64,000 bases of DNA, from the NCBI RefSeq assembly GCF_006716235.1, contig NZ_VFOR01000002.1, forward strand, positions 868,001 to 932,000, written 5' to 3'. The number at the start of each line of letters is the position of its first letter. The first letter of the stretch is position 1. The translations under genes and the position numbers were made by a program. The notes under the pieces were generated by a model. The model did no database searches. It was not told where the DNA came from and worked only from the letters and a program-made list of their open reading frames with translations. Positions 1 to 64,000 of the stretch are shown one piece after another. Origin of the DNA: Propioniferax innocua (lineage in GTDB: Bacteria > Actinomycetota > Actinomycetes > Propionibacteriales > Propionibacteriaceae).

Positions 1-542
1 TGGGCCGAGGTGACCCACACGTTGTAGCGATTCGCGAACACGTCGTAGAGGGAGTTGAGGTCCTGCTCGAGCAGCCCGGGGAACATCTCCGACGGGTAGT
101 GCCCCACCTCCAGGGCCATCGGGGCTCCATCGGCCAGTCTCAGTCGCTCGACGCGGACCACCGGCGCGCCCGTCCGCAGATGCAGCCTGGCGGCGGTCTC
201 GGCATCCACGCGAACCTCCTCGGCGTCCAGGACCTTCGTCTGCGGTTCGAGGCCACGGGCACGCATCTCACGGGAGAAGGACATGAGATGGAGCTGGGTG
301 TTGATCTTGGGGCCGGTCACGTACGTGCCCTTGCCGTGCACGCGCTCCAGCTGTCCGGCCTCGACCAGATCGGCGATCGCCAACCGCACTGTCACCCGGG
401 AGACCCCGAACTGCTCCACCAGACGCCGCTCGGAAGGGATGGCATCACCGGGGTGCAGTTGGCTGTGGATCATCTGTTCCAGCAACTCGCGAACCTGGGC
501 GCGCTTGGTCGTGGCGGCGATCCTTCCGCGATAGGTCTCCAT
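1..542 (-). CDS. GntR/HutC-family transcriptional regulator (3' end cut by window edge)
   Basis: One-component DNA-binding regulator; the visible 180 residues are the N-terminal part. A winged helix-turn-helix spans about residues 10-75, with the family signature PSERRLVEQFGVSRVTVRLAI and the wing GQLERVHGKGTYV. The start of a UTRA effector domain follows (SFSREMRARGLEPQTKVL, then a VVRVERLRLADG strand), which places it in the HutC/DasR subgroup that usually senses sugar phosphates or amino-acid derivatives. The ATG start has AGGAG 6 nt upstream. A palindrome matching DasR-type operators lies just upstream, suggesting autoregulation. The C-terminus and any downstream targets lie outside the window, so the effector cannot be named. 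Confidence 0.9.
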   Translation of the reverse strand, partial: METYRGRIAATTKRAQVRELLEQMIHSQLHPGDAIPSERRLVEQFGVSRVTVRLAIADLVEAGQLERVHGKGTYVTGPKINTQLHLMSFSREMRARGLEPQTKVLDAEEVRVDAETAARLHLRTGAPVVRVERLRLADGAPMALEVGHYPSEMFPGLLEQDLNSLYDVFANRYNVWVTSA

Positions 543-553
543 GACGACTCCTG

Positions 554-576
554 ACTGGTATTGACCCCGGACCAGT
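554..576. promoter_or_regulatory. Probable GntR/DasR-type operator
   Basis: ACTGGT and ACCAGT form a perfect inverted repeat separated by 11 bp, and an overlapping tighter dyad TGGT-ATTG-ACC resembles the known DasR/NagR-class site (TGGTCTAGACCA core). It sits 12 bp upstream of the GntR start codon, where bound repressor would block transcription. Autoregulation is inferred from position. Confidence 0.6.
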
Positions 577-654
577 ATCCACCAGAGGCATTCGCGCTGA
601 TCAGGGGCCGCCGCCGGGCGGCACGGCCGGTGACCCCCACCGGCGGCAGGGGCA

Positions 655-1344
655 TCACGCCGGGTGCTGCAGCCCCCAGTGGTACATCGCGATCGCCGCC
701 GCAGCACCGGCGTTGATCGACCTCGTCGACCCATGCTGGGTGATCGCCACGATGCGCTCGGCGGCGTCGAGGATCTCCGGGCTCAACCCCGGCCCCTCCG
801 AACCGAACACAAGACAGGACGCACGCGGCAGCGTCGCCGATTCCAGGGGGACCGAACCGGGCACGTTGTCCACGGCGATCGGCGTCGACCCGACCCCTGC
901 GAGGAAGGCCAGAAAATCGCTGGCATCTGGATGGTGATGGACGCTGAGGTACCTGTCGGTGACCATGGCGCCGCGCCGATTCCAACGCCGCCGCCCGATG
1001 ATGTGGACACCGGAGACGTTGAACGCATTAGCCGTGCGCACCATGGACCCGATGTTGAAATCGTGTTCCCAGTTCTCGATCGCGATACGGAGGGGCCGAC
1101 GCCGCGTGTCGAGCTCGGCGACGATCGCCTCGACACTCCAGTAGCGGAACTCATCAACCACGTTGCGCCGATCCCCCTGCGCCAAAAGCTCCGGGTCCAG
1201 ACACGGATCCTGTGGCCACGGCTCGGGATGCGGACCAACACCGACCTGTGGTTCTGGGACTTCGGACTCTGGGACTTCGGACTCTGGGGCTTCGGATTCT
1301 TGCGCTCCGGGCACTGGGGTTCCGGATACTGAGGTCTCAGACAC
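655..1344 (-). CDS. SpoU/TrmH-family tRNA/rRNA ribose 2'-O-methyltransferase
   Basis: SAM-dependent RNA ribose methyltransferase of the SPOUT (alpha/beta-knot) class. All three SpoU motifs are visible: motif 1 with NIGSMVRTANAF near residue 97, motif 2 FGSEGPGLSPEIL near 180, and motif 3 QHGSTRSINAGAAAAIAMY near 203, which builds the knotted cofactor site. At 229 residues it is a compact TrmH-type enzyme. The first 45 residues are a low-complexity repeat of ESEVPES type, probably disordered. The GTG start follows a TAATCT box by 6 nt, a leaderless arrangement. The target nucleotide cannot be assigned from sequence. Confidence 0.9.
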   Translation of the reverse strand: MSETSVSGTPVPGAQESEAPESEVPESEVPEPQVGVGPHPEPWPQDPCLDPELLAQGDRRNVVDEFRYWSVEAIVAELDTRRRPLRIAIENWEHDFNIGSMVRTANAFNVSGVHIIGRRRWNRRGAMVTDRYLSVHHHPDASDFLAFLAGVGSTPIAVDNVPGSVPLESATLPRASCLVFGSEGPGLSPEILDAAERIVAITQHGSTRSINAGAAAAIAMYHWGLQHPA

Positions 1345-1350
1345 CCCTGC

Positions 1351-1356
1351 AGATTA
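1351..1356 (-). promoter_or_regulatory. -10 element of the SpoU methyltransferase, leaderless type
   Basis: TAATCT (minus strand) lies 6 nt before the GTG start, so transcription would begin at or next to the start codon. It fixes the chosen start. Confidence 0.6.
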
Positions 1357-1400
1357 GCCCGGCACCCCCGCTCCCCTGCTCCGCGACCCACAGGTTGAAC

Positions 1401-1698
1401 GCCCCACCTCTACATCCAGCCGCACAGACACAGCACAACGTCAAGGTAGAGCGGCACACCCACAGACCAAACGCCCCACCTCTACGCCCAGCCGCACAGA
1501 CACAGCACAACGTCAAGGTGGAGCATCAAGGAGCGCAGGGGCACAAGAGAAAGCACCACCCACCACAAGTCAAACGCCCCACCTCTACACCCAGCCGCAC
1601 AGACACAGCACAACGTCAAGATGGAGCGGCACACCCACGGACTGGACGCCCCACCTCTACACCCAGCCGCACAGACACAGCACAACGTCAAGGTGGAG
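1401..1698. repeat. Intergenic hairpin repeat array 1 (four 51-bp cores)
   Basis: Four near-identical 51-bp cores begin at 1401, 1473, 1576 and 1648, spaced 72, 103 and 72 bp. Each begins GCCCCACCTCTAC, continues CAGCCGCACAGACACAGCAC and ends GTCAAGGTGGAG or a one-base variant. The ends are imperfectly self-complementary (CCACCTCTAC against GTCAAGGTGG), so each core can fold into a hairpin. The array fills the gap between the SpoU methyltransferase promoter and the end of lemA. Related units occur near 16.0-16.2 kb and 60.4-61.0 kb. No gene is supported in the 1345-1842 gap. Confidence 0.85.
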
Positions 1699-1842
1699 CG
1701 GCCAAGGAGCGGAATGGCCAAGGAGTGGAGCGCGCTCAAGGGTGGGGCGGCCAAGGAAAGGGAAACAATCAAGACACGCAAAGGGCGACTCGCCGATCAT
1801 CAAGACCGGACGAGCCGCCCTGCGAAGGAGGCCGTGCGTGGA

Positions 1843-2832
1843 TCAGTTCTGGCCGTACTGACCCTGATCACCATAGGGCTGCTGGCCATACTGACCCTGA
1901 TCACCATAGGGCTGCTGGCCGTACTGACCCTGATCACCATAGGGCTGCTGGCCATACTGACCCTGATCACCGTAAGGCTGCTGCCCATACTGCTGAGATT
2001 CAGGCGCCTGCTGCGGCGCAGCCGGAGGCTGGGACGCGGAAGGCTGACCCTGCGGAACCCCGTACTGGCCCTGCTGCGGCTGCTGAGCCTGCTGGGGCTG
2101 TGCATACTGCTGCTGCGGCTGCTGGTTCTGCGTCGGCTGTCCGTACTGCTGCGGTTGCTGCTGTCCATACTGGGGCTGCGACGGTTGGGCGTCGAGCTGC
2201 GGCTGGGGCGCCTGCGAAGGGGCCTGACGCTCGTCACCGCGATACGCGATGGAGCCGAAGTTCACATCCGGCGACTGGCGTGCTGCCGGATCCTGGATCT
2301 CGAAGTAGGTGGCCTTCTCGAACTTGCCCATCCCGGCGATGACATTGCTGGGCAGCGACTCCACCTTGGTGTTGTACTCACGCACATTGGCGTTGTAGTA
2401 GCGGCGTCCAGCAGCAATGCGGTCCTCGGTCTCGGACAGCTCCTTCTGCAGATGCAGGAAATTGGTGTTCGACTTCAGGTCCGGGTAGGCCTCCACGGTC
2501 ACCAGCAGGTTCCGCACAGCACCCGAGAGCGCTTCCTCGGTCTCGGCGCGGGCCGCCGACGGCATCGCACCCTCACCCTGGGCCACCTGCGCGGCCTGGT
2601 TCCGCAACCGCGTCACGTCCTCCAACGTGTTGCGCTCATGCGCAGCGAAACCACGCACGGTCTCCACGAGGTTGGGAATGAGCTCGTAACGTCGGTTCAA
2701 TTCGACGTCTATCTGACGCCACGACTCCTGGATCTTGTTGCGCATCTTGACGAATCCGTTGTAGGTCGCCAAGCCGTACCCGACCACGCCGAGCACCACG
2801 AGCAGCAAAACGATGATGATCGCCCAGACCAT
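1843..2832 (-). CDS. lemA: LemA family membrane protein with Gln/Tyr-rich repeat tail
   Basis: Membrane-anchored LemA protein of unknown biochemical role. An N-terminal transmembrane helix (residues 2-25) is followed by the four-helix LemA domain to about residue 190, including the conserved NKIQESWRQIDVELNRRYELIPNLVE stretch, LLVTVEAYPDLKSNTNF and YNANVREYNTKVESLPSN. The remaining about 140 residues are a Gln/Pro/Tyr-rich tail ending in four copies of an 11-residue GQYGQQPYGDQ unit, so this protein is much longer than the usual 185-200 residues. AAGGAG precedes the ATG by 9 nt. It is monocistronic, with pyrE behind it and array 1 downstream. The tail is probably disordered. Confidence 0.93.
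   Translation of the reverse strand: MVWAIIIVLLLVVLGVVGYGLATYNGFVKMRNKIQESWRQIDVELNRRYELIPNLVETVRGFAAHERNTLEDVTRLRNQAAQVAQGEGAMPSAARAETEEALSGAVRNLLVTVEAYPDLKSNTNFLHLQKELSETEDRIAAGRRYYNANVREYNTKVESLPSNVIAGMGKFEKATYFEIQDPAARQSPDVNFGSIAYRGDERQAPSQAPQPQLDAQPSQPQYGQQQPQQYGQPTQNQQPQQQYAQPQQAQQPQQGQYGVPQGQPSASQPPAAPQQAPESQQYGQQPYGDQGQYGQQPYGDQGQYGQQPYGDQGQYGQQPYGDQGQYGQN
1850..1981 (-). repeat. 33-bp tandem repeats encoding the LemA tail
   Basis: Four consecutive 33-bp units encode GQYGQQPYGDQ-type repeats. Units differ by only a few bases and their length is a multiple of three, so copy-number change would keep the reading frame. Confidence 0.85.
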
Positions 2833-2896
2833 GAGCGAGCTCCTTCACATTAGGGGGTTGTGACAGACGAGGGTGCCTCGCGGCTCACCCTAGCGG

Positions 2897-3445
2897 TCAG
2901 TACTCGTCAAGCCCGAGTTCATCGGCCGAGACCGCATAACGATATTCCAGCCCCTGCGCCTCGATGGCCGCAGCAGCTTCGGTGCGGCGATCCACCACCA
3001 CGGCGACCGCCACCACCACAGCGCCAGCGGCACGCACCGCCTCCACCGCGGTCAACGCCGAGCCACCGGTGGTGGATGTGTCCTCCACCACCAGCACCCG
3101 ACGCCCCGCGATGTCAGTGCCCTCGATCCGCCGCTGCATACCGTGCGCCTTCTCGACCTTGCGCACCACGAACGCGTCCAACCGCTTCCCCTCGGATGCA
3201 GCACTGTGCAACATGGCCGTGGCCACCGGGTCGGCCCCGAGCGTCAGGCCCCCCACGGCGTCGAAGTCCAGATCGGCGGTGAGGTCACGCATGACGCTGC
3301 CCACCAACGGCGAGGCGGCACCATCGAGCGTCACCCGACGCATGTCGATGTAGTAATCGGCCTCACGGCCAGAGCTCAGCGTGACGCGTCCATGCACCAC
3401 CGCCAACTGCTTGATGTGTTCGATGAGGGCATCGCGATCGGCCAT
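2897..3445 (-). CDS. pyrE: Orotate phosphoribosyltransferase
   Basis: Converts orotate and PRPP to orotidine 5'-monophosphate, the fifth step of UMP synthesis, in the cytoplasm. The PRPP-binding signature VLVVEDTSTTGGSAL is at residues about 117-131, and the orotate-contacting segments LSSGREADYYIDMRR and the flexible VRKVEKAHG loop are present. At 182 residues it has normal length. The frame stays open for 58 codons upstream, but the ATG beginning MADRDALIEH is preceded by TAGGAT at 7 nt, which fits a leaderless start. No other pyrimidine gene is adjacent. Confidence 0.93.
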   Translation of the reverse strand: MADRDALIEHIKQLAVVHGRVTLSSGREADYYIDMRRVTLDGAASPLVGSVMRDLTADLDFDAVGGLTLGADPVATAMLHSAASEGKRLDAFVVRKVEKAHGMQRRIEGTDIAGRRVLVVEDTSTTGGSALTAVEAVRAAGAVVVAVAVVVDRRTEAAAAIEAQGLEYRYAVSADELGLDEY

Positions 3446-3452
3446 GACCCGC

Positions 3453-3458
3453 ATCCTA
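3453..3458 (-). promoter_or_regulatory. -10 element of pyrE, leaderless type
   Basis: TAGGAT (minus strand) lies 7 nt before the ATG of pyrE and supports the short form of the protein. Confidence 0.6.
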
Positions 3459-3642
3459 ACCGGCCTTTCACAGGCGCCCACGGCGGCGCCGGAGAACCAC
3501 CCCACGCACCGGCGCGCCCCGAGCCCACACTGAGGGTCGACTGGGGGACCTACCCAATGGCATCGCCCCCGTCCCCGCCCATACAGTGGCCGCGGCACGG
3601 CCACCCGTGTCGCATCCAACGAGCAATATTGAAGGGTCTCCG

Positions 3643-6600
3643 GTGAAGAAACTCGCTCAACTGAGCATCGCCAACCGTGCCGTCATCACGCTGCTGTGCA
3701 TCGTCGTCCTGGGCGCGGGTGTCTTCGCCGCCTCCAAGCTCAAGCAGGAGCTGTTCCCCGACCTCACGATGCCCGCCGGGTCGATCAGCGTCAGCTACCC
3801 CGGCGCGACGGGCGAAGCGGTCGAACGGGAGGTCGCCGAACCCATCGAGACCGCCCTGCGCGGCATCCCCGGCGTCACCAATGTCAGCTCCACCAGCCAG
3901 ACCAACAGCGCCCAGATCGAGGTGGAATGGGAGTACGGCCGCAACGCCACCGACATGGAATCCCAGATCCGCCAAGCCGTCGCGCGCACCGAAGCCCAAC
4001 TCCCCGACAACGCCGAGAGCGACGTCATCATGGGCGGCATGGACGACTTCCCCGTCGTCGTCATGTCCGTCGCCTCCGACCACGACCCCAGCGTCCTGGC
4101 CCAACGCCTCGACGAACAGGTCGTTCCCGACCTGCAGGACCTCCCCGGCGTCCGCACCGTGCAGGTCAGCGGGCAACGCGCCAAACAGATCGAGATCACC
4201 GCCCGCCCCGACGACGTCGACCGACACGAGGTGGATCTGGCGCAGGTCCCAGAACTGTTCGAGGGCAAACTCAACCCCGTCCCCGCAGGAAACCTCTCCA
4301 CCAAGCAGGGACGCCTCAACGTGCAGGTCGGCGACACCCTCAAGACCCCCGAGGACATCGCTGCCCTCCAGCTCCAGTCCCCCGACGGCCCCGTGCGGCT
4401 CGGCGACATCGCCGACGTCGAACTCGTCGACGCCCCCGCGACCTCCTACTCCCGCGTCAACGGCCGTGAAGCCCTCTCGCTCATGGTCATCAAGACCCCC
4501 GACGCCAACACCGTGCAGGTGGCCAACTCCGTCACCGACGCCCTCCCGGCCCTGGCCAACGACATCGGCGGAAACACCGTCTTCACCGACGTGTTCAACC
4601 AGGCCCCCTACATCGAGGACTCCATCGACAACCTCGCCACCGACGGCATCCTCGGCCTCATCATGGCCATCACCATCATTCTGGTGTTCCTGTGGTCGGG
4701 ACGCTCGACGATCATCACCGGCGTCTCCATCCCGCTGTCGCTGCTCATCGCGGTGGTCGCGCTGTTCGTGGGTGACCACACCCTCAACCTGTTGACGCTC
4801 AGCGCCCTGACCATCTCGGTGGGACGCGTCGTCGACGACTCGATCGTGGTGATCGAGAACATCAACCGACACCGTGGGCTCACACCGCTGAAGGACTTCG
4901 GCCCCGACGTCATCACCCGCGCCGTCGGCGAGGTCGGCACCGCGGTGGCGTCTTCCACCCTCATCACCGTCGCGGTGTTCCTTCCCATCGGCTTCGTGGG
5001 CGGCGAAACCGGAGAACTCTTCCGCCCCTTCGCCCTGACCAGCATGGTGGCCCTGCTCGGCTCACTCCTGGTGGCTCTGGTGGTGGTGCCGGTGCTCTCC
5101 TACTGGTTCCTGCGCCCCACCAACAAGGAACTCGCCGCCGAGACCGCCCGTGCGGCCGAGGCACGACGCTCCGCCGACACCGATGACCTCGCCAGCCAGC
5201 AGGCCGAGAAGCCGAGCCGCATGCAGCGTGCCTACCTGCCCGCGCTGAAGTGGTCGCTGCGGCACCGCTGGGTCACACTCGCCCTGGCGACGTTCATCTT
5301 CCTCGGCACCATGATGTCCGCGGGACTGCTGCGCACCGAGTTCATGGGCGACACCGGCGAGAACACCATCATGGTCAACCAGACCCTCCCCGAGGGGACC
5401 ACTCTGGAGGAGACCGACTCCCACGCCCGCGACATGGAGGCGATACTCGCCGAGGAGCCGGAGATCAAGACCTACCAGTCGAGCATCGGCGGCCAGATGG
5501 ACCAATACGGCGGAGGCGGCGAGAACAACGTCACCTACTCGCTGACACTGCAGGACGACGCCGACGCCGAGGAAATCAGCCAACGGTTGCGTCAGAAGTT
5601 CGAGGATGCCCCCGATTCCGGCGAGTTCATGATCAGCGCCGGCGGCTCCGCCACCGGCTCGCAGGACATCAGCGTCGGGATCAACGGCACCGAGATCGAG
5701 GACCTCGAGACCGCCACCAACCGCATCACCGCCAAACTGGAGAAGATCGAGGGACTCGACGACATCCGTTCCGACTTCTCCGAGGCCGAGACCCTGCTGC
5801 AGGTGGAGGTCGATGAGGACGCCGCCGCGAAACGGGGCATGTCCCAGGCCAGCATCGGCACCGCCGTCAACGAAGCCATCCAGGGCACCACCTTGGGCGA
5901 CATCACCACCGACCACGGCAGCACCGAGGTGCTGCTGCGTTCCCGCGAACCGATCACCAAGGCCGAGGAACTCGAGAACCTCGAGCTGCCCGTGACCGAG
6001 AAGCAGACCGCCGACGCACGCCAGGAGATCACCGACGAGGTGGAACGGCGTCAGGACGAGATGTCCAACGAGGAGGAGGCCAAGGCCGAAGAGGAGATGC
6101 GCGAGCAGGAGCAGGAACTGCAGGACTCCCGCGCCGAACTCCAGCAACAACTCAACGAGGCCCGCTCCCAGCTCTCCGAGGCGCGTCGGGCCGAACAACA
6201 GGGCCCCCAGCTCCCCGCCGGCGGCATGGGGCCCGGCATGGAGGGCATGGGCGGCTCCCCCGTCGGGCAGATGGAGGAATCGGTCACCCAGCTCGAAGAA
6301 CAGCTTGAGGAGCTCGACGACCAGATGGCCGCCCTGGACGAACAACGTTCCGAGGCCGCCGAGCAGAGGGCGCGAAGCGAGGAGATCGAGGAGCTCTCCG
6401 AACAGGCCGAGGAGGTCAAGGGCGATCCGGCGAAGGTCTCCGATGTGGGCAAGGTGGTCGAAGCCAAGACGCCCGCGTCCATCACCCGCATGAACGGTTC
6501 ACGCACCATCACCATCACCGCCACCCCGACCGGCGACGACCTCGGCGCCCTCAACGCCGAAGTCCAGCAGGCGCTCGCCAGCACCGACCTGCCGCCCGGC

Positions 6601-7296
6601 GTCAAGACCGGAACCGGCGGCGTCACCGCCGAACAGGACGAGGCGTTCGAAGAACTGTGGCTCGCCATGGGTGTGGCGATCGCGATGGTCTACATCATCA
6701 TGGTCGCAACGTTCCGCTCGGTGCTGCAGCCCCTGCTGCTGCTGATCTCGGTGCCGTTCGCGGGCACGGGCGTCATCGGCATCCTGCTGGTGACCGACAC
6801 CGCTCTCGGCCTTCCGGCGATGATCGGCCTGCTCATGTTGATCGGCATCGTGGTCACCAACGCCATCGTGCTGATCGACCTGATCAACACCTACCGGAGT
6901 CGAGGCAGCAGCCTCGATGACGCGGTGATCCACGGCGCCCGCCTGCGTCTGCGTCCGATCATCATGACCGCCCTGGCCACCATCATGGGTCTGGCGCCCA
7001 TGGCCTCGGGATTGACCGGGCAGAGCATCTTCATCTCGCAGTCACTGGCGCTCGTGGTGATCGGCGGGCTGATCTCCTCCACCCTGTTGACGCTCATCCT
7101 CGTGCCGGTGCTGTATCACCTGCTCGAATCGCGCATCCTCAAGCGGGCCGAGCGCAAGCAGGCCAAACGCGACGAGGCACTGCGCGAGGACGACGATCCC
7201 GGCAGCCTGGCCGATGTCGGTCTGGCCGATGAGGCCGAACCGGAAGGGACCACGAGCACCGGTCGTCGCCGCAGGTGGTTCGCACGACGCAAGTGA
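3643..7296 (+). CDS. RND (AcrB/HAE1-like) efflux permease with a coiled-coil insertion
   Basis: Proton-driven export permease of the RND superfamily. It has the classic duplicated layout: TM1 at residues 7-28, a first porter domain, TM2-6 with the conserved ALTISVGRVVDDSIVVIENI (TM4 proton-relay Asp pair), TM7 near 560, a second porter domain, and TM8-12 to about 1160. The GTG start (VKKLAQLSIANRAVI) follows GAAGGG. At 1217 residues it is some 170 longer than AcrB. Most of the excess is a Glu/Gln-rich coiled-coil hairpin at about 790-930, interrupted by a Gly/Met/Pro turn (GGMGPGMEGMGG). No membrane-fusion protein or outer-membrane channel gene is adjacent, as expected in a monoderm. The substrate is unknown. 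Confidence 0.92.
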   Translation: MKKLAQLSIANRAVITLLCIVVLGAGVFAASKLKQELFPDLTMPAGSISVSYPGATGEAVEREVAEPIETALRGIPGVTNVSSTSQTNSAQIEVEWEYGRNATDMESQIRQAVARTEAQLPDNAESDVIMGGMDDFPVVVMSVASDHDPSVLAQRLDEQVVPDLQDLPGVRTVQVSGQRAKQIEITARPDDVDRHEVDLAQVPELFEGKLNPVPAGNLSTKQGRLNVQVGDTLKTPEDIAALQLQSPDGPVRLGDIADVELVDAPATSYSRVNGREALSLMVIKTPDANTVQVANSVTDALPALANDIGGNTVFTDVFNQAPYIEDSIDNLATDGILGLIMAITIILVFLWSGRSTIITGVSIPLSLLIAVVALFVGDHTLNLLTLSALTISVGRVVDDSIVVIENINRHRGLTPLKDFGPDVITRAVGEVGTAVASSTLITVAVFLPIGFVGGETGELFRPFALTSMVALLGSLLVALVVVPVLSYWFLRPTNKELAAETARAAEARRSADTDDLASQQAEKPSRMQRAYLPALKWSLRHRWVTLALATFIFLGTMMSAGLLRTEFMGDTGENTIMVNQTLPEGTTLEETDSHARDMEAILAEEPEIKTYQSSIGGQMDQYGGGGENNVTYSLTLQDDADAEEISQRLRQKFEDAPDSGEFMISAGGSATGSQDISVGINGTEIEDLETATNRITAKLEKIEGLDDIRSDFSEAETLLQVEVDEDAAAKRGMSQASIGTAVNEAIQGTTLGDITTDHGSTEVLLRSREPITKAEELENLELPVTEKQTADARQEITDEVERRQDEMSNEEEAKAEEEMREQEQELQDSRAELQQQLNEARSQLSEARRAEQQGPQLPAGGMGPGMEGMGGSPVGQMEESVTQLEEQLEELDDQMAALDEQRSEAAEQRARSEEIEELSEQAEEVKGDPAKVSDVGKVVEAKTPASITRMNGSRTITITATPTGDDLGALNAEVQQALASTDLPPGVKTGTGGVTAEQDEAFEELWLAMGVAIAMVYIIMVATFRSVLQPLLLLISVPFAGTGVIGILLVTDTALGLPAMIGLLMLIGIVVTNAIVLIDLINTYRSRGSSLDDAVIHGARLRLRPIIMTALATIMGLAPMASGLTGQSIFISQSLALVVIGGLISSTLLTLILVPVLYHLLESRILKRAERKQAKRDEALREDDDPGSLADVGLADEAEPEGTTSTGRRRRWFARRK

Positions 7297-7344
7297 GGTG
7301 GGCCTCGGGCAGGTCACCGAGCTCAGGCATCACCATCTCCACGT

Positions 7345-7430
7345 TGCGGTTTCCTACCACCGGATTCCATGGATCGGCGGCAGACGCCGTGGCCACGCCG
7401 TCGGGCCGAATCGCGTGGTAGGAAACCGCA
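7345..7430. repeat. 86-bp element with 16-bp terminal inverted repeats (copy 1)
   Basis: TGCGGTTTCCTACCAC at the left end is perfectly repeated in inverse as GTGGTAGGAAACCGCA at the right end. It lies in the gap between the RND gene and the CBS-NeuB gene, the rest of which holds only the latter's promoter. A second element of exactly the same length and nearly the same ends lies near 32.8 kb. It could act as a cruciform, a terminator or a small non-autonomous mobile element. Confidence 0.8.
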
Positions 7431-7538
7431 CATCGAGCCAGCACGTGCCCGCACCCGGCACGTGGCAGAACTGCACCCGATGGGCCCGGTCTCGCCCACT
7501 TCGCGCGGGTCGGGACCAGCAGAGCCGAAGCCCGCTCC

Positions 7539-7544
7539 TATAGT
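7539..7544 (+). promoter_or_regulatory. -10 element of the CBS-NeuB fusion gene
   Basis: TATAGT, a good -10 hexamer, lies 29 nt before the ATG, leaving a short leader that carries a GGAG Shine-Dalgarno sequence. The -35 is weak. Confidence 0.5.
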
Positions 7545-7573
7545 GGGCGAATCCGGCGAGGAGTGGGAGAGTC

Positions 7574-9817
7574 ATGATCATCGATCGCGCCATCGGCCCG
7601 TTTGTGATCCTGGGTCAGGAGTCGCTCGTGGCGGCGCTGACCAAGATCACCGCCAACAAGGCACGGATCCTGTTCGTCGCCGACTCGCACGGCCACCTCA
7701 TCGGTGCGCTGTCCGACGGTGACGTGCGCCGGTGGCTCATCGCGAACCCGGAGGCCGATCTGGCCACGAGCGTCGACCACGTCGCCAACCGCAATGTGCG
7801 TTCGGCCCCCATCGACGCCTCCCCCGACCAGATCAATGCCCTGCTCGCCGGGCCGATCACCCACGTGCCGCTGCTCGATGCACAAAACCGCGTCGTGGCG
7901 GTGGCCACCCCCACCGCCGACGCCCTGCACATCGGACGCCACCGCGTCTCGGCCGAGGACCCGACGCTGATCATCGCCGAGATCGGCAACAACCATCAGG
8001 GCAGCGTCTCGTTCGCCAAGGAGCTCGTCGATCTCGCGGCGGACGCCGGCGCCGACGTGGTGAAGTTCCAGCTTCGCGACATGGACGCCCTGTACCGCCA
8101 GTCGGGCGGGGAATCGGCCGGGGAAGATCTCGGCGCGCAGTACACCTTGAACCTCTTGGCGAAGTTCTCTCTCGACGCCGAGCAGATGTTCGAGGTCTTC
8201 GATCACTGCCGGAAACGCGATGTCGACGTGCTGTGCACCCCGTGGGACACCCCCTCGGTCAGGGCGTTGCAGGAGTACGGGATCCCCGCTTTGAAGGTCG
8301 CATCGGCCGATATGACCAACCACGCGCTGTTGCGTGAGATGTTCGCCACCGGACTTCCCTTGATCGTCTCGACGGGAATGTCCACCGAGGCCGAGATCCG
8401 CCAGTCCGCCGAGCTACTGCGCTCCTCGGGGTCACCGTGGGCGATGCTGCACTGCCAGTCGACCTACCCGGCACCGTTCAAGGACATCAACCTGCGCTAC
8501 CTGAAGCGTCTGGCCGAGATCACCGGTGGCCCGGTGGGTTACTCCGGCCATGAACGCGGTTTCCATATTCCGGTGGCCGCGGTCGCCATGGGCGCGCGGA
8601 TCATCGAGAAGCATTTCACCACCGACCGCACCCTCGAGGGCAACGACCACAAGGTCTCCCTCCTCCCCGAGGAGTTCGGGCAGATGGTGGAACGCATCCG
8701 CGAACTCGAGGAGGCCCTGGGCGACGGGGAGGCCCGCGTCGTCTCCACCGGCGAATCGATGAACCGGGTGAACCTCGCGAAGTCGCTCGTGGCAGCACGC
8801 CACATCGAGGTCGGCGAGACGATCGGGCACGCCGACGTGGACATCAAGTCCCCCGGACGCGGCCTGCAGCCGAACCGGCTCGAGGAGCTGGTGGGACGCC
8901 TGGCCAAACGGACGGTCGAGGCCGGGGACTTCTTCTACCCCGGCGACCTCCATGACGCCCCCGTCGGCGGCCGTCAGTACACGTTCCGACGCCCCTGGGG
9001 CCTGCCGGTGCGGTACCACGATCACGCCAGGCTGATCGAGGACTGCACCCCGGACTTCCTCGAGTTCCACATGTCCTACAAGGACGTGGACATGGACATC
9101 CACGACGTGTTCGACAAGCGTCTGGACATGTTCTTCACCGTCCACCTGCCCGATCTCTACGACGGTGATTTCATCGTGAACCTCGCCTCCCCCGAGGACG
9201 CGGTGTGGGAACGGTCGATCGCCGAGTTGCAGCGGGTCATCGACATCACCCGTGACATGACGCAGTACTTCACCTGTGACGAACCGCCGGTCGTCATCGC
9301 GACCATGGGCGGGTTCACGGCCGACCGTTTCGTCGACCCCGGCGAACGACCGGCCATGTATGCGCGGATCGCCCAGGGCATCGAACGCGTCGACACCACC
9401 GACGTGCGCCTCACCTGCCAGACGCTGCCGCCCTTCCCGTGGCTCATGGGCGGCCAGCAGCACCACAACCTGTTCATGCAGCTCGAGGACACCGTCGAGT
9501 TCTGTGAGCAGTACGGTCAGCGTCTGACGCTGGACATCTCACATTCGAAGCTGGCGGCCAACTTCCACAAACGTCCATTCAGCGAGTACGTGGACGGGCT
9601 GGCCCCACACACCGAACATCTGCACATCGTGGACGCCGAGGGCGTCGACGGTGAGGGCCCGCAGATCGGTGAGGGCGAAGTGGATTGGCCGATGCTTGCC
9701 AAGCAACTCGATGAACTCGCGCCGGGTGTGCCCTTCATTCCCGAGATCTGGATGGGGCACGTCAACAATGGCGAAGGCTTCTGGACGGCCTTGGAACGTC
9801 TTGAGGAGTGGTTCTGA
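7574..9817 (+). CDS. CBS-NeuB-SAF-sugar isomerase/epimerase fusion (sialic-acid synthase-like)
   Basis: A 747-residue multidomain enzyme. Residues 1-125 resemble a CBS-domain pair (LSDGDVRRWLI; ITHVPLLDAQNRVVAV). Residues about 130-370 are a NeuB barrel, which condenses phosphoenolpyruvate with an amino-sugar in nonulosonic acid synthesis: EIGNNHQG at 136-143, then DVVKFQ, VSTGMS, LHCQSTYP, GYSGHE and IEKHFT. A SAF/antifreeze-like domain follows to about 445 (LVAARHIEVGETI). Residues about 465-747 are a second TIM barrel of the sugar-phosphate isomerase/epimerase type (LDISHSKLAANF, HLHIVDAEG). It has its own promoter and stands alone, with no CMP transferase, epimerase or glycosyltransferase gene around it. 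Family membership is secure; the exact substrate is not. Confidence 0.88.
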   Translation: MIIDRAIGPFVILGQESLVAALTKITANKARILFVADSHGHLIGALSDGDVRRWLIANPEADLATSVDHVANRNVRSAPIDASPDQINALLAGPITHVPLLDAQNRVVAVATPTADALHIGRHRVSAEDPTLIIAEIGNNHQGSVSFAKELVDLAADAGADVVKFQLRDMDALYRQSGGESAGEDLGAQYTLNLLAKFSLDAEQMFEVFDHCRKRDVDVLCTPWDTPSVRALQEYGIPALKVASADMTNHALLREMFATGLPLIVSTGMSTEAEIRQSAELLRSSGSPWAMLHCQSTYPAPFKDINLRYLKRLAEITGGPVGYSGHERGFHIPVAAVAMGARIIEKHFTTDRTLEGNDHKVSLLPEEFGQMVERIRELEEALGDGEARVVSTGESMNRVNLAKSLVAARHIEVGETIGHADVDIKSPGRGLQPNRLEELVGRLAKRTVEAGDFFYPGDLHDAPVGGRQYTFRRPWGLPVRYHDHARLIEDCTPDFLEFHMSYKDVDMDIHDVFDKRLDMFFTVHLPDLYDGDFIVNLASPEDAVWERSIAELQRVIDITRDMTQYFTCDEPPVVIATMGGFTADRFVDPGERPAMYARIAQGIERVDTTDVRLTCQTLPPFPWLMGGQQHHNLFMQLEDTVEFCEQYGQRLTLDISHSKLAANFHKRPFSEYVDGLAPHTEHLHIVDAEGVDGEGPQIGEGEVDWPMLAKQLDELAPGVPFIPEIWMGHVNNGEGFWTALERLEEWF

Positions 9818-9832
9818 CGCTGCCTTGCCTGC

Positions 9833-10534
9833 TCACTTCTTCTCGGTTTCGGTGAGGGTGCCGAAACCGATCGAGCGGTCCACCGAGTGGAACAGGTCCT
9901 GGCACGTGGTGATCGTGATGATCGCCTTCGTGGGCGTTTCATCCGGCTTTCCGGGAACGGGGTCGAGCACCCAGGTCTCGGTGTCCTCCACCGTCAGGTC
10001 GGCCGGGGATGTATCCATCGTGTAGGTGTAGATGGCGTCACGGGTTTCGACGATGACCTCGTCACCGGGCTGGAGCTCCAACGCCTTCGCGAACGGTTCG
10101 CCATTTGTGATGCGGTGCCCCGCGAGTGCGAAGTTTCCGATCTCACCGGGCCCGACTGAGGCGTCGTACCAACCGACTCCCTCTTTGAGGGACTCCACGT
10201 CGGTTCCCGCGACGATGGGAACCTCGTAGTCATCGCCGAAACGCGGGATACGCAGCAGAGCGACGGCGTCACCGGGCACATAGGAAGCCGTGGTCGTCTG
10301 TCCTTCCGGGGCCGCCTCCTCGGTCTGGCCTTCCGGTTCCGGAGCGGAATCCCACTCGTCACGCAGGTTCTTCGACTTGTCGCCCATCGCCTGGTTCGCA
10401 GTGATGTTGGTGCCGAAATACTCCCAGGCGACGTAACCCAGCGCACCGATACCGACCACGAGAAAGATCACCCCGAGGACGGTGAACACCGGGTTCCCGC
10501 GCTTGTCTTCTTGACGCCTGTGCCTGCGTGTCAT
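9833..10534 (-). CDS. Class E sortase
   Basis: Membrane-anchored cysteine transpeptidase that joins LAXTG-type surface proteins to the cell wall. After a basic N-terminus there is one transmembrane helix (about residues 14-38), a low-complexity acidic linker, and the sortase beta-barrel. The catalytic triad is visible: His in NFALAGHRI, Cys in ITITTCQDLF, and Arg in FHSVDR. Length (233 aa) fits the class. A possible -10 (TCTAAT) lies 6 nt before the ATG. It converges on the NeuB-like gene, 15 bp apart, with no obvious terminator between. No substrate gene is next to it; the nucleotidase near 58-60 kb carries an LPKTG sequence. Confidence 0.9.
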   Translation of the reverse strand: MTRRHRRQEDKRGNPVFTVLGVIFLVVGIGALGYVAWEYFGTNITANQAMGDKSKNLRDEWDSAPEPEGQTEEAAPEGQTTTASYVPGDAVALLRIPRFGDDYEVPIVAGTDVESLKEGVGWYDASVGPGEIGNFALAGHRITNGEPFAKALELQPGDEVIVETRDAIYTYTMDTSPADLTVEDTETWVLDPVPGKPDETPTKAIITITTCQDLFHSVDRSIGFGTLTETEKK

Positions 10535-10565
10535 AGCACCATTAGACCAGACTCGGTGAAATCCC

Positions 10566-11420
10566 TCACCGAAAAGTCAATGGCCCATCCGGCGGTGTGG
10601 GTGAGGGCTCGGCGTCGAGATCGGTGAACGGGCGGGCCCCACCGATCCACCGCTCCACGTGGTCCCCGTACAGCAGGCGATAGGGAAACACCGAACCCGC
10701 GGCGGCGCGGGCCAGCTCAACGGCCGGAAGCGCCGCTCCCCGGCGCACGGTGACGATGATGTTGCCGAAACGCCGCCCTCGAAGAGTGGCGGGCTCGGCG
10801 CTGACGAGCACATCCCCGAGGCTGGCGGCGGTGGCGGCGACGCGTCGGGAGTATGCGAAGGGCGTGTGATCGGTGATGTTGACAACGAAGGTTCCGGCCG
10901 GACGCAGGATGCGCGCCACGTCGTCGAAGAACTCGATGGTGGTCAGCTCTGCAGGGACGCGTGCCCCGGCGAAGGCGTCGAGGATCACCACATCGGCGTA
11001 GTCGTCGGGCATGGCCGCGACACCGGATCGAGCGTCGACCGGACGCACCTTGATACCCGAACGTTTCGGCAGCGGCACCACCGACCGGACCGCCTCGGTG
11101 AGGGAGGCGTCGGGTTCACAGACGATCTGCGGTGACGTGGGGCGCGTGTGTGCCACGTATCGAGCCAGGCTCATTCCCGCACCCCCGAGATGGATGACAC
11201 GGAGACGTTCCTGCGGGAACGCCACGGCGTCGATGACATCGGCGATGCGTTGGAGATAGTCGAATTCCAGACGCGTGGGGTCGTCGGGGTCCACCCACGA
11301 CTGGTCTGTGCCGTCTACGCGCACGAACCATGCCCCGGGATGGTCGGGGTCGGGGACGAGGCGAGGGTCGGACGCCGGGGCGTCGCCGCTCAGATCTCGG
11401 GTGCCGGGGGTGCGGGCCAT
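10566..11420 (-). CDS. Spermidine-synthase-like SAM-binding methyltransferase-fold protein
   Basis: Rossmann-fold protein of the spermidine synthase/fused-methyltransferase superfamily. Recognisable elements are the nucleotide-binding loop VIHLGGAGMSLARYV near residue 95, an acidic residue ending the next strand (IVCEPDASL), and ADVVILDAFAGARVPAEL near 165, followed by the LRPAGTFVVNI strand. True polyamine synthases carry additional substrate residues that I do not see, so this is better called spermidine-synthase-like. Its ATG follows TAGCAT by 6 nt. The gene is divergent from an unknown gene and 31 bp upstream of the sortase, so the two may be cotranscribed. Confidence 0.8.
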   Translation of the reverse strand: MARTPGTRDLSGDAPASDPRLVPDPDHPGAWFVRVDGTDQSWVDPDDPTRLEFDYLQRIADVIDAVAFPQERLRVIHLGGAGMSLARYVAHTRPTSPQIVCEPDASLTEAVRSVVPLPKRSGIKVRPVDARSGVAAMPDDYADVVILDAFAGARVPAELTTIEFFDDVARILRPAGTFVVNITDHTPFAYSRRVAATAASLGDVLVSAEPATLRGRRFGNIIVTVRRGAALPAVELARAAAGSVFPYRLLYGDHVERWIGGARPFTDLDAEPSPTPPDGPLTFR

Positions 11421-11426
11421 GCCCCG

Positions 11427-11432
11427 ATGCTA
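11427..11432 (-). promoter_or_regulatory. -10 element of the spermidine-synthase-like gene, leaderless type
   Basis: TAGCAT (minus strand) lies 6 nt before the ATG. Confidence 0.55.
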
Positions 11433-11532
11433 GGGCCGCGGTGAGAGATCCGGAACCTTCCTGCGGGGCCGGCGTCACAGCCGGGCCTCCGCTGCGACCT
11501 GTGCAGGGCGAAGGACCCACGAGAGGAAGCCC

Positions 11533-12333
11533 ATGTCGACCACCACTCCCCTGCCGTTGGATTCACCCGATCCACACCGCACGCCGCACACCGATTCCTC
11601 CGAGATCCTGCACACGATCGAGGTGACGCCCCTGCCCGAACGATGGACCTCCCTGCCCTGGTGCGTCGTGTGGGCCATCTGGAGCGTGGGGACGCGCGCC
11701 GAACAGGCCGAGCGGCTGACCAGACGCGTCGCCGACCACTGCATGGTCACCGAGCCGGTGACGGCATCACCGACACTGCTGGCCGTCGATGACATCGACC
11801 TCACCATGTTCACCGAGTTCTTCCCCGACGAGGCCACCCTGATCGAGATTGCCAACGCCCAGCGCGTATGGACGCGACGCGATGCACCCACGAAGGCCAC
11901 GACCGCGCTGGGATGGGTGAAGGTGTTGGCCGACCACGACGTTCTCGACCTCTACCGGGCCATGCAGGCACTCGATGATCCACGGCGCTATGCGCAGGTT
12001 CACGCGGCGCTGGGGAAGGTCCCGGGCGATCGAAGCGGGATCCGACGCTGCGCCTTCTGGACGGCCGTGGCCGCCGATCATCAGGTGCGTCCCGACGCCC
12101 ACAACGCCCGGTGGTTGCAGGATCGGCTCATGGCCCCTGAACCGCTCCGCACCGTGCCCCCCGCGACCCAAACCATGCCCACCAGATCGAAATCAGCTAC
12201 CGACGACCGCCTCTCGGTACTCGACCTCCGCCCCATGCTCACTCGCGCCGCCACGCAACGTTCAACCTCGACCGCCCACGTCACGCCCCGCGAACTCGAC
12301 CACGCCCTGACGCGCCGACGCCTCCTGCAATGA
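11533..12333 (+). CDS. Hypothetical protein, conserved-looking, possible helix-hairpin-helix segment
   Basis: I do not recognise this 266-residue soluble protein. It has a Pro/Thr-rich N-terminus, a helical centre, and near residue 160 a segment (ALGKVPGDRSGIRRCAF, then a VRPDAHNARWL helix) that loosely resembles the hairpin-PD layout of helix-hairpin-helix DNA-binding proteins. The C-terminal 50 residues are Arg/Thr-rich and probably disordered. No signal peptide or membrane helix is seen. GAGAGG precedes the ATG at 8 nt. It stands alone, divergent from the spermidine-synthase-like gene. A DNA-related role is only a guess. Confidence 0.65.
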   Translation: MSTTTPLPLDSPDPHRTPHTDSSEILHTIEVTPLPERWTSLPWCVVWAIWSVGTRAEQAERLTRRVADHCMVTEPVTASPTLLAVDDIDLTMFTEFFPDEATLIEIANAQRVWTRRDAPTKATTALGWVKVLADHDVLDLYRAMQALDDPRRYAQVHAALGKVPGDRSGIRRCAFWTAVAADHQVRPDAHNARWLQDRLMAPEPLRTVPPATQTMPTRSKSATDDRLSVLDLRPMLTRAATQRSTSTAHVTPRELDHALTRRRLLQ

Positions 12334-12725
12334 CGCGCGGCACCTTGTCTCTTCGACGGTGCGGGGCGCCCCCACTGTGGTTGACGCCTCTAAAATGCCC
12401 CGCCCCATCCCGCCACAGGAACCCATTCCCGAGTTCCCTGGTGGTATCGGTCTTGGGCGGGGTGCCCGCTGCCGTTGGGCCGACTGGACATCGGTGAAAG
12501 CTAGGGAACGTTTCGGCGAACACCAAGTGAAAATGCGTCGATTTATCCTAACGTCCAGCGCGCGTGAGTCGTCTCAGTTAACATCCCTGGCAGGTGGCCA
12601 CCAGTACTACTGCTGCTACTGTGAAAGTGAATGATCATGTTCAACCGAAACAGATGGAACGCCGCGGTAGCAACGTTTGGGCTAACTGTGCAATCAGCTG
12701 CGGTTGAACCACGACGGGTATCGGT
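12334..12725. other. Non-coding stretch with visibly lower GC
   Basis: No convincing gene. From about 12480 onward the sequence is richer in A and T than its surroundings and the periodic high GC at third positions is lost. Several short frames exist on both strands, none with a ribosome site or a recognisable product. Possibly decayed or acquired DNA. Confidence 0.5.
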
Positions 12726-13004
12726 ATGCCGGCTTCACTCATTGCGCTCTGTAATCCGCGCCACTCGGCAGTAGCAGCCTTAGTGCTGTCTGTCGCACTC
12801 GCGGTCATTACTGCGTTGTTTGTCCCGCAGTGGTTATGGGCCGTCGGTGTGGCCTTCCTTGCCGCTGCTGTGTTGGCACGTGGGTCTGCGACTGGAGTTC
12901 GCCTGTGTGTGGGCGCGGTGGGGATTACTGCCGCAGTACTGGGGGGCGTGTTGATGGGTGACCTCCTCTTTGGTTCTCCCTCGTGGGCTCTCCTCGGGTC
13001 ATGA
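12726..13004 (+). CDS. Small hydrophobic protein, putative membrane protein
   Basis: A 92-residue frame with about three hydrophobic segments (LVLSVALAVITALFV, WAVGVAFLAAAVLA and VGAVGITAAVLGGVLMG). I recognise no family. Base composition is lower in GC than the neighbours, there is no clear Shine-Dalgarno sequence, and the assigned ATG is a guess. The strong hairpin about 57 bp after the stop is consistent with a real transcript ending there. It sits in an otherwise gene-free gap next to clpB. Confidence 0.4.
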   Translation: MPASLIALCNPRHSAVAALVLSVALAVITALFVPQWLWAVGVAFLAAAVLARGSATGVRLCVGAVGITAAVLGGVLMGDLLFGSPSWALLGS

Positions 13005-13060
13005 CTCAGTTGGAGGGGGCTAGGCAAAGGCAGCCAGACATACGCGTCCAAGTAGACGAA

Positions 13061-13092
13061 GATGGACCCGAGCTCTGCGGCTCGGGTCCATC
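13061..13092. terminator. Perfect 13-bp stem hairpin, likely bidirectional terminator
   Basis: GATGGACCCGAGC and GCTCGGGTCCATC flank a 6-nt loop. There is no long T run, as is common in high-GC actinobacteria. It lies between the small membrane ORF and the 3' end of clpB, 142 bp past the clpB stop. Confidence 0.75.
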
Positions 13093-13234
13093 TGTCACGC
13101 GTTCGACGTCTGGGTTGTACCCACTCAACGCTGGTGTGTCTCCCACTCAGCGCTGGGCGGCCCCATGCTCGGCGCATGGGCGGTGAGCGCTCAGGCACAT
13201 GGACGGGCTGTCAACCTATGCCCCACTTGCATGG

Positions 13235-15811
13235 TCACTCCACGACCCGCAGTCCGTCACCTGCCTCGTCCACGTCGAAGCGGACGGTGTCGCCCTCATG
13301 GACCTCCCCGGCGAGAACGCGCCGGGCGAGAGCGTCCTCCACCGTGGACTGCACGAGCCTGCGCAGCGGACGCGCGCCGTACACCGGGTCGAAGCCGGTG
13401 AGCGCGAGCCATTCCTTGGCGGCATCGGTGACGTCGATCCGGATGCGACGCTCGGCGAGACGGGCATTCAGACGATCGACGTTGATGTCGACGATACGCG
13501 CCAGCTCCTCCGAGCCCAGCGGGTCGAACATGACCGTCTCGTCCAGCCGGTTCAGGAACTCGGGCTTGAACGATTTGCGCACCACTTCCATCACGGCATC
13601 GTGCTTGGTCTTGTCATCCAACTTCGGGTCAGCCAGGAACTGCGAACCCAGGTTCGAAGTCAGGATGATCAGCACATTGCGGAAGTCGACCGTCCGTCCC
13701 TGCCCATCGGTGAGTCGCCCATCGTCGAGCACCTGAAGCAGCACGTTGAACACGTCCGGATGGGCTTTCTCCACCTCATCGAGAAGCACCACCGAGTAGG
13801 GGCGACGCCGCACCGATTCGGTCAGCTGGCCGCCCTGCTCGTATCCGACATAGCCCGGAGGGGCACCAACGAGTCGCGCCACCGAGTGCTTCTCGCCGTA
13901 CTCGGACATGTCGATGCGCACCATGGCCTGCTCGTCGTCGAAGAGGAACTCCGCGAGGGTCTTGGCCAGCTCGGTCTTGCCGACGCCCGTGGGGCCGAGG
14001 AACAGGAACGAACCGGTGGGCCGGTTGGGATCGGAGATGCCGGCACGCGAGCGCCGCACGGCGTCGGAGACCGCCTTGACGGCTTTCCTCTGACCGATGA
14101 GGCGCTCGGCGACGCGCTCCTCCATGTGCAGGAGCTTCTGCGATTCACCCTCGAGCATCCGCCCCACGGGCACACCCGTCCATGCTGCAACAACCTCGGC
14201 GATGTCCTCAGTCGAAACCTCCTCCGAGACCATCGGCTTACGCGCAGCCTCTTCCTGATCGGCCTTCTCGAGCTGCTTCTGTTTCGCCGGGATCTCGCCG
14301 TACAAGAGCTCCGAGGCGCGCGTCAGGTCGCCCTCACGCTGGGCCTTCTCGGCCTCCACGCGGAGAGCGTCGATCTCCTTCTTGAGTTCACCGACACGGT
14401 TGAGGTCGCTCTTCTCGGCCTCCCACCGTGCCTCCAGCCCGCGGAGCTGTTCGGTCTTGTCGGCGATCTCCTCCTCGATGCGCGCCAGACGCTCCCGCGA
14501 GGCGTCGTCGTCCTCCTTTTCGACAGCCATCTTCTCCATGGTCAGGCGGTCGACGACGCGACGAAGCTGGTCGATCTCCTCCGGCGAGGAATCGATCTCC
14601 ATCCGCAGACGCGATGCTGCCTCGTCGACGAGGTCGATGGCCTTGTCAGGAAGCTGACGCGCGGTGATGTAACGGTGCGAGAGTGACGCTGCGGCCACCA
14701 GGGCACCGTCAGTGATGGCGACCTTGTGGTGCGCCTCGTAGCGCTCACGCAGGCCACGCAGAATCGCCACGGTGTCCTCCACCGACGGCTCATCGACGAG
14801 CACCTGCTGGAAACGACGCTCCAGAGCCGGATCCTTCTCGATGTTCTCCCGGTACTCGTCGAGCGTCGTGGCCCCGATCATGCGCAGTTCGCCACGCGCG
14901 AGCATGGGCTTGAGCATGTTGCCGGCGTCCATGGCGCCATCGGCCTTGCCCGCACCGACGACGGTATGCAGCTCGTCGATGAAGGTGATGACCTGGCCCT
15001 CGGCGTCCTTGATCTCGGTGAGGACCGCCTTGAGACGCTCCTCGAACTCACCGCGGTACTTGGCCCCGGCGATCATCGCGGCGAGGTCGAGGCTCAACAC
15101 CTTGCGGCCCTTGAGCGATTCGGGGACGTCACCACTGACGACGCGCTGTGCCAAGCCCTCCACGACGGCGGTCTTGCCGACGCCGGGCTCACCGATCAGA
15201 ACGGGATTGTTCTTGGTTCGACGCGCCAGCACCTGCACAACGCGGCGGATCTCCGAATCACGTCCGATGACCGGGTCCAGCTTGCCCGAACGTGCCATCT
15301 CGGTGAGGTCGGTGGAGTACTGATCGAGGGACGACGACGTGGCCTCATCGGTGTCGTTGACGATGCGTCGGTCACCGCGGGCCTCGTTGAAGGCCTTGAG
15401 CAGCTTGTCGGCGGTGACGCCGAGCTGTCCCAACAGACGGCTGGTGTCACTTTTGACCTTGGCCAGCGCGATCAGCAGGTGCTCGGTGGCCACGAACTTG
15501 TCCCCCTGCTTCTGGGCGAGCGTCTCGGCCTCGGCATGGACGCGCGCCAGTGGCCCCGACATCGTCGGGTTCGCCACGGAGTTCCCGCTCGTCGAAGGCA
15601 GCTTCTTGATCGCGCCCTGGGCTGCGGCCTCCACGACCTGCGGATCCGCCCCGACGCTTTCCAGCAGCGGGCCACATGAGTTGTTCGGGGTCATGAGCAG
15701 GGCCGCGAGCAGGTGCTGCGGCTCGGCCTGGGGGTTGCCCTCGGTGAGAGCGGTACGCACGGCTGCCGAGACGGCGTCCCGGCTCTTGGCAGTCAGCTTG
15801 TTGGTGTCCAT
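13235..15811 (-). CDS. clpB: ClpB disaggregase (AAA+ chaperone)
   Basis: ATP-driven hexameric unfoldase that works with DnaK/DnaJ/GrpE to rescue aggregated proteins. It has two N-terminal Clp repeats (residues 1-145), a first AAA+ domain with Walker [14 protein letters not shown] and Walker [16 protein letters not shown], a long M-domain coiled coil at about 405-525, and a second AAA+ domain with [12 protein letters not shown] and [12 protein letters not shown]. At 858 residues it has normal length. The ATG ([10 protein letters not shown]) is preceded by GGAGG; the reading frame extends 23 codons further but without support. Two HAIR operators flank its promoter, so HspR repression is expected. 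Confidence 0.97.
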
Positions 15812-15864
15812 CCATCCTCCGAGATTCGATGCTTTCTGGGCTACGCCACCACTGCACCAACAGG

Positions 15865-15885
15865 GTTGAGCCCTACGCACTCAAC
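15865..15885. promoter_or_regulatory. HAIR operator (HspR site), clpB proximal
   Basis: GTTGAGC-N7-ACTCAAC, matching the HAIR consensus CTTGAGT-N7-ACTCAAG. It overlaps the clpB -10 element, so HspR bound here would block RNA polymerase. Confidence 0.9.
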
Positions 15886-15912
15886 TATGCTCCGCCCGAT
15901 CGCCGTAAGCAA
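15884..15912 (-). promoter_or_regulatory. clpB promoter (-35 TTGCTT, -10 CATAGT, 17-bp spacer)
   Basis: Reading the minus strand, TTGCTT is followed after exactly 17 bp by CATAGT. The dnaK promoter has the same -10, a near-identical -35 and the same spacing, with HAIR sites in the same positions, so both are probably read by the same sigma factor. Confidence 0.7.
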
Positions 15913-15917
15913 GAAAA

Positions 15918-15938
15918 GTTGAGTGCACCACGCTCAAC
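15918..15938. promoter_or_regulatory. HAIR operator (HspR site), clpB distal
   Basis: GTTGAGT-N7-GCTCAAC, just upstream of the -35 element, centred 53 bp from the proximal HAIR site. Confidence 0.85.
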
Positions 15939-16017
15939 TCCGGGTCAAGTCAGGGTGAAGCGTGCCGAGATCGGGGCAAGCCGTGCTGCCTCAGGCCGCA
16001 CTCCACCCTTCCCCCGC

Positions 16018-16194
16018 TTCCACCTTGACGTTGTGCCGCGCAGACACGGCTCAACGTAGAGATCGAAGCGACGCGGCCACGCAGACACGGCTCAACGTAG
16101 AGATGGAAGCGATGCGGTCGCCCGAAGGCAACACAACGTCACGGTGGGACGCGACGCAGCCTCCCGAAAGCAGCACAACGTCAAGGTGGAGCGT
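16018..16194. repeat. Intergenic hairpin repeat array 2
   Basis: Contains CCTTGACGTTGTGCCG facing CGGCTCAACGTAGAG, an imperfect stem over a GCAGACA loop, then further copies of GCAGACACGGCTCAACGTAG and AGCACAACGTCAAGGTGGAG. The units match those of array 1 (CAGACACAGCACAACGTCAAG) but are more degenerate. It fills the gap between the clpB control region and the end of the DUF4870-like gene. Confidence 0.75.
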
Positions 16195-16203
16195 GTCATC
16201 GCA

Positions 16204-16656
16204 TCACTCGAAGATCTTGAGCGATGCCTTCCATTCGAAGTCCTCGCCCCGTTTCGCGCGGAGCCCTCCCACCATGCAGATTCCCACGTGGACCGCCGAC
16301 AGCAGCAGCCACAGCAGAGCCACGAACCCCAGCACTCCCATGCCCCGCAACTCGACGCCGCGGGCGGCGAGCGCCCACCAGGCACCGAAGTGGACGATGA
16401 AGAACAACACGGTCAGGACGCTGTAGGTGATCCCCCAGTTGGCGGCGCGGCGACAGTTCTCACGCGCAAAGTCATTGGCGGGGGCCTCGCGTCGAGCGTA
16501 GAGCGTCATCACCGGGCCGGCCAGAATCGCGCCGAGCCCGGGAAGCAGCACAGCGATGAGGCCAAGAAACCACGCAGTGCTCCCATTGGGGCCATCACCG
16601 TCGAAGGCCTTGGGACGCTGCTTGCGCGGACGCGGTTTGGGGAACATCGAGCTCAC
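16204..16656 (-). CDS. Small four-helix membrane protein, DUF4870-like
   Basis: A 150-residue integral membrane protein with a basic N-terminus (MFPKPRPRKQRPK) and about four hydrophobic segments. The middle part (YARREAPANDFARENCRRAANWGITYSVLTVLFF) resembles the DUF4870/Tic20-like pattern of a short polar loop followed by an N-W-x-x-T-Y motif. The function of that family is unknown. The GTG start (VSSMFPK) is chosen because TAGGCT lies 7 nt upstream; the ATG three codons later is the alternative. It is divergent from aroQ, with the two -10 boxes only 4 bp apart. Confidence 0.75.
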   Translation of the reverse strand: MSSMFPKPRPRKQRPKAFDGDGPNGSTAWFLGLIAVLLPGLGAILAGPVMTLYARREAPANDFARENCRRAANWGITYSVLTVLFFIVHFGAWWALAARGVELRGMGVLGFVALLWLLLSAVHVGICMVGGLRAKRGEDFEWKASLKIFE

Positions 16657-16663
16657 GGCCACG

Positions 16664-16669
16664 AGCCTA
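16664..16669 (-). promoter_or_regulatory. -10 element of the DUF4870-like gene, leaderless type
   Basis: TAGGCT (minus strand), 7 nt before the GTG start and only 4 bp from the oppositely oriented -10 of aroQ. Confidence 0.55.
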
Positions 16670-16673
16670 CGCG

Positions 16674-16679
16674 TAGGGT
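16674..16679 (+). promoter_or_regulatory. -10 element of aroQ, leaderless type
   Basis: TAGGGT, 7 nt before the GTG of aroQ. Polymerases on this and the facing promoter could not occupy the DNA at the same time. Confidence 0.6.
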
Positions 16680-16686
16680 GCCGAAG

Positions 16687-17124
16687 GTGAACCCAGTCGC
16701 AGTCATCAATGGTCCGAACCTCAACCTGCTCGGCGTCCGAAACCCCGATGTGTACGGCCGCGAAACCCTCGCCGACGTGGAAGAACAGTGCCGAATCGCC
16801 GCTCGGTCCCACGGCTGGAACCTCGACTTCCGTCAGACCAACCACGAGGGCGTCTGCATCGATTGGATCCACGAACTGCGCACCAGCGTGGTGGGCATGG
16901 TCATCAACGCGGGGGGCTGGACGCACACCTCGGTCGCACTGCGCGATGCCGTGGAGACCGTGGAGGCCCCGGTGATCGAGGTGCACATCTCCGACATCCA
17001 CGCGCGCGAGGAGTTCCGCCACCATTCCTATCTGGAAGCTGTCTGTGCCGCGTCCATCGTGGGACGCGGCACAGCGGGATACAGCGAGGCGATCTCCGAG
17101 ATCGCACGCCTCAGAGCGAACTGA
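16687..17124 (+). CDS. aroQ: 3-dehydroquinate dehydratase, type II
   Basis: Dehydrates 3-dehydroquinate to 3-dehydroshikimate in the shikimate pathway. Type II hallmarks are all present: INGPNLNLLGVRNPDVYG at the N-terminus with the catalytic Tyr, the flexible-loop Arg after it (RNPD), RQTNHEGVCIDWIHE, NAGGWTHTSVALRDA, and EVHISDIHAREEFRHHS with the catalytic His. The usual SN in that last motif is SD here. At 145 residues the length is normal. The GTG start is supported by a -10 box 7 nt upstream. No other aro gene is adjacent. Confidence 0.96.
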   Translation: MNPVAVINGPNLNLLGVRNPDVYGRETLADVEEQCRIAARSHGWNLDFRQTNHEGVCIDWIHELRTSVVGMVINAGGWTHTSVALRDAVETVEAPVIEVHISDIHAREEFRHHSYLEAVCAASIVGRGTAGYSEAISEIARLRAN

Positions 17125-17171
17125 CGCGGCGCGGGGAAATCAGGCCCCAGCGTGCGGGCACGGCCGAGGCA

Positions 17172-17957
17172 TCAGACCGAAGCACGCAGGCGCGTCACGA
17201 GATCCTGTTCGCGGCTGAAGCGACGCACGGCGCCCTTGGGGAGAGCACGCATCAGCTGACGCAGATCGCGGATGCGCTGGTCGAGCTCCGAGGCATCGAC
17301 GAATCGTGGGCTGCGGGAGATGAGGAATCCATCGGCCAGGGTGACGCGACCGAGCCCGGCGGTCTCGACGTGGGCGAGGGCCGCGGCGTCAGCGAAGAGG
17401 CTGGCGAACTGTGCATCGTCGGTCTGGATGATGTGGCCGGCGATACGTGTGCGGATCAGTTCCGGATCACGCGACTCATCGATCGTGACGGTCGGCAGGT
17501 AAGCAGTCGGGACGACGACGAACTGTTCCACGGCGTCGTGATGAGCGACGAAGGCGAAGCAGCCGTCGGGGCCGCGTCGGACCGCGTCGGTGACGGTGGC
17601 ATCCGCATCGACGCCCGCACGCCACAGCACTCGCCCGATGTCGAAAGCCGATTCGGCGACCGAGCGCCTGGTGAAGTCGTACTCACCGCCATGGGATTCG
17701 AGCCAGAGCAGCAGATCGTCACCACGCCCAGCCGAACCGATCAGGTGACGCAGCCGATGCTGGTAACCGAGGAACGGAAGCATCATCAAACCGGTCAGGA
17801 GAACGGCCACTGCGGCAACGACGCCGGCACGAGCAACCCAGCAGGTCGCGGCGAGCGTCACGACAAGACCAGCCCCCACGAGAACGTGTGAGAAAGCACG
17901 GCCGGAACGGAAGGACCACACACGCTGCAAACTCATCATGTGGGCACTGACGAGCAT
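17172..17957 (-). CDS. Hypothetical membrane-anchored protein
   Basis: I do not recognise this 261-residue protein. Two hydrophobic segments at about residues 24-61 (HVLVGAGLVVTLAATCWVA; VVAAVAVLLTGLMMLPFLG) anchor it, followed by a mixed alpha/beta soluble domain of about 190 residues and a basic C-terminus. Three candidate ATGs lie within eight codons (17957, 17939, 17936) and none has a good ribosome site, so the start is uncertain. It lies between aroQ (convergent, 47 bp) and hspR (58 bp) on the same strand as the chaperone operon and could be read through from it. Confidence 0.7.
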   Translation of the reverse strand: MLVSAHMMSLQRVWSFRSGRAFSHVLVGAGLVVTLAATCWVARAGVVAAVAVLLTGLMMLPFLGYQHRLRHLIGSAGRGDDLLLWLESHGGEYDFTRRSVAESAFDIGRVLWRAGVDADATVTDAVRRGPDGCFAFVAHHDAVEQFVVVPTAYLPTVTIDESRDPELIRTRIAGHIIQTDDAQFASLFADAAALAHVETAGLGRVTLADGFLISRSPRFVDASELDQRIRDLRQLMRALPKGAVRRFSREQDLVTRLRASV

Positions 17958-18015
17958 CCCCGCAGCCCGGTTCCTTCGTAGTCAGGAAACACCGGGCCAG
18001 CCGGAAAACACCGGG

Positions 18016-18468
18016 TCAGCCGGGAAGTTCTGGCGGACGCTTGCGGAGGCGTCGTTCCTGACGCCAGCGGGCGATGCGCACCCCGTCTTCACCGACGGTG
18101 AAGAACCGGACGCCCGGGTCGGACGGGACTGCTTGGTCCCGGGCGTGGTCGAGCTCCTCCTGCAGGGTCTCGACCTCTTCGCGCAGTTCGTCGATCTGTT
18201 CCTGCATCTGGAGAATCCGCCGGATACCTTCCAGATTGACGCCCTCGTCCTTGCTGAGGCGCTGCACAAGACGCAGTTTGGCGACGTCCCGGGGCGAGTA
18301 GCGACGCCCCCGGCCACGGGCGCGCCGAGGGCTGACCAGCCCCATGCGGTCGTAGGTGCGCAGGGTCTGGGGGTGCATGCCCGCCAGATGGGCAGCCACC
18401 GAGATCACGAAGATGGGCGCGTCCCGGTCGATGCGTTGCAACCCATCACCGGGCTTCTGGCCGGCCAT
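18016..18468 (-). CDS. hspR: HspR heat-shock repressor (MerR family)
   Basis: DNA-binding autorepressor of the dnaK operon and clpB. Residues about 18-85 form the MerR-type winged helix (VISVAAHLAGMHPQTLRTYDRMGLVSPRRARGRGRRYS), followed by a dimerising coiled coil (MQEQIDELREEVETLQEELDHA) at about 88-110 and a tail. At 150 residues it has the usual length. GGAGG precedes the ATG. It is the last gene of dnaK-grpE-dnaJ-hspR. In Streptomyces, HspR binds HAIR sites with DnaK as co-repressor; five HAIR sites in this window fit that model. Confidence 0.95.
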   Translation of the reverse strand: MAGQKPGDGLQRIDRDAPIFVISVAAHLAGMHPQTLRTYDRMGLVSPRRARGRGRRYSPRDVAKLRLVQRLSKDEGVNLEGIRRILQMQEQIDELREEVETLQEELDHARDQAVPSDPGVRFFTVGEDGVRIARWRQERRLRKRPPELPG

Positions 18469-18558
18469 CTCTCCTCCTGAACCGCCGAAGCGGCGCTACT
18501 TGCTGTCAATCAATCATGCAACGCTCCGGTCACGGTGCCCTGGAGCGTGCCGCCCGCG

Positions 18559-19701
18559 TCAGTGCTGGTTCAAGTCAGCCCGAGGATCGGGCTCGTTCGC
18601 CAGTTCCGCGTACTGCTCGAGGGCGGCGCGGGCGTCGGCACTCAGCGTCGGCGGCACGGTCACCTCCACCGTCACCATGAGATCGGCGCGGGTCCCGTCC
18701 GCACGGGTGGCCCCCTTGCCGCGGGCGCGGAAGCGTCGACCACTGGGCGTTCCCGCCGGGATCCGGAGCCGGACGCCAGTGCCGTCGAGCGTCGGAACCT
18801 CGATCTCGGCCCCCAAGACCGCTTCGGGGAAGGTGATCGGAGCGGTGATGGTGAGGTTGGCGCCGTCACGGCCGAAGATCTCGTGGGGACGGACGTGCGC
18901 CACCACGAAGAGGTCACCGTTGGGGCCACCGTTCTCTCCCGGCCCGCCCTTGCCACGGATCCGGATGCGCTGGCCATCATCGACGCCCGCCGGAATGCGC
19001 ACCTGGATGGTCCGGCTGGAGCGAGCACGCCCCGAGCCCTTGCACTCGTCGCAGGGGTCATTGACGATGAGGCCACGACCGAGGCAGTCGGTGCAGGTGG
19101 CGGTCTCGGGGAATCCGGACGCCGAAGTGGTCACGCGCATGCCAGAGCCCTGGCAACTCGTGCACACCGTCGGCATGGTCCCGGATTTCGCGCCAGTGCC
19201 GTGGCACACGGAGCAGGCGTTGTTGGAGATCGATCTGATCGGCACCGTGGTGCCGTTCACCGCGTCGGCAAAGTCCAAGGTGATCTCGGACTCCACATCC
19301 GCACCCCGGCGGGCGGGGCGTGGCCGCGCCCCGCCACCGGATGCACGGGTGGCACCGCCACGGTTGAACAGTCCACCGAAGAGGTCACCGAGATCCTGGC
19401 CCTGGGCACCGGCGAAGATGTCCTCCGCGCCACCACGCTGGAAGCGGAACCCGCCTCCACCCATGTGCGCAAAGCGACGCATGTCGTCGTATTCCTTACG
19501 CTTCTTGGCGTCACCGAGCACCGAGTTCGCCTCTGAAGCCTCTTTGAAACGCTTCTCCGCAGCAGCATCACCTGGATGTTGATCCGGGTGGTTCTGCCGA
19601 GCGATCTTGCGGAAGGCCTCGCGAATCTCCTTGTCGGTGGCGTTCTTGTTGACGCCGAGGATCTTGTAGTAGTCCTTCTCCGCCCAGTCCTTGCCACTCA
19701 C
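18559..19701 (-). CDS. dnaJ: DnaJ co-chaperone (Hsp40)
   Basis: Stimulates DnaK ATPase and delivers unfolded substrates. The J domain occupies residues about 9-75, with a [18 protein letters not shown] start and the essential HPD in [12 protein letters not shown] Gly/Phe-rich linker follows, then a zinc domain with four CXXCXGXG repeats ([32 protein letters not shown]) and the C-terminal substrate domains. The GTG start ([12 protein letters not shown]) is preceded by GAGAAG; the frame extends upstream but overlaps nothing conserved. It is 34 bp downstream of grpE in the same operon. Confidence 0.96.
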
Positions 19702-19735
19702 CAGTGCACTTCTCTCCGCCCCCGCGCGGGAGCAC

Positions 19736-20529
19736 TCAGCCTTCGGCCTGTTCCTCGGAAGGCATCGCCACGGCCACGCGTGCCGCACGCAGCACACGCT
19801 CGCCACGGCGATAGCCCACTTGCATGACGTCCAAGCAGGTCGGCTCGGTGACGCCCGGCGTCGGCACCTGCATCAGCGCCTCGTGGATCTGCGGGTCGAA
19901 GGGGTCGTCCTTCTCTCCGTAGGCCTCGAGACCATGCTTGTGCGCGACCTTCTCGATCTCCTCGGCGACGAGCTTGAAGCCGCCCGAGAGTTCCTCGTGC
20001 TGCTTGGCCGCACGCAGATCATCGAGCACTCCCATGAGGTCGTGGAGGACCTTCTCGATGCCAGCCTGCTTCTGGAGTTCGCGGTCGCGGTCCACCCGCC
20101 GCTTGTAATTGACATACTCCGCCTGCAGACGTTTGAGGTCCTCGGTCCGCTCAGCGGCCTCCGCCTTGGCAGCGGCGATCTCGGGGTCGATTCCGGCGTC
20201 GGCCTCGTGATTCTCTGGGATCGCCTCGGTGGCGGCGTCTTCCTGATCCGCGGCTGCGGCGGCCTCGGATCCGTCGACGCTGCCGACAGCGTCGCTCGAT
20301 TGGGGATCGAGGACCTCGCCCTCGTTCATGGGTTCGGTCGGATCGGTGCCCACGGCATCTCCTGTCTGGTCATCAACGTTGGTCTGATCGCGAACGGTGT
20401 AGGTGTTCGGGTCGATGCGGCGTCGGTCACGGATGACCACACGCGGCTCGGCCGACTCGTGGTCGGGCCCGAAGCCCGACCATCCGGGCCCGGAAACATG
20501 CGCCCCCGAGCCCGGATGACGGTACGACG

Positions 20530-20533
<4 letters not shown>
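19736..20533 (-). CDS. grpE: GrpE nucleotide exchange factor
   Basis: Releases ADP from DnaK and acts as its thermosensor. The coiled-coil helix (about residues 118-165, with [25 protein letters not shown]) and C-terminal beta domain ([29 protein letters not shown]) are clear. An approximately 115-residue acidic N-terminal extension includes the actinobacterial signature [11 protein letters not shown]. Its GTG start overlaps the dnaK stop (GTGA), so translation is coupled. At 265 residues it is longer than most GrpE proteins, owing to that tail. Confidence 0.95.
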
Positions 20534-22401
<1,868 letters not shown>

Positions 22402-22464
22402 GTGTGTTCCTCCTGGGATGCGCCCGCAGAGCGGGCGGTTGAGTACTTCCTGCGTGGTGAGCGA

Positions 22465-22485
22465 CTTGAGTCAATATCACTCAAT
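22465..22485. promoter_or_regulatory. HAIR operator (HspR site), dnaK site A
   Basis: CTTGAGT-N7-ACTCAAT, one mismatch from the consensus, downstream of the -10 element within the leader. It has no counterpart at clpB. Confidence 0.9.
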
Positions 22486-22491
22486 ATTGAC

Positions 22492-22512
22492 CTTGAGCCT
22501 TACGCACTCAAC
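22492..22512. promoter_or_regulatory. HAIR operator (HspR site), dnaK site B
   Basis: CTTGAGC-N7-ACTCAAC, overlapping the -10 element exactly as the proximal HAIR does at clpB. Confidence 0.9.
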
Positions 22513-22539
22513 TATGTACCCGCTTTGCCCGTCACGCAA
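22511..22539 (-). promoter_or_regulatory. dnaK operon promoter (-35 TTGCGT, -10 CATAGT, 17-bp spacer)
   Basis: Same -10 and spacer length as the clpB promoter, with only one base different in the -35. Confidence 0.7.
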
Positions 22540-22544
22540 ATCAC

Positions 22545-22565
22545 ATTGAGTCGAGCCGACTCAAC
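22545..22565. promoter_or_regulatory. HAIR operator (HspR site), dnaK site C
   Basis: ATTGAGT-N7-ACTCAAC, immediately upstream of the -35, centred 53 bp from site B as at clpB. Confidence 0.88.
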
Positions 22566-22628
22566 TCCGGGTCCAATCAGGGTTTCAGTGCCCGAGGACA
22601 CGCCCGCCCATGGAGGCCGGCAGCCGCG

Positions 22629-22967
22629 TCAGACGCTGACGCCAAGCGAGAAGGCAGCCAATCCGAGAGCCAGATGAACCACGATGTGCACGCCCGCCAT
22701 GCCGCATCGGCCCTCTCGCCAGAACTCGACGGTTGCGACGGAATACGACGAGAACGTCGTCAACGCACCGCAGAAACCCGCACCGAGGAACACCTGCAAA
22801 GGCCCCGGCGGAACGTTCGCCAGCACCAGCCCAAGGGCCATGGAGCCGAGCGCATTGGCCGCCAACATGCCCCAGGCAAAGGTTCGGCCCGCCGAGAAGA
22901 GCGTCTCCAGCAGGTACCGCAGGGTCGCGCCGAGCGCTCCACCGAGGAAGACCCCGAGCATCGTCAT
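22629..22967 (-). CDS. crcB: Fluoride ion channel Fluc/CrcB, second subunit
   Basis: Small four-helix membrane channel that exports fluoride passively. Family marks are GGALGATLRYLLE at the N-terminus and GFCGALTTFSSYS, containing the TTFS pore motif, near residue 75. At 112 residues the length is typical. The ATG overlaps the stop of the upstream paralogue (ATGA) and is preceded by GGGAGGGG. Fluc channels work as antiparallel dimers, and in many Gram-positives two unlike subunits pair; the coupled arrangement suggests a heterodimer here. Confidence 0.93.
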   Translation of the reverse strand: MTMLGVFLGGALGATLRYLLETLFSAGRTFAWGMLAANALGSMALGLVLANVPPGPLQVFLGAGFCGALTTFSSYSVATVEFWREGRCGMAGVHIVVHLALGLAAFSLGVSV

Positions 22968-23398
22968 CGCCCCTCCCCGACCGGCTTCCCCCGGGCCACC
23001 AGACCGTGCCCCAGAGCAGCGGCCGGCACACACGTCACGACCTGCACCAGAATCTGCACAGCCCCACCCGCGGGGCCAGCGGCCGCCGCGTCGGCCATCA
23101 CCGAGGAGAACGTGGTGAACCCACCCAGGAGCCCGACACCGAACACCGGCCTGAGCCAGAACGGCGCGTCGGGGCGGGCAAGACGGGCACTCAACCCACC
23201 GAGAACACCCGAGCCGACGATGTTGATCACCAGGATCACCGCCACCGAGTGACCCGCGACTGCGAGCGTCAGGGCATGACGCAGGACCGCACCGATTCCG
23301 CCGCCGAGGGCGACGAGCCCAAGGACCACCGGCGAGAGAGCCGACGGGGCCCGCCCACCGCCCGGGCGGGGCATCGCAGCTCGCGCCAGGCCCTCCAT
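22964..23398 (-). CDS. crcB: Fluoride ion channel Fluc/CrcB, first subunit
   Basis: Paralogue of the following gene and its likely dimer partner. It has four hydrophobic helices, the N-terminal GGGIGAVLRHALT element with the conserved Arg, and VGLLGGFTTFSSVMADA with the pore Phe and TTFS motif. It is 144 residues, longer because of a basic Pro/Gly-rich N-terminus of about 20 residues. The ATG follows TACCGT by 7 nt, so the transcript is probably leaderless, and I see no fluoride riboswitch. Confidence 0.92.
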   Translation of the reverse strand: MEGLARAAMPRPGGGRAPSALSPVVLGLVALGGGIGAVLRHALTLAVAGHSVAVILVINIVGSGVLGGLSARLARPDAPFWLRPVFGVGLLGGFTTFSSVMADAAAAGPAGGAVQILVQVVTCVPAAALGHGLVARGKPVGEGR

Positions 23399-23405
23399 GG
23401 GTGAA

Positions 23406-23411
23406 ACGGTA
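23406..23411 (-). promoter_or_regulatory. -10 element of the crcB pair, leaderless type
   Basis: TACCGT (minus strand), 7 nt before the ATG of the first crcB. A leaderless transcript leaves no room for a fluoride riboswitch. Confidence 0.5.
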
Positions 23412-23446
23412 TCGCGACCCTCTTCCCAGCCTCAGTGAACGACGGC

Positions 23447-23452
23447 TAACCT
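23447..23452 (+). promoter_or_regulatory. -10 element of the thioesterase-family gene
   Basis: TAACCT, 27 nt before the ATG, leaving a short leader with a GAGGAGG ribosome site. Confidence 0.45.
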
Positions 23453-23479
23453 TCTGGCGTCACACTTTGAGGAGGACGC

Positions 23480-24286
23480 ATGACGACGACGTTGAGCGAA
23501 CAACCCCGCGGCTTCTACGAACCCCTCGGCGACGGCATGTACCGGCCGACCAAACACGTCCAAGGCGCCTGGCGCGACACCGAGCAACACATGGCACCGG
23601 TCGCCGGACTGCTCACCGCCGCCCTGCAGATGCACGACCACCGTGAAGACATGCAGACCGCACGGATCAGCCTGGAGATCTGCGGCGTCATCGACCTGAC
23701 CGACACCCACGTGGAGACACGCACCCTGCGCCCGGGCCGGACCATCGAACTCGTCGAGGGTGAGGCCACCATCGGCGACCGCGTGGCGATCCGAGGACGC
23801 TCATGGCGTCTTGCCCACAACGACACCGGCGAAGTGGCGGGCCACCCCTACGACGCGATCCCCGGCCACGAGGAATGCGCCACAGTGGAGCCTTTCCTGA
23901 AGTCCTGGCCCGGTGGATTCATCGAACAGATCGATGTGCGCGCGCACCGGGACAACAAACCCGGCCACGGCATCGTCTGGGTACGCAGTGACAACCCACT
24001 GTTCACCGACGGTTCGGCACCGGCCCTCGCCGAATTCCTTCGCCTCGCCGACTGCGCCAACGGCTCGGTTCCCCGCACGAGCCCCAAGGTCTGGATGTTC
24101 CCGAACGTCGACTGGACCGCCCACATCTTCCGTCAGCCGGTGGACACCGAATGGCTCGGGTTGGAGATCCGACAGTCATTCAGCAACGACGGTGCCGGGC
24201 TCACCTCCAGCGTCCTCCATGACGTCGAAGGACCACTCGGAAAGCTGGAGCAGATCCTCACCGTGCGCCCCATGCCCAAGAGCTGA
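23480..24286 (+). CDS. Acyl-CoA thioesterase-family protein (double hotdog, TesB/PaaI-like)
   Basis: Cytoplasmic protein of 268 residues that fits the acyl-CoA thioesterase group built of two hotdog folds. The N-terminal half contains HMAPVAGLLTAALQMHD and a typical RTLRPGRTIELVEGEATIG strand pair; the C-terminal half contains FPNVDWTAHIFRQP and EWLGLEIRQSFSNDGAGLTSSVLHD, the latter a standard DGxGxxxS-type closing motif of this family. An excellent GAGGAGG ribosome site precedes the ATG. It is monocistronic and convergent with the next gene. Substrate unknown. Confidence 0.8.
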   Translation: MTTTLSEQPRGFYEPLGDGMYRPTKHVQGAWRDTEQHMAPVAGLLTAALQMHDHREDMQTARISLEICGVIDLTDTHVETRTLRPGRTIELVEGEATIGDRVAIRGRSWRLAHNDTGEVAGHPYDAIPGHEECATVEPFLKSWPGGFIEQIDVRAHRDNKPGHGIVWVRSDNPLFTDGSAPALAEFLRLADCANGSVPRTSPKVWMFPNVDWTAHIFRQPVDTEWLGLEIRQSFSNDGAGLTSSVLHDVEGPLGKLEQILTVRPMPKS

Positions 24287-24319
24287 CGCTGACCTGAATG
24301 GATCACAGCACGGGCCTCC

Positions 24320-24829
24320 TCACGGGGCCTCCCCAGCCAGCAACGTGAACTCCTGGGCCCGCGGACGCCACAACCCCGCTCGCACGGCCGTGAATTCTGC
24401 AAGATCCGGCGGCGTCAGCGCATCGAGAGCGGTGATGTATTCACCCACCATCCGGCGCGGAAGCCGCAACCCCACGGTCAGATGAGGGGTCCAGCGTCGG
24501 CCCCGTCCTTCGGGGTTCGCCGCGCTGACCTCACAGGCGATGTGCTCCAGCTCCTCGGATGTCTCCAACAGCCATGCGACGGTCTGCCTGCGACGGGTCC
24601 CGAACACCACAACGCCAGCCCGTCGAAACGATGCGGGGACCACAGCGGGCAAAAGTTCGCCCGCCAGATCGACGACGTCGGCGGGCATCGTCGGCGCGAA
24701 AGTGATCGTGATGTGGGGCGTCTGCTGCTGACGCGGGAATCCACGGGCTTCGAGAGCATCGAACACCGCACGCACCCGCCCCTCGTCGGCGGGATCGAGG
24801 CGTAACAAGATGTTGTCAGGCGAGGTCAT
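24320..24829 (-). CDS. 2'-5' RNA ligase/2H phosphoesterase family protein
   Basis: Small protein (169 aa) of the 2H phosphoesterase superfamily, which includes LigT-type RNA ligases and cyclic phosphodiesterases. The two catalytic H-x-T motifs are PHITITF (near residue 38) and PHLTVGL (near residue 116), spaced as the family requires. The ATG is the third of three nearby candidates; the frame extends far upstream without support. It converges with the thioesterase gene, only 33 bp away, and is divergent from the MFS gene. Confidence 0.85.
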   Translation of the reverse strand: MTSPDNILLRLDPADEGRVRAVFDALEARGFPRQQQTPHITITFAPTMPADVVDLAGELLPAVVPASFRRAGVVVFGTRRRQTVAWLLETSEELEHIACEVSAANPEGRGRRWTPHLTVGLRLPRRMVGEYITALDALTPPDLAEFTAVRAGLWRPRAQEFTLLAGEAP

Positions 24830-24906
24830 CAGGCCCATCCTCACACGGCACACGCCAGATGAGAGTGCGTTGGAGCAGCATCCTCGAGGCCCCCGTGCAA
24901 CGTGCC

Positions 24907-24912
24907 TAAGAT
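24907..24912 (+). promoter_or_regulatory. -10 element of the MFS gene, leaderless type
   Basis: TAAGAT, 6 nt before the GTG start. Confidence 0.6.
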
Positions 24913-24918
24913 GCAAAG

Positions 24919-26133
24919 GTGACGTCTTTCGAAGGACATGCGCCGGGATCGGGCGGCTACCGCCGCCTGACAGGCAGCCTGTTCCTCGCAGGTCTGGCGA
25001 CATTCGCGCTGCTGCACGCGACGCAGCCCCTGCTGCCCGAACTCGCCGACGCCTTCGACATCACCGCGACCCAGAGCACGTGGAGCCTGTCAGCGGCGAC
25101 GCTCGGCATCGGTATCGCACTCGTGCTTGCCGGGCCACTGACCGACACGGTGGGCCGAACCCCGTTGATCTTCGGCTCGCTGTTCGCGGCGTCGGCGGTG
25201 GGCGTCGGCATCTCATTCAGCCCGAACTGGCACCTGCTCGTGCTGTTGCGCGCCTTCCAGGGCGTGGTACTCGCCGGCCTCCCCTCCACCGCGACCGCCT
25301 ACCTGCGCGAGGAAGTCCATCCTCAAGCACGGCTGCGGGCGACGGGCAGTTACATCGGCGGCACCGCGATCGGTGGCATGAGCGGTCGACTCATCAGCGG
25401 CACACTGACCGACTTCTTCGGCTGGCGCGCGGCCGTCGGCGGACTGGGGCTGGTGGGGCTCGCCTGTGCCGTCGCCGTGTTCTGGCTCCTCCCCCGCTCC
25501 CAGAACTTCCAGCCCCAGCCCGCCCAGCCCCGCGAGATCCTTCGCCGCATGGGACGCGTCCTCACCGACCCCGCCCTGCTGGCCATGTACGCCATCGGCG
25601 GAACCCTCTTCGGCGCCTTCGTCGCCGCCTACAACGGACTGGCATTCCGGCTCGTCACCGACCCGTACCACCTCAGCGTCGGCGCGGTGTCCTTCGTCTT
25701 TCTCAGCTACGCCATCGGCTCATGGACCAGCGGACTGGGCGGACGCTTGGCCGACAAACACGGTGCCGGAACCGTCGTACTCGCCAGCATCCTCATCACC
25801 CTCGCCGGGACCGCACTGACCCTCGCCCAACCCCTGTGGCTGGTGGTGCTCGGCGTCGCCATCCTCACCGGCGGGTTCTTCGCCGCACATGGCGTCACGA
25901 GTGCCTGGGTCCCGGCACGGGCGGTGGCCCGCAGCGGCGGAGCCGGGCAGGCGGCATCCATGTACCTGTGCGTCTACTACCTCGGTTCGGCCGGCTTCGG
26001 TTCCCTCGCGGGCACCGCATGGCAGGCCGGACGCTGGCCCGGCGTGGTGCTGCTGGTCGGCGTCCTCATCGTGATCGCCGCCGGGCTCGCGTTGTTCGCC
26101 CGGCAGTACGTACCGCGACGTCAGGTGTCCTAA
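24919..26133 (+). CDS. MFS transporter (YnfM/AraJ-like drug or sugar efflux)
   Basis: Twelve-helix major facilitator of 404 residues. The signature loop 2-3 is GPLTDTVGRTPLIFG, the antiporter-type region is in TM5, and the second-half loop GGRLADKHGAGTVV mirrors the first. The tight N-terminus (YRRLTGSLFLAGLATFALLHATQPLLPELADAF) is characteristic of the YnfM/AraJ efflux branch. The GTG start is set by the leaderless -10 box. It is a single-gene unit ending in a hairpin terminator. The exported substrate cannot be told. Confidence 0.9.
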   Translation: MTSFEGHAPGSGGYRRLTGSLFLAGLATFALLHATQPLLPELADAFDITATQSTWSLSAATLGIGIALVLAGPLTDTVGRTPLIFGSLFAASAVGVGISFSPNWHLLVLLRAFQGVVLAGLPSTATAYLREEVHPQARLRATGSYIGGTAIGGMSGRLISGTLTDFFGWRAAVGGLGLVGLACAVAVFWLLPRSQNFQPQPAQPREILRRMGRVLTDPALLAMYAIGGTLFGAFVAAYNGLAFRLVTDPYHLSVGAVSFVFLSYAIGSWTSGLGGRLADKHGAGTVVLASILITLAGTALTLAQPLWLVVLGVAILTGGFFAAHGVTSAWVPARAVARSGGAGQAASMYLCVYYLGSAGFGSLAGTAWQAGRWPGVVLLVGVLIVIAAGLALFARQYVPRRQVS

Positions 26134-26252
26134 ACCGTTCTGCGCCTCGCCTGGTTCAGCACCCCGCTTGGTTCAGTGGAAGCCCACGCACCGACATCGG
26201 TGCCTGAGCCTCCACTGAAAATTCCAGACCCGCGCGTCGACCCAAGAACGCC

Positions 26253-26284
26253 GAATGCCCCGCACCTGTCGGCACGGGGCATTC
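26253..26284. terminator. Hairpin terminator between convergent genes
   Basis: GAATGCCCCG and CGGGGCATTC form a perfect 10-bp stem over a 12-nt loop, between the MFS gene and the aldolase gene, so it can serve both strands. Confidence 0.75.
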
Positions 26285-26331
26285 AGACCTCAGCGTTCAA
26301 TGCGCTGTGAATCAATGCGGTGGAAAGACCG

Positions 26332-27369
26332 TCAGAGCGTGACGCCCTCGTTCTTCAGCGCGACGGCCACATCGATGATCATGTCCTCCTGACCACCGAC
26401 GAGCTGACGGCGTCCGACCTCCTCGAGAATCTTGTGAGCCGGAACGCCGTAGCGCTCCTGTGCCCGCTCCGCGTGGATGAGGAACGAGTTGTAGACACCC
26501 GCCTTGCCCTGGACGATCGAGGAACGATCCATCAGCGGCATGCGCGTGATGATCGGCTTGACGACATCCTCGGCGGCGTCGAGCAGCCCGGAGAGGTCGA
26601 TGTCTGCCTTGATGTCCAGACGCTCGAACACCGCGGCGAGCACCTCGGTGGGCGAGTTGCCGGCGCCGGCACCGAGAGCGCACAGGGTGCCGTCGATCTG
26701 CTTGGCGCCGGCGCGAATCGCGAGCACGGAGTTGGCGACACCCATCGAGAGGTTCTGGTGACCGTGGTAGCCGACCTGGGCCTCGCCACCGATCTCCTGC
26801 ATGAGGGCGTCGACGCGATCGGAGACATCCTCGAGGATGAGGTGCCCGGCCGAATCCACGACGTACACGCACTGGCAGCCTGCGTCGACCATGATCCGGG
26901 CCTGCTTGGCGAGGTTGTCCGGCGTGGTCATGTGCGACAGCATCAGGAAGCCGACGGTCTCGAAGCCCATGTTGCGGGCTTCCTGGAAATGCTGAATCGA
27001 GATGTCAGCCTCGGTGCAGTGCGTGGCGATGCGGATGATCTCCGCGCCACGGTCACGGGCCTCCTGCATGTCGGGGATGCGGGCGACACCCGGCAACATC
27101 AGGCAGGCGATGCGCGCGTTCTTGGCCTCGTCCACGGCGGCGGAGATGAGCTCCATCTCGGGGGTTCCCGAGAAGCCGTAGTTGAACGAGGAACCGGCCA
27201 GGCCATCACCGTGGGTCACCTCGATGACCTCGACGCGGGCATCGTCCAGCGCGCGAACGACGTCACGGACCTGCTTCTCGGTGAACTGGTGCTGCACGGC
27301 ATGCGAGCCGTCACGCAGCGTCGTATCGGTGAGGCGAACCTCGTAGGGCCCGTTGTTGGTCTGCGACAT
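26332..27369 (-). CDS. 4-hydroxy-2-oxovalerate aldolase
   Basis: Splits 4-hydroxy-2-oxovalerate to pyruvate and acetaldehyde at the end of meta-cleavage pathways (DmpG/BphI/HsaF group). The HMGL-like barrel starts [19 protein letters not shown] with the metal-binding Asp, and continues with [16 protein letters not shown] (two metal His) and a C-terminal communication domain. At 345 residues it is full length. The ATG lies 2 nt after the stop of the acetaldehyde dehydrogenase, so the pair is coupled, as expected for two enzymes that channel acetaldehyde between their active sites. Confidence 0.95.
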
Positions 27370-27371
27370 GC

Positions 27372-28325
27372 TCACTGTCCCTTCTCGTTGCTGATCATCT
27401 CGGCGAGCAGGTCGGCGGTACGCGTCGCCGCCGAGGTGATGATGTCCAGGTTGCCCGCGTACTCGGGCAGATAGTCCGCAGCACCACGGACCTGCACCAG
27501 CAGCGTGACGCGACCCTTGCCGCCCCAACGCTCCTGCGCCTCGTCGAACTGGGGCTCGGCGGTCAGTTCGTAGCCGGGCACGTAGTCCTGCACGATCTTG
27601 ACCATCTCGTTGACCGATTCGGTGATCTTGTCGCGCAACTCGCCGGGAGCCGCCGCCTCGGCGGGCAGCGAACAATAGACGGTGTTGCGCATCATGACCG
27701 GCGGCTCGGCCGGGTTCAGGATGATGATCGCCTTGGAGTCCTTCGCACCACCGACGACCTTGAGGGCCTCGGAGGTGGTCTCGGTGAATTCGTCGATATT
27801 GGCGCGAGTTCCCGGGCCGGCTGACTTGGAGCTGATCGACGCGACGATCTCGGCATAGTCCACATCCACGATGCGCGACACCGCGGCCACCATCGGAGTG
27901 GTCGCCTGGCCACCGCAGGTGATCATGTTGACGTTCATGACCTCCTCGAGGCTGTCGAGGTTCACCGGCGGGCAGAGGTACGGGCCGACGGCGGCGGGCG
28001 TCAGGTCGATGGCGTGGATGCCGGCTTCCTTGTACCGCGGCGCGTTGGCGGCGTGGGCCTTGGCCGAGGTGCACTCGAAGACGAAGTCGGGCAGCTCGTC
28101 CTTGGGGAGATCGAGCAACCAGTCGACACCCTCGTGGCTGGCGGTGAGGCCGTGCTGAGCGGCACGCTTGAGGCCGTCGGAGTTGGGGTCGATGCCGATC
28201 ATGTACTTCGGCGAGATGACCTTGCTGCGGCGGGCGAGCTTGAACATCAGGTCGGTGCCGATGTTGCCCGAGCCCACGATGGCCGCTGTGAACGGCCGGG
28301 ACTCGTCGGTGAGAATTTCCGTCAT
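27372..28325 (-). CDS. Acetaldehyde dehydrogenase (acetylating)
   Basis: NAD- and CoA-dependent conversion of acetaldehyde to acetyl-CoA (DmpF/BphJ/HsaG/MhpF group), partner of the aldolase. The Rossmann loop is [17 protein letters not shown] near residue 13 and the catalytic Cys is in [12 protein letters not shown] near residue 135. The [17 protein letters not shown] segment and C-terminal dimer part are complete; 317 residues is normal. AGGAG precedes the ATG. It is separated by 74 bp from the upstream hydratase, so all three genes are probably one operon. Confidence 0.95.
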
Positions 28326-28399
28326 GTCGAGGAGCTCCTTGCTGGGGATCGTGTGAGGTCTCAGGACGCGTCAAAGCGCGCCACCGGGAGGCGTCGGCC

Positions 28400-29188
28400 T
28401 CAGAAAGTGACCGAGATGCTGCCGAGTTCGCCGAAGTCGGCAGTGGCGGTGGACCCGGACTCGACCACCTGAGCAGCGGTGAAACTTCCGGGGATCACGA
28501 TGTCGCCGGCGTTCATGGCGACGCCACGTTCACCGAGGATGTTGGCCAGCCAGACCATGGGGGCGATCGGATCGTCGAGCACATCGGCGCCGGTACCGCT
28601 GGCGATCTGCTTGCCGTCGATCACGATCGAGCAGGCAACCGGCATGAGATTGTTCGGATCGACGTCGAGCGGTTCGCTGCCGATCACCACGGCGCCGCAA
28701 CTCGCATTGTCGGAAACGGTGTCGACCAGACGGATGTTCCAATCACGCACGCGTGAATCGATGATCTCGATGGCCGGGTGCACACTCTCGATGGCGGCGA
28801 CGGCATCCTCACGCGTGACACCTGGCCCGGCGAGACGCTTGTTGAGCTTGAAGGCGAACTCCGGCTCGACCTTCGGCGAGATGAAGTTCTCGGCCAGAAC
28901 GGTGGAGTCGCCGTAGTGCATCATGTCTTCGGTCAGGAAGCCGAAATCGGGCGAATCGACTCCGAGCTGTTCCTGCATGGCCTTCGACGTCAGGCCGATC
29001 TTGCGCCCCACGACCGCGCCACGGGTCTTGACGAGGGCCTGCTCGACCAGCACCTGGACCTCATAGGCATCGTCCAGAGTCATGTCCGGAACGGAATCCC
29101 GAATCGGATCGGTGGGCTCACCCGTCGCAAAGGCCTCGATGAGACGATCGGCGGCGGCCCGGATTGCTTCATCCTTGGCAGCAGTCAT
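28400..29188 (-). CDS. 2-keto-4-pentenoate hydratase
   Basis: Adds water to 2-hydroxypenta-2,4-dienoate to give 4-hydroxy-2-oxovalerate (MhpD/BphH/HsaE/TesE group). The fold is that of the hydratase/decarboxylase family; the metal-binding glutamates sit in [12 protein letters not shown], and [14 protein letters not shown] plus [12 protein letters not shown] are conserved. At 262 residues it is full length. It is first in the hydratase-dehydrogenase-aldolase operon. The ATG follows TAGGAT by 6 nt. The upstream ring-cleaving steps are not in the window, so the parent substrate (aromatic or steroid ring) is unknown. Confidence 0.94.
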
Positions 29189-29194
29189 GGCGTC

Positions 29195-29200
29195 ATCCTA
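29195..29200 (-). promoter_or_regulatory. -10 element of the hydratase-aldolase operon, leaderless type
   Basis: TAGGAT (minus strand), 6 nt before the ATG of the hydratase. Confidence 0.6.
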
Positions 29201-29230
29201 GGTCTGCACTCCCGCCGACCCGCCGGAGTC

Positions 29231-29247
29231 GTTCCGTTGTGCGGAAC
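29231..29247. promoter_or_regulatory. Palindromic operator GTTCCG-N5-CGGAAC
   Basis: A perfect 6-5-6 palindrome lying about 30 bp upstream of the -10 box of the meta-cleavage operon, a position that suits an activator. The form is compatible with an IclR-type regulator such as those that control aromatic degradation, but no regulator gene is adjacent. Confidence 0.6.
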
Positions 29248-29272
29248 TCAATGTGCGGCCAGAGATCCGGAC

Positions 29273-29785
29273 TCAGCTGATCGGCAACAGACTCTCCTGC
29301 CCGTCCTGACCAGGCTCATCAGCGAGCTCGTCATTCATCACCTGCTGCTCGCCCACATCGTCCTTGGGCCTCTTGAAGAGATTGTCCAGCGCTGCCCGGC
29401 CCCCTCCGAAAGCAAGGAACGCCAAGCCCATGCTGGCCTGAGCAAGATTGGTTTCGAACCCCGGGCCGGAAGGGCCGCCTTGAAGCCCGTTGAACCAGTT
29501 GGTCCACACGATCACCAAAATCTGCTCGACCGCAAGGACTGCCCCGATCAGAGGCGTCAACAACCCGAAGACCAAGAACGCCCCGCCCCCGAGCTCGAAG
29601 ATCGTCGCGCCCCAGGCCATGATCTCGGGCGCAGGAACCTGCCGATCGGTCAGATACTGCACTTGCGCGCCCATGCCGCCCTCAGCCATCAAACGGCTCC
29701 AACCCCGCAGGATCAGAACAGCCCCCAGCGCCAAGCGCGCAACGAGCAGTACAACGTCACCGAGCAACAGACGCAGCGTCTTCAT
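29273..29785 (-). CDS. DoxX family membrane protein
   Basis: A 170-residue integral membrane protein with about four helices. It shows the DoxX pattern: LLVARLALGAVLILRGWSRLMAEGG with the conserved arginines, a central helix pair, and an acidic C-terminal tail (DELADEPGQDGQESL). The family is associated with redox and thiol homeostasis, but this member's function is unknown. The ATG (MKTLRLLLGD) lies 10 bp after the phosphotransferase-like gene, making it the last of a three-gene operon. Confidence 0.85.
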   Translation of the reverse strand: MKTLRLLLGDVVLLVARLALGAVLILRGWSRLMAEGGMGAQVQYLTDRQVPAPEIMAWGATIFELGGGAFLVFGLLTPLIGAVLAVEQILVIVWTNWFNGLQGGPSGPGFETNLAQASMGLAFLAFGGGRAALDNLFKRPKDDVGEQQVMNDELADEPGQDGQESLLPIS

Positions 29786-29795
29786 GCGCCGAACA

Positions 29796-30605
29796 CTACA
29801 GACGCCGACCGCCATGAATCGATTCGACATCAGACAGAATGCGCTCCAGCCTCGCCGACATCTCTTCCGCCGCCGCAACATCTGTACGATCCAGCGCTCG
29901 CAAGACACCGAGCATCCCGCGCAACAGGTGATGGTCCTTGGCTCTGGCCTCCAAGCCTGACGGCACCCCGTAAGCCGCGCGGAACCCTTCAGCGAACTGC
30001 GGCGTGGCACCGTACAGCGGCCAGGCGAGGTCCATAGCCGGGTCGCCGATCCCGGCGTCGAGCCAGTCGATGACTCCGGTCAATCCCTCTTCACCACGCA
30101 AAAGGTGCTCGGCGCGTACATCAGCGTGCACAAATGTGGCATCGATATCGCCGACTCCGATCTGCCGCATGAGCACGGCCAACGCCGGAGCCTGAGCCGA
30201 GCGCGGCAGACGCGGCACCACCTCGGTGGAACACCGCTCCCGCAATCGTTGCTGCTCACCGCTGATCTCCTCGGCGTCCCGAGCACCTGCGGCCACCGCC
30301 TCGTCGACGGGCAAGGCGTGCAGCGCCTTCAGGAAGGCCCCGAACGACTCGCCCTCGGCCGCGTCATCGGCCCCCGGCGTCCAGGGCCCACCCATGATCG
30401 GACGGTGCCGGAAACGCAACGGCTCGGCGGAGAACAGCTCCGGCAGGGGCACCGCCAGCGGCACCTGTGGCGCCACCCATGCCAGCAGCCCAGCTTCTGC
30501 ACGGAGCCTTTCCTCCGCACGACGATGTCGTGGACCACGCCAGAGCCAACCGCCCGACAGGGCCACGCGGGTGTCCCGGCCATCGTCGACCACCACTGGA
30601 CGCAT
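29796..30605 (-). CDS. Aminoglycoside phosphotransferase-family kinase-like protein
   Basis: Protein kinase-like fold of the APH/choline kinase group, 269 residues. The catalytic loop is FVHADVRAEHLLRG, with the Brenner aspartate in HAD; the residue where many homologues have the second metal-binding Asn is His. The metal-binding DFG-equivalent is VIDWLDAGIGDPAMDLAW. The N-terminal lobe is short. The ATG overlaps the preceding stop by one base (TGATG), so the pair is coupled. It could phosphorylate a drug or a small metabolite; resistance cannot be inferred. Confidence 0.8.
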   Translation of the reverse strand: MRPVVVDDGRDTRVALSGGWLWRGPRHRRAEERLRAEAGLLAWVAPQVPLAVPLPELFSAEPLRFRHRPIMGGPWTPGADDAAEGESFGAFLKALHALPVDEAVAAGARDAEEISGEQQRLRERCSTEVVPRLPRSAQAPALAVLMRQIGVGDIDATFVHADVRAEHLLRGEEGLTGVIDWLDAGIGDPAMDLAWPLYGATPQFAEGFRAAYGVPSGLEARAKDHHLLRGMLGVLRALDRTDVAAAEEMSARLERILSDVESIHGGRRL

Positions 30606-31840
30606 CAGCAGACGTATTCGGTCTCGCCCGGGGCGACCGGATGACAGGTCGTGCCGGCCGAAGCGCGAACCGTGCCGCCGGCCTCGTTCACGCGGTATTC
30701 CATGACGAACCCACGCCAAAGACCCGCCGACCCCTGCTTGCGCGGAGCCTGCTCCAGCCAGCGTCGAGCGTCGCGGTTCTCCGGATCGTCGGGAATGACC
30801 TTCAGCAATTCCTCTGCCGGGTCCACGCTGTTGACGTCGGCCGCCGCCACTTCAGCGGAGACATCCACGTACTGCCCGTCCACATCGGTCACGGTGATCG
30901 TCCACTGTCCGTCCTGGGCCTGGCGGTCACAGGTGAGAGCGTTGGTCGATTCACTCGTCTTGCACGTGTAGCCCGCAGCCTCGGCTTTGGGCTGAACACC
31001 CGACAGCCCGGTGAGGAGACGAGCCTCCGAGAGTGTGGGCGGAACCGACGAGGTCGCCGCAAAGGAACCATCGGGGAGGTACCCTGCGACGCCCCACGGG
31101 CCTTCAACCGTCTGCGAGGCCCCTGGTTGCTGGAACAGCGCGATCGCAGGTTCACGCTCGGGCCCGTCGGGCACCACGGCCGAAATAGCCGCCTGTGCCA
31201 CCGCACGGTTGCCCTCGCCAGTGGGGCTCATGTCGATGTAGACCCGCGACACCGCCCCCGACTCCGAGTCACCGGCCCATTCGACCGACCGCGAATTCTC
31301 CGCGGAATAGTCTCCGCAGAACCGTCGGAAGGTGCCGTCCTCACGCGCATCGTCGGTGCACCGGAAACCCTCGGAACGGAGCTTGCTGGTGAGCTCGGAA
31401 CTCGCCGAGTCCCCGCCGCCGTACTTCTGCCACGCAGAATCCACCGATGCCGAGGCCGGGCTCACGCGGTTGGCCCGGAACCCGATCCACGAACCGACGA
31501 TCACCATCAACACAAGCGTGAGGATCCCGACCAGATGGATGCCACCGGCGCGAACCGGAGCCGGTCGCCCTTGGTTCGGCTGCATCGCATGAGGAGCGGA
31601 TGGCTGCCCCGTGGGCGCCGAGGGCTGATTCATCGGCGCCGATGGCTGCCCCATCGGGCCCTGTGGGGCCGGCGGCATGGCCGGCCCCTGCGGGGCGGGC
31701 GGAGCACCGTGAGGGGCCGGGGGCATACCCGGCGACGCTCCCCAACCGCCCGGTTGAGGCGGGGTCGGTCGACCCGGCTGCGGTGGCTGCGATCCCCCCG
31801 AGCCGGACGGTTGCTGAGGGTTCCCGAAATTGAAGCTCAC
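30605..31840 (-). CDS. Hypothetical single-pass membrane protein with Pro-rich N-terminus
   Basis: A 411-residue protein. Residues 1-95 are a Pro/Gln/Gly/Met-rich cytoplasmic region (repeated PAPQGP and QPSAP), followed by one transmembrane helix (GIHLVGILTLVLMVIVGSWIGF) and an exported domain of about 290 residues with at least six cysteines that could pair in disulfides (EGFRCTDDA, RFCGDY, YTCKTSE, LTCDRQ, TTCHPV, YVC at the end). I recognise no family. The GTG start is supported by TAGAGT 7 nt upstream; a longer frame exists but has no support. It heads the operon with the phosphotransferase-like and DoxX genes. Confidence 0.75.
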   Translation of the reverse strand: MSFNFGNPQQPSGSGGSQPPQPGRPTPPQPGGWGASPGMPPAPHGAPPAPQGPAMPPAPQGPMGQPSAPMNQPSAPTGQPSAPHAMQPNQGRPAPVRAGGIHLVGILTLVLMVIVGSWIGFRANRVSPASASVDSAWQKYGGGDSASSELTSKLRSEGFRCTDDAREDGTFRRFCGDYSAENSRSVEWAGDSESGAVSRVYIDMSPTGEGNRAVAQAAISAVVPDGPEREPAIALFQQPGASQTVEGPWGVAGYLPDGSFAATSSVPPTLSEARLLTGLSGVQPKAEAAGYTCKTSESTNALTCDRQAQDGQWTITVTDVDGQYVDVSAEVAAADVNSVDPAEELLKVIPDDPENRDARRWLEQAPRKQGSAGLWRGFVMEYRVNEAGGTVRASAGTTCHPVAPGETEYVC

Positions 31841-31847
31841 AAGCGGC

Positions 31848-31853
31848 ACTCTA
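31848..31853 (-). promoter_or_regulatory. -10 element of the 30.6-31.8 kb gene, leaderless type
   Basis: TAGAGT (minus strand), 7 nt before the GTG start. Confidence 0.55.
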
Positions 31854-32022
31854 GTCGCGCTCGGTGCGCCACGGGTCCTCTCGGGGAAGACTCGCGCACA
31901 GGTCCCTGCGTCCCCCTTGGAGATGGGCACCTCTTTCGGAACCACACCCGAAACGGCTGCTCACCCCGCGGGAAACCCTCACCCTGAGGTCGAGTTCATT
32001 GCTGCAAGATCGGCGGGAGGTT

Positions 32023-32028
32023 TACGGT
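32023..32028 (+). promoter_or_regulatory. -10 element of deoC, leaderless type
   Basis: TACGGT, 6 nt before the ATG of deoC. A GGGAGG lies farther upstream, too distant to act as a ribosome site. Confidence 0.55.
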
Positions 32029-32034
32029 GCGGCC

Positions 32035-32688
32035 ATGACCCGCACCGCACGAGAGGTCGCGCAACTCGTCGACCACACGATCCTGACTCCGCACGCCACC
32101 GATGAAGAGGTGACCGCGTTCGTGCAGGAGGCACCGGCGCTCGGAGTCTGGTCGGTGTGCGTGTCCCCTTCACGATTGCCGTTGAACGCTGATCTCGGAG
32201 AGGTGCGCACCGCCGCCGTGTGCGGTTTCCCCTCCGGAAATCACCACTCTTCGGTGAAGGCGATCGAGGCCGCTCTGGCTGTGGGCCATGGCGCTGACGA
32301 GATCGACATGGTCGTGGACCTTGGGCTTCTGCGCTCTGACCCCGACCGCGCCGGCGCCGACATCGCGTGCGTCCGCAACGCCGTTCACGGAGCGCTGCTG
32401 AAGGTGATCCTCGAAACCGCGGCTCTCACCGACGAGGAAATCGTCACCGGCTGTCGCCTTGCTGAGGAAGCGGGCGCCGACTTCGTCAAGACCTCGACGG
32501 GCTTCCACCCTGCGGGCGGCGCCAGCCTGCAGGCCGTGCACCTCATGCACCGCACCGTGGGCGGGCGTCTGGGAGTGAAGGCCTCCGGAGGAATCCGAGA
32601 CTGGAAGACCGCCAACGAGATGCTCGATGCCGGCGCCACACGCTTGGGCATGTCGGGCACCCGGTCTGTGCTCGCCGGCGCTCAGTGA
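32035..32688 (+). CDS. deoC: Deoxyribose-phosphate aldolase
   Basis: Cleaves 2-deoxyribose 5-phosphate to glyceraldehyde 3-phosphate and acetaldehyde in deoxynucleoside salvage. The class I aldolase barrel has the Schiff-base Lys in [15 protein letters not shown], the second active-site Lys in [12 protein letters not shown], and the Asp in [10 protein letters not shown]. At 217 residues it has normal length. The start was chosen by the leaderless -10 box. It stands alone, without a nucleoside phosphorylase neighbour. Confidence 0.95.
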
Positions 32689-32764
32689 CGGACAACCCAC
32701 GCGGCAATAGACGCCCCACACGTTGAGGCTCACCCCATGGGGCGCTCAGTGTCCATCTTCGCCA

Positions 32765-32850
32765 TGCGGTTTCCTCCCACTGGATTCCGCCAGCGAGCAC
32801 CAGAGCCCATACCTTCGCTCCGCACAGTTATCCACAAGTAGGAAACCGCA
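32765..32850. repeat. 86-bp element with terminal inverted repeats (copy 2)
   Basis: TGCGGTTTCCT at the left and AGGAAACCGCA at the right, the same outer ends as the element near 7.4 kb and the same 86-bp overall length, but a different core. The first 25 bp are closely matched (TTTCCTCCCACTGGATTCC here, TTTCCTACCACCGGATTCC there). The rest of the gap between deoC and the next gene holds nothing else that I can identify. Confidence 0.75.
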
Positions 32851-32918
32851 CCGAGCATTATCCAGAGCACCAGATTCAAGGGGTTCGATCTGCTGCTGCC
32901 CCTTCCACAGTGCAGGGC

Positions 32919-33890
32919 ATGAGCCATCCACCAGCGCATGAGGCAGCACCGCACCGCCAAGCACCACATCACCGGGTGTCCAGTGATGAACCGAGAAGAG
33001 CCCATTCCAAGAGAGCGACCGGCCTGCCGGATGAACGACTCACCGCGCTTCTCGAAGCCGGTGGTGGGGTCATCCATGCTCCGGAACTGTCGACTTCGGA
33101 CAAGCGCCGGGTCCTGCGGTGGCATGGGCTCGGCCATCTCACACGTCTGATGCGTGGCCTGTACATCACTCCACGAGCCGATACGGCCACGGTCGTTCGG
33201 GCCGTGGCTCGCGCCTATCCCGATGCGATCTTCGTGGGCGAAACCGCTGCGTGGCTCAATGGTCAGATCACGACACCCCCCACGCGCATCACCGCCGCGC
33301 ATCGAGGCAGGTCCCATCGCTTCACAAGGTTCCGGCTCATCCACAGGCAGGTCCCCGACGATCATTGGAGGGAGGTCCACGGAATCCGCCGCACCACTGC
33401 AGCCATGGCTGCAGTTGATGTGGCGGCCACACGCGGGGCCGAGCTCATCGACGCATTGATGCGTGCGACTCGCCACCCCGTGGAGACCCTCGACCAGATC
33501 AGCTCAGCCCTGCGCTCAACGCCGGGCCGGATCGGCAACCCGGTCCGTCGCCGCCTCGTCCAGCGCACCACCACGTGGCCCTGGTCGGAGATGGAAAGGC
33601 TCCTGCACGATCTCTTCGACCACGCGGGCATCACCGGCTGGACGGCCAATGCGCCTCTCCAGGTGGGAACACAGACCATCCACCCCGACGCACGATTCGA
33701 CAAGGAACGCCTTGTGGTGGAGGCGGACGGCTTCGCCTTCCACTCCGACCGCTCCACCTTCGTCCGAGACCGCAGGCGGCAAAATCTGCTGACCCTCGCA
33801 GGATGGCGTGTGCTGCGCTTCACTTGGGATGACCTGACCTCCCGCCCCGCCCAGGTGGTCGCAGAAGTTCACGCCGCGCTGGCCATGTAG
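32919..33890 (+). CDS. AbiEi-type antitoxin-like/DUF559 (Vsr-like nuclease fold) protein
   Basis: About 323 residues. An N-terminal winged-helix part (VIHAPELSTSDKRRVLRWHGLGHLTRLMRGLYI) resembles the AbiEi antitoxin domain, and the C-terminal part (DARFDKERLVVEADGFAFHSDRSTF, then RRRQNLLTLAGWRVLRFTWDDL) is a DUF559/Vsr-like nuclease fold with the D-x(n)-E-x-D pattern retained. Such proteins are common in actinobacteria, usually without the AbiEii toxin, and none is adjacent here. The start is uncertain: an ATG is used, a GTG lies three codons earlier. Base composition is slightly less GC-rich than its neighbours. Confidence 0.8.
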   Translation: MSHPPAHEAAPHRQAPHHRVSSDEPRRAHSKRATGLPDERLTALLEAGGGVIHAPELSTSDKRRVLRWHGLGHLTRLMRGLYITPRADTATVVRAVARAYPDAIFVGETAAWLNGQITTPPTRITAAHRGRSHRFTRFRLIHRQVPDDHWREVHGIRRTTAAMAAVDVAATRGAELIDALMRATRHPVETLDQISSALRSTPGRIGNPVRRRLVQRTTTWPWSEMERLLHDLFDHAGITGWTANAPLQVGTQTIHPDARFDKERLVVEADGFAFHSDRSTFVRDRRRQNLLTLAGWRVLRFTWDDLTSRPAQVVAEVHAALAM

Positions 33891-33919
33891 CAATTCACCG
33901 GACACTACTGGCCGAATAA

Positions 33920-33935
33920 GTTACCTTCGCGTAAC
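33920..33935. promoter_or_regulatory. Palindromic operator upstream of etfD
   Basis: GTTACCTTCGCGTAAC is an imperfect 16-bp palindrome lying over the -35 region of etfD. A closely matching palindrome, GCTACCAGTGGGTAAC, lies upstream of the acyl-CoA dehydrogenase gene at 55.4 kb, suggesting a shared regulator of fatty-acid oxidation. Confidence 0.6.
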
Positions 33936-33948
33936 CTGCTGTCACCCG

Positions 33949-33954
33949 TAATCT
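33949..33954 (+). promoter_or_regulatory. -10 element of etfD
   Basis: TAATCT. With this box the transcript would start about 20 nt before the GTG at 33983, which has an ACGGAG ribosome site; the upstream GTG at 33956 would be too close. Confidence 0.5.
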
Positions 33955-33982
33955 GGTGCGGACCCTACGGACGGAGTTGACC

Positions 33983-36415
33983 GTGACTGTTGTGCCCCTT
34001 GTTCTGGCGCTCGCGAGCACCGTGCTCGGTGTCGCACTGTTCGTACGAGCAGTCATGCGCATCGTCGGCGTGATGAAGCTGGGCCAGCCCACTCTCGGCC
34101 GCACTGATGCCGCAGGAAACCGTTGGAAGGTCCTGCTCATCGAGTCTCTGGGACACACCCGCATGCTCAAGCTCAGCGGTGTCGGTGCCGCGCACTGGAT
34201 CGTGCTGATCGGCTTCATGTACCTGTTCACCACCTTGGTGAATGCGTACGGGCAGATCTTCAACCCCTCCTTCGCACTGCCTCTCATCGGGCATTTCTTC
34301 CTCTACGAGTGGGTTCTGGAAGGTATCGCCTGGATCATGACGGTGGCGATCTGCTTCCTGATCCTCAACCGCCTCGTCCTGGTGGGCAATGGCAAGGGCC
34401 GCTTCACAGGCTCACGTTCCTGGATGGCCCTGTATGTGGAGTTCACGATCCTCGCCATCGGCATCTGTGTGCTTGCACTGCGAGGGCTTGAATTCGGTCT
34501 CTTCCGGGCCCAGGGTGCCGAGAGCGCCACGCCCTTCCACTTTCCGCTCACCTCCTTCCTCGCGCCGAACGCTTCGGTCGAGGCCTTGGAGACCGCGATC
34601 ATCTGGGTGGCGGCAATCAAGATCCTCGTCTCGATGGCTTGGTTCTGCGTGATCTCCCTCAACCTCACAATGGGTGTGGCGTGGCACCGCTTCACCGCGT
34701 GGCCGAACATCTGGTTCAAGCGGCACGCTGACGGCACCGTGGCCCTCGGTGAACTCGATCCGGTCAATGTCGGCGGCAAGCCCTTGGACTTCGAGGAACT
34801 TGAGGATCTCGATGAGGACGCCGCCCTGGGCGCCGGCAAGATCGAGGATTTCTCCTGGAAGGGCCTGCTCGACTTCACCTCCTGCACCGAGTGCGGACGC
34901 TGCCAGTCGCAGTGCCCGGCATGGAACACCGAGAAGCCGCTCTCGCCGAAACTCCTGATGATGGGCCTGCGCGAGCACACCTTCGCGAAGGCGCCCTGGC
35001 TGCAGGCCGCCGAGGAGGCTCGCGGTGGTCTGCCGAAGGAAGCGCAGGCGGAGGGCGAACGTCCGCTGGTGGGCGCGACGGTCACCGAGGGTGCCGATGA
35101 GGCCGCCGTGCGGCAGCAGGCGCTGGCCCAGGCTGCACACAACAACCCGATCCAGATCGGCGATGACGGCATCGCGGCCGTCGTCGACCCGGATGTTCTG
35201 TGGTCGTGCACCTCATGTGGCGCATGCGTGGAGCAGTGCCCGGTCGACATCGAGCATGTCGACCACATCATGGACATGCGCCGCTTCCAGGTCATGATCG
35301 AGAACGAGTTCCCCGAGGAGCTCAATGGCCTCTACAAGGGGCTCGAGTCCAAGGGCAACCCGTGGAACCTCAACAAGAAGGGTCGCTTGGACTGGACCAA
35401 GGGACTCGACTTCGACGTGCCCGTGGTGGGCAAGGATGTCGATGATCTCAACGAGGTCGAGTACCTGTTCTGGGTCGGTTGTGCCGGTGCCTTCGAGGAT
35501 CGTGCGAAGAAGACGACGCAGGCGGTCGCGGAGCTCCTGCACACCGCCGGTGTCACCTACGCGATCCTCGGCAAGAACGAGACCTGCACCGGCGACTCGG
35601 CCCGCCGCTCGGGCAACGAGTTCATCTACCAGCAGCTCGCCGGGGAGAACGTGGCGACGCTGACCGAGGCGGAGGCGAAAAAGGTGGTCACCACCTGCGC
35701 GCACTGCCTCAACACCCTGAAGAACGAATATCCGCAGCTTGGTCTGACGATGGAGGTCGTGCACCACACGCAGTTGCTCAATCGTCTTGTGCGTGAGGGC
35801 AAACTCAAGCCGGCACCCGACGCCGCCGGCGCGAATCGCACGATCACGTACCACGACCCCTGCTATATCGGTCGTCACAACCGCATCTACGAGCCGCCGC
35901 GTGAACTGCTCGGGTCGATCCCCGGCGCGACGGTGGCCGAGATGCCGCGCAACCGCTCCACCTCGTTCTGCTGCGGCGCCGGTGGCGCACGCATGTGGAT
36001 GGAGGAGACCATCGGCACGCGGATCAACATGAACCGCACCGAAGAGGCCCTCACCGTCCTGAACAACCAGGAGAACTCGGCGATCGCCGTGGGCTGTCCG
36101 TTCTGCCGTGTGATGCTGGCCGATGGTGTCACCGCGAAGCAGCAGGATGGCCAGGCCGAGAACGTCGAGGTCCTCGATGTCGCTCAGCTCCTGCTTGAGG
36201 CCGTGCGCCGTGGGCAGACCGAAGCCGAGGACGATGCTGCGGACGCCGTGGTGGACGAGCAGACCACCGAGGCCAGTGATGAGACTCCCGAGCCGGGGCC
36301 GGAAGCCGACACGGCCTCCGACGACGAGACCTCAGAGTTGGATCAGGAAACCGACATGGCCTCCGAAGACGGACCTGCGGACGCAGGAGGAGAGGACCCC
36401 CAGGCGAGGACGTGA
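33983..36415 (+). CDS. etfD: EtfD: membrane Fe-S oxidoreductase, electron-transfer flavoprotein to quinone
   Basis: About 810 residues. The N-terminal third has five or six membrane helices resembling a NarI-type cytochrome b subunit. Two ferredoxin 4Fe-4S motifs follow (CTECGRCQSQCP and CTSCGACVEQCP), then two CCG domains of the heterodisulfide-reductase D type (TCAHCLNTL; CCGAGGARMW). This is the layout of mycobacterial EtfD, which passes electrons from acyl-CoA dehydrogenases via EtfAB to menaquinone. A long acidic Glu/Asp/Thr tail of about 65 residues is added. The frame also allows a GTG at 33956. The stop overlaps the region before a small basic ORF. Confidence 0.9.
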   Translation: MTVVPLVLALASTVLGVALFVRAVMRIVGVMKLGQPTLGRTDAAGNRWKVLLIESLGHTRMLKLSGVGAAHWIVLIGFMYLFTTLVNAYGQIFNPSFALPLIGHFFLYEWVLEGIAWIMTVAICFLILNRLVLVGNGKGRFTGSRSWMALYVEFTILAIGICVLALRGLEFGLFRAQGAESATPFHFPLTSFLAPNASVEALETAIIWVAAIKILVSMAWFCVISLNLTMGVAWHRFTAWPNIWFKRHADGTVALGELDPVNVGGKPLDFEELEDLDEDAALGAGKIEDFSWKGLLDFTSCTECGRCQSQCPAWNTEKPLSPKLLMMGLREHTFAKAPWLQAAEEARGGLPKEAQAEGERPLVGATVTEGADEAAVRQQALAQAAHNNPIQIGDDGIAAVVDPDVLWSCTSCGACVEQCPVDIEHVDHIMDMRRFQVMIENEFPEELNGLYKGLESKGNPWNLNKKGRLDWTKGLDFDVPVVGKDVDDLNEVEYLFWVGCAGAFEDRAKKTTQAVAELLHTAGVTYAILGKNETCTGDSARRSGNEFIYQQLAGENVATLTEAEAKKVVTTCAHCLNTLKNEYPQLGLTMEVVHHTQLLNRLVREGKLKPAPDAAGANRTITYHDPCYIGRHNRIYEPPRELLGSIPGATVAEMPRNRSTSFCCGAGGARMWMEETIGTRINMNRTEEALTVLNNQENSAIAVGCPFCRVMLADGVTAKQQDGQAENVEVLDVAQLLLEAVRRGQTEAEDDAADAVVDEQTTEASDETPEPGPEADTASDDETSELDQETDMASEDGPADAGGEDPQART

Positions 36416-36417
36416 CG

Positions 36418-36618
36418 ATGAAGTTCGGTATGCGGAAGCCAAGCCTCAAGCGCTCGCTCAAAGTGCGAACCACCGGTCGAGCAAAGCGGGCCATCAAGCG
36501 CAAGGTGGTCCCCGGCTACGGCAAGCCGGGTATGGGGTTTGTGAAGAGTCCGAAGAAGTCGGTGAAGAACGCCGTCTACAAGCGCACGACCTTCAGTATC
36601 TGGGACCTGTTCAAATAG
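36418..36618 (+). CDS. Small basic conserved-looking protein (66 aa)
   Basis: A 66-residue, Lys/Arg-rich protein (MKFGMRKPSLKRSLKVRTTGR ... KRTTFSIWDLFK is the flank pattern). I recall short proteins of this pattern, with a conserved RTTGR-KR-IK region, GYGKPGMG-like loop and a C-terminal TTFSIWDL, as stand-alone proteins and N-terminal domains in Gram-positive bacteria and phages; no function is known. A GAGG site lies 8 nt before the ATG, which sits 2 nt after the etfD stop, so it is translationally coupled to etfD. A GTG two codons upstream overlaps the stop. Confidence 0.7.
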   Translation: MKFGMRKPSLKRSLKVRTTGRAKRAIKRKVVPGYGKPGMGFVKSPKKSVKNAVYKRTTFSIWDLFK

Positions 36619-36904
36619 TCGGTCAGCGCGTTTCCACGGTTAGCGAGCGGCCGTCACCCATCGAGGCTCCACGGTGTGGCGATCCGCACCGAAGACGGTG
36701 GAATCTGCCACAGCTCACCCAGCGACTCCGGCGAGGCCTCATAGAGGCCCAAACGCCACCGCGCGTTCGTCTCCGAGGCCTTGTCTGCTGAAGAACAGCT
36801 GTCGCCTGCCCGAACTGATCGCTGACCCGCCGTCGACATCCCCACAGGAACCTTCTGTGCGGCTCGGTTGTGATCGGGTTCACCCAGCCTGCTGGAATGG
36901 GGGC
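36619..36904. other. Gap with no gene
   Basis: No supported gene. A short hairpin, GGCCTC-ATA-GAGGCC at 36735-36749, may be a weak terminator of the etfD unit. A promoter for the following lipoprotein gene should lie here but I cannot point to a convincing one. Confidence 0.4.
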
Positions 36905-38482
36905 GTGTCTTTCCCTGCATGCTCCCGTGCCAGACGGTTCCTGACGGTGGTCGCTGCTCTGGTCGTCACCAGCACCGCAACCGCCTGCGGTGTCATCACC
37001 CCCGACCCACCGTCGACCCCCTCTCCCACACCCACGTCGGCGTCGCCCACTCCTTCGCCGACGCCGGAGCCACCGGAGCTGGAGGATCATGCCCCCGGCT
37101 TGGGGCCCGAAGCCGAGGATTTCGAGGTCGACGCGACCGGCAAGGGCAAACCGGTGACGGTGAGCGTCGGGAAGAACACCAAGGCCACGTGGCGCAGCAC
37201 GAACGTCGGGCTCTCGTTCGAGGCGTCCGACCTGGCAGACCCCCGTTGGGAGCCGGGTGAGTCGAGTCTGGATCTGCTCATCGGCTCGCTGGACGAACCC
37301 TCGCTGCGCTTCGGCGGCAACTCGGTGGATCGCCGGGTCTGGTGGACCTCCAGCGGCGAGAAGGCACCGAGTTGGGCGAAGGCCACGGTGACACCGAAAG
37401 ACCTGGAGCGCGTCGGACGGTTCCTCGATGAGGTCGATGCCACGGTGACGCTCGTGCTGCCGCTCGGCCACGTGGATCCCGATCGTGCCGCCGACATGGC
37501 CGCCCACGCCCGCAAGGCCTGGGGCGAGCGGCTGATCGCAGTGGCTTTCGGCAATGAGCCCAACGGCTACCACCATCCGAACCAGCCCGAACTCCAACTG
37601 CGCGATGCCGGTTATGGCCCATCAGATTGGGTCGGTGAGGCACGGCGCGTCCAGAAGGCCGTCGAGAAGGAGACGCCCGGGTTGGGGGTGATGGGGCCCG
37701 GGGCATACGACGCGCAATGGTGGCGTGCATTCGGGGACGCGGACCTGCCGGGCACCGTGGCGATGACGCAGCACTGGTATCCGCTGTGGTCCTGCCCGGA
37801 CCGGAAGAGTGGTGGTGACCGCCGGTTCGCCCCGACTGTCGAGAACATGACCTCGACGGCCGTCCATCAGAAGGCCTCCGCGACCTTCACCAAGGCCAAG
37901 AAGGTCGCGAGTTCGTACGACCTCCCGCTGTTCGTCGACGAGACCGGCCCCACCTCCTGCCCCGGCACGAACGAGACCTCGCGCACCCTCGCCCAGGGCC
38001 TGTGGGCCGTGGATTACACCTTCAACGGCGCCCGTCACGGTGTCCAGCGCATGAACATGCACTCAGCACTGCAACCGTGCAAGGGCGGCCCTCCCATGAG
38101 TGTGGTCTGCGATCGAGAGCGGAAGGAACCCAGCGAAGACCTCAAGGGCCGCAGCAACTACCTCGCGCTGCTGTTCGCCGGGCAGGTTCCGGAAGGCACG
38201 ATGAAGCAGGTGAAGGTCACCGGCAGCAGCAAGGTCTTCGCCTACGCCGTGGATCACGAGGACGGCACCGACCTCGTCGTGGTGAACATGGACAAGCCCG
38301 GGCGCCCCCGGCCCCTCGATCTGAACGGCCTCGGCGACGGGACCATCCAGGGGTCACTCCTGACCGGCGAGGACCTCGGCTCACGATCGGTGGATATGAC
38401 GCCACTCTCCCCCGCCACCGAGATGCCCGATGTCATCGATGGAGGCAGTGCATTGCTGATTCGAGTGACGGCCGGACGCTGA
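36905..38482 (+). CDS. Secreted lipoprotein, GH79-like glycoside hydrolase
   Basis: A 525-residue exported lipoprotein. The signal peptide (RRFLTVVAALVVTSTATAC) ends in a lipobox-like TATAC with Cys 28; a Pro/Thr/Ser linker follows. The catalytic barrel shows LRFGGNSVDRRVWW, the GH79 (heparanase/beta-glucuronidase) entry motif, GNEPNGY holding the acid/base Glu, and PLFVDETGPTSC holding the likely nucleophile. A C-terminal beta-sandwich completes the family layout. The GTG start is preceded by GGGGG-rich sequence. The class assignment is by motif only, and the substrate is not known. It stands alone. Confidence 0.7.
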   Translation: MSFPACSRARRFLTVVAALVVTSTATACGVITPDPPSTPSPTPTSASPTPSPTPEPPELEDHAPGLGPEAEDFEVDATGKGKPVTVSVGKNTKATWRSTNVGLSFEASDLADPRWEPGESSLDLLIGSLDEPSLRFGGNSVDRRVWWTSSGEKAPSWAKATVTPKDLERVGRFLDEVDATVTLVLPLGHVDPDRAADMAAHARKAWGERLIAVAFGNEPNGYHHPNQPELQLRDAGYGPSDWVGEARRVQKAVEKETPGLGVMGPGAYDAQWWRAFGDADLPGTVAMTQHWYPLWSCPDRKSGGDRRFAPTVENMTSTAVHQKASATFTKAKKVASSYDLPLFVDETGPTSCPGTNETSRTLAQGLWAVDYTFNGARHGVQRMNMHSALQPCKGGPPMSVVCDRERKEPSEDLKGRSNYLALLFAGQVPEGTMKQVKVTGSSKVFAYAVDHEDGTDLVVVNMDKPGRPRPLDLNGLGDGTIQGSLLTGEDLGSRSVDMTPLSPATEMPDVIDGGSALLIRVTAGR

Positions 38483-38514
38483 CGGTCGGACTCACCAGCA
38501 CTCGGCGAGCGTCG

Positions 38515-38520
38515 TACGCT
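38515..38520 (+). promoter_or_regulatory. -10 element of the YigZ-family gene
   Basis: TACGCT. The transcript would carry about 58 nt of leader with an AGGAG ribosome site before the ATG. Confidence 0.45.
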
Positions 38521-38583
38521 CACCCCACATGGAACCGACCGTGCTCCCGCACGGTCCGGCGTGGAGAACCTTCAGGAGCGCCC

Positions 38584-39201
38584 ATGGAGTATCGAACGAT
38601 CACCACTGCGGTGACCGCGCAGATCGAGGAGAAGCGGTCACGCTTCAGGTGTGACCTGACGCCGGTCGAGACCGAGGATGACGCCCGTCGAGCGGTGGAG
38701 CAGGCGCGCAAGGAGTTCTGGGACGCCCGCCACCACTGCTCCGCATTCATCCTCGGGCCCGAGGGCCGCGTGGAGCGTTCCAGCGATGACGGTGAGCCCT
38801 CCGGAACCGCAGGCGCTCCCATGCTCGATGTTCTCCGAGGATCAGGACTGACCGACGTGGTCGCGGTGGTCACCCGCTGGTTCGGCGGGACGCTGCTGGG
38901 TGCCGGTGGTCTGGTTCGGGCCTATTCGGAGGCGGTGCGCGCCGCCATCGACGTCGCCACGCCGAGGACGATGACGCTGACCGACGAGTGGGCGATCACC
39001 GTGCCCCATGCCGACGCGGGCCGGGTCGAGTCGGCCCTGCGAACCGACGGCGTGGAGGTCGTCGACCACATCTACGACGCTGCGGTGACGCTGCACCTGC
39101 TCAGCCATGACGGGCATCATCTGGGGGCAATGGTCTCTGAGCTCCTGCAGCATGACGTGGAGCCACAACACATCGGTCACCGATGGGTGCGCCGGGACTG
39201 A
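38584..39201 (+). CDS. YigZ/IMPACT family protein
   Basis: Homologue of the YigZ/IMPACT family (205 aa), whose bacterial members have an unassigned role, possibly in translation or nucleic-acid binding. The N-terminal domain carries EKRSRFRCDLTPV and ARHHCSAFILGPEGRVERSSDDGEPSGTAGAPML, and VVTRWFGGTLLGAGGLVRAYSEAV is the family's most conserved segment. A C-terminal ferredoxin-like domain follows. AGGAG precedes the ATG. It converges with the YchJ-family gene, 3 bp apart. Confidence 0.9.
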   Translation: MEYRTITTAVTAQIEEKRSRFRCDLTPVETEDDARRAVEQARKEFWDARHHCSAFILGPEGRVERSSDDGEPSGTAGAPMLDVLRGSGLTDVVAVVTRWFGGTLLGAGGLVRAYSEAVRAAIDVATPRTMTLTDEWAITVPHADAGRVESALRTDGVEVVDHIYDAAVTLHLLSHDGHHLGAMVSELLQHDVEPQHIGHRWVRRD

Positions 39202-39204
39202 CGT

Positions 39205-39585
39205 TCAGTCGCCGATGACCTGCCCATCGAGGTAGAACCAGCGTCGGGCCCGTTTGGTGAACCGCGAACGCTCATGGAGCACGAGGTTCTCCCCATTCAC
39301 CCGGAAATGCGCCCGGAACTCGACGCCACCCTCGTCCCCGTCACCATCGAGCGCAGCGCCTCGGGTGGCGAGGATCTCCAGACCGGTCCATTCGACGCCC
39401 AGCACCCCGGGGTCCTGTGGGCGTGTGCGCGGATGCCACGTCTTGAACACGAAGTCGTTCTGGTCCTTGGCGAAGGCCGAGTAGCGGGCGCGCATGAGCT
39501 TCACCGGCGTCTCGGGCCAGCGTGTTCCGAGATGGTACGGCTGGCAGCAGGTGGCGTAGTCCCCCTCACCGCACGGGCAGATCAT
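39205..39585 (-). CDS. YchJ/SEC-C motif protein
   Basis: Small protein (126 aa) of the YchJ (UPF0225) family. A zinc-binding SEC-C-like cluster CPCGEGDYATCCQPYH starts at residue 3, followed by a compact NTF2-like alpha/beta domain containing LMRARYSAFA and FKTWHPRTRP. The ATG overlaps the glutamine-amidotransferase stop (ATGA). A role in protein secretion or binding is inferred from SEC-C proteins, not demonstrated. Confidence 0.88.
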   Translation of the reverse strand: MICPCGEGDYATCCQPYHLGTRWPETPVKLMRARYSAFAKDQNDFVFKTWHPRTRPQDPGVLGVEWTGLEILATRGAALDGDGDEGGVEFRAHFRVNGENLVLHERSRFTKRARRWFYLDGQVIGD

Positions 39586-40256
39586 GCGTCGGCTCCGGTG
39601 AGCCAGGTGACCGCGTCGGCGATGAGTCTCCCGGAGCGCTCGGCGAGCTCGGCCTTCTCGTCCAGCAGCGCCGCGACGACATCGTCCGCGTGGGATCGCC
39701 ACTGCTCACCCTCACGCCCCCAGCGTCGGATGGTCTCCGGCAGCACCTCGGGATGGAACTGCCAGCCCAGGGCCCGCGCGGTGCCCTCCCACGCCAGCCC
39801 CTGAGGGCCTGCCGCCGAATGCCCCAACTCGCGTGCGCCCGCAGGCACGGTGAAGGTGTGTCGATGCGACTGCACCCAGGGGCCCGGAGGGCAGAGGTCG
39901 TCGGCCGAAACATGGGTGTGGAGGCCGTATTCGGCGATCGGCGCCTCCCCCGTCTCGCCACCGAGCACCTCAGCCAAGAGTTGGGCACCGAAGCAGACGC
40001 CGAGCACGGGCACACCGGCGTCCAGGGCGGCACGCATGGCACGTCGCTCGGGGTCGACGAGTTCTGCGCAGGCCGGGTCGCAGGGCAGGGCGTCCGAGCC
40101 CATGTGGACCGACAACTCCATGGGGCGTTCCGATTCGGGGAGTTCAGCGGCACGGACCACCGGAACCACATCCCATCCGGTGGCTCGCAGGTAGCGTCCG
40201 ATCAGGCCGCCGGGCTCTTCAACGGCATCCGCGTCGTGGTACACAACCGCTCGCAT
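39582..40256 (-). CDS. Class I glutamine amidotransferase-like protein
   Basis: A 224-residue GATase1 domain protein, close to GMP synthase-type amidotransferases. The nucleophile Cys is in PVLGVCFGAQLLAE near residue 90, with His and Glu of the triad in ALGWQFHPEVLPE. It has no second catalytic domain, so it either serves a partner or acts alone on gamma-glutamyl amides. The ATG (MRAVVYHDA) follows TAGGCT by 7 nt; a longer form starting seven codons upstream lacks support. It is followed directly by the overlapping YchJ gene. Confidence 0.85.
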   Translation of the reverse strand: MRAVVYHDADAVEEPGGLIGRYLRATGWDVVPVVRAAELPESERPMELSVHMGSDALPCDPACAELVDPERRAMRAALDAGVPVLGVCFGAQLLAEVLGGETGEAPIAEYGLHTHVSADDLCPPGPWVQSHRHTFTVPAGARELGHSAAGPQGLAWEGTARALGWQFHPEVLPETIRRWGREGEQWRSHADDVVAALLDEKAELAERSGRLIADAVTWLTGADA

Positions 40257-40263
40257 GGGCCCG

Positions 40264-40269
40264 AGCCTA
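40264..40269 (-). promoter_or_regulatory. -10 element of the glutamine amidotransferase gene, leaderless type
   Basis: TAGGCT (minus strand), 7 nt before the ATG. Confidence 0.55.
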
Positions 40270-40333
40270 TCGGCCATGCCTGCATCCGGGCACCTGTCAG
40301 GCGGGCACCTGTCAGGCAGCAGGCATCCCCGGC

Positions 40334-40630
40334 TCAGGACGATCCGTCGAGCACGGCCTCCACGCGTTCCACCTTGCCGGTGAGTTCCCCGGTGTGTCCG
40401 GGGCGGATGTCGGCCTTCAGGACCAGCGAGACGCGGTTGCCGTACTCTCCGACGGCTTCGGTGGCGCGTTTGACGACGTCCATCACTTCATCCCACTCGC
40501 CTTCGATGGTGGTGAACATCGCGTCGGTGTGGTTGGGCAGGCCGGATTCACGGACGACCTTCACCGCTGCCGCGACGGCCTCATGCATGGATTCGGGGCC
40601 ACTGGGGGCCACGGAGAACGCTACGAGCAT
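40334..40630 (-). CDS. Thiamine-binding-like protein (MTH1187/UPF0045, DUF77)
   Basis: A 98-residue protein of the MTH1187/YqgV group, whose ferredoxin-like fold binds thiamine in the members studied. It begins MLVAFSVAPSG and has the conserved SMHEAVAAAVKVVRESGLPNHTDAMFTTIEGEWDEVMDVVKRA core. GGAGAC lies just before the ATG. It stands alone with no thiamine biosynthesis gene nearby. Confidence 0.88.
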   Translation of the reverse strand: MLVAFSVAPSGPESMHEAVAAAVKVVRESGLPNHTDAMFTTIEGEWDEVMDVVKRATEAVGEYGNRVSLVLKADIRPGHTGELTGKVERVEAVLDGSS

Positions 40631-40732
40631 GTCTCCATTGTGCGTTCGGTCGCCGTCGAGGTCCACCGTTCACGCGTCGGTCTCTCCGGAACGCTCGACA
40701 TGTCTCCGAGCACGACATGAGATGGTGAACAT

Positions 40733-41740
40733 GTGACCAGCGATTCCAGACCTCGTCGTCGAGTACGTACCGTCCTCAAGGTTCTGGGCGCCATCATGCT
40801 GGCTCTCGTGGTGGTCGGCGGAGTGCTCTACGTGACGACGCCGTGGGCGCCGAAGATCGAGGTCGTCGAGCCCGGTCCGGGCGGCGAGCGCGTCACCGAC
40901 GACGGCATGCTGGCCAACCACTACCCCGCAGAAGGAGCAGGCCCCCATTCCGCGGTTCTGCTGATCGGCGGATCGGAGGGCGGGCTGAACCCGTTCATGG
41001 ACGAGATGGCCCGCGAGATCCGCGATGCCGGCCACACCACCCTGGTCCTGTCCTACTGGGGCGCCGAGGATCAGCCCGAGCGGATGGAGGAACTTCCCCT
41101 CGAGTCCTTCACCACGGCCCTCGATTGGCTCAGTGCCCACCCCGAGGTCGATCCTGAACGTATCGGCATGCTCGGCGTCTCCAAGGGCGGTGAAGCGACG
41201 CTGCTGATGGCGTCGCGGGACCCACGGATCAGGGCGGCAGTCGGCTACGTCCCCTCCCATGTCGTGTGGCCGGGAATCGACATGCGTCACCCCTGGAAGA
41301 TGATGGGCATGGGCTCCACCTGGAGCGAAGGCGGCCAGCCGGTTCCCTTCCTGCCGTACACCGACGAGTTCCGTGGCGGCACCACGGCCGAGTTCTACCA
41401 GATGTCTCTCGACACCCTTCCCCAGCACCCCGAGGCGGAGATCCCCGTCGAGGAGTCCGAGGCGGGCATGCTGTTGGTCTGCGGTGAAGACGACACCCTG
41501 TGGCCCGGATGCCCGATGGCCCGGGCCGCACAGGAACGCAGTGAGACCCACGACGGTCCGGTCATCGAGGTCCTCGCCTATCCGGACGCCGGACACCTCA
41601 TCAGCGGACCACCGATCACCGCGCAGGAAGCCGAGGACAGGAAACTCACCCAGATGGGCGGCACACCCCAGGGGATCGCCGCCGCGCGCACCGATGCCTG
41701 GCCGAAGGTCTTGGACTTCCTCGACGCCGAACTGGGCTGA
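40733..41740 (+). CDS. Membrane-anchored alpha/beta hydrolase, BAAT C-terminal family
   Basis: A 335-residue alpha/beta hydrolase with an N-terminal signal-anchor helix (VLGAIMLALVVVGGVLYVT). The triad is visible: nucleophile Ser in GMLGVSKGGEATLL, Asp in LLVCGEDDTLWP, and His in YPDAGHLISGP. These motifs fit the BAAT/acyl-CoA thioester hydrolase C-terminal group, but the N-terminal beta domain that acts on acyl-CoA in BAAT is lacking, so a general esterase is more likely. The GTG start follows a GAG-rich site. It converges with the RDD gene, 6 bp away. Confidence 0.85.
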   Translation: MTSDSRPRRRVRTVLKVLGAIMLALVVVGGVLYVTTPWAPKIEVVEPGPGGERVTDDGMLANHYPAEGAGPHSAVLLIGGSEGGLNPFMDEMAREIRDAGHTTLVLSYWGAEDQPERMEELPLESFTTALDWLSAHPEVDPERIGMLGVSKGGEATLLMASRDPRIRAAVGYVPSHVVWPGIDMRHPWKMMGMGSTWSEGGQPVPFLPYTDEFRGGTTAEFYQMSLDTLPQHPEAEIPVEESEAGMLLVCGEDDTLWPGCPMARAAQERSETHDGPVIEVLAYPDAGHLISGPPITAQEAEDRKLTQMGGTPQGIAAARTDAWPKVLDFLDAELG

Positions 41741-41746
41741 CGAGCC

Positions 41747-42583
41747 TCAGGCCTCTCCCACGAGTCGACGCCGGAGATCGGCCCGCTTCTGCTCGATACG
41801 TACCGCACGTCGATTCCGCTCGGCCAGCACTGCGGAGATGATCTCCTCATCCGACGCCGGCGGCGGGGGTGGCATCACCCAGGGCGCTATCCCGACGACC
41901 ATGTCGTGCAGCGCCGACTCGCGCGCAGCCGGATACATGTCCTGCCGCGTGAGGATCTCCGAACTCCAGTGCAACCAGATCTCCGGGATCCGTCCCAGGT
42001 CAGCAGCCGCGGCCCAATCCGCCAGATGTGGCGGCATGTCGGGTGGCTGGGGGATCTCCCACTTGATCCGCTCCTGGATCACCACGGTGCCGGCCAATCG
42101 GTCCCCCATCCGCTGATGCTTGGATGACATCGCCGCCGATGTCAGCGCCGGAACACCGCTGAACAGGTGGATCTCCGGGAAGGCGAACAGGGCCCGGGCC
42201 AGAGCATGCTGGAACTGGATGGGGCCACCATCCAGACGCACCGACCGCAGGCCCAGGGCGATCTTGCCGGGTGAACGTCCGCCACTGATCGTCTCGAAGC
42301 CCGTCGGCCACACCACGAAGGCGAAGACGACAAGGCCCACCCCGACCGCAGCCGCGAGAGCCGAGCTCCACCCCTCTCCGATACGGAGAAGAAGCACCAA
42401 CAACGCGACCACCCACACGTAGATGCAGACCACGTCGAGGAGGCCGGAGAGGATTCTCGATCCGATCGGTGCAGGAGGCAGGACGAGCTCCACGGCGTCA
42501 CCGGTGACCGGCCCTCGCTCTTTGGCCCAGGACGCGCCCATCATGCTGGGGGGCGACATGCGCGGGGCAGAGGCGGTCGTCAT
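41747..42583 (-). CDS. RDD family membrane protein
   Basis: A 278-residue membrane protein. The RDD domain (about residues 40-165) has PIGSRILSGLLDVVCIYVWVVALL (helix 1), helices near 75-95, and GRSPGKIALGLRSVRLDGG with the conserved Arg and Asp-type residues that name the family. A C-terminal soluble region of about 110 residues is Arg/Glu-rich. The role is probably transport or envelope-related. The ATG follows TAGGGT by 7 nt. It is divergent from the SpoIIM gene and lies beside the MoxR/DUF58 cluster, its usual company. Confidence 0.9.
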   Translation of the reverse strand: MTTASAPRMSPPSMMGASWAKERGPVTGDAVELVLPPAPIGSRILSGLLDVVCIYVWVVALLVLLLRIGEGWSSALAAAVGVGLVVFAFVVWPTGFETISGGRSPGKIALGLRSVRLDGGPIQFQHALARALFAFPEIHLFSGVPALTSAAMSSKHQRMGDRLAGTVVIQERIKWEIPQPPDMPPHLADWAAAADLGRIPEIWLHWSSEILTRQDMYPAARESALHDMVVGIAPWVMPPPPPASDEEIISAVLAERNRRAVRIEQKRADLRRRLVGEA

Positions 42584-42590
42584 GGACGCC

Positions 42591-42596
42591 ACCCTA
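42591..42596 (-). promoter_or_regulatory. -10 element of the RDD gene, leaderless type
   Basis: TAGGGT (minus strand), 7 nt before the ATG of the RDD gene. Confidence 0.6.
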
Positions 42597-42623
42597 ACCG
42601 CTCCCGTTCCGCCCCATGGCCGC

Positions 42624-42629
42624 TACTCT
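42624..42629 (+). promoter_or_regulatory. -10 element of the SpoIIM gene, leaderless type
   Basis: TACTCT, 7 nt before the GTG of the SpoIIM-like gene and facing the RDD -10, 27 bp apart. Confidence 0.55.
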
Positions 42630-42636
42630 GGCGCCC

Positions 42637-43635
42637 GTGGACACGCAGGCATTCGCACGGCAACACCATCAGGAGTGGGTCGAGCTCGAACAGCTGGCCA
42701 CCGAGCGTCATCTCGGGCCCGAGGACGCCGAACGGCTCATGACCCTCTACCAACGCACCGGCATGCACCTGGCGGCCCTGCGCGGCCAGATGATGTCGCC
42801 ATCCATGGTCGAATGGCTCTCCGGCACGCTGGGGAAAGCCCGCCGCCGAGCGTTGACGCCTCGCCGCCCCACCCTCGTGGCCCTGGCCCGGTTCTTCACC
42901 CACGACTTCCCCGGCGCCCTGTACGACATGCGCAGGTGGTGGCTGGTGACCACGATCGCGAGTTTCGCCCTCATGGCCGTGATGACGTTCTACTACCTGC
43001 AGAACCCACAGATCGAAAGCTCGCTGCTCTCACCGGCCGAGATCGATTCGCTGGTGCACAGCGACTTCGAGAACTACTACTCCGAGTACGCCGCCACCGA
43101 TTTCGCGCTCCGGGTCTGGACGAACAATGCGTGGTTGTCCGCCCAGGCCATAGCGCTGGGCTTCCTCGGCTTCCCGGTGATCTACATCCTTCTGAACAAC
43201 GCGATCAACACCGCCCTGACCGGGTCGATCATGATCCATCACGGTCGCGCCGACGTGTTCTTCGGCCTCATCACGCCCCACGGCCTGCTTGAACTGACGG
43301 CGGTGTTCGTGGCGGCCGGGGTCGGCCTGCGTATCTTCTGGTCGTGGGTGCAGCCCGGCGATCTGCCACGCGCCAGCGCCTTCGCCAAGGCCGGGCGCGC
43401 CTCGATCTCGGTCGTCCTCGGTATTGCAGTCGTCCTCGCGGTCACCGGCGTCATCGAGGCGTTCGTGACGCCGTCTCCCCTGCCCACCGCCGTCCGCGTC
43501 GGCATCGGCGTCGCCGCCGAGATCGCCTTCTTCGTCTACGTGTGGACGCTCGGACGCGCAGCCCGTGGCTCCGGCAACGTCGGCGATGTGGAGGACGCGG
43601 TCCGCCGCGGATCCCTCGAGATCACGAAGGCCTGA
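42637..43635 (+). CDS. SpoIIM-like (stage II sporulation M) membrane protein
   Basis: A 332-residue multi-pass membrane protein of the SpoIIM family, which in non-sporulating actinobacteria travels with RDD and MoxR/DUF58 genes and probably works at the envelope. Features are the soluble N-terminal helical part (QEWVELEQLATE), FFTHDFPGALYDMRRWW before the first helix, and TDFALRVWTNNAWLSAQAIALGFLGFPV, the family core, followed by FFGLITPHGLLELTAVFVAAGVGLR. The GTG start (VDTQAFARQH) is set by the -10 box 7 nt upstream; an ATG seven codons earlier has no support. Confidence 0.88.
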   Translation: MDTQAFARQHHQEWVELEQLATERHLGPEDAERLMTLYQRTGMHLAALRGQMMSPSMVEWLSGTLGKARRRALTPRRPTLVALARFFTHDFPGALYDMRRWWLVTTIASFALMAVMTFYYLQNPQIESSLLSPAEIDSLVHSDFENYYSEYAATDFALRVWTNNAWLSAQAIALGFLGFPVIYILLNNAINTALTGSIMIHHGRADVFFGLITPHGLLELTAVFVAAGVGLRIFWSWVQPGDLPRASAFAKAGRASISVVLGIAVVLAVTGVIEAFVTPSPLPTAVRVGIGVAAEIAFFVYVWTLGRAARGSGNVGDVEDAVRRGSLEITKA

Positions 43636-43653
43636 ACACGCCAACAGACCCCG

Positions 43654-44955
43654 TCACAGAAGCCCTTCGCTCTTGAGCCACAGGTAGTGATCGACGAGCG
43701 CGGTGGGAATCCGATCCGGTGGTTGATCCAGCACCGTCGCCCCTGCCCGGACCAGACCGTCACGAGCGAGTTCGGTGCGGAGTCGGCCGCCCTCGGCCGC
43801 AGCCATCGCATGGAAACGATCCATGTCCATACCGTCATCGGGTTCGTCGTCGAGCAGTCCCCGCCGTGCGATGTCCTCCACCGCCGGATCGGCCACCGAC
43901 GCCACCACAACCCGGTGCCGACGCCCGACCACCGCCACGAAGGGCACCAGATCCTCCATGGTCGGATCAGCCTCCAACGATGTGAGCAGCACCACCAGCG
44001 CATCACGCTGCAGGTGGGGAAGCAGCAGGGACCAGTCGGTCACCTCCAGACCGGGTTGGATCGACGCCATGGCGCTGCTGAGGTCCGCCACGACGCGCCG
44101 CGCCTCGGGGCGAACGGTGGTGTGCACGCTGCGATCGAGTGAGACGAACGTGATGCGGTCCCCCGCACGGGAAGCCAGCGCAGCGAGCAGGAGCGCCGCG
44201 TCCATCGAGGAATCCAGACGAGGACGATCACCGACGCGTCCGGCCGCCAGACGGCCCGAATCAAGAGCAATGACCACGTGCCTGTCCCGCTCGGGCTGCC
44301 AGGTGCGCACCACGAGATCCTGATGACGCGCCGACGCACGCCAGTCGATACTGCGCACATCGTCACCGCGCACGTAGTCACGCAGCGAATCGAACTCGGT
44401 GCCCTGCCCTCGCGTCCGCACCGCGGAGCGGCCATCGAGTTCCCGCAGTCTGGTCAATCGGCTCGGCAGCACCCGACGCGACGGAAAGGCCGGCAGCACC
44501 GTGACCTCACCGGGGAGCTCCCGTGCGCCTTGGCGCCCACCGAGCCCGAGAGGACCGACAGACCGGATCACCAGCCGATGTGTCCTGACCGTTCCCCGAC
44601 GGCGCGGCGTCAGCGTGGTCGTGAGCGTCGCCGACCCGAAGGCGTCCAGGCGCACCTTCACCGGTGAGCTGTTGGCCCCGGCCAGAGGCTGCCACACGTC
44701 ACGCACCCGAAGACGCCTGCGACGCCCGGTGTTGGTCAGCGTGACGACACTCTTGGCGGTCTCACCGAATCGGATCGGCGAGATCGGGCCCCGCGATGCC
44801 TCCACACCCTTCGTGCTCGGAGCCACCATCACATCGAGCATCGCCAGCAGCACCACGAGCAGCAGCCACAGCACCACCACCCAGCCGTTCGGCCACAGCA
44901 TCACCAGGGGCAGGCCGAGCGCCGTGAGAACCACGGCACGCATCGTCCAGAACAT
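43654..44955 (-). CDS. DUF58 domain protein, partner of MoxR
   Basis: A 433-residue membrane-anchored protein. Two N-terminal hydrophobic segments (residues 4-45) are followed by a beta-domain and the DUF58 core (GQGTEFDSLRDYVRGDDVRSIDWRASARHQDLVVRTWQPERDRHVVIALDSG) and a von Willebrand A-like domain (DLSSAMASIQPGLEVTDWSLL). DUF58 proteins work with MoxR ATPases. It starts 6 bp after the MoxR stop, as the last gene of a five-gene operon. Confidence 0.92.
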   Translation of the reverse strand: MFWTMRAVVLTALGLPLVMLWPNGWVVVLWLLLVVLLAMLDVMVAPSTKGVEASRGPISPIRFGETAKSVVTLTNTGRRRRLRVRDVWQPLAGANSSPVKVRLDAFGSATLTTTLTPRRRGTVRTHRLVIRSVGPLGLGGRQGARELPGEVTVLPAFPSRRVLPSRLTRLRELDGRSAVRTRGQGTEFDSLRDYVRGDDVRSIDWRASARHQDLVVRTWQPERDRHVVIALDSGRLAAGRVGDRPRLDSSMDAALLLAALASRAGDRITFVSLDRSVHTTVRPEARRVVADLSSAMASIQPGLEVTDWSLLLPHLQRDALVVLLTSLEADPTMEDLVPFVAVVGRRHRVVVASVADPAVEDIARRGLLDDEPDDGMDMDRFHAMAAAEGGRLRTELARDGLVRAGATVLDQPPDRIPTALVDHYLWLKSEGLL

Positions 44956-44961
44956 GCCGAC

Positions 44962-46026
44962 TCAGCGCGGAACGAGCACGGATTCGAGTGCCGCACCCAG
45001 AACCTGCTGGACCCCGACCCCTTCCAGCTCCGCCTCGGGACGCAGAGCGATCCGGTGTGCCCAGGCCATCGGCGCGAGTTCCTTCACATCGTCGGGGGTG
45101 ATGAATTCACGTCCGGTGAGCCACGCGCGGGCCTTGGCCGCGCGCAGCAGGGCCGTGGTCGCACGGGGGCTGACGCCGGCCAGCACCGATGGGGCGTGCC
45201 GCGTCGCCCGCGCCAGATCCACCAGGTAGGCCGCGACCTCGCGCCCGAGTTGGACCCGCGCCACCGAATCCGCCGCGACGCGCAGATCCTCCGCCGACGC
45301 CACACCCTGCAGCCCGGCGGCATCGAGATCGTGGGGGTTGAACCCGTGCGCATGACGCTCGACGATGGCGATCTCGGCATCACGCGGCGGCAGATCCACA
45401 TCCGCCTTGAGCAGGAAACGGTCCAACTGTGCCTCGGGCAGCGGATAGGTGCCCTCGAACTCGATGGGGTTCTGCGTGGCCGCCACCAGGAAGGGATCGG
45501 GAAGTGCTCGGGTGACGCCGTCGGTGGTCACCTGACGCTCCTCCATGGCCTCCAACAGGGCGGCCTGCGTCTTGGGGGGCGTCCGGTTGATCTCGTCGGC
45601 CAACACGAGATTGGAGAACACCGGGCCGGGGCGGAACTCGAACTCGCTGGTCTGGGAGTCATAGACCAGCGAACCGGTGACATCGCCGGGCATCATGTCG
45701 GCGGTGAACTGGATGCGTCGGGTCTCCACCGACAACGCCTTGGCCAAGGACCGCACCAGCAGCGTCTTGGCCGTTCCGGGAACGCCTTCCAACAGCACGT
45801 GACCGCGGGCCAGCAGGCCGATGAGCAGGGCATCGACGGCTCTCTCCTGACCCACCACGGCCTTGGCGACCTCACCGCGAACGGCCTGCAGCGCATCCCA
45901 CGCGGCGGCTCGGGACGCATCGCGGGTGGTGTCGGAGCCACCGGGGCCCTCATCACCCCGGGCCGCGCGCGACGGGGGATTCATCGCCTGGGAATTCATC
46001 GCCGGGGAGTTCGTCGGTTTAGTCAT
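44962..46026 (-). CDS. MoxR family AAA+ ATPase
   Basis: Chaperone-type ATPase of 354 residues. Walker A is VLLEGVPGTAKTLLVRSLA near residue 80; Walker B is SNLVLADEINRTPPKTQ near 139; the sensor 1 region is VAATQNPIEFEGTYPLPEAQLDRF and the C-terminal lid contains ARAWLTGREFITPDDV. The first about 35 residues are an Asn/Pro/Met-rich extension. The ATG overlaps the DUF4350 stop (ATGA). MoxR ATPases assemble or activate DUF58-type partners; the neighbouring genes make that the likely role. Confidence 0.95.
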   Translation of the reverse strand: MTKPTNSPAMNSQAMNPPSRAARGDEGPGGSDTTRDASRAAAWDALQAVRGEVAKAVVGQERAVDALLIGLLARGHVLLEGVPGTAKTLLVRSLAKALSVETRRIQFTADMMPGDVTGSLVYDSQTSEFEFRPGPVFSNLVLADEINRTPPKTQAALLEAMEERQVTTDGVTRALPDPFLVAATQNPIEFEGTYPLPEAQLDRFLLKADVDLPPRDAEIAIVERHAHGFNPHDLDAAGLQGVASAEDLRVAADSVARVQLGREVAAYLVDLARATRHAPSVLAGVSPRATTALLRAAKARAWLTGREFITPDDVKELAPMAWAHRIALRPEAELEGVGVQQVLGAALESVLVPR

Positions 46027-47207
46027 CGCAGGGACACCTCTCGTTCGAGCTGCTGGAGTTGTTCGACCCATTCCAGGGCCGTTCGTTCGGTCGTGGGCAA
46101 GGGGCCGGTCAGGAGGTCGACGGCCTGGGGATGGGTGATGCGCAGTCGCTCGGCGAGACGCTCGGGTGAGGCCCCCGAGGGCAGACCGATGCGTCGACAC
46201 AGGCGTCGGCACGTGGCCTGACGCAACCGTTCGGCCGAATGCCCGATGGTGCCATGCCTGCGCAGGAGCCGCGCTCGCGCGATCGTGCTCTCCGCCGCCG
46301 ACACCACCACCGGCAGGGGCTCTCGGCTCAGGGGCCCGAATCGGCGTCCACCGGCCACCATGAACACCGCGACGACGCCGAAGGACAGGCCCAGAACCGG
46401 GCCGAACCAAGGCGGCATCACGCTGGGCTGATCGGTGTCGCCGGGCTCATCGCTCGCCGGGACATCCGTGGCGTCGGGGAAATACCAGACGAGGTTCTCG
46501 TGGGCACCCAGCAGCCGCAACGCCATCTGCGCGTTGTCGCCATGCAGAACTTCACCGTTGGTGGCGAAATCGAAGTCCCCGAGCACCACCATTTCTGTTC
46601 CACCCCACGTTCCGGTGACCAGTCCGGCCTGACCGGTGGGTCCGTAGCAGCCCACCCAGTTCCCCTCGGGCCTGTACGTCGTGGCACCGGTCACGGCCCA
46701 CACCGGTGCGGGATCCGGCAACAGGTCGGTTACACATTCGGCCCGGGGCACCCCGGACGTGTTGCCGTTGGTCTGCACCGGCAGGTCCAATGCGATCAAC
46801 TGCGGATGCCCCGGTTCTGCAAGGATCACACGGCCGGCCCGCTGGAGATCGGGGCTGATGTCCTGCAAAGCATCCACATCGAAACCACGGGCGTCCACCA
46901 CGACGGTCGTATCCGGCCCGGGGTCGAGTCTACGCATCTCGGCCCGAGTGGTGACCGTGCGGCTCCGCACACCCTGTGCCGTCAGCACCTCGTCGACGGC
47001 CCGGCTTCCCTCCGGCATCGCGTTGTTCGGATGCCAGGGTTCTCTCGAGGCGTTCCGGCCTGCCTGCGCAGCCAGCAGTGACAGCCCGACGGTGAGCACG
47101 ATGATCCCGAGCAGCCACCAAAGCCACTTGGGAAACCGGCGGCGTCCCCTCGACCCGGCGGACGCCTCCTCGCGGTGCCCATCGGTCGCCTCGGTGGTGA
47201 CGCTCAC
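46023..47207 (-). CDS. DUF4350 domain membrane protein
   Basis: A 394-residue protein with two transmembrane segments: one near residues 26-50 (FPKWLWWLLGIIVLTVGLSLLAAQ) and one near 265-290 (MPPWFGPVLGLSFGVVAVFMVAGG). The exported domain between them has a glutamine-amidotransferase-like fold (SRAVDEVLTAQGVRSRTVTTR; VVLGDFDFATNGEVLHGDNAQMAL), and the DUF4350 tail is cytoplasmic and Arg/Leu-rich. The GTG start overlaps the DUF4129 stop (GTGA). Function unknown; it is part of the MoxR operon. Confidence 0.88.
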   Translation of the reverse strand: MSVTTEATDGHREEASAGSRGRRRFPKWLWWLLGIIVLTVGLSLLAAQAGRNASREPWHPNNAMPEGSRAVDEVLTAQGVRSRTVTTRAEMRRLDPGPDTTVVVDARGFDVDALQDISPDLQRAGRVILAEPGHPQLIALDLPVQTNGNTSGVPRAECVTDLLPDPAPVWAVTGATTYRPEGNWVGCYGPTGQAGLVTGTWGGTEMVVLGDFDFATNGEVLHGDNAQMALRLLGAHENLVWYFPDATDVPASDEPGDTDQPSVMPPWFGPVLGLSFGVVAVFMVAGGRRFGPLSREPLPVVVSAAESTIARARLLRRHGTIGHSAERLRQATCRRLCRRIGLPSGASPERLAERLRITHPQAVDLLTGPLPTTERTALEWVEQLQQLEREVSLR

Positions 47208-47890
47208 CGGCTCGCACCCATGGGCTCAGCCCCATGCTCACGGGAGACCGAGTCGGCCTCATGCTCACGGGAGACCGACACGCGTTCATCGAGCGCGGCG
47301 ATGACATCGACGTCTTCGGTCCCCAACTCCCGCACACCGGCAAGCCCATGGCCGTAACGGGCATGATCGAACAGGTTCGCGGCCCGACGCAGGTCCGCGG
47401 CGAGTTCGGGCAGTGTCACCGACGCGGCGTCGGCCGCCTCCTGCGAAGTCAGTCCGGCAGTGGCGATGACCCAATCACGTTCGACCAGAACAGCCACCAC
47501 GGCGCGAAACCGCTCCACGACGGCTTCGTCGAAACGACCGTCCGCGAGTGCCTCCTGCGCACGCCTTCGGTGCTCAGCGGGATCCACCAGATCACCCACC
47601 GTGGCAACCTGGGGCGCTTCGGCCTCCGTGATCCCGCGCTCGAGGCGGTGTCGGCGTCGCCACCGGACCAGGATCCACAACAACAGCGCCAACGCGCCGG
47701 CGATCAACACGGTGACGATGACACTCCCCAGACCCCGGGCCGCAGCCTCCGGATCGACGCCACTCCACAGACGCTGGAACCACTCGTTCAGGCGCTGCAA
47801 CAACGTGAGATCGGAGTAATCGGCTTTGGCAAGCTCGTCCTCCAGCCAACGCCGCGCGGTGTCGGCGTCCGGTTCAACGGGCACGGTCAT
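47204..47890 (-). CDS. DUF4129 domain membrane protein
   Basis: A 228-residue single-helix membrane protein. A short N-terminal exported part (DTARRWLEDELAKADYSDLTLLQRLNEWFQRL) precedes the helix (SVIVTVLIAGALALLLWILV), and the cytoplasmic DUF4129 domain contains RRRAQEALADGRFDEAVVERFRAVVAVLVERD and ITLTSQEAADAAS-like helices, with FDHARYGHGLAG, the family's most conserved motif. DUF4129 is frequently fused to transglutaminase domains. The ATG overlaps the preceding stop (ATGA). It sits second in the MoxR operon. Confidence 0.88.
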   Translation of the reverse strand: MTVPVEPDADTARRWLEDELAKADYSDLTLLQRLNEWFQRLWSGVDPEAAARGLGSVIVTVLIAGALALLLWILVRWRRRHRLERGITEAEAPQVATVGDLVDPAEHRRRAQEALADGRFDEAVVERFRAVVAVLVERDWVIATAGLTSQEAADAASVTLPELAADLRRAANLFDHARYGHGLAGVRELGTEDVDVIAALDERVSVSREHEADSVSREHGAEPMGASR

Positions 47891-49122
47891 CGTCCCTGCC
47901 CCCAAGGCGCCTGCCCCATATTTGGAGGTGCTGGACTTGGAGGCGCTGGATTTGGAGGTGCTGGACTTGAAGGTGCTGGGCTGGTGAGCCATTGCTCCGA
48001 CGCGGGATCGGCCGCCACCTGCTGGGCCTGCCGCCCCAACTCGACGTCAAAGCCCTCGGTGCGGATACGGCGATCGAGATACAACATCGTCACACCTGCA
48101 GCGAGCAGCGGGGTCAGCAATGCATAGCCGATGCCCGTGACCAACACGGTGCTTGCCACCTGGAGCCCTGCCATCTCACCGACCGCAGCCACCACCGTGG
48201 CGGGGATGTGGATGACATAGGACAACACCGAGCTGATGATGTTCCCGATGATGTTGAGCAGGAAGTAGATCCCCAGCGTCCTCCAGAAGGCGTGCCGGAC
48301 GAGTCGATACGACCGGCGCATCGCCGTGATCGGCCCCACGCCCTCGCGGTAGACCACGTAGGGCGCGAACAACATCCACGTGGAGACCGTGATGATCGCG
48401 GCCATCGCCAGGATCCCCATGACGATTCCGACCGCCACGGTCAGTGCGGTGCTGTCCCCTGCGATGTGAGTCAGGACAACCACACCGACAGCGATACCGA
48501 GGACGACCACCATGATCACGTACACCAGCAAACCCACCACGATCCCCACCAGACCGCGGCCGATGATGGTGCGCAGATACGCGAAGGGGCCGGTCCGCAG
48601 GCCGATCGCACCACCGTGCGTCGCCGTGCTCACCATCGGTGAGACGAATGCTGTCAGCAGCCCCGGAAGCATGACGCCCGCCAGCGTCGCGAAAGCCTGC
48701 CCCATCTCGGCCCGGTTGGTGATGGCCCCGGAGTCGAAGGCAAAGCCTTCAGGATCGAGGAAGTAGACCGCCGGAGCAAGCGCCAGGGCCAGTCCCCCGA
48801 TCAACAGCATGGGGACCAGCAACATCGCGCGGGGATTGAAGCGGTACATCTGCATCGCTCCGCCGAGCACGTCCCCGAGGTTCAACGGACGCAAAGGCAC
48901 CACCCCGGGCTGCATCAACGCGGCCGACGGCAGTCCCTGGGGCAGCGCCGAGCCGGCGTGTGGAGGGAACGGCCCACCGGGCTGAGGAGGACGAGCACCT
49001 TGCGCCGAGCCCCATTGTGGTTGCTGTGGCTGTTGTGGTTGCTGCGGCTGTTGCGGTTGCTGCGGCTGTTGCGGTTGCTGCGGCTGTTGCGGTTGCTGCC
49101 ACGAACCATACGGGTGACTCAT
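47887..49122 (-). CDS. Multi-pass membrane protein with (QQP)n N-terminus
   Basis: A 411-residue protein that heads the MoxR operon. Residues about 7-37 are a Gln/Pro repeat tract (QQPQQPQQP...), followed by a Pro/Gly region and, from about residue 100, six or so helices, with conserved RPLNLGDVLGGAMQMYRFNPRAMLL and TAMRRSYRLVRHAFWRTLGIYFLLNII. These resemble the glycerophosphoryl-diester-phosphodiesterase-type membrane domain common in actinobacteria. The C-terminus repeats PAPPNPAPPSPAPPN. GAGGAGG precedes the ATG. Confidence 0.85.
   Translation of the reverse strand: MSHPYGSWQQPQQPQQPQQPQQPQQPQQPQQPQQPQWGSAQGARPPQPGGPFPPHAGSALPQGLPSAALMQPGVVPLRPLNLGDVLGGAMQMYRFNPRAMLLVPMLLIGGLALALAPAVYFLDPEGFAFDSGAITNRAEMGQAFATLAGVMLPGLLTAFVSPMVSTATHGGAIGLRTGPFAYLRTIIGRGLVGIVVGLLVYVIMVVVLGIAVGVVVLTHIAGDSTALTVAVGIVMGILAMAAIITVSTWMLFAPYVVYREGVGPITAMRRSYRLVRHAFWRTLGIYFLLNIIGNIISSVLSYVIHIPATVVAAVGEMAGLQVASTVLVTGIGYALLTPLLAAGVTMLYLDRRIRTEGFDVELGRQAQQVAADPASEQWLTSPAPSSPAPPNPAPPSPAPPNMGQAPWGQGR
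49018..49098 (-). repeat. 9/18-bp tandem repeats encoding the QQP tract
   Basis: Repeats of GGTTGCTGCGGCTGTTGC (18 bp, built from two 9-bp halves) encode a run of QQP triplets. Unit length is a multiple of three, so the frame is kept on expansion or contraction. Confidence 0.75.
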
Positions 49123-49147
49123 CGAACCTCCTCACAGATGCCACGCC

Positions 49148-49153
49148 ACCCTA
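49148..49153 (-). promoter_or_regulatory. -10 element of the MoxR/DUF58 operon
   Basis: TAGGGT (minus strand), about 25 nt before the ATG, leaving a short leader with a GAGGAGG ribosome site. Confidence 0.5.
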
Positions 49154-49203
49154 AACGCTGTTCGGGGCGTCTCGACGGCGGGTTCGGGCGAGCGTCCGCG
49201 AAC

Positions 49204-49779
49204 TCAGACCTCGGTCCGGTGGAAGTTCAGGTGCGAGCGGCTCGGTGTCGGCCCACGCTGATTCTGGTAGCGCGATCCGTACTTGGCCGAACCATAGGCG
49301 TTCTCGACCGGTGAACTCAGCTGGAAGAAGCACAACTGCCCCACCTTCATGCCCGGCCAGAGCTTGATGGGCAGCGTCGCCACGTTCGACAGTTCGAGCG
49401 TCACGTGACCGGAGAAACCGGGGTCGATGAATCCGGCGGTCGAATGCGTCAACAGGCCAAGACGCCCCAGCGAGGACTTGCCCTCCAGCCGCGCCGCGAC
49501 GTCCTGCCCCAGCGTCACCACCTCGAAGGTGGAGGCGAGCACGAACTCGCCGGGATGCAGCACGAACGCCTCGTCCGCCTGGACCTCGATCATGCGTGTC
49601 AGCTCAGCCTGCTCGGCGGAGGGGTCGATATTGGGGTACCGGTGGTTCTCGAACACCCGGAAGAAACGGTCGATACGTACGTCGACGCTGGCGGGCTGGA
49701 CCATCTCGCGGTCCAGGGGGTCGAGGCCGATCCGGCCGGAATCAAGGCCGGCGTTGATGTCGCGATCCGACAGAAGCAT
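49204..49779 (-). CDS. dcd: dCTP deaminase
   Basis: Deaminates dCTP, supplying dUMP/dUTP for thymidylate synthesis. The 191-residue protein shows [20 protein letters not shown], the nucleotide-binding [34 protein letters not shown] and a C-terminal [18 protein letters not shown] lid. Actinobacterial members are commonly the bifunctional, dUMP-forming type, and the sequence is consistent with that but does not prove it. The ATG follows TAGCCT by 6 nt. Confidence 0.95.
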
Positions 49780-49785
49780 GTGCGC

Positions 49786-49791
49786 AGGCTA
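49786..49791 (-). promoter_or_regulatory. -10 element of dcd, leaderless type
   Basis: TAGCCT (minus strand), 6 nt before the ATG of dcd. Confidence 0.6.
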
Positions 49792-49827
49792 CCGCACCCC
49801 GGCCGGGATCGACGCCGCCGAGACCGG

Positions 49828-51159
49828 TCAGCGTCGCTGGGTGCGCTCCACGGTGAACCGCTGTTCCCCGAACTTCACGACCTGGCCCCCCGGAATGCGA
49901 CGCGGCTGCTGGGGACGCAGGTCCACCTGCCCGGTCGAGGTGACAAGAGCTGATCCGTTCGTGGACCCAAGATCGGTGACGAACGGGGAGTCGTCGTCGG
50001 CATCGACGCGGATGTGTGACTTCGACAGCGTCTTGGTGGTGTCCTCCACCGTCACCAGATGCACCAGCTTGCCCGGCGGCTGGGACGGACGTCGCCCGAG
50101 GATCGCGGCCTTGTCGAGCGGAATGATGCGTCCGTCCTCGAGAACGATCTGCCACTTCGGCGGGGGCGGCTGGGCGGGCACGGCAGGAGCACCCATCTCC
50201 GATCGCAGCGAGGTCCGATCCAGATCCTCGCCGGCCTGGGGGCGCAGAGCCGTCACATCGGGATCATCCTGTGTCGGACGCAGGGATGTGCGGTCCGGGT
50301 CCTCCGCAGGAGGACCGAGCTGCACCGGTGGTTGCGGCGGAATGGAACGCTGCTGCTCCGGCTGTTGCCGGGGCGGCCGGGTCGACGCACCGTGATCGCC
50401 GGTGGGCGACTGCGCGTACATGGATGACCACTGCTGATCCTCAAAGGGCGGCGGGACCGTGGCATCAGCCGTCGGCGGAGCCCAGGCCTGTTCGGGGACG
50501 GCATCGGGCGGCACCGGTCCGGTCGCCTCGGCGGGGGCATAACCACCCGCGGCGCTGGGGATCGACGATTCCGGCGCAGTCGGCCCCGATATGTTCTCGA
50601 TCGGGGCACCCGTTGTCTGCTCGCGCGGTTCCTCCGGAGGTGCCCACGCCCGCAGATGTGCGGGCAACGGCACGGTGCGGCGTCCCCCACCGGGCGCTCG
50701 TGGACTTTCGAAGGTCGTACGGATACGCGGACGCTGTGCCACGATCGCTTCGGCCACGAGGTCATGCCAGCCTCGACGCTGCCGGTGTGCCGTGAGCCAG
50801 ATCAGCATCAGCGGCCACCCGACGCCGGTCGCTGCGAGCGCCGAAACCGTCACCATCCGAGCCAGATACCGGCCCCATCCCACGGGCCGTCCCGTCTTGA
50901 CCGAGACGACCTGCAGCCCCATCAGACGCAAGCCCGGGGTGGCGCCACGTTCCCCACCGCTCCACCACAGGTAGATGCCCCATCCGGCGGTGAACACCAG
51001 ACACACGACGAGCACCACGAACGACGCGGCGGACAGTCCACCGGACATGCCGCCGAGGGTGATTCCCGCCACGAGGGCGAGCGTCATCGGCAGAGCATGG
51101 TCAAGAACCCATGCCACGGCACGAGGCCCCAGCGGCGCAGGAGTGAACGAGGGGGTCAC
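49828..51159 (-). CDS. RDD-FHA fusion protein
   Basis: A 443-residue protein with an N-terminal RDD membrane domain (about residues 10-130; GPRAVAWVLDHALPMTLAL, GATPGLRLMGLQVVSVKTGRPVGWGRYLARM), a Pro/Glu/Asp-rich linker containing repeated DRTSLR-type motifs that could be phosphorylated by a Ser/Thr kinase, and a C-terminal FHA domain (AAILGRRPS, LSKSHIRVD, STNGSALV), which binds phospho-Thr peptides. It follows the FHA gene by 8 bp in the same operon, downstream of the PP2C phosphatase. Confidence 0.9.
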   Translation of the reverse strand: MTPSFTPAPLGPRAVAWVLDHALPMTLALVAGITLGGMSGGLSAASFVVLVVCLVFTAGWGIYLWWSGGERGATPGLRLMGLQVVSVKTGRPVGWGRYLARMVTVSALAATGVGWPLMLIWLTAHRQRRGWHDLVAEAIVAQRPRIRTTFESPRAPGGGRRTVPLPAHLRAWAPPEEPREQTTGAPIENISGPTAPESSIPSAAGGYAPAEATGPVPPDAVPEQAWAPPTADATVPPPFEDQQWSSMYAQSPTGDHGASTRPPRQQPEQQRSIPPQPPVQLGPPAEDPDRTSLRPTQDDPDVTALRPQAGEDLDRTSLRSEMGAPAVPAQPPPPKWQIVLEDGRIIPLDKAAILGRRPSQPPGKLVHLVTVEDTTKTLSKSHIRVDADDDSPFVTDLGSTNGSALVTSTGQVDLRPQQPRRIPGGQVVKFGEQRFTVERTQRR

Positions 51160-51167
51160 TGCCGGTG

Positions 51168-52676
51168 TCAGGCCTGCTCGACGTGCAGCTCGACGCCGTC
51201 ACCCAGCGACAGGACGCAGCCGGGGCGGATCTCGACCGGCTCACCGGCCGGCAGGAGTTCCTGCGTGCTCGTCTCGGGGCGGATGAGTGCAGTGCCGTTG
51301 GTCGAGTTGAGGTCGGTGGCCCGCACCACCCCACCTTCGACGGTCACCTGGAGGTGCGTACGGCTGATGTCGTGGCTCGGGCTGGGAACCGTGAGCAGCT
51401 TGGGGATGTCGGTGGCGGCGACGCGGCTCGCGGTCGGTGAACGACCGATCAGAACCGTTCGGTCGACCTCGACAGGATCACCGGTGGTGGGGCGCAGGAT
51501 GATACGCGGAGCACCATGCTGACCAAAAGGCGCCTGAACCACATGCGGTTCGGTCTGCTGGTCGCCAAAACCCTGCCCCTGACCGGCAGGGGCCGGGCTG
51601 GCCGATCCTTGACCGCCGGCTGAAGCCTGACTGTGTGGTGGAGCGAAGGGACTCGGTTGGCTCTGCGGATGAGCGGGCTGCGCCATGCCCTGACCGGGCT
51701 GCGCCGGGCCCCCGGGCTGCTGGCCGAATCCACCGGGTTCGTTGGGACGCTGGAAGGGCGACCCGCCGAAACCCTGCTGCTGGGGCGCGGGTTGCTGAGG
51801 AGCCGACGGCTGCGAAACGGGCTGCTGAGGAGCCGACGGCTGCGAAACGGGCTGCTGAGGGGCCGACTGCTGTCCGGCGAAGTCGAACGGATCCGACGAC
51901 CCGGCTTCTCCGGCGGCACCGGCGCCCATGGCGCCAGCCGCAGCTCCAGCAGCTCCAGCCGCCGCGACACCTGCCGCACCTGCGCCCTCCGACTTCGTGG
52001 GCGAACCGGCTCCCGCACCGGTGGGTGCAGCGGACTCATCCTTCTTGGGGGCCCCACCGAACAGGTCGGCCATCTGCTGATCCAGCTTGTGCCGGTCGGC
52101 GTCGGTCAGGTGGTCCTCCTGCTCCTGCGCCTCCTGGCCCTTGGACGCGGCAGCCGGCTCTTCAGCCGGGGCGTCCGACGCCACGGCGACACCCGGATCC
52201 TGCGGACTCGTGATCTGCTGTGTTCCGTCGAGATAGATGGCCGACGCAAGCACCACACCCGTGGCCAGAGGAAGCTGCAGGACGGCGTCCTGATCCACCG
52301 GCTCCATGTCCACACGGACCTTCTTCACGTCCTTCAGCCCCGTCTCGGACCATGTCTGGACGCCCTCACCGTCGGCAAGCGCACGACCGGTCTCGGCGTC
52401 GACGACCTGCACCTTGCCGCGGACGATCGACCGCATCTCGCCCTTGTGCCAGAAGAACGTCGCGAAACTCGGCATCTGATCCAGACGTGACTGCGCAAAC
52501 AACCGCATCAGCTCATCGAGTGAATCGGCGGTGCGGATCACATCCCAGAAACCGTTGATGGTGCGCGATGCCCGCGCCGGCGCCGGCTGCATCACCACCA
52601 GTGATGATGGCCCGCCCAGAACCACCCAGTTCCCAGGCGTGTAGGTGGCTCGCCATTTGCTGATCTCCGCGCTCAT
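51168..52676 (-). CDS. FHA domain protein with Gln/Pro-rich linker
   Basis: A 502-residue protein. Residues 1-150 form a domain I do not recognise (SAEISKWRATYTPGNWVVLGGP), rich in Trp and strand-like; then an Ala/Gly/Gln/Pro-rich low-complexity linker, and a C-terminal FHA domain (TVLIGRSPT, DISRTHLQVTV, LNSTNGTALI) that should bind phospho-Thr targets. The start codon overlaps the PP2C stop (ATGA). Together with PP2C and RDD-FHA this forms a phospho-Thr module; the matching kinase is not in the window. Confidence 0.88.
   Translation of the reverse strand: MSAEISKWRATYTPGNWVVLGGPSSLVVMQPAPARASRTINGFWDVIRTADSLDELMRLFAQSRLDQMPSFATFFWHKGEMRSIVRGKVQVVDAETGRALADGEGVQTWSETGLKDVKKVRVDMEPVDQDAVLQLPLATGVVLASAIYLDGTQQITSPQDPGVAVASDAPAEEPAAASKGQEAQEQEDHLTDADRHKLDQQMADLFGGAPKKDESAAPTGAGAGSPTKSEGAGAAGVAAAGAAGAAAGAMGAGAAGEAGSSDPFDFAGQQSAPQQPVSQPSAPQQPVSQPSAPQQPAPQQQGFGGSPFQRPNEPGGFGQQPGGPAQPGQGMAQPAHPQSQPSPFAPPHSQASAGGQGSASPAPAGQGQGFGDQQTEPHVVQAPFGQHGAPRIILRPTTGDPVEVDRTVLIGRSPTASRVAATDIPKLLTVPSPSHDISRTHLQVTVEGGVVRATDLNSTNGTALIRPETSTQELLPAGEPVEIRPGCVLSLGDGVELHVEQA
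51792..51851 (-). repeat. 30-bp tandem repeats in the FHA protein linker
   Basis: Two identical 30-bp units, followed by a third partial one, encode SAPQQPVSQP repeats. In-frame copy-number change would not disrupt the gene. Confidence 0.75.
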
Positions 52677-53467
52677 CGTCTACTCCCCGGCATAGTCGTC
52701 AGGTCATTGCTCGCCTCAGTGTTCCCCACCTCGGCGTCATCGTCATCGGCCACGTCCACGATGATGACCGAGACATTGTCTCGGGCACCCGATTCCAGAG
52801 CCAAGGTCATCAACTCATGCGCGATGACATCCGGCCCTTCTCCCCGACGACACACGATGTCATGCACCTGCGTCTCGTCCGAATCGCGCAGGAGACCGTC
52901 CGAACAGATCATCAGCCGGTCCCCGGCCACCACCGGCGCGAGCCAGTAGTCGGGGAGGAATTGGTCATCGGCCCCCACCGCGCGTGTCACCACATTGCGG
53001 TTGGGATGGGTCTCGGCGTCGGCCTCATCCAGAAGGCCGGCTTCCACGAGTTCCTGCACATGCGAATGGTCGACGCTGACCTGCTCCAGACGCCCGCTGC
53101 GTCCCTGCATGCGGTAGACCCGTGAATCACCGATGTTGAAGATCACCCAATAGGCCGCCTGACCCATGCGCACGGCGACGGCCCCACAGGCGGTGGTTGC
53201 GGCATTGCAGCTGCGTTCCTGCTGCATCCGGCGGACACTTTCGTGCGCCTGCTGCAGGCATTCAACCACGTCATCGGTGCTGGGGGCTCCGCGCCGGGCG
53301 AGTTCCCCGAACAGTTCCACGACGGTCTGGCTCGCGAACTCACCATGCTCCGAACCACCGATGCCATCGGCCACCACGAACACCGGTTCCTCGGCCAGGA
53401 TGGCATCCTCATTGACGTCCTTCACGGTCCCCGGATGCGTAAGACCCATGGACTGCAGCAGCTTCAC
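52673..53467 (-). CDS. PP2C-type Ser/Thr protein phosphatase
   Basis: A 264-residue soluble PPM phosphatase that would dephosphorylate targets of Ser/Thr kinases. Metal-binding aspartates are in VFVVADGIGGSEHG, FNIGDSRVYRM, MICSDGLLRDSD and GARDNVSVIIVDV, and TVKDVNEDAILAEE holds the N-terminal Arg/Lys-Asp region. The start is GTG, 6 nt after TAGGGT. It is first in a PP2C-FHA-RDD/FHA operon. Confidence 0.95.
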   Translation of the reverse strand: MKLLQSMGLTHPGTVKDVNEDAILAEEPVFVVADGIGGSEHGEFASQTVVELFGELARRGAPSTDDVVECLQQAHESVRRMQQERSCNAATTACGAVAVRMGQAAYWVIFNIGDSRVYRMQGRSGRLEQVSVDHSHVQELVEAGLLDEADAETHPNRNVVTRAVGADDQFLPDYWLAPVVAGDRLMICSDGLLRDSDETQVHDIVCRRGEGPDVIAHELMTLALESGARDNVSVIIVDVADDDDAEVGNTEASNDLTTMPGSRR

Positions 53468-53473
53468 GCCGCC

Positions 53474-53479
53474 ACCCTA
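53474..53479 (-). promoter_or_regulatory. -10 element of the PP2C-FHA operon, leaderless type
   Basis: TAGGGT (minus strand), 6 nt before the GTG of the phosphatase gene. Confidence 0.6.
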
Positions 53480-53553
53480 GCCCGAAACACCGGCGGGAGT
53501 TCAGTGATCGGCGCGTCAATCTCCGTTTCGAACCCGCTGCCCTCCACCTCGGC

Positions 53554-54387
53554 TCAGGCGTCGGCTGCTCGGTGAACCCGTTCCTCGGCCTCCATCGCCG
53601 CCACGAAGTCCTTCTTGGTGGACTGCCAGACGTCCTCGGTCATACCGATGCGCCAGTAACCCGAGATCGAGACCCGATCCTTGGGCAGACCCCTCTCGAC
53701 GAAGAGGAAACGACGCAGATCCCGGACCATCTCGGCCACACCGTGCACGAAGGCGTCGAACGTCTCCGGCAGGTCAGCGCAACGGACCGCATGCGCAAGA
53801 GCCTGCCCCGGCTCTGCTCCACGTCGATGCACCCACGTGACCGGCCCGGGCATCTCGATCTCCCCCTCGGCGTCCTCCACCTCGCAGAACACGATCGGGG
53901 TCGTCGATTCGGGCATCTCCTCCATGGCCCGGGCGATCGCGGGAAGGGCCGCCTCGTCGCCGGCGAGCAGCAGCGTCGACGCCGAAGGGTCCGGCCGCCA
54001 CTTACCACCGGGACCACGGAAGGAGACCTGGTCCCCCGGCTGGGCCTGTGTCATCCATCGTCCGGCGAGACCGTTGTCATGGACGACGCAGTCGAGTGTG
54101 AGCAGACGCTCCTCGGGATCGAACTTCCGGATCGTGTACGTCCGGGACACCGGCCACTGCTCACGCGGCCGGGTCTGGCGAATGTGCTCGGGGTCGACCG
54201 GATGGCCGTAGTCAGCACCCTCGGGCGGGAAGAAGAGCTTCACGTAGTGGTCGGTCCACGGCAGTTCCGGCATGAGATCCAGATCGTCACCGGTCAACAC
54301 AAGGCGCACCATCTCCGGCGCGAGGCGTTCGATGCTGTGCACCGTCACGGTCTTGGGAACCGCCTTGTTCTTGTCCACTGACTCCAT
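53554..54387 (-). CDS. Siderophore-interacting protein (FAD-dependent ferric reductase, ViuB/YqjH-like)
   Basis: Releases iron from imported ferric siderophores by reduction. The 277 residues contain an N-terminal FAD-binding beta-barrel with the RTYTIRKFDPEERLLTLDCVVHDNGLAGRWMTQAQPGDQVSF flavin site, and a C-terminal NAD(P)H-binding part (LLLAGDEAALPAIARAMEEM; ISGYWRIGMTEDVWQ). The ATG follows TAAGAT by 6 nt. No siderophore uptake gene or iron box was seen beside it. Confidence 0.93.
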   Translation of the reverse strand: MESVDKNKAVPKTVTVHSIERLAPEMVRLVLTGDDLDLMPELPWTDHYVKLFFPPEGADYGHPVDPEHIRQTRPREQWPVSRTYTIRKFDPEERLLTLDCVVHDNGLAGRWMTQAQPGDQVSFRGPGGKWRPDPSASTLLLAGDEAALPAIARAMEEMPESTTPIVFCEVEDAEGEIEMPGPVTWVHRRGAEPGQALAHAVRCADLPETFDAFVHGVAEMVRDLRRFLFVERGLPKDRVSISGYWRIGMTEDVWQSTKKDFVAAMEAEERVHRAADA

Positions 54388-54393
54388 GCCGCC

Positions 54394-54399
54394 ATCTTA
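54394..54399 (-). promoter_or_regulatory. -10 element of the siderophore-interacting protein gene, leaderless type
   Basis: TAAGAT (minus strand), 6 nt before the ATG. Confidence 0.6.
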
Positions 54400-54541
54400 G
54401 GCATCCCTAACCCCATGGCAAGCGGTGACCAGAAATCGTCCGATTCGGCCCTCCCCGGCGATTCGTTCACACACATCGGCCGCTCGGGGCCCTAGCTTGA
54501 AGCGCGGTTACACCACTCGTCTTCCCCCAAGGAGTGCAGCC

Positions 54542-55237
54542 ATGCCCCGAACCCGCTCGGCGACTCGCCGTTCCTCGACGCCTCGCACGCCGGCCTCGGT
54601 CCTGATCGCTGTTGCGGCCATGGCCGCTGTGGTCATCGGCGTTCCGCTGACCATCCCCCGTGCCGACGCCAATGAGGTCGACGCCTCAAGCCATCAGTCG
54701 TTCATCGACACCGTGGCACCCCTCGCCCAACGCGGACAGGAACAGTACGGCGTCCCGGCGTCGGTCACGATCGCCCAGGCGATCATCGAAAGCGGCTGGG
54801 GAACCTCCGGCCTCACGACGCAGGGCAACGCGTACTTCGGCATCAAGTGCTCCGAGTCGAACCACGCCACCGGCTGTGTGCACCTGCCCACCCAGGAGGT
54901 GTACGACGGCCAGCCGACGCAGATCACCGACGGGTTCCGCACCTACCCCACCGCCGAGGCATCGTTCCTGGATCACGGCGAGTTCCTGCGCACCGTGCCG
55001 CTGTACGCCAATGCGTTCAACTTCTCGCACGATCCGGACCAGTTCATCCGTGAGGTGCATGCCGCCGGCTATGCCACCGACCCCGCCTACGCCGACATCA
55101 TCATCGGCACCATGCGCGAACACGACCTCTACCGGTTCAACGTCCCCGGGCCTCCGCCCGAGGCACCCGCCCCTCCGGCCGAACCGGTCGTCGTCGCCAA
55201 CGCCGAGGAGGGCGCGACCGAGCGTCAGCTCTCCTGA
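54542..55237 (+). CDS. Secreted GH73 peptidoglycan hydrolase (N-acetylglucosaminidase)
   Basis: A 231-residue exported cell-wall hydrolase. The N-terminal signal (about residues 1-45; VLIAVAAMAAVVIGVPLTIPRADA) is followed by a glucosaminidase domain with SFIDTVAPLAQRGQEQYGVPASVTIAQAIIESGWGTSGLT, where the catalytic Glu lies in IIESGWG, then QGNAYFGIKC and the DGFRTYPTAEASFLDHGEFLR region. A short Pro/Ala tail ends it. AAGGAG precedes the ATG. It is monocistronic and followed by a nested hairpin. Confidence 0.93.
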   Translation: MPRTRSATRRSSTPRTPASVLIAVAAMAAVVIGVPLTIPRADANEVDASSHQSFIDTVAPLAQRGQEQYGVPASVTIAQAIIESGWGTSGLTTQGNAYFGIKCSESNHATGCVHLPTQEVYDGQPTQITDGFRTYPTAEASFLDHGEFLRTVPLYANAFNFSHDPDQFIREVHAAGYATDPAYADIIIGTMREHDLYRFNVPGPPPEAPAPPAEPVVVANAEEGATERQLS

Positions 55238-55251
55238 CCCACACTCCAGCA

Positions 55252-55310
55252 CGCCCGGCCTCTTCGCGGACCGGATCACCCCTGTGATCCAAGCCCGAAG
55301 GGGCCGGGCG
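55252..55310. terminator. Nested double hairpin after the GH73 gene
   Basis: Outer stem: CGCCCGGCCTCTTCG with CGAAGGGGCCGGGCG (14 of 15 pairs plus one G-T). Inner hairpin: GGATCAC-CCCT-GTGATCC. There is no U tract. It probably ends the GH73 transcript but it is larger than a normal terminator. Confidence 0.65.
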
Positions 55311-55386
55311 TCGTGCATCTCCAGACGTCTCCGCCAGGCCATCTGCGACGGCCCTCTTGCGTGATACCCCGAGACACACGTACTGT

Positions 55387-55402
55387 GCTACCAGTGGGTA
55401 AC
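55387..55402. promoter_or_regulatory. Palindromic operator upstream of the acyl-CoA dehydrogenase
   Basis: GCTACCAGTGGGTAAC, matching the 16-bp palindrome before etfD at GxTACCxxxGxGTAAC. It sits 82 bp before the start codon. Confidence 0.6.
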
Positions 55403-55483
55403 AACGCAGTGCTCCGATGCGCCGGGGCCGCGGCCCCCCTTACTCAGCAGAGCGTCAATCCGCTCCAGTCAGCAGAGGTGAAG

Positions 55484-57316
55484 ATGAGCCACTACAAGTC
55501 GAACGTCCGCGATATCGAATTCAACCTGTTCGAAGTACTCGGCCGCGATGAACTGCTCGGCACAGGTCCCGCAGAAGACATGGACCGCGACACCGCCGAG
55601 ACCGCACTGAAGGAGCTGGACACGCTCTGCACCGAGAAGGTGTCACTCGGATTCGAAGACGATGACCGCGTCCCCCCGACATACGACCCCGACAGCAAGA
55701 GCATCACGGTCCCCGATTCCACGAAGAAGGCCTTCAAGTCCTACATGGACTCCGAGTGGTGGCGCGTCGAGCTGCCCACCGAGCTGGAAGGCCTGAACGC
55801 CCCGCCGTCGCTGCGCTGGGGCCTCATCGAACTCGTCCTGGCCGCCAACCCGGCGGTCTACATGTACTCCGCCGGCCCCAAGTTCGGCCAGGTCGTGCAC
55901 CGCAACGGCACCGAGCGGGACAAGAAGATCGCCCAGCACATGGTCGACCGCCAGTGGGGTGCCACGATGGTCCTGACCGAGCCGGACGCCGGCTCCGACG
56001 TCGGAGCCGGACGCACCAAGGCGTTCCTGCAGGAGGACGGCACCTGGCATCTCGAAGGCGTCAAGCGCTTCATCACCTCGGGTGATCAGGACATGACCGA
56101 GAACATCATGCACCTGGTGCTCGCTCGTCCTGTCGGCGTCGAGGGAGTCGGCGGCCCGGGCACCAAGGGGCTGTCCTTGTTCCTCGTGCCGAAGTACATG
56201 TTCGATCTCGAGACCGGCGACCTCAAGGAGCGCAACGGCGTCTACGTCACCAACCTCGAGAAGAAGATGGGCCTGAAGGTCTCCTCCACATGCGAGGTGA
56301 CCTTCGGCGACGGTCAGCCCGCCGTCGGATATCTCCTGGGGGAGAGCCACGACGGCATCGCCCAGATGTTCCAGGTGATCGAGCACGCCCGCATGATGGT
56401 GGGCACCAAGGCGATGGCCACGGCGTCGACCGGCTACCTGAATGCACTCGAGTACGCCAAGACGCGTGTGCAGGGCGCTGACCTGCTCACGCCCGGCAAG
56501 GACGCCCCCCGCGTCACGATCACCCACCACCCCGATGTGCGCCGCTCACTCATGACGCAGAAAGCCACCGCCGAGGCCCTGCGCATGCTCGTGCTCTACA
56601 CCGCGAGCTTCCAGGACCGCGTCTGGTGGGCCGAGGAGACCGGCGCCGAACACGACACTCTCGCCGAGAAGATCAACGATCTGCTGCTGCCGGTGGTCAA
56701 GGGCTACTGCTCCGAGAAGGCGTGGACGCTGCTGGGCACCGAGAGCCTGCAGACCTTCGGCGGCTCGGGCTTCCTGCAGGACTACCCCCTCGAGCAGTAC
56801 GTGCGCGACGCGAAGATCGACACGCTGTACGAGGGCACCACCGCCATCCAGGGCCAGGATCTCTTCTTCCGCAAGATCGTGAAGGATCAGGGCGTCGCCA
56901 TCGGCGCAGTCGCCGAGGAGATCGAGGCGTTCCTGCAGGCGGGCGGAGAACTCAAGGCCGAGCAGGCGCTGCTGGCGAAGGCACTCGAGGCCGTGCAGGG
57001 CATGCTCGGCGTGATGTTCGGACACCTGCAGGAATCCCAGGGCAGCAACCCCAAGGCCCTCTACACGGTGGGGCTCAACACCTCGCGCCTGCTGATGGTC
57101 CTCGGCGACGTCGTGTGCTCCTATCTGATGCTCCGGGCGGGCGAAGTGGCGTCGGCCCGGCTCGCCGAAGGCACCACGGAGACCGATTTCTACAGCGGCA
57201 AGGTCGCAGCGGCCAAGTGGTTCGCGCAGACGCACCTGCCGAAGGTGATCTCCGAGCTCAAGATCGCGCAGGCACAGACGCCCGACATCATGGAGCTGCC
57301 TGAGAGCGCCTTCTGA
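55484..57316 (+). CDS. Acyl-CoA dehydrogenase (FadE5-like, long form)
   Basis: FAD enzyme of 610 residues that oxidises acyl-CoA in fatty-acid degradation, passing electrons to ETF and, in this window, probably to EtfD. It belongs to the large-subunit type of about 600 residues with an extra N-terminal part (MSHYKSNVRDIEFNLFEVLG). Characteristic segments are MVLTEPDAGSDVGAGRTKA, RFITSGDQDMTENIMHLVLAR, GTESLQTFGGSGFLQDYPLEQYVRDAKIDTLYEGTTAIQ (catalytic Glu), and a C-terminal helical extension. The ATG has AGAGG upstream; the open frame extends 57 codons further, with no support. Confidence 0.94.
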   Translation: MSHYKSNVRDIEFNLFEVLGRDELLGTGPAEDMDRDTAETALKELDTLCTEKVSLGFEDDDRVPPTYDPDSKSITVPDSTKKAFKSYMDSEWWRVELPTELEGLNAPPSLRWGLIELVLAANPAVYMYSAGPKFGQVVHRNGTERDKKIAQHMVDRQWGATMVLTEPDAGSDVGAGRTKAFLQEDGTWHLEGVKRFITSGDQDMTENIMHLVLARPVGVEGVGGPGTKGLSLFLVPKYMFDLETGDLKERNGVYVTNLEKKMGLKVSSTCEVTFGDGQPAVGYLLGESHDGIAQMFQVIEHARMMVGTKAMATASTGYLNALEYAKTRVQGADLLTPGKDAPRVTITHHPDVRRSLMTQKATAEALRMLVLYTASFQDRVWWAEETGAEHDTLAEKINDLLLPVVKGYCSEKAWTLLGTESLQTFGGSGFLQDYPLEQYVRDAKIDTLYEGTTAIQGQDLFFRKIVKDQGVAIGAVAEEIEAFLQAGGELKAEQALLAKALEAVQGMLGVMFGHLQESQGSNPKALYTVGLNTSRLLMVLGDVVCSYLMLRAGEVASARLAEGTTETDFYSGKVAAAKWFAQTHLPKVISELKIAQAQTPDIMELPESAF

Positions 57317-57346
57317 GACAACCCACCCCGAACGGGGAGACGCCGA

Positions 57347-57397
57347 GACCCTCTCGCACACAGATGTGAATCGACTTATATCTGGTGCGAGAGGGTC
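57347..57397. terminator. Long hairpin after the acyl-CoA dehydrogenase
   Basis: A 13-bp stem GACCCTCTCGCAC/GTGCGAGAGGGTC is continued inward, across a single bulged A, by CAGAT/ATCTG around a 14-nt loop. No long U run follows. It is the likely terminator, though its length is atypical. Confidence 0.7.
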
Positions 57398-57497
57398 GAC
57401 GCAAACCCGCCGTCGACAAGATGAACCCTCGGAAAACTCCTGTCGACAGACCTTGCTCCGCGCGTACTCGAACCCTCAGGTTGGACTTGGCCATTCA

Positions 57498-57563
57498 CGC
57501 CCACCCGGGCGTAACCGACAAAACGCCCACCCGGGCGTAACCGACCAAACGCCCACCCGGGCG
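57498..57563. repeat. Three palindromic repeats (26-bp period) before the 5'-nucleotidase
   Basis: CGCCCACCCGGGCG appears three times at 57498, 57524 and 57550, exactly 26 bp apart, each a CGCCC-ACCC-GGGCG palindrome, followed by GTAACCGAC in the first two and GATACC in the third. The last copy ends 25 bp before the ATG of the nucleotidase, so transcript or promoter control is plausible. The remainder of the 57.3-57.6 kb gap shows nothing else. Confidence 0.8.
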
Positions 57564-57588
57564 ATACCAAGTTTCGCGAGGAGTACTC

Positions 57589-60111
57589 ATGTCCAACCGC
57601 TGGATCCGGGGTGCCGCAGCCATCTGCGCCCTCGGGTTGACCGGTGTGACCGTCGCGGCGAACGCCTCGGCAGCCACCCCGTCCCCCACGCCCACGCCGT
57701 CCACCTCCACCACCCCCGAGGCCGCGGCCACGCCCGAGGCGACGCCGACGCCCGACGCCACCCCCGAGGTGACGCCGCAGGCCTGCACCCCCGCCGAGAC
57801 CCTGTCGCTGATCAACTTCAACGACTTCCACGGACGTCTCGCCCCGGAGTACCCCGACACCATCGGTGTCGTCGGTGACATCGAGAAGCTGCGCGCCGAG
57901 GCGGGCGAGGAGAACTCGCTCCTGCTCTCGGCCGGCGACAACATCGGCGGCTCGCTGTTCCCGTCGTTCTCGCAGGATGACGACCCCGCCATCGAGTTCC
58001 TCAACGCCATCGAGCTCGACGCGGCAGCGGTCGGCAACCACGAGTTCGACCGTGGCTACGCCGATCTGCGCGAGCGCATCGACGGTGGCGGCGAACGCAC
58101 CCAGGCCGGATTCCCCTACCTCGGCGCGAATGTGTACGGCGCCGGCACGCAGGATCCCGTGCTCGAGGAATACGCGACCTTCGAGAAGGCCGGCGTCCAG
58201 GTGGCCGTCATCGGTGCGGTGACCGGCGCGACCGCCGGCATGGTCTCTCCCGCCGGCATCGAGGACATCGAGTTCGGCGACCCGGTCGAGGCCGTCAACC
58301 GCGTTGCCGCGCAGCTCTCCGATGGTGACGAGTCCAACGGCGAGGCCGACATCATCATCGCCGAGTACCACGACGGTGGTCCCTCCTCCGGTGATCTCGA
58401 CTCCAACATGGCCAACGCCAACTTCGAGAAGATGAGCACCCAGACCTCCCCCGAGGTTGATGCGATCTTCCAGGGCCACACGCATCAGGAGTACGCCTAC
58501 GACGCCCCGATCGAGGGCACCGACCGCACCCGCCCGGTGCTCCAGGCCAAGTCCTACTTCGAGGCGCTGGGCCACGTGCAGCTCGAGATCGACGCCGAGG
58601 GCAACGTCTGCTCGTACACCGCCGAGAACATCGAGAGCACCATGACCGCCGACGAGGCCGCCGACCAGTATCCGCGCGCCGCAGCGGCCGCCCAGATCCT
58701 GGAGCGCACGCTGAACGAGGCCTCGGTCATCGGCTCGCAGGTCGTCGGTGAGGCCACGGCCCCGATCACCCGCGCCACCGGTGCCGACGGCAGCGAGAAC
58801 CGTCTCGCCGAGTCGACCCTCACCAACATGGTCGCGCAGCAGTTCAAGGAGGTGCTGGGCAACGAGGACGCGAACTTCATCGGCATCCAGAACCCCGGCG
58901 GTACCCGTGATGACATCGACGCCGGTGAGATCACGTACGAAGAGGCCGCCAAGGTGCTGCCTTTCGCCAACTCGCTGATGACCACCGAGCTGACCGGTGC
59001 ACAGTTCAAGACCGTGCTCGAGCAGCAGTGGCAGCGTGACGAGAACGGCGAGCCCCTCGCCGAGGGCCGTCCCTTCCTCGCTCTGGGCCTGTCGGACAAC
59101 GTGACCTACACCTACGACGAGTCGCGCGAGATGGATGACCGCATCACCGGCATCTGGATCAACGGCGAGCCGATCGACCCGGAGGCCACCTACACCGTGG
59201 GTTCGGGCAACTTCCTGATCGACGGTGGCGACCAGTTCTACGAGCTGGCCAACGGCGCCAACCGCACCGACACCGGCCGCGTCGACCTCGAGGCCTGGAC
59301 CGAGTGGCTCGAGAGCAACTCGCCGCTGAACCCCGACTTCGCTCGTCGTGGCGTCAGCGTCACCGATGTTCCCGAGGTGCTCGTCCACGATGAGCCCGGC
59401 ACCATCTCGCTCGGCGTTCCCGTCGACGGTGGCGTCGCCCCCGACACCCTGACCACCGCCAGCACCGATGTGCCGGACCCGGCCACCGTGACCGCTCGCA
59501 TCGGCGATGTCGTCATCGGTGAGGGCACCGTGACCGACAACATGATCACCGACATGGAGCTCATCGTGCCGGCCGAGGTCGAGCCCGGTATGCACGTGAT
59601 CGAGTTCACCGTCGATCCCAACGGCACCGTGATCCGCGTTCCGATGGTGATCGAGGCCGCCGAGGAGCAGGTCGATCCCAACATGGTGACGCACCTCTCC
59701 TACGACACCTCGTGCACGCCGGCCGATGGCAGCCGCGAGTACACCCCCGGTGAGACCTACACCTGGGTCGCCTGCAACGCCTTCGGCGAGCCGGTCGCAA
59801 ACACCGAGTTCAAGGTGTTCGAGACCGCTGACAACAACGCCGCGAACCTCGAGCAGGGCAACCTGGTCGACACCCTCACCACCAACGACAAGGGTGAGTT
59901 CCAGATGACCATCCCCGAGGCCGGCTACATCGGTGCAGTCTCGACTGTCACCCCCGAGGTCCGCGTCATCGTCGGCCAGAACCCCACCACCGGCGAGCCC
60001 ATCACCGAGGACCCCGTGAAGCCCGGTGAACCCGGTGCAGGTGACAAGCCCGGCAAGCCCGGTAAGCCCGGAGGCCCCAGCAAGGGCGGTCTGCCCAAGA
60101 CCGGCCTCTGA
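57589..60111 (+). CDS. Secreted 5'-nucleotidase/metallophosphoesterase ending in LPKTGL
   Basis: An exported enzyme of 840 residues that would release phosphate from extracellular nucleotides. A signal peptide (cleavage near residue 28) is followed by a Pro/Thr linker, the metallophosphatase domain with metal motifs LINFNDFHGRL, SAGDNIGGS, AVGNHEFDRGY and FQGHTHQEYAYD, and the 5'-nucleotidase C-terminal domain (GSENRLAESTLTNMVAQQF). Two Ig-like beta-domains follow, then a Lys/Pro/Gly tail. The protein stops at GGLPKTGL, with an LPXTG-like motif but no membrane helix or basic tail. GCGAGGAG lies before the ATG. Confidence 0.93.
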   Translation: MSNRWIRGAAAICALGLTGVTVAANASAATPSPTPTPSTSTTPEAAATPEATPTPDATPEVTPQACTPAETLSLINFNDFHGRLAPEYPDTIGVVGDIEKLRAEAGEENSLLLSAGDNIGGSLFPSFSQDDDPAIEFLNAIELDAAAVGNHEFDRGYADLRERIDGGGERTQAGFPYLGANVYGAGTQDPVLEEYATFEKAGVQVAVIGAVTGATAGMVSPAGIEDIEFGDPVEAVNRVAAQLSDGDESNGEADIIIAEYHDGGPSSGDLDSNMANANFEKMSTQTSPEVDAIFQGHTHQEYAYDAPIEGTDRTRPVLQAKSYFEALGHVQLEIDAEGNVCSYTAENIESTMTADEAADQYPRAAAAAQILERTLNEASVIGSQVVGEATAPITRATGADGSENRLAESTLTNMVAQQFKEVLGNEDANFIGIQNPGGTRDDIDAGEITYEEAAKVLPFANSLMTTELTGAQFKTVLEQQWQRDENGEPLAEGRPFLALGLSDNVTYTYDESREMDDRITGIWINGEPIDPEATYTVGSGNFLIDGGDQFYELANGANRTDTGRVDLEAWTEWLESNSPLNPDFARRGVSVTDVPEVLVHDEPGTISLGVPVDGGVAPDTLTTASTDVPDPATVTARIGDVVIGEGTVTDNMITDMELIVPAEVEPGMHVIEFTVDPNGTVIRVPMVIEAAEEQVDPNMVTHLSYDTSCTPADGSREYTPGETYTWVACNAFGEPVANTEFKVFETADNNAANLEQGNLVDTLTTNDKGEFQMTIPEAGYIGAVSTVTPEVRVIVGQNPTTGEPITEDPVKPGEPGAGDKPGKPGKPGGPSKGGLPKTGL

Positions 60112-60136
60112 TCAGCTGATGAACAACTGAACACCG

Positions 60137-60170
60137 CAGGTGCCCGGCCCCTCGAGGGGCCGGGCACCTG
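60137..60170. terminator. 34-bp perfect palindrome terminator
   Basis: CAGGTGCCCGGCCCCTC is followed directly by its reverse complement, a perfect 17-bp inverted repeat without spacer, 26 bp after the nucleotidase stop. It is the strongest hairpin in the window. Confidence 0.85.
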
Positions 60171-60222
60171 TCACTTCGGGGGCTGTCTCATCGGGAGCAG
60201 TCGCGTCGGAGGCTGTCGCGTC

Positions 60223-60300
60223 GGAGGTATCTCATCGCGGGCAGCCGCGTCGGGGGCAGTCGCACCGGAGGTATCTCATCGCGGGCAGCCGCGTCGGGGG
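60223..60300. repeat. 34-bp direct repeat, 44-bp period
   Basis: Two identical copies of a 34-bp sequence (GGAGGTATCTCATCGCGGGC at its start) begin 44 bp apart, and a partial copy follows. They lie between the nucleotidase terminator and array 3. Confidence 0.7.
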
Positions 60301-60356
60301 TATCTCATCGAAAGCCAGAGATCAGAGCCGACCCCTGCCTCGGACCAATCTGCGGC

Positions 60357-60957
60357 TCCACCTCGACCTTGCGCCGTGACTACCCGGCCCAACGCAGAGG
60401 CAGAACCCTCCACACACCAACCCGCAGCCCCACCTCGAAGCCCCACCTCGACGTTACGCCGCGACCACCCGGCCCAACGCAGAGGCAGAACCCTCCACAC
60501 ACCAACCCGCAGCCCCACCTCAACCTTGCGCCGCGACCACCCGGCCCAACGCAGAGGCAGAACCCTCCACACACCAACCCGCAGCCCCACCTCTACCTTG
60601 CGCCGTGACTACCCGGCCCAACGCAGAGGCAGAACCCTCCACACACCAACCCGCAGCCCCACCTCGAAGCCCCACCTCGACGTTACGCCGCGACCACCCG
60701 GCCCAACACAGAGATAGAACCCTCCACACACCAACCCGCAGCCCCACCTCAACCTTGCGCCGCAACCACCCGGCCCAACACAGAGATAGAACCCTCCACA
60801 CACCAACCCGCAGCCCCACCTCGAAGCCCCACCTCGACGTTACGCCGCGACCACCCGGCCCAACACAGAGATAGAACCCTCCACACACCAACCCGCAGCC
60901 CCACCTCTACCTTGCGCCGTGACTACCCGGCCCAAGGTAGAGGTGGGACTCTGAGGT
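60357..60957. repeat. Intergenic hairpin repeat array 3 (eight units, period 72/85 bp)
   Basis: Eight units carry CCCGGCCCAA at 60383, 60468, 60540, 60612, 60697, 60769, 60854 and 60926. Spacings are only 72 or 85 bp, the extra 13 bp being a second CCACCTCGAAGCC block. Each unit contains CCACCTCGAC or a close variant, GCGCCG and, after the core, CGGCCCAACGCAGAGG, forming a stem. Many units also share AACCCTCCACACACCAACCC. The final copy ends in GGTAGAGGTGG. The array lies between the nucleotidase and the dihydrolipoamide acyltransferase gene, with no gene in it. Confidence 0.88.
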
Positions 60958-61107
60958 AGAGGTGGGACGTAGAGCTGGAGCCCCGAAGCAACAGCGAGTG
61001 TTGCTTCGGGGCTCCAACTGACCCAAGCGACCACGCCCCAGCCAAGCCCGGCCCAGACGACCACGCGGTCACAGAACGGCTCGAAGGCCAGCGGTGCCGA
61101 CGCGTGC

Positions 61108-62586
61108 TCAGATCATCGCGAGCGCGGGATCGCAGAGCAGTGCGGCGACGCGGGCCAGGAAGCGTGAGCCCTGTTCGCCGTCCACGAGGCGATGATCGAA
61201 GCTGCACGACAGGGTCATGACGTCGCGGGCTTCGATGCGTTCGTCCGCTCCGGATCCCACCACCCAGGGGCGTCGCATGATCCGCCCAGTGGCCACGATC
61301 ATGGCCTCGCCGGGGTTGAGGATCGGCGTCCCACCATCGACGTCGAAGACACCGATGTTGGTGATCGTCATGGTGCCTCCCGACATGTCGGCCGGCTGTG
61401 TCCGCCCCGCTCGGGCGGTGGTGACGAGCTCGGCGAGCTCCTCCGCCAATTCCTTGAGCCCGAGGGTCTCGGCGCCCTTGATGTTCGGCACCACGAGCCC
61501 ACGCGGTGTGGCCGCCGCGATGCCGAGGTTCACGTGCGGATGCAGCACGATCTCCTGTGCGTCCTCATCCCAGCTCGCGTTCACCTCCGGGGTGGCCTGC
61601 GCGGCGAGGCACACCGCACGCGCCACCAGAACGGTCGGGGACAGCTTGATGTCTCGGAATTCACGACGCTCGCGCAGACGTGCCAGGAGCTCCATGCCGG
61701 CGGTCACGTCCACCTCGACCCATTCGGTCACATGCGGTGCGGTGAACGCGCTGGCCACCATCGCCGCCGCGGTGTGTTTGCGCACGCCCTTGATCGGGAC
61801 ACGCACTTCCTCACCGCCCAGCGATGCAGCACGTCGGGGCGCGGCGGCCGGGGTCTCCCCTGCTCCCTGCGCGCCCGAAGAACCTTGAGCTGCGGCGTGC
61901 ACATCGTCACGGGTGACGATGCCTCCCGCACCCGACGGAGTGATCGATGCGAGGTCCACCCCCAAGTCCTTGGCGAGTTTGCGCACCGGTGGCTTGGCCC
62001 GCACATGCTGCGGAGCGGTCGGCATCGACGTGGTGGACGAACTCGCCTGACCGGGGCTTGGGAGTCGGCCACGCGGGTGCGATGGCTTGCGGTGGCTGTC
62101 GAGAACCTGGGCGGTGTCGGAATGGAAGCCGACCGGTTCGCTGGTGTCCATGGCCCGCGATGCCTCACGGGTCACCTCGGCGGCCTCGGGGTCAGCCGGA
62201 CGCTTGCGTGCGCGACGGCGCGTCCGTCCCGCCGAAGCGCCGTAGCCCACGAGCACCGGAACGCGCTTCTCGCCCGCGTCCGCACTCTCGTCATCACCCG
62301 CCTGCTGGCCGGATTCATCGGCGTCACCCTTCGACGGTGCCGCCTCACCCGAACCGTCATCGATCTCGATGATCGGGGTGCCCACCTCGACGGTCTCTCC
62401 CTCGGGAACGAGCAGTTCGGTGACCCGTCCAGCCCACGGGCTGGGAAGTTCGACGAGTGACTTGGAGGTCTCGATCTCCACCAACACATCGTTGACCTTG
62501 ACCTCATCGCCCGGCTTCACATGCCACGTGATGATCTCGGCCTCGACCAGGCCTTCACCTGGATCGGGCAGGTTGAACCTCTTCAT
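61108..62586 (-). CDS. bkdC: Branched-chain 2-oxoacid dehydrogenase E2 (dihydrolipoamide acyltransferase)
   Basis: Core of the complex that turns branched-chain 2-oxoacids to acyl-CoA. The single lipoyl domain (residues 1-77) has the modified Lys in VEIETSKSLVEL. An acidic/Arg-rich linker and a subunit-binding domain (about 187-220, VRKLAKDLGVDLASITPSGAGGIVTRDDV) follow, then the catalytic domain from about 255, with HVTEWVEVDVT and the active-site His and Asp in CSFDHRLVDGEQG. At 492 residues the length is normal. AAAGGAC lies before the ATG. It is the last gene of the E1alpha-E1beta-E2 operon. The branched-chain type is preferred over pyruvate because two separate E1 subunits are present. 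Confidence 0.9.
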   Translation of the reverse strand: MKRFNLPDPGEGLVEAEIITWHVKPGDEVKVNDVLVEIETSKSLVELPSPWAGRVTELLVPEGETVEVGTPIIEIDDGSGEAAPSKGDADESGQQAGDDESADAGEKRVPVLVGYGASAGRTRRRARKRPADPEAAEVTREASRAMDTSEPVGFHSDTAQVLDSHRKPSHPRGRLPSPGQASSSTTSMPTAPQHVRAKPPVRKLAKDLGVDLASITPSGAGGIVTRDDVHAAAQGSSGAQGAGETPAAAPRRAASLGGEEVRVPIKGVRKHTAAAMVASAFTAPHVTEWVEVDVTAGMELLARLRERREFRDIKLSPTVLVARAVCLAAQATPEVNASWDEDAQEIVLHPHVNLGIAAATPRGLVVPNIKGAETLGLKELAEELAELVTTARAGRTQPADMSGGTMTITNIGVFDVDGGTPILNPGEAMIVATGRIMRRPWVVGSGADERIEARDVMTLSCSFDHRLVDGEQGSRFLARVAALLCDPALAMI

Positions 62587-62621
62587 GTGCGTCCTTTCTG
62601 CGAAGGTGCTGGCGAGCAGCC

Positions 62622-63602
62622 TCAGTGGGCGAGTGAGCGGTCGACGGCGTCCAGCACTCGGTCGAGATCGGGCAGGTACTCATCTTCCGCGCGGCTCGGC
62701 GGGTAGGGCAGGTCGTAACCGCCGACGCGAAGCACCGGCGCCTCCATGTCGTAGAAAAGCGTCTCGTGCAGACGCGCGGCGATCTCGCCACCGAGGCCAC
62801 CGCTGAGGGGCGCCTCGTGGACGACGACGGCCCGGGTCGTGCGACGCACCGACTCGATGATCGTCGGCATGTCCAGCGGCGCGAGCGTCCGCAGGTCGAC
62901 CACCTCGATGTCCACACCCTCCTCGGCGGCCGCGTCCGCAGCCTGCAGGCACGTCTTCATCATGGGGCCGTAGGCCAGCAGCGTCAGATCCTTGCCCGGA
63001 CGCGCCACCACGGCCTCGTGCAACGGGCGCGGAGACGCCTCGACATCCACCTCGGCCTTCTCGTGGTAGCGACGCTTGGGCTCCAAGAAGACCACCGGGT
63101 CCTCCGACGCGATGGCCTGCTGGATCATCCAGTACGCATCCACCGGATTGCTCGGCGAGACAACCTTGAGGCCCGGCGTGTGCGCGAAGTAGGCCTCCGG
63201 CGACTCGGAGTGATGCTCCACCGCACCGATGCCACCGCCAAACGGCAGACGCAGCACGATCGGCATCTTGACCGCCCCGAGGGTGCGGTTGTGCATCTTG
63301 GCCCACTGGGTGACGATCTGGTCGAACGCCGGGAAGACGAATCCGTCGAACTGCACCTCGCACACCGGACGGTAGCCGCGCATCGCCATGCCCACGGCCG
63401 TGCCGAGGATGCCGGACTCCGCGAGCGGCGAATCGATCACGCGCGACTCACCGAAATCCTTCTGCAGGCCCTCGGTGATGCGGAACACGCCGCCCAGCGC
63501 ACCGATGTCCTCACCGGCCAGCACGACCTTGGGATCGGCCTCCATGGCCCGCCGCAACCCGGCGTTGAGCGCCTTGCCCAGCGTCAGCTTCTCCACAGCC
63601 AT
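62622..63602 (-). CDS. bkdB: 2-oxoacid dehydrogenase E1 beta subunit
   Basis: Pairs with E1 alpha to make the thiamine-diphosphate decarboxylase (326 aa). It shows KLTLGKALNAGLRRAMEADPKVVLAGEDIGALGGVFRITEGLQ, the transketolase-like pyrimidine domain, GTAVGMAMRGYRPVCEVQFDGFVFPAFDQI, and a C-terminal domain ending with the VVVHEAPLSGGLGGEIAARL segment. GGAGGAG precedes the ATG, which overlaps the E1 alpha stop by one base (TGATG). E2 follows by 35 bp. Confidence 0.93.
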   Translation of the reverse strand: MAVEKLTLGKALNAGLRRAMEADPKVVLAGEDIGALGGVFRITEGLQKDFGESRVIDSPLAESGILGTAVGMAMRGYRPVCEVQFDGFVFPAFDQIVTQWAKMHNRTLGAVKMPIVLRLPFGGGIGAVEHHSESPEAYFAHTPGLKVVSPSNPVDAYWMIQQAIASEDPVVFLEPKRRYHEKAEVDVEASPRPLHEAVVARPGKDLTLLAYGPMMKTCLQAADAAAEEGVDIEVVDLRTLAPLDMPTIIESVRRTTRAVVVHEAPLSGGLGGEIAARLHETLFYDMEAPVLRVGGYDLPYPPSRAEDEYLPDLDRVLDAVDRSLAH

Positions 63603-64000
63603 CAGTTCTCCTCCTCGAAGGACGCCGCGTAGGCGCGGTACTCGGCCTGCTGTTCGCGCAGATGCTCGGTCTGTTCGGCGTACACCAGGTCGAACAGATC
63701 ACCCATGTCGGGGTCGGGCAGGGCGAGGCATCCGGCGCGCATCTCGGCGGCCATGTCGTCGGCCTCGGCCTGGAGGTCGTCGAGCCAGGCCTGATCGATG
63801 ACTCCGCGCCGCGCCAGATATGCCTTGACGCGCTCGATCGGGTCCTTGAGCTTCCACGTCTCGAGCTCTTCGGCCAACCGGTACTTGGTGGGGTCATCGC
63901 TGGTGGTGTGCGCACCCATCCGGTAGGTGAATGCCTCGATCAGCGCCGGGCCCTCACCGTTGCGTGCCCGGTTCAGCGCCCATGTGGTGACCGCGTGCAC
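63602..64000 (-). CDS. bkdA: 2-oxoacid dehydrogenase E1 alpha subunit (5' end cut by window edge)
   Basis: C-terminal 132 residues of the thiamine-diphosphate-binding E1 alpha; translation begins beyond the right edge. The visible part has GEGPALIEAFTYRMGAHTTSDDPTKYR, the conserved phosphorylation-loop region of E1 alpha proteins with the His and Thr-Ser residues, and the C-terminal PIERVKAYLARRGVID helix. The frame is open through to the edge, consistent with continuation. Its stop overlaps the E1 beta start. Confidence 0.9.
   Translation of the reverse strand: MHAVTTWALNRARNGEGPALIEAFTYRMGAHTTSDDPTKYRLAEELETWKLKDPIERVKAYLARRGVIDQAWLDDLQAEADDMAAEMRAGCLALPDPDMGDLFDLVYAEQTEHLREQQAEYRAYAASFEEEN

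What the first reader, a model, noticed from the sequence alone, without database searches (positions are those of the whole stretch)
7574..9817. Orphan CBS-NeuB-SAF-sugar isomerase four-part fusion
One 747-residue protein joins a CBS pair, a NeuB synthase, a SAF domain and a second TIM barrel of the isomerase/epimerase type. Nonulosonic acid genes normally sit in a cluster with a CMP transferase, epimerase and glycosyltransferases; none is near. The CBS pair suggests control by an adenine nucleotide. The enzyme may make an unusual PEP-derived sugar acid, with the added barrel preparing the substrate, in effect a one-gene pathway.
Basis: partly seen in the sequence, partly recalled or inferred. 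Interest (0 to 1): 0.6.

Follow-up and report, generated by a model that had tools for sequence, protein, structure and literature searches.

The report
Displaced four-part sugar-acid synthase gene
The gene really does join four domains into one sugar-acid-making enzyme, but the same fusion is common in actinobacteria, where it usually sits in a surface-polysaccharide gene cluster beside the enzyme that activates its product; here the gene has been separated from that cluster, and what its extra barrel does is still untested.

Summary
Confirmed: an intact 747-residue ORF (7574-9817 +) with CBS, NeuB, SAF and an AP_endonuc_2 barrel. The fusion is normally no orphan: a CTP_transf_3 cytidylyltransferase lies within 400 bp, same strand, in 70 of 87 loci, in glycosyltransferase/Wzy/Wzz surface-glycan loci. 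In viral contigs a CBS-less form adjoins a GT29 sialyltransferase. In the window, fusion plus an RND pump separate a sortase and a phosphoribosyltransferase gene that are neighbours in nine relatives. NeuB PEP/metal residues are kept, but Arg314, thought to place the ManNAc N-acetyl, is Ser in 54 of 54: probably not a ManNAc enzyme. The barrel has a ketose-3-epimerase fold; three of four metal ligands are invariant, the first Glu is Gln in 53 of 54. The own genome keeps one unlinked cytidylyltransferase and a DUF6716 glycosyltransferase, types that in sister genomes go with plain NeuB. 'One-gene pathway' is not supported; an unusual ulosonate is plausible.

The parts
7574..9817 (+). CBS-NeuB-SAF-barrel fusion, 747 aa, ATG start
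   Evidence: full-length relatives
7574..7918 (+). N-terminal CBS pair (residues 1-115); G44, S/T47, D48, D50, R52, R53 kept in all 51 aligned members that have the domain
   Evidence: Pfam CBS 10-55, just under cut-off; weak KpsF/GutQ profile match; conservation
7919..8743 (+). NeuB catalytic TIM barrel (about residues 116-390)
   Evidence: Pfam 5.2e-80; model against NeuB 2wqp Z 38.6 over residues 115-460
8756..8953 (+). SAF (antifreeze-like) domain (about residues 395-460); S426 stands where NeuB has Arg314
   Evidence: Pfam 2.1e-9; alignments; Ser in 54 of 54
8957..9814 (+). C-terminal sugar epimerase/isomerase-type TIM barrel (about residues 462-747); putative metal site Q616, D654, H684, E724
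   Evidence: Pfam AP_endonuc_2 3.4e-18; model pLDDT 92; 3wqo Z 24.8; conservation
3586..7296 (+). RND (ACR_tran) transporter; with the fusion forms the plus-strand insert
   Evidence: synteny
7345..7430 (.). 23-nt inverted repeat between RND gene and fusion; its 13-nt core occurs exactly nowhere else in the genome
9833..10534 (-). sortase, right-hand border of the insert
2897..3619 (-). phosphoribosyltransferase, left-hand border of the insert (in most relatives homology starts at residue 55-62, so the true start may be near 3445)
1843..2832 (-). LemA-family protein, next gene of the conserved minus-strand block

Best explanation
The protein is a PEP-dependent 2-keto-3-deoxy-sugar-acid (ulosonate) synthase of the NeuB fold (shown by family, fold and residues; not by assay). 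Its NeuB-SAF core condenses PEP with an aldose that does not carry the 2-N-acetyl group of ManNAc, giving a Kdn-like nonulosonate or a related acid (inferred). The C-terminal barrel, a relative of ketose 3-epimerases/isomerases, supplies that aldose from a ketose (inferred). The CBS pair senses a nucleotide, most simply the CMP-sugar end product as feedback (inferred). The acid is then activated to a CMP-sugar by a cytidylyltransferase (the neighbour in most relatives, an unlinked single-copy gene here) and put into a surface glycan. In this genome the gene is a displaced member of that system: with an RND gene it was inserted between sortase and phosphoribosyltransferase genes, and it is the only NeuB match the genome has, so it probably feeds the genome's NeuA-like/DUF6716 pair, which in sister genomes goes with a plain NeuB (inferred).
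For: Residues aligned with NeuB E25, K53, Q55, K129, S132, S154, Y186, S213, H215, E234, H236, D247 are identical in 54 of 54, T110 in 53. R314->S in 54 of 54; 4ipi/4ipj (R314A/K) confirm the numbering; Arg314 is described as placing the ManNAc N-acetyl (PMC6795526, passages). Cytidylyltransferase within 400 bp in 70 of 87 loci, within 1.1 kb in 5 more; cl1 in 66 of 70 and a Wzy-like protein in 58 of 70 full-flank loci. No NeuC-type epimerase or aminotransferase among representatives of 25 of the 26 gene groups that recur in 10 or more loci. GT29 next to the CBS-less form (L110, L112, L113). Barrel fold: 3wqo Z 24.8, UlaE Z 21.8; D654, H684, E724 invariant. Insertion: sortase-phosphoribosyltransferase neighbours in 9 relatives, about 6.2 kb apart here. 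One NeuB and one CTP_transf_3 match in the genome; DUF6716 in 8 of 10 plain-NeuB genomes, 0 of 15 other fusion genomes, present here.
Against: No product or substrate was measured. The first metal ligand of the barrel, Glu in MJ1311 and in L026, is Gln in 53 of 54, which may abolish classical 3-epimerase chemistry. Phe288 and Phe112 of NeuB also differ (N400 in 47 of 54, W224 in 53 of 54) and Asn74 was not mapped, so more than the N-acetyl contact changed. A NAD-dependent epimerase group (20 loci), a hexapeptide-repeat group (12 loci) and nucleotide-sugar dehydratases occur in some loci and could belong to the pathway. CBS ligand unknown; the best PDB match of the CBS part is MJ0100, not a Kdo-pathway protein. 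The five nearest loci without one also lack an adjacent cytidylyltransferase, so the window is not alone in that. pTM of the full model is 0.63, so the domain arrangement is unsure.
Confidence: 0.5

Rival explanations
1. The C-terminal barrel is a non-catalytic scaffold or sensor: it binds sugar but, having lost the first metal-ligand Glu, no longer isomerises anything; the aldose comes from central metabolism.
For: Q616 for Glu in 53 of 54 aligned members; both Glu ligands are catalytic in D-tagatose 3-epimerases (recalled, no call).
Against: D654, H657, H682, H684, E694, E724, W726, H729, H499, H524 are identical in 54 of 54 across bacteria and viral contigs, unusual for a dead domain. (That every member keeps the barrel is no evidence: members were found through it.)
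Confidence: 0.27
2. It is an ordinary N-acetylneuraminate synthase with extra domains.
For: NeuB_NnaB profile is the best NCBIfam match, 310 bits.
Against: Below the curated cut-off of 399.65; Arg314 absent in 54 of 54; no NeuC-type epimerase among representatives of 25 of 26 recurrent neighbour groups, one representative each.
Confidence: 0.1
3. The window copy is a relic of a lost cluster with no current role.
For: No match to cluster proteins in the window; cl1 of Rothia finds nothing in the own genome (a search without a positive control); the own cytidylyltransferase is only about 30-37% alike to the cluster-type ones compared.
Against: Full-length frame, tested active-site residues intact, GC3 0.87 like DnaK 0.87, and a NeuA-like gene and a DUF6716 transferase remain without any other NeuB match.
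Confidence: 0.18
4. The barrel acts after condensation, epimerising or isomerising the keto-acid product rather than preparing the aldose.
For: The fold includes enzymes that act on keto sugars; the product is a 2-keto acid.
Against: C3 of a NeuB product is a methylene, so 3-epimerisation has no meaning there (chemistry, inference).
Confidence: 0.13

Closest known systems
NeuB/SiaC sialic acid synthase of Neisseria meningitidis (1xuu, 2wqp, 4ipi, 4ipj)
   Same: Fold of barrel plus SAF (2wqp Z 38.6, 339 aligned, rmsd 2.5); PEP and metal residues
   Different: Arg314->Ser, Glu134->Asp, Asn184->Ser in all 54; extra CBS and epimerase-type domains
Pseudaminic acid synthase PseI (8h2c; TIGR03586)
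   Same: NeuB-SAF core (Z 33.9)
   Different: 231 bits against a cut-off of 340
D-tagatose 3-epimerase-like MJ1311 (3wqo), UlaE, D-allulose 3-epimerases
   Same: Fold of the C-terminal barrel (Z 24.8, 241 aligned, 19% identity); profile match to MJ1311 1.1e-10
   Different: Gln in place of the first metal-ligand Glu; fused to a synthase
Kdn teichulosonic acid locus of Streptomyces coelicolor SCO4873-SCO4882
   Same: Actinobacterial wall polymer with a nonulosonate without N-acyl group (PMC11481543 passages; PMC13011467 passages); a table in PMC8269224 (passage) names the counterpart of SCO4880 a sialic acid synthase
   Different: Sequence of SCO4880 not compared here; relation is only by analogy
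CBS pairs of arabinose-5-phosphate isomerases KdsD/KpsF/GutQ (3k2v, 4o9k)
   Same: Weak sequence match of the CBS part; 4o9k is recalled, not checked, as a CMP-Kdo complex
   Different: No SIS isomerase domain found; far below the KpsF cut-off (19.6 against 203.7)

Membership tests
NeuB-type PEP-dependent sugar acid synthase | NeuB domain above Pfam cut-off with PEP/metal residues | tested here: met
   268.8 bits vs 22.1; 13 mapped residues conserved in 53-54 of 54
NeuB-type PEP-dependent sugar acid synthase | SAF domain after the barrel | tested here: met
   38.2 bits vs 21
N-acetylneuraminate synthase (NeuB_NnaB, TIGR03569) | Curated score and Arg314 for ManNAc | tested here: not met
   310.3 vs 399.65 bits; Ser in 54 of 54
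Pseudaminic acid synthase (TIGR03586) | Curated score | tested here: not met
   231.2 vs 340.25 bits
Ketose 3-epimerase / xylose isomerase-like barrel (PF01261) | Pfam cut-off and fold | tested here: met
   66.7 vs 31.1 bits; Z 24.8
Ketose 3-epimerase with Glu-Asp-His-Glu metal site | All four ligands (set recalled; first one placed through MJ1311) | tested here: not met
   Gln616 for Glu in 53 of 54; D654, H684, E724 in 54 of 54
CBS pair that binds a nucleotide | Two CBS repeats above cut-off | tested here: inconclusive
   one repeat at 23.8 vs 24 bits; S/T47-x-x-D50 kept in 51 of 51
CBS pair that binds a nucleotide | Bound ligand | not testable with these tools
   needs a binding assay
Nonulosonate/CMP-sugar gene cluster (window copy) | Cytidylyltransferase next to the synthase | tested here: not met
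   the genome's only match is on another contig; in relatives 70 of 87 within 400 bp
Nonulosonate/CMP-sugar gene cluster (window copy) | CMP-sugar product in the cell wall | not testable with these tools
   needs chemistry

The most novel reading that the evidence does not exclude
A widespread, unnamed class of self-regulated ulosonate synthases: a single protein takes a common ketose(-phosphate) and PEP, isomerises the first in its own barrel, condenses both to a non-N-acylated nonulosonate, and is switched off through its CBS pair by the CMP-sugar made by the neighbouring gene; many skin and mouth actinobacteria would then carry a sialic-acid-like surface sugar that has not been recognised, and some viruses would carry the same enzyme with a GT29 sialyltransferase.
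Probability: 0.3. Interest if true: 0.66.

Novelty: new variant of a known kind. Interest (0 to 1): 0.42.

Why it matters
The NeuB fold and the epimerase fold are both known, but four full-text searches of an open-licence library (judged from titles, abstract openings and passages of one paper) listed nothing on this fusion, although it sits in surface-glycan loci of many actinobacteria, among them Rothia, Micrococcus, Cutibacterium avidum, Brachybacterium and Nocardioides. If the core makes a ulosonate without the N-acetyl group, these bacteria make a sialic-acid-like wall sugar by a short route, and naming such proteins N-acetylneuraminate synthase would be wrong. The window genome adds a natural test: it has the NeuA-like/DUF6716 pair of plain-NeuB genomes but only the fusion as synthase.

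Tried and rejected
Searching viral contigs with the single protein gave no relative (3 stretches, none confirmed); with the barrel alignment it gave four. Phage records gave three partial matches covering 34-46% of the query, NeuB part only. Plasmids: 102 records with a match, one covering at least 80%. G373 (L027) matched only the last 138 residues of the barrel, with no NeuB by tblastn, and was treated as a fragment and left out of later counts. L068 and L054 are split by frame changes, and L065, L074, L107 lack the start; these five of 80 were left out of the full-length set.

A mobile element at the insert borders: no direct or inverted match of 10 bases or more between the borders, no tRNA in the window. 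Base composition does not mark the insert (GC3 0.87-0.89 against 0.79-0.87 in five neighbouring genes).

That cl1 (about 356 aa, no Pfam match) is a DUF6716 relative: only a 23-column motif match by hhalign, 17% probability; no PDB relative, best E 0.26. A link to Streptomyces: the one Streptomyces plasmid locus fetched matched only the plain NeuB query.

Phosphatase idea: the C-terminal part of the genome's NeuA-like protein looks like a HAD domain by motif (DFDG in L028 and L012; in the own genome the first Asp is not there), read by eye, not matched by Pfam at 1e-5; not used as evidence.

Rows dropped before counts: G010 (71% complete) was not handed, so the no-NeuB group there is 9 of the 10 family genomes without NeuB; alignment A3 used 48 of the 75 full-length genome-contig loci to cut redundancy; recurrent gene group cl24 was not annotated (25 of 26 were).

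Full report
OBSERVATION. The ORF at 7574-9817 (+) is intact and 747 residues long. Pfam gives NeuB 151-386 (5.2e-80), SAF 403-459 (2.1e-9), AP_endonuc_2 515-744 (3.4e-18) and one CBS repeat 10-55 at 23.8 bits, just under the cut-off of 24. NCBIfam's best match is NeuB_NnaB, 310 bits against a cut-off of 399.65.

HOW COMMON. In 75 of the 80 an uninterrupted frame of 746-757 codons covers the window protein. Being the best 80, they say nothing about other phyla. A full-length relative (48.7%) lies on a plasmid of Ensifer canadensis, one in G357 (56%); forms without the CBS part are in G376 (L026, contig-cut) and in four viral contigs, three of which are 99.97% identical. In the window's own family 16 of 197 genomes, own included, have the barrel; in the phylum sample 4 of 396, own included, one of them a fragment. 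So the fusion is widespread but patchy.

NORMAL CONTEXT. In the actinobacterial loci the fusion lies in a conserved row of genes. In Rothia nasimurium (L077) these are an ABC exporter, a GT2, a Glyco_trans_1_2 protein, a 356-residue protein without Pfam match (cl1), a CTP_transf_3 cytidylyltransferase closest to PseF but below its cut-off (138.6 against 205.7 bits), then the fusion, a GT4, a Wzy_C-like protein (29.8 bits, under the cut-off of 31.7), a GT4, a GT2 and a GT4. Other recurrent genes are a Wzz/kinase-like protein and a Bac_transf initiating transferase. By tblastn a cytidylyltransferase is on the same strand within 400 bp of the fusion in 70 of 87 loci (66 of 80 genome-contig loci, and L113, L024, L025, L026), at 0.9-1.1 kb in 5, at 5.2 kb in the 3 near-identical viral contigs, and not found in 9. 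Of these 9, four are cut by a contig end (L041, L042, L065, L107); the other five (L031, L032, L033, L034, L035; L033 and L034 lie on one contig) are among the six loci closest to the window protein, the sixth being L030, which has it at 1.1 kb. The genomes behind L031, L032, L033 and L035 nevertheless carry a cytidylyltransferase of the cluster type elsewhere. Among the 70 genome-contig loci of 20 kb or more, cl1 matches in 66, the Wzy-like protein in 58, Wzz in 58, Bac_transf in 33; GT4 (70) and ABC (50) matches are unspecific. Of the 26 gene groups found in 10 or more loci, one representative each of 25 was annotated (cl24 was not): no UDP-GlcNAc 2-epimerase (NeuC type) and no aminotransferase among them. 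A NAD-dependent epimerase group (20 loci), a hexapeptide-repeat group (12), nucleotide-sugar dehydratase groups and a nucleotidyltransferase occur in part of the loci.

VIRAL CONTIGS. Next to the CBS-less form, L110 and L112 have a GT29 sialyltransferase (3.1e-19) ending where the fusion begins, and L113 has GT29 (6.5e-20), CTP_transf_3 (6.5e-8) and fusion in a row. A GT29 partner supports a CMP-activated, sialic-acid-like product.

WHY THE WINDOW COPY IS AN ORPHAN. The window's sortase was sought in 24 genomes (own included); 20, own included, had a match. In nine of the 19 others the sortase and the phosphoribosyltransferase genes are neighbours on one strand, overlapping or at most 113 bp apart (L129, L130, L131, L132, L135, L137, L138, L139, L144), in six of these nine with LemA next; in three more sortase and LemA are neighbours without the phosphoribosyltransferase (L133, L134, L141); the other seven show neither within the fetched flanks. 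In the window the same genes are on the minus strand, but about 6.2 kb with the plus-strand RND gene and the fusion lies between sortase and phosphoribosyltransferase. No repeat at the borders was found. The tree puts the window protein with two Propionibacteriaceae MAGs (100/96) inside a six-row set with two Tessaracoccus rows (100/100). ClpB identity is 74-76% to seven Propionibacteriaceae genomes and 67% to Rothia and Nocardioides, so the window is probably from Propionibacteriaceae. The fusion is 75-81% identical to the Tessaracoccus-type set but 63-67% to Cutibacterium and Acidipropionibacterium, which with equal ClpB distances hints at transfer; loss in sister lines is not excluded.

PARTNERS IN THE OWN GENOME. 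The genome has one NeuB match and one CTP_transf_3 match, a 387-residue protein on another contig beside a DUF6716 putative glycosyltransferase. Relatives of that pair lie next to or near a plain NeuB in G022 and G017 (both proteins), G008 (DUF6716) and G007 (cytidylyltransferase); in the other plain-NeuB loci fetched the short flanks show neither. The plain NeuB of G017 has no SAF match. DUF6716 is in 8 of 10 plain-NeuB genomes of the family, 1 of 9 genomes without NeuB, 0 of 15 other fusion genomes, and in the own genome (Fisher p 4e-5 for 8/10 against 0/15; the genomes are related, so only a guide). Of the 16 fusion genomes, 12 have no other NeuB match, 3 have a separate one too (G440, G479, G530), and G537 has the fusion twice. 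So the window genome looks like a plain-NeuB genome whose NeuB has been replaced by the fusion. This is an inference.

ACTIVE SITES. Aligned to the meningococcal enzyme, residues corresponding to E25, K53, Q55, K129, S132, S154, Y186, S213, H215, E234, H236 and D247 are identical in 54 of 54 family members, T110 in 53. Twelve of the thirteen ligand contacts listed in PMC6795526 (passages) were examined, eight of them kept; Asn74 was not mapped; the roles of K53, S132, E134, S154, H236 and D247 are recalled. Three positions differ in all 54: E134->D, N184->S, R314->S; F288 aligns with Asn in 47 and F112 with Trp in 53. PMC6795526 (passages) says that Arg314 is the only SAF-domain residue that contributes directly to the active site, is thought to place the N-acetyl group of ManNAc, and that R314A is inactive. 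The best reading is a substrate without that group, such as a mannose-type aldose giving a Kdn-like acid. Kdn wall polymers are known in Streptomyces (PMC11481543, passages; PMC13011467, passages; a 'sialic acid synthase' matched to SCO4880 in PMC8269224, passage); the link to the present family is analogy only.

The barrel model (pLDDT 92) matches D-tagatose 3-epimerase-like MJ1311 (Z 24.8, 241 aligned), L-ketose epimerases, UlaE (Z 21.8) and endonuclease IV (Z 22.8); the profile match to MJ1311 is 1.1e-10. Of the four metal ligands, D654, H684 and E724 are identical in 54 of 54; the first is Gln616 in 53 and Glu in L026. MJ1311 has Glu there. The many other invariant residues (H499, H524, H657, H682, E694, W726, H729) argue for a working, perhaps altered, enzyme.

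The CBS part keeps G44, S/T47, D48, D50, R52, R53 in 51 of 51 members that have it, which fits the recalled nucleotide-binding motif. Its PDB matches are weak: MJ0100 (3.3e-4) and, among others, the CBS pairs of arabinose-5-phosphate isomerases 4o9k and 3k2v (0.0025, 0.0046). 4o9k is recalled as a CMP-Kdo complex; no call confirmed it. A CMP-sugar is therefore at least as good a guess as an adenine nucleotide.

VERDICT. Real, well-conserved architecture; new variant of a known kind; not a one-gene pathway. Four full-text searches listed no paper on the fusion, judged from listings and from passages of PMC4045943; the library holds only open-licence papers.

Noticed in passing
L110:8340-8969, L112:8340-8969, L113:7757-9000: Viral contigs carry a GT29 sialyltransferase just upstream of a CBS-less NeuB-SAF-barrel protein; L110 also has methyltransferase, GT2, DHDPS-family, sulfotransferase and PhyH genes.
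   Followed up: partly
7345-7367 / 7408-7430: 23-nt, 91% complementary inverted repeat in the gap between RND gene and fusion; its 13-nt core is found exactly nowhere else in the genome.
   Followed up: partly
L033 and L034 (contig NZ_LN623540.1): Tessaracoccus massiliensis carries the fusion and its surroundings twice on one contig in opposite orientation; duplication or assembly artefact.
   Followed up: no
L115:18840-20000 (own genome, contig C1): NeuA-like protein whose C-terminal part looks like a HAD domain by motif; the first Asp of the DxD motif is not there in the own genome but is in L028 and L012.
   Followed up: partly
L115:17729-18904 (own genome, contig C1): DUF6716 putative glycosyltransferase, a family tied to plain NeuB in this bacterial family (8 of 10 against 0 of 15 other fusion genomes); no paper found under that name.
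   Followed up: partly
L068 (Rothia aeria) and L054 (Phycicoccus sp. HDW14): The fusion frame is split in these two complete genomes, near the SAF/barrel junction and within the NeuB domain.
   Followed up: no
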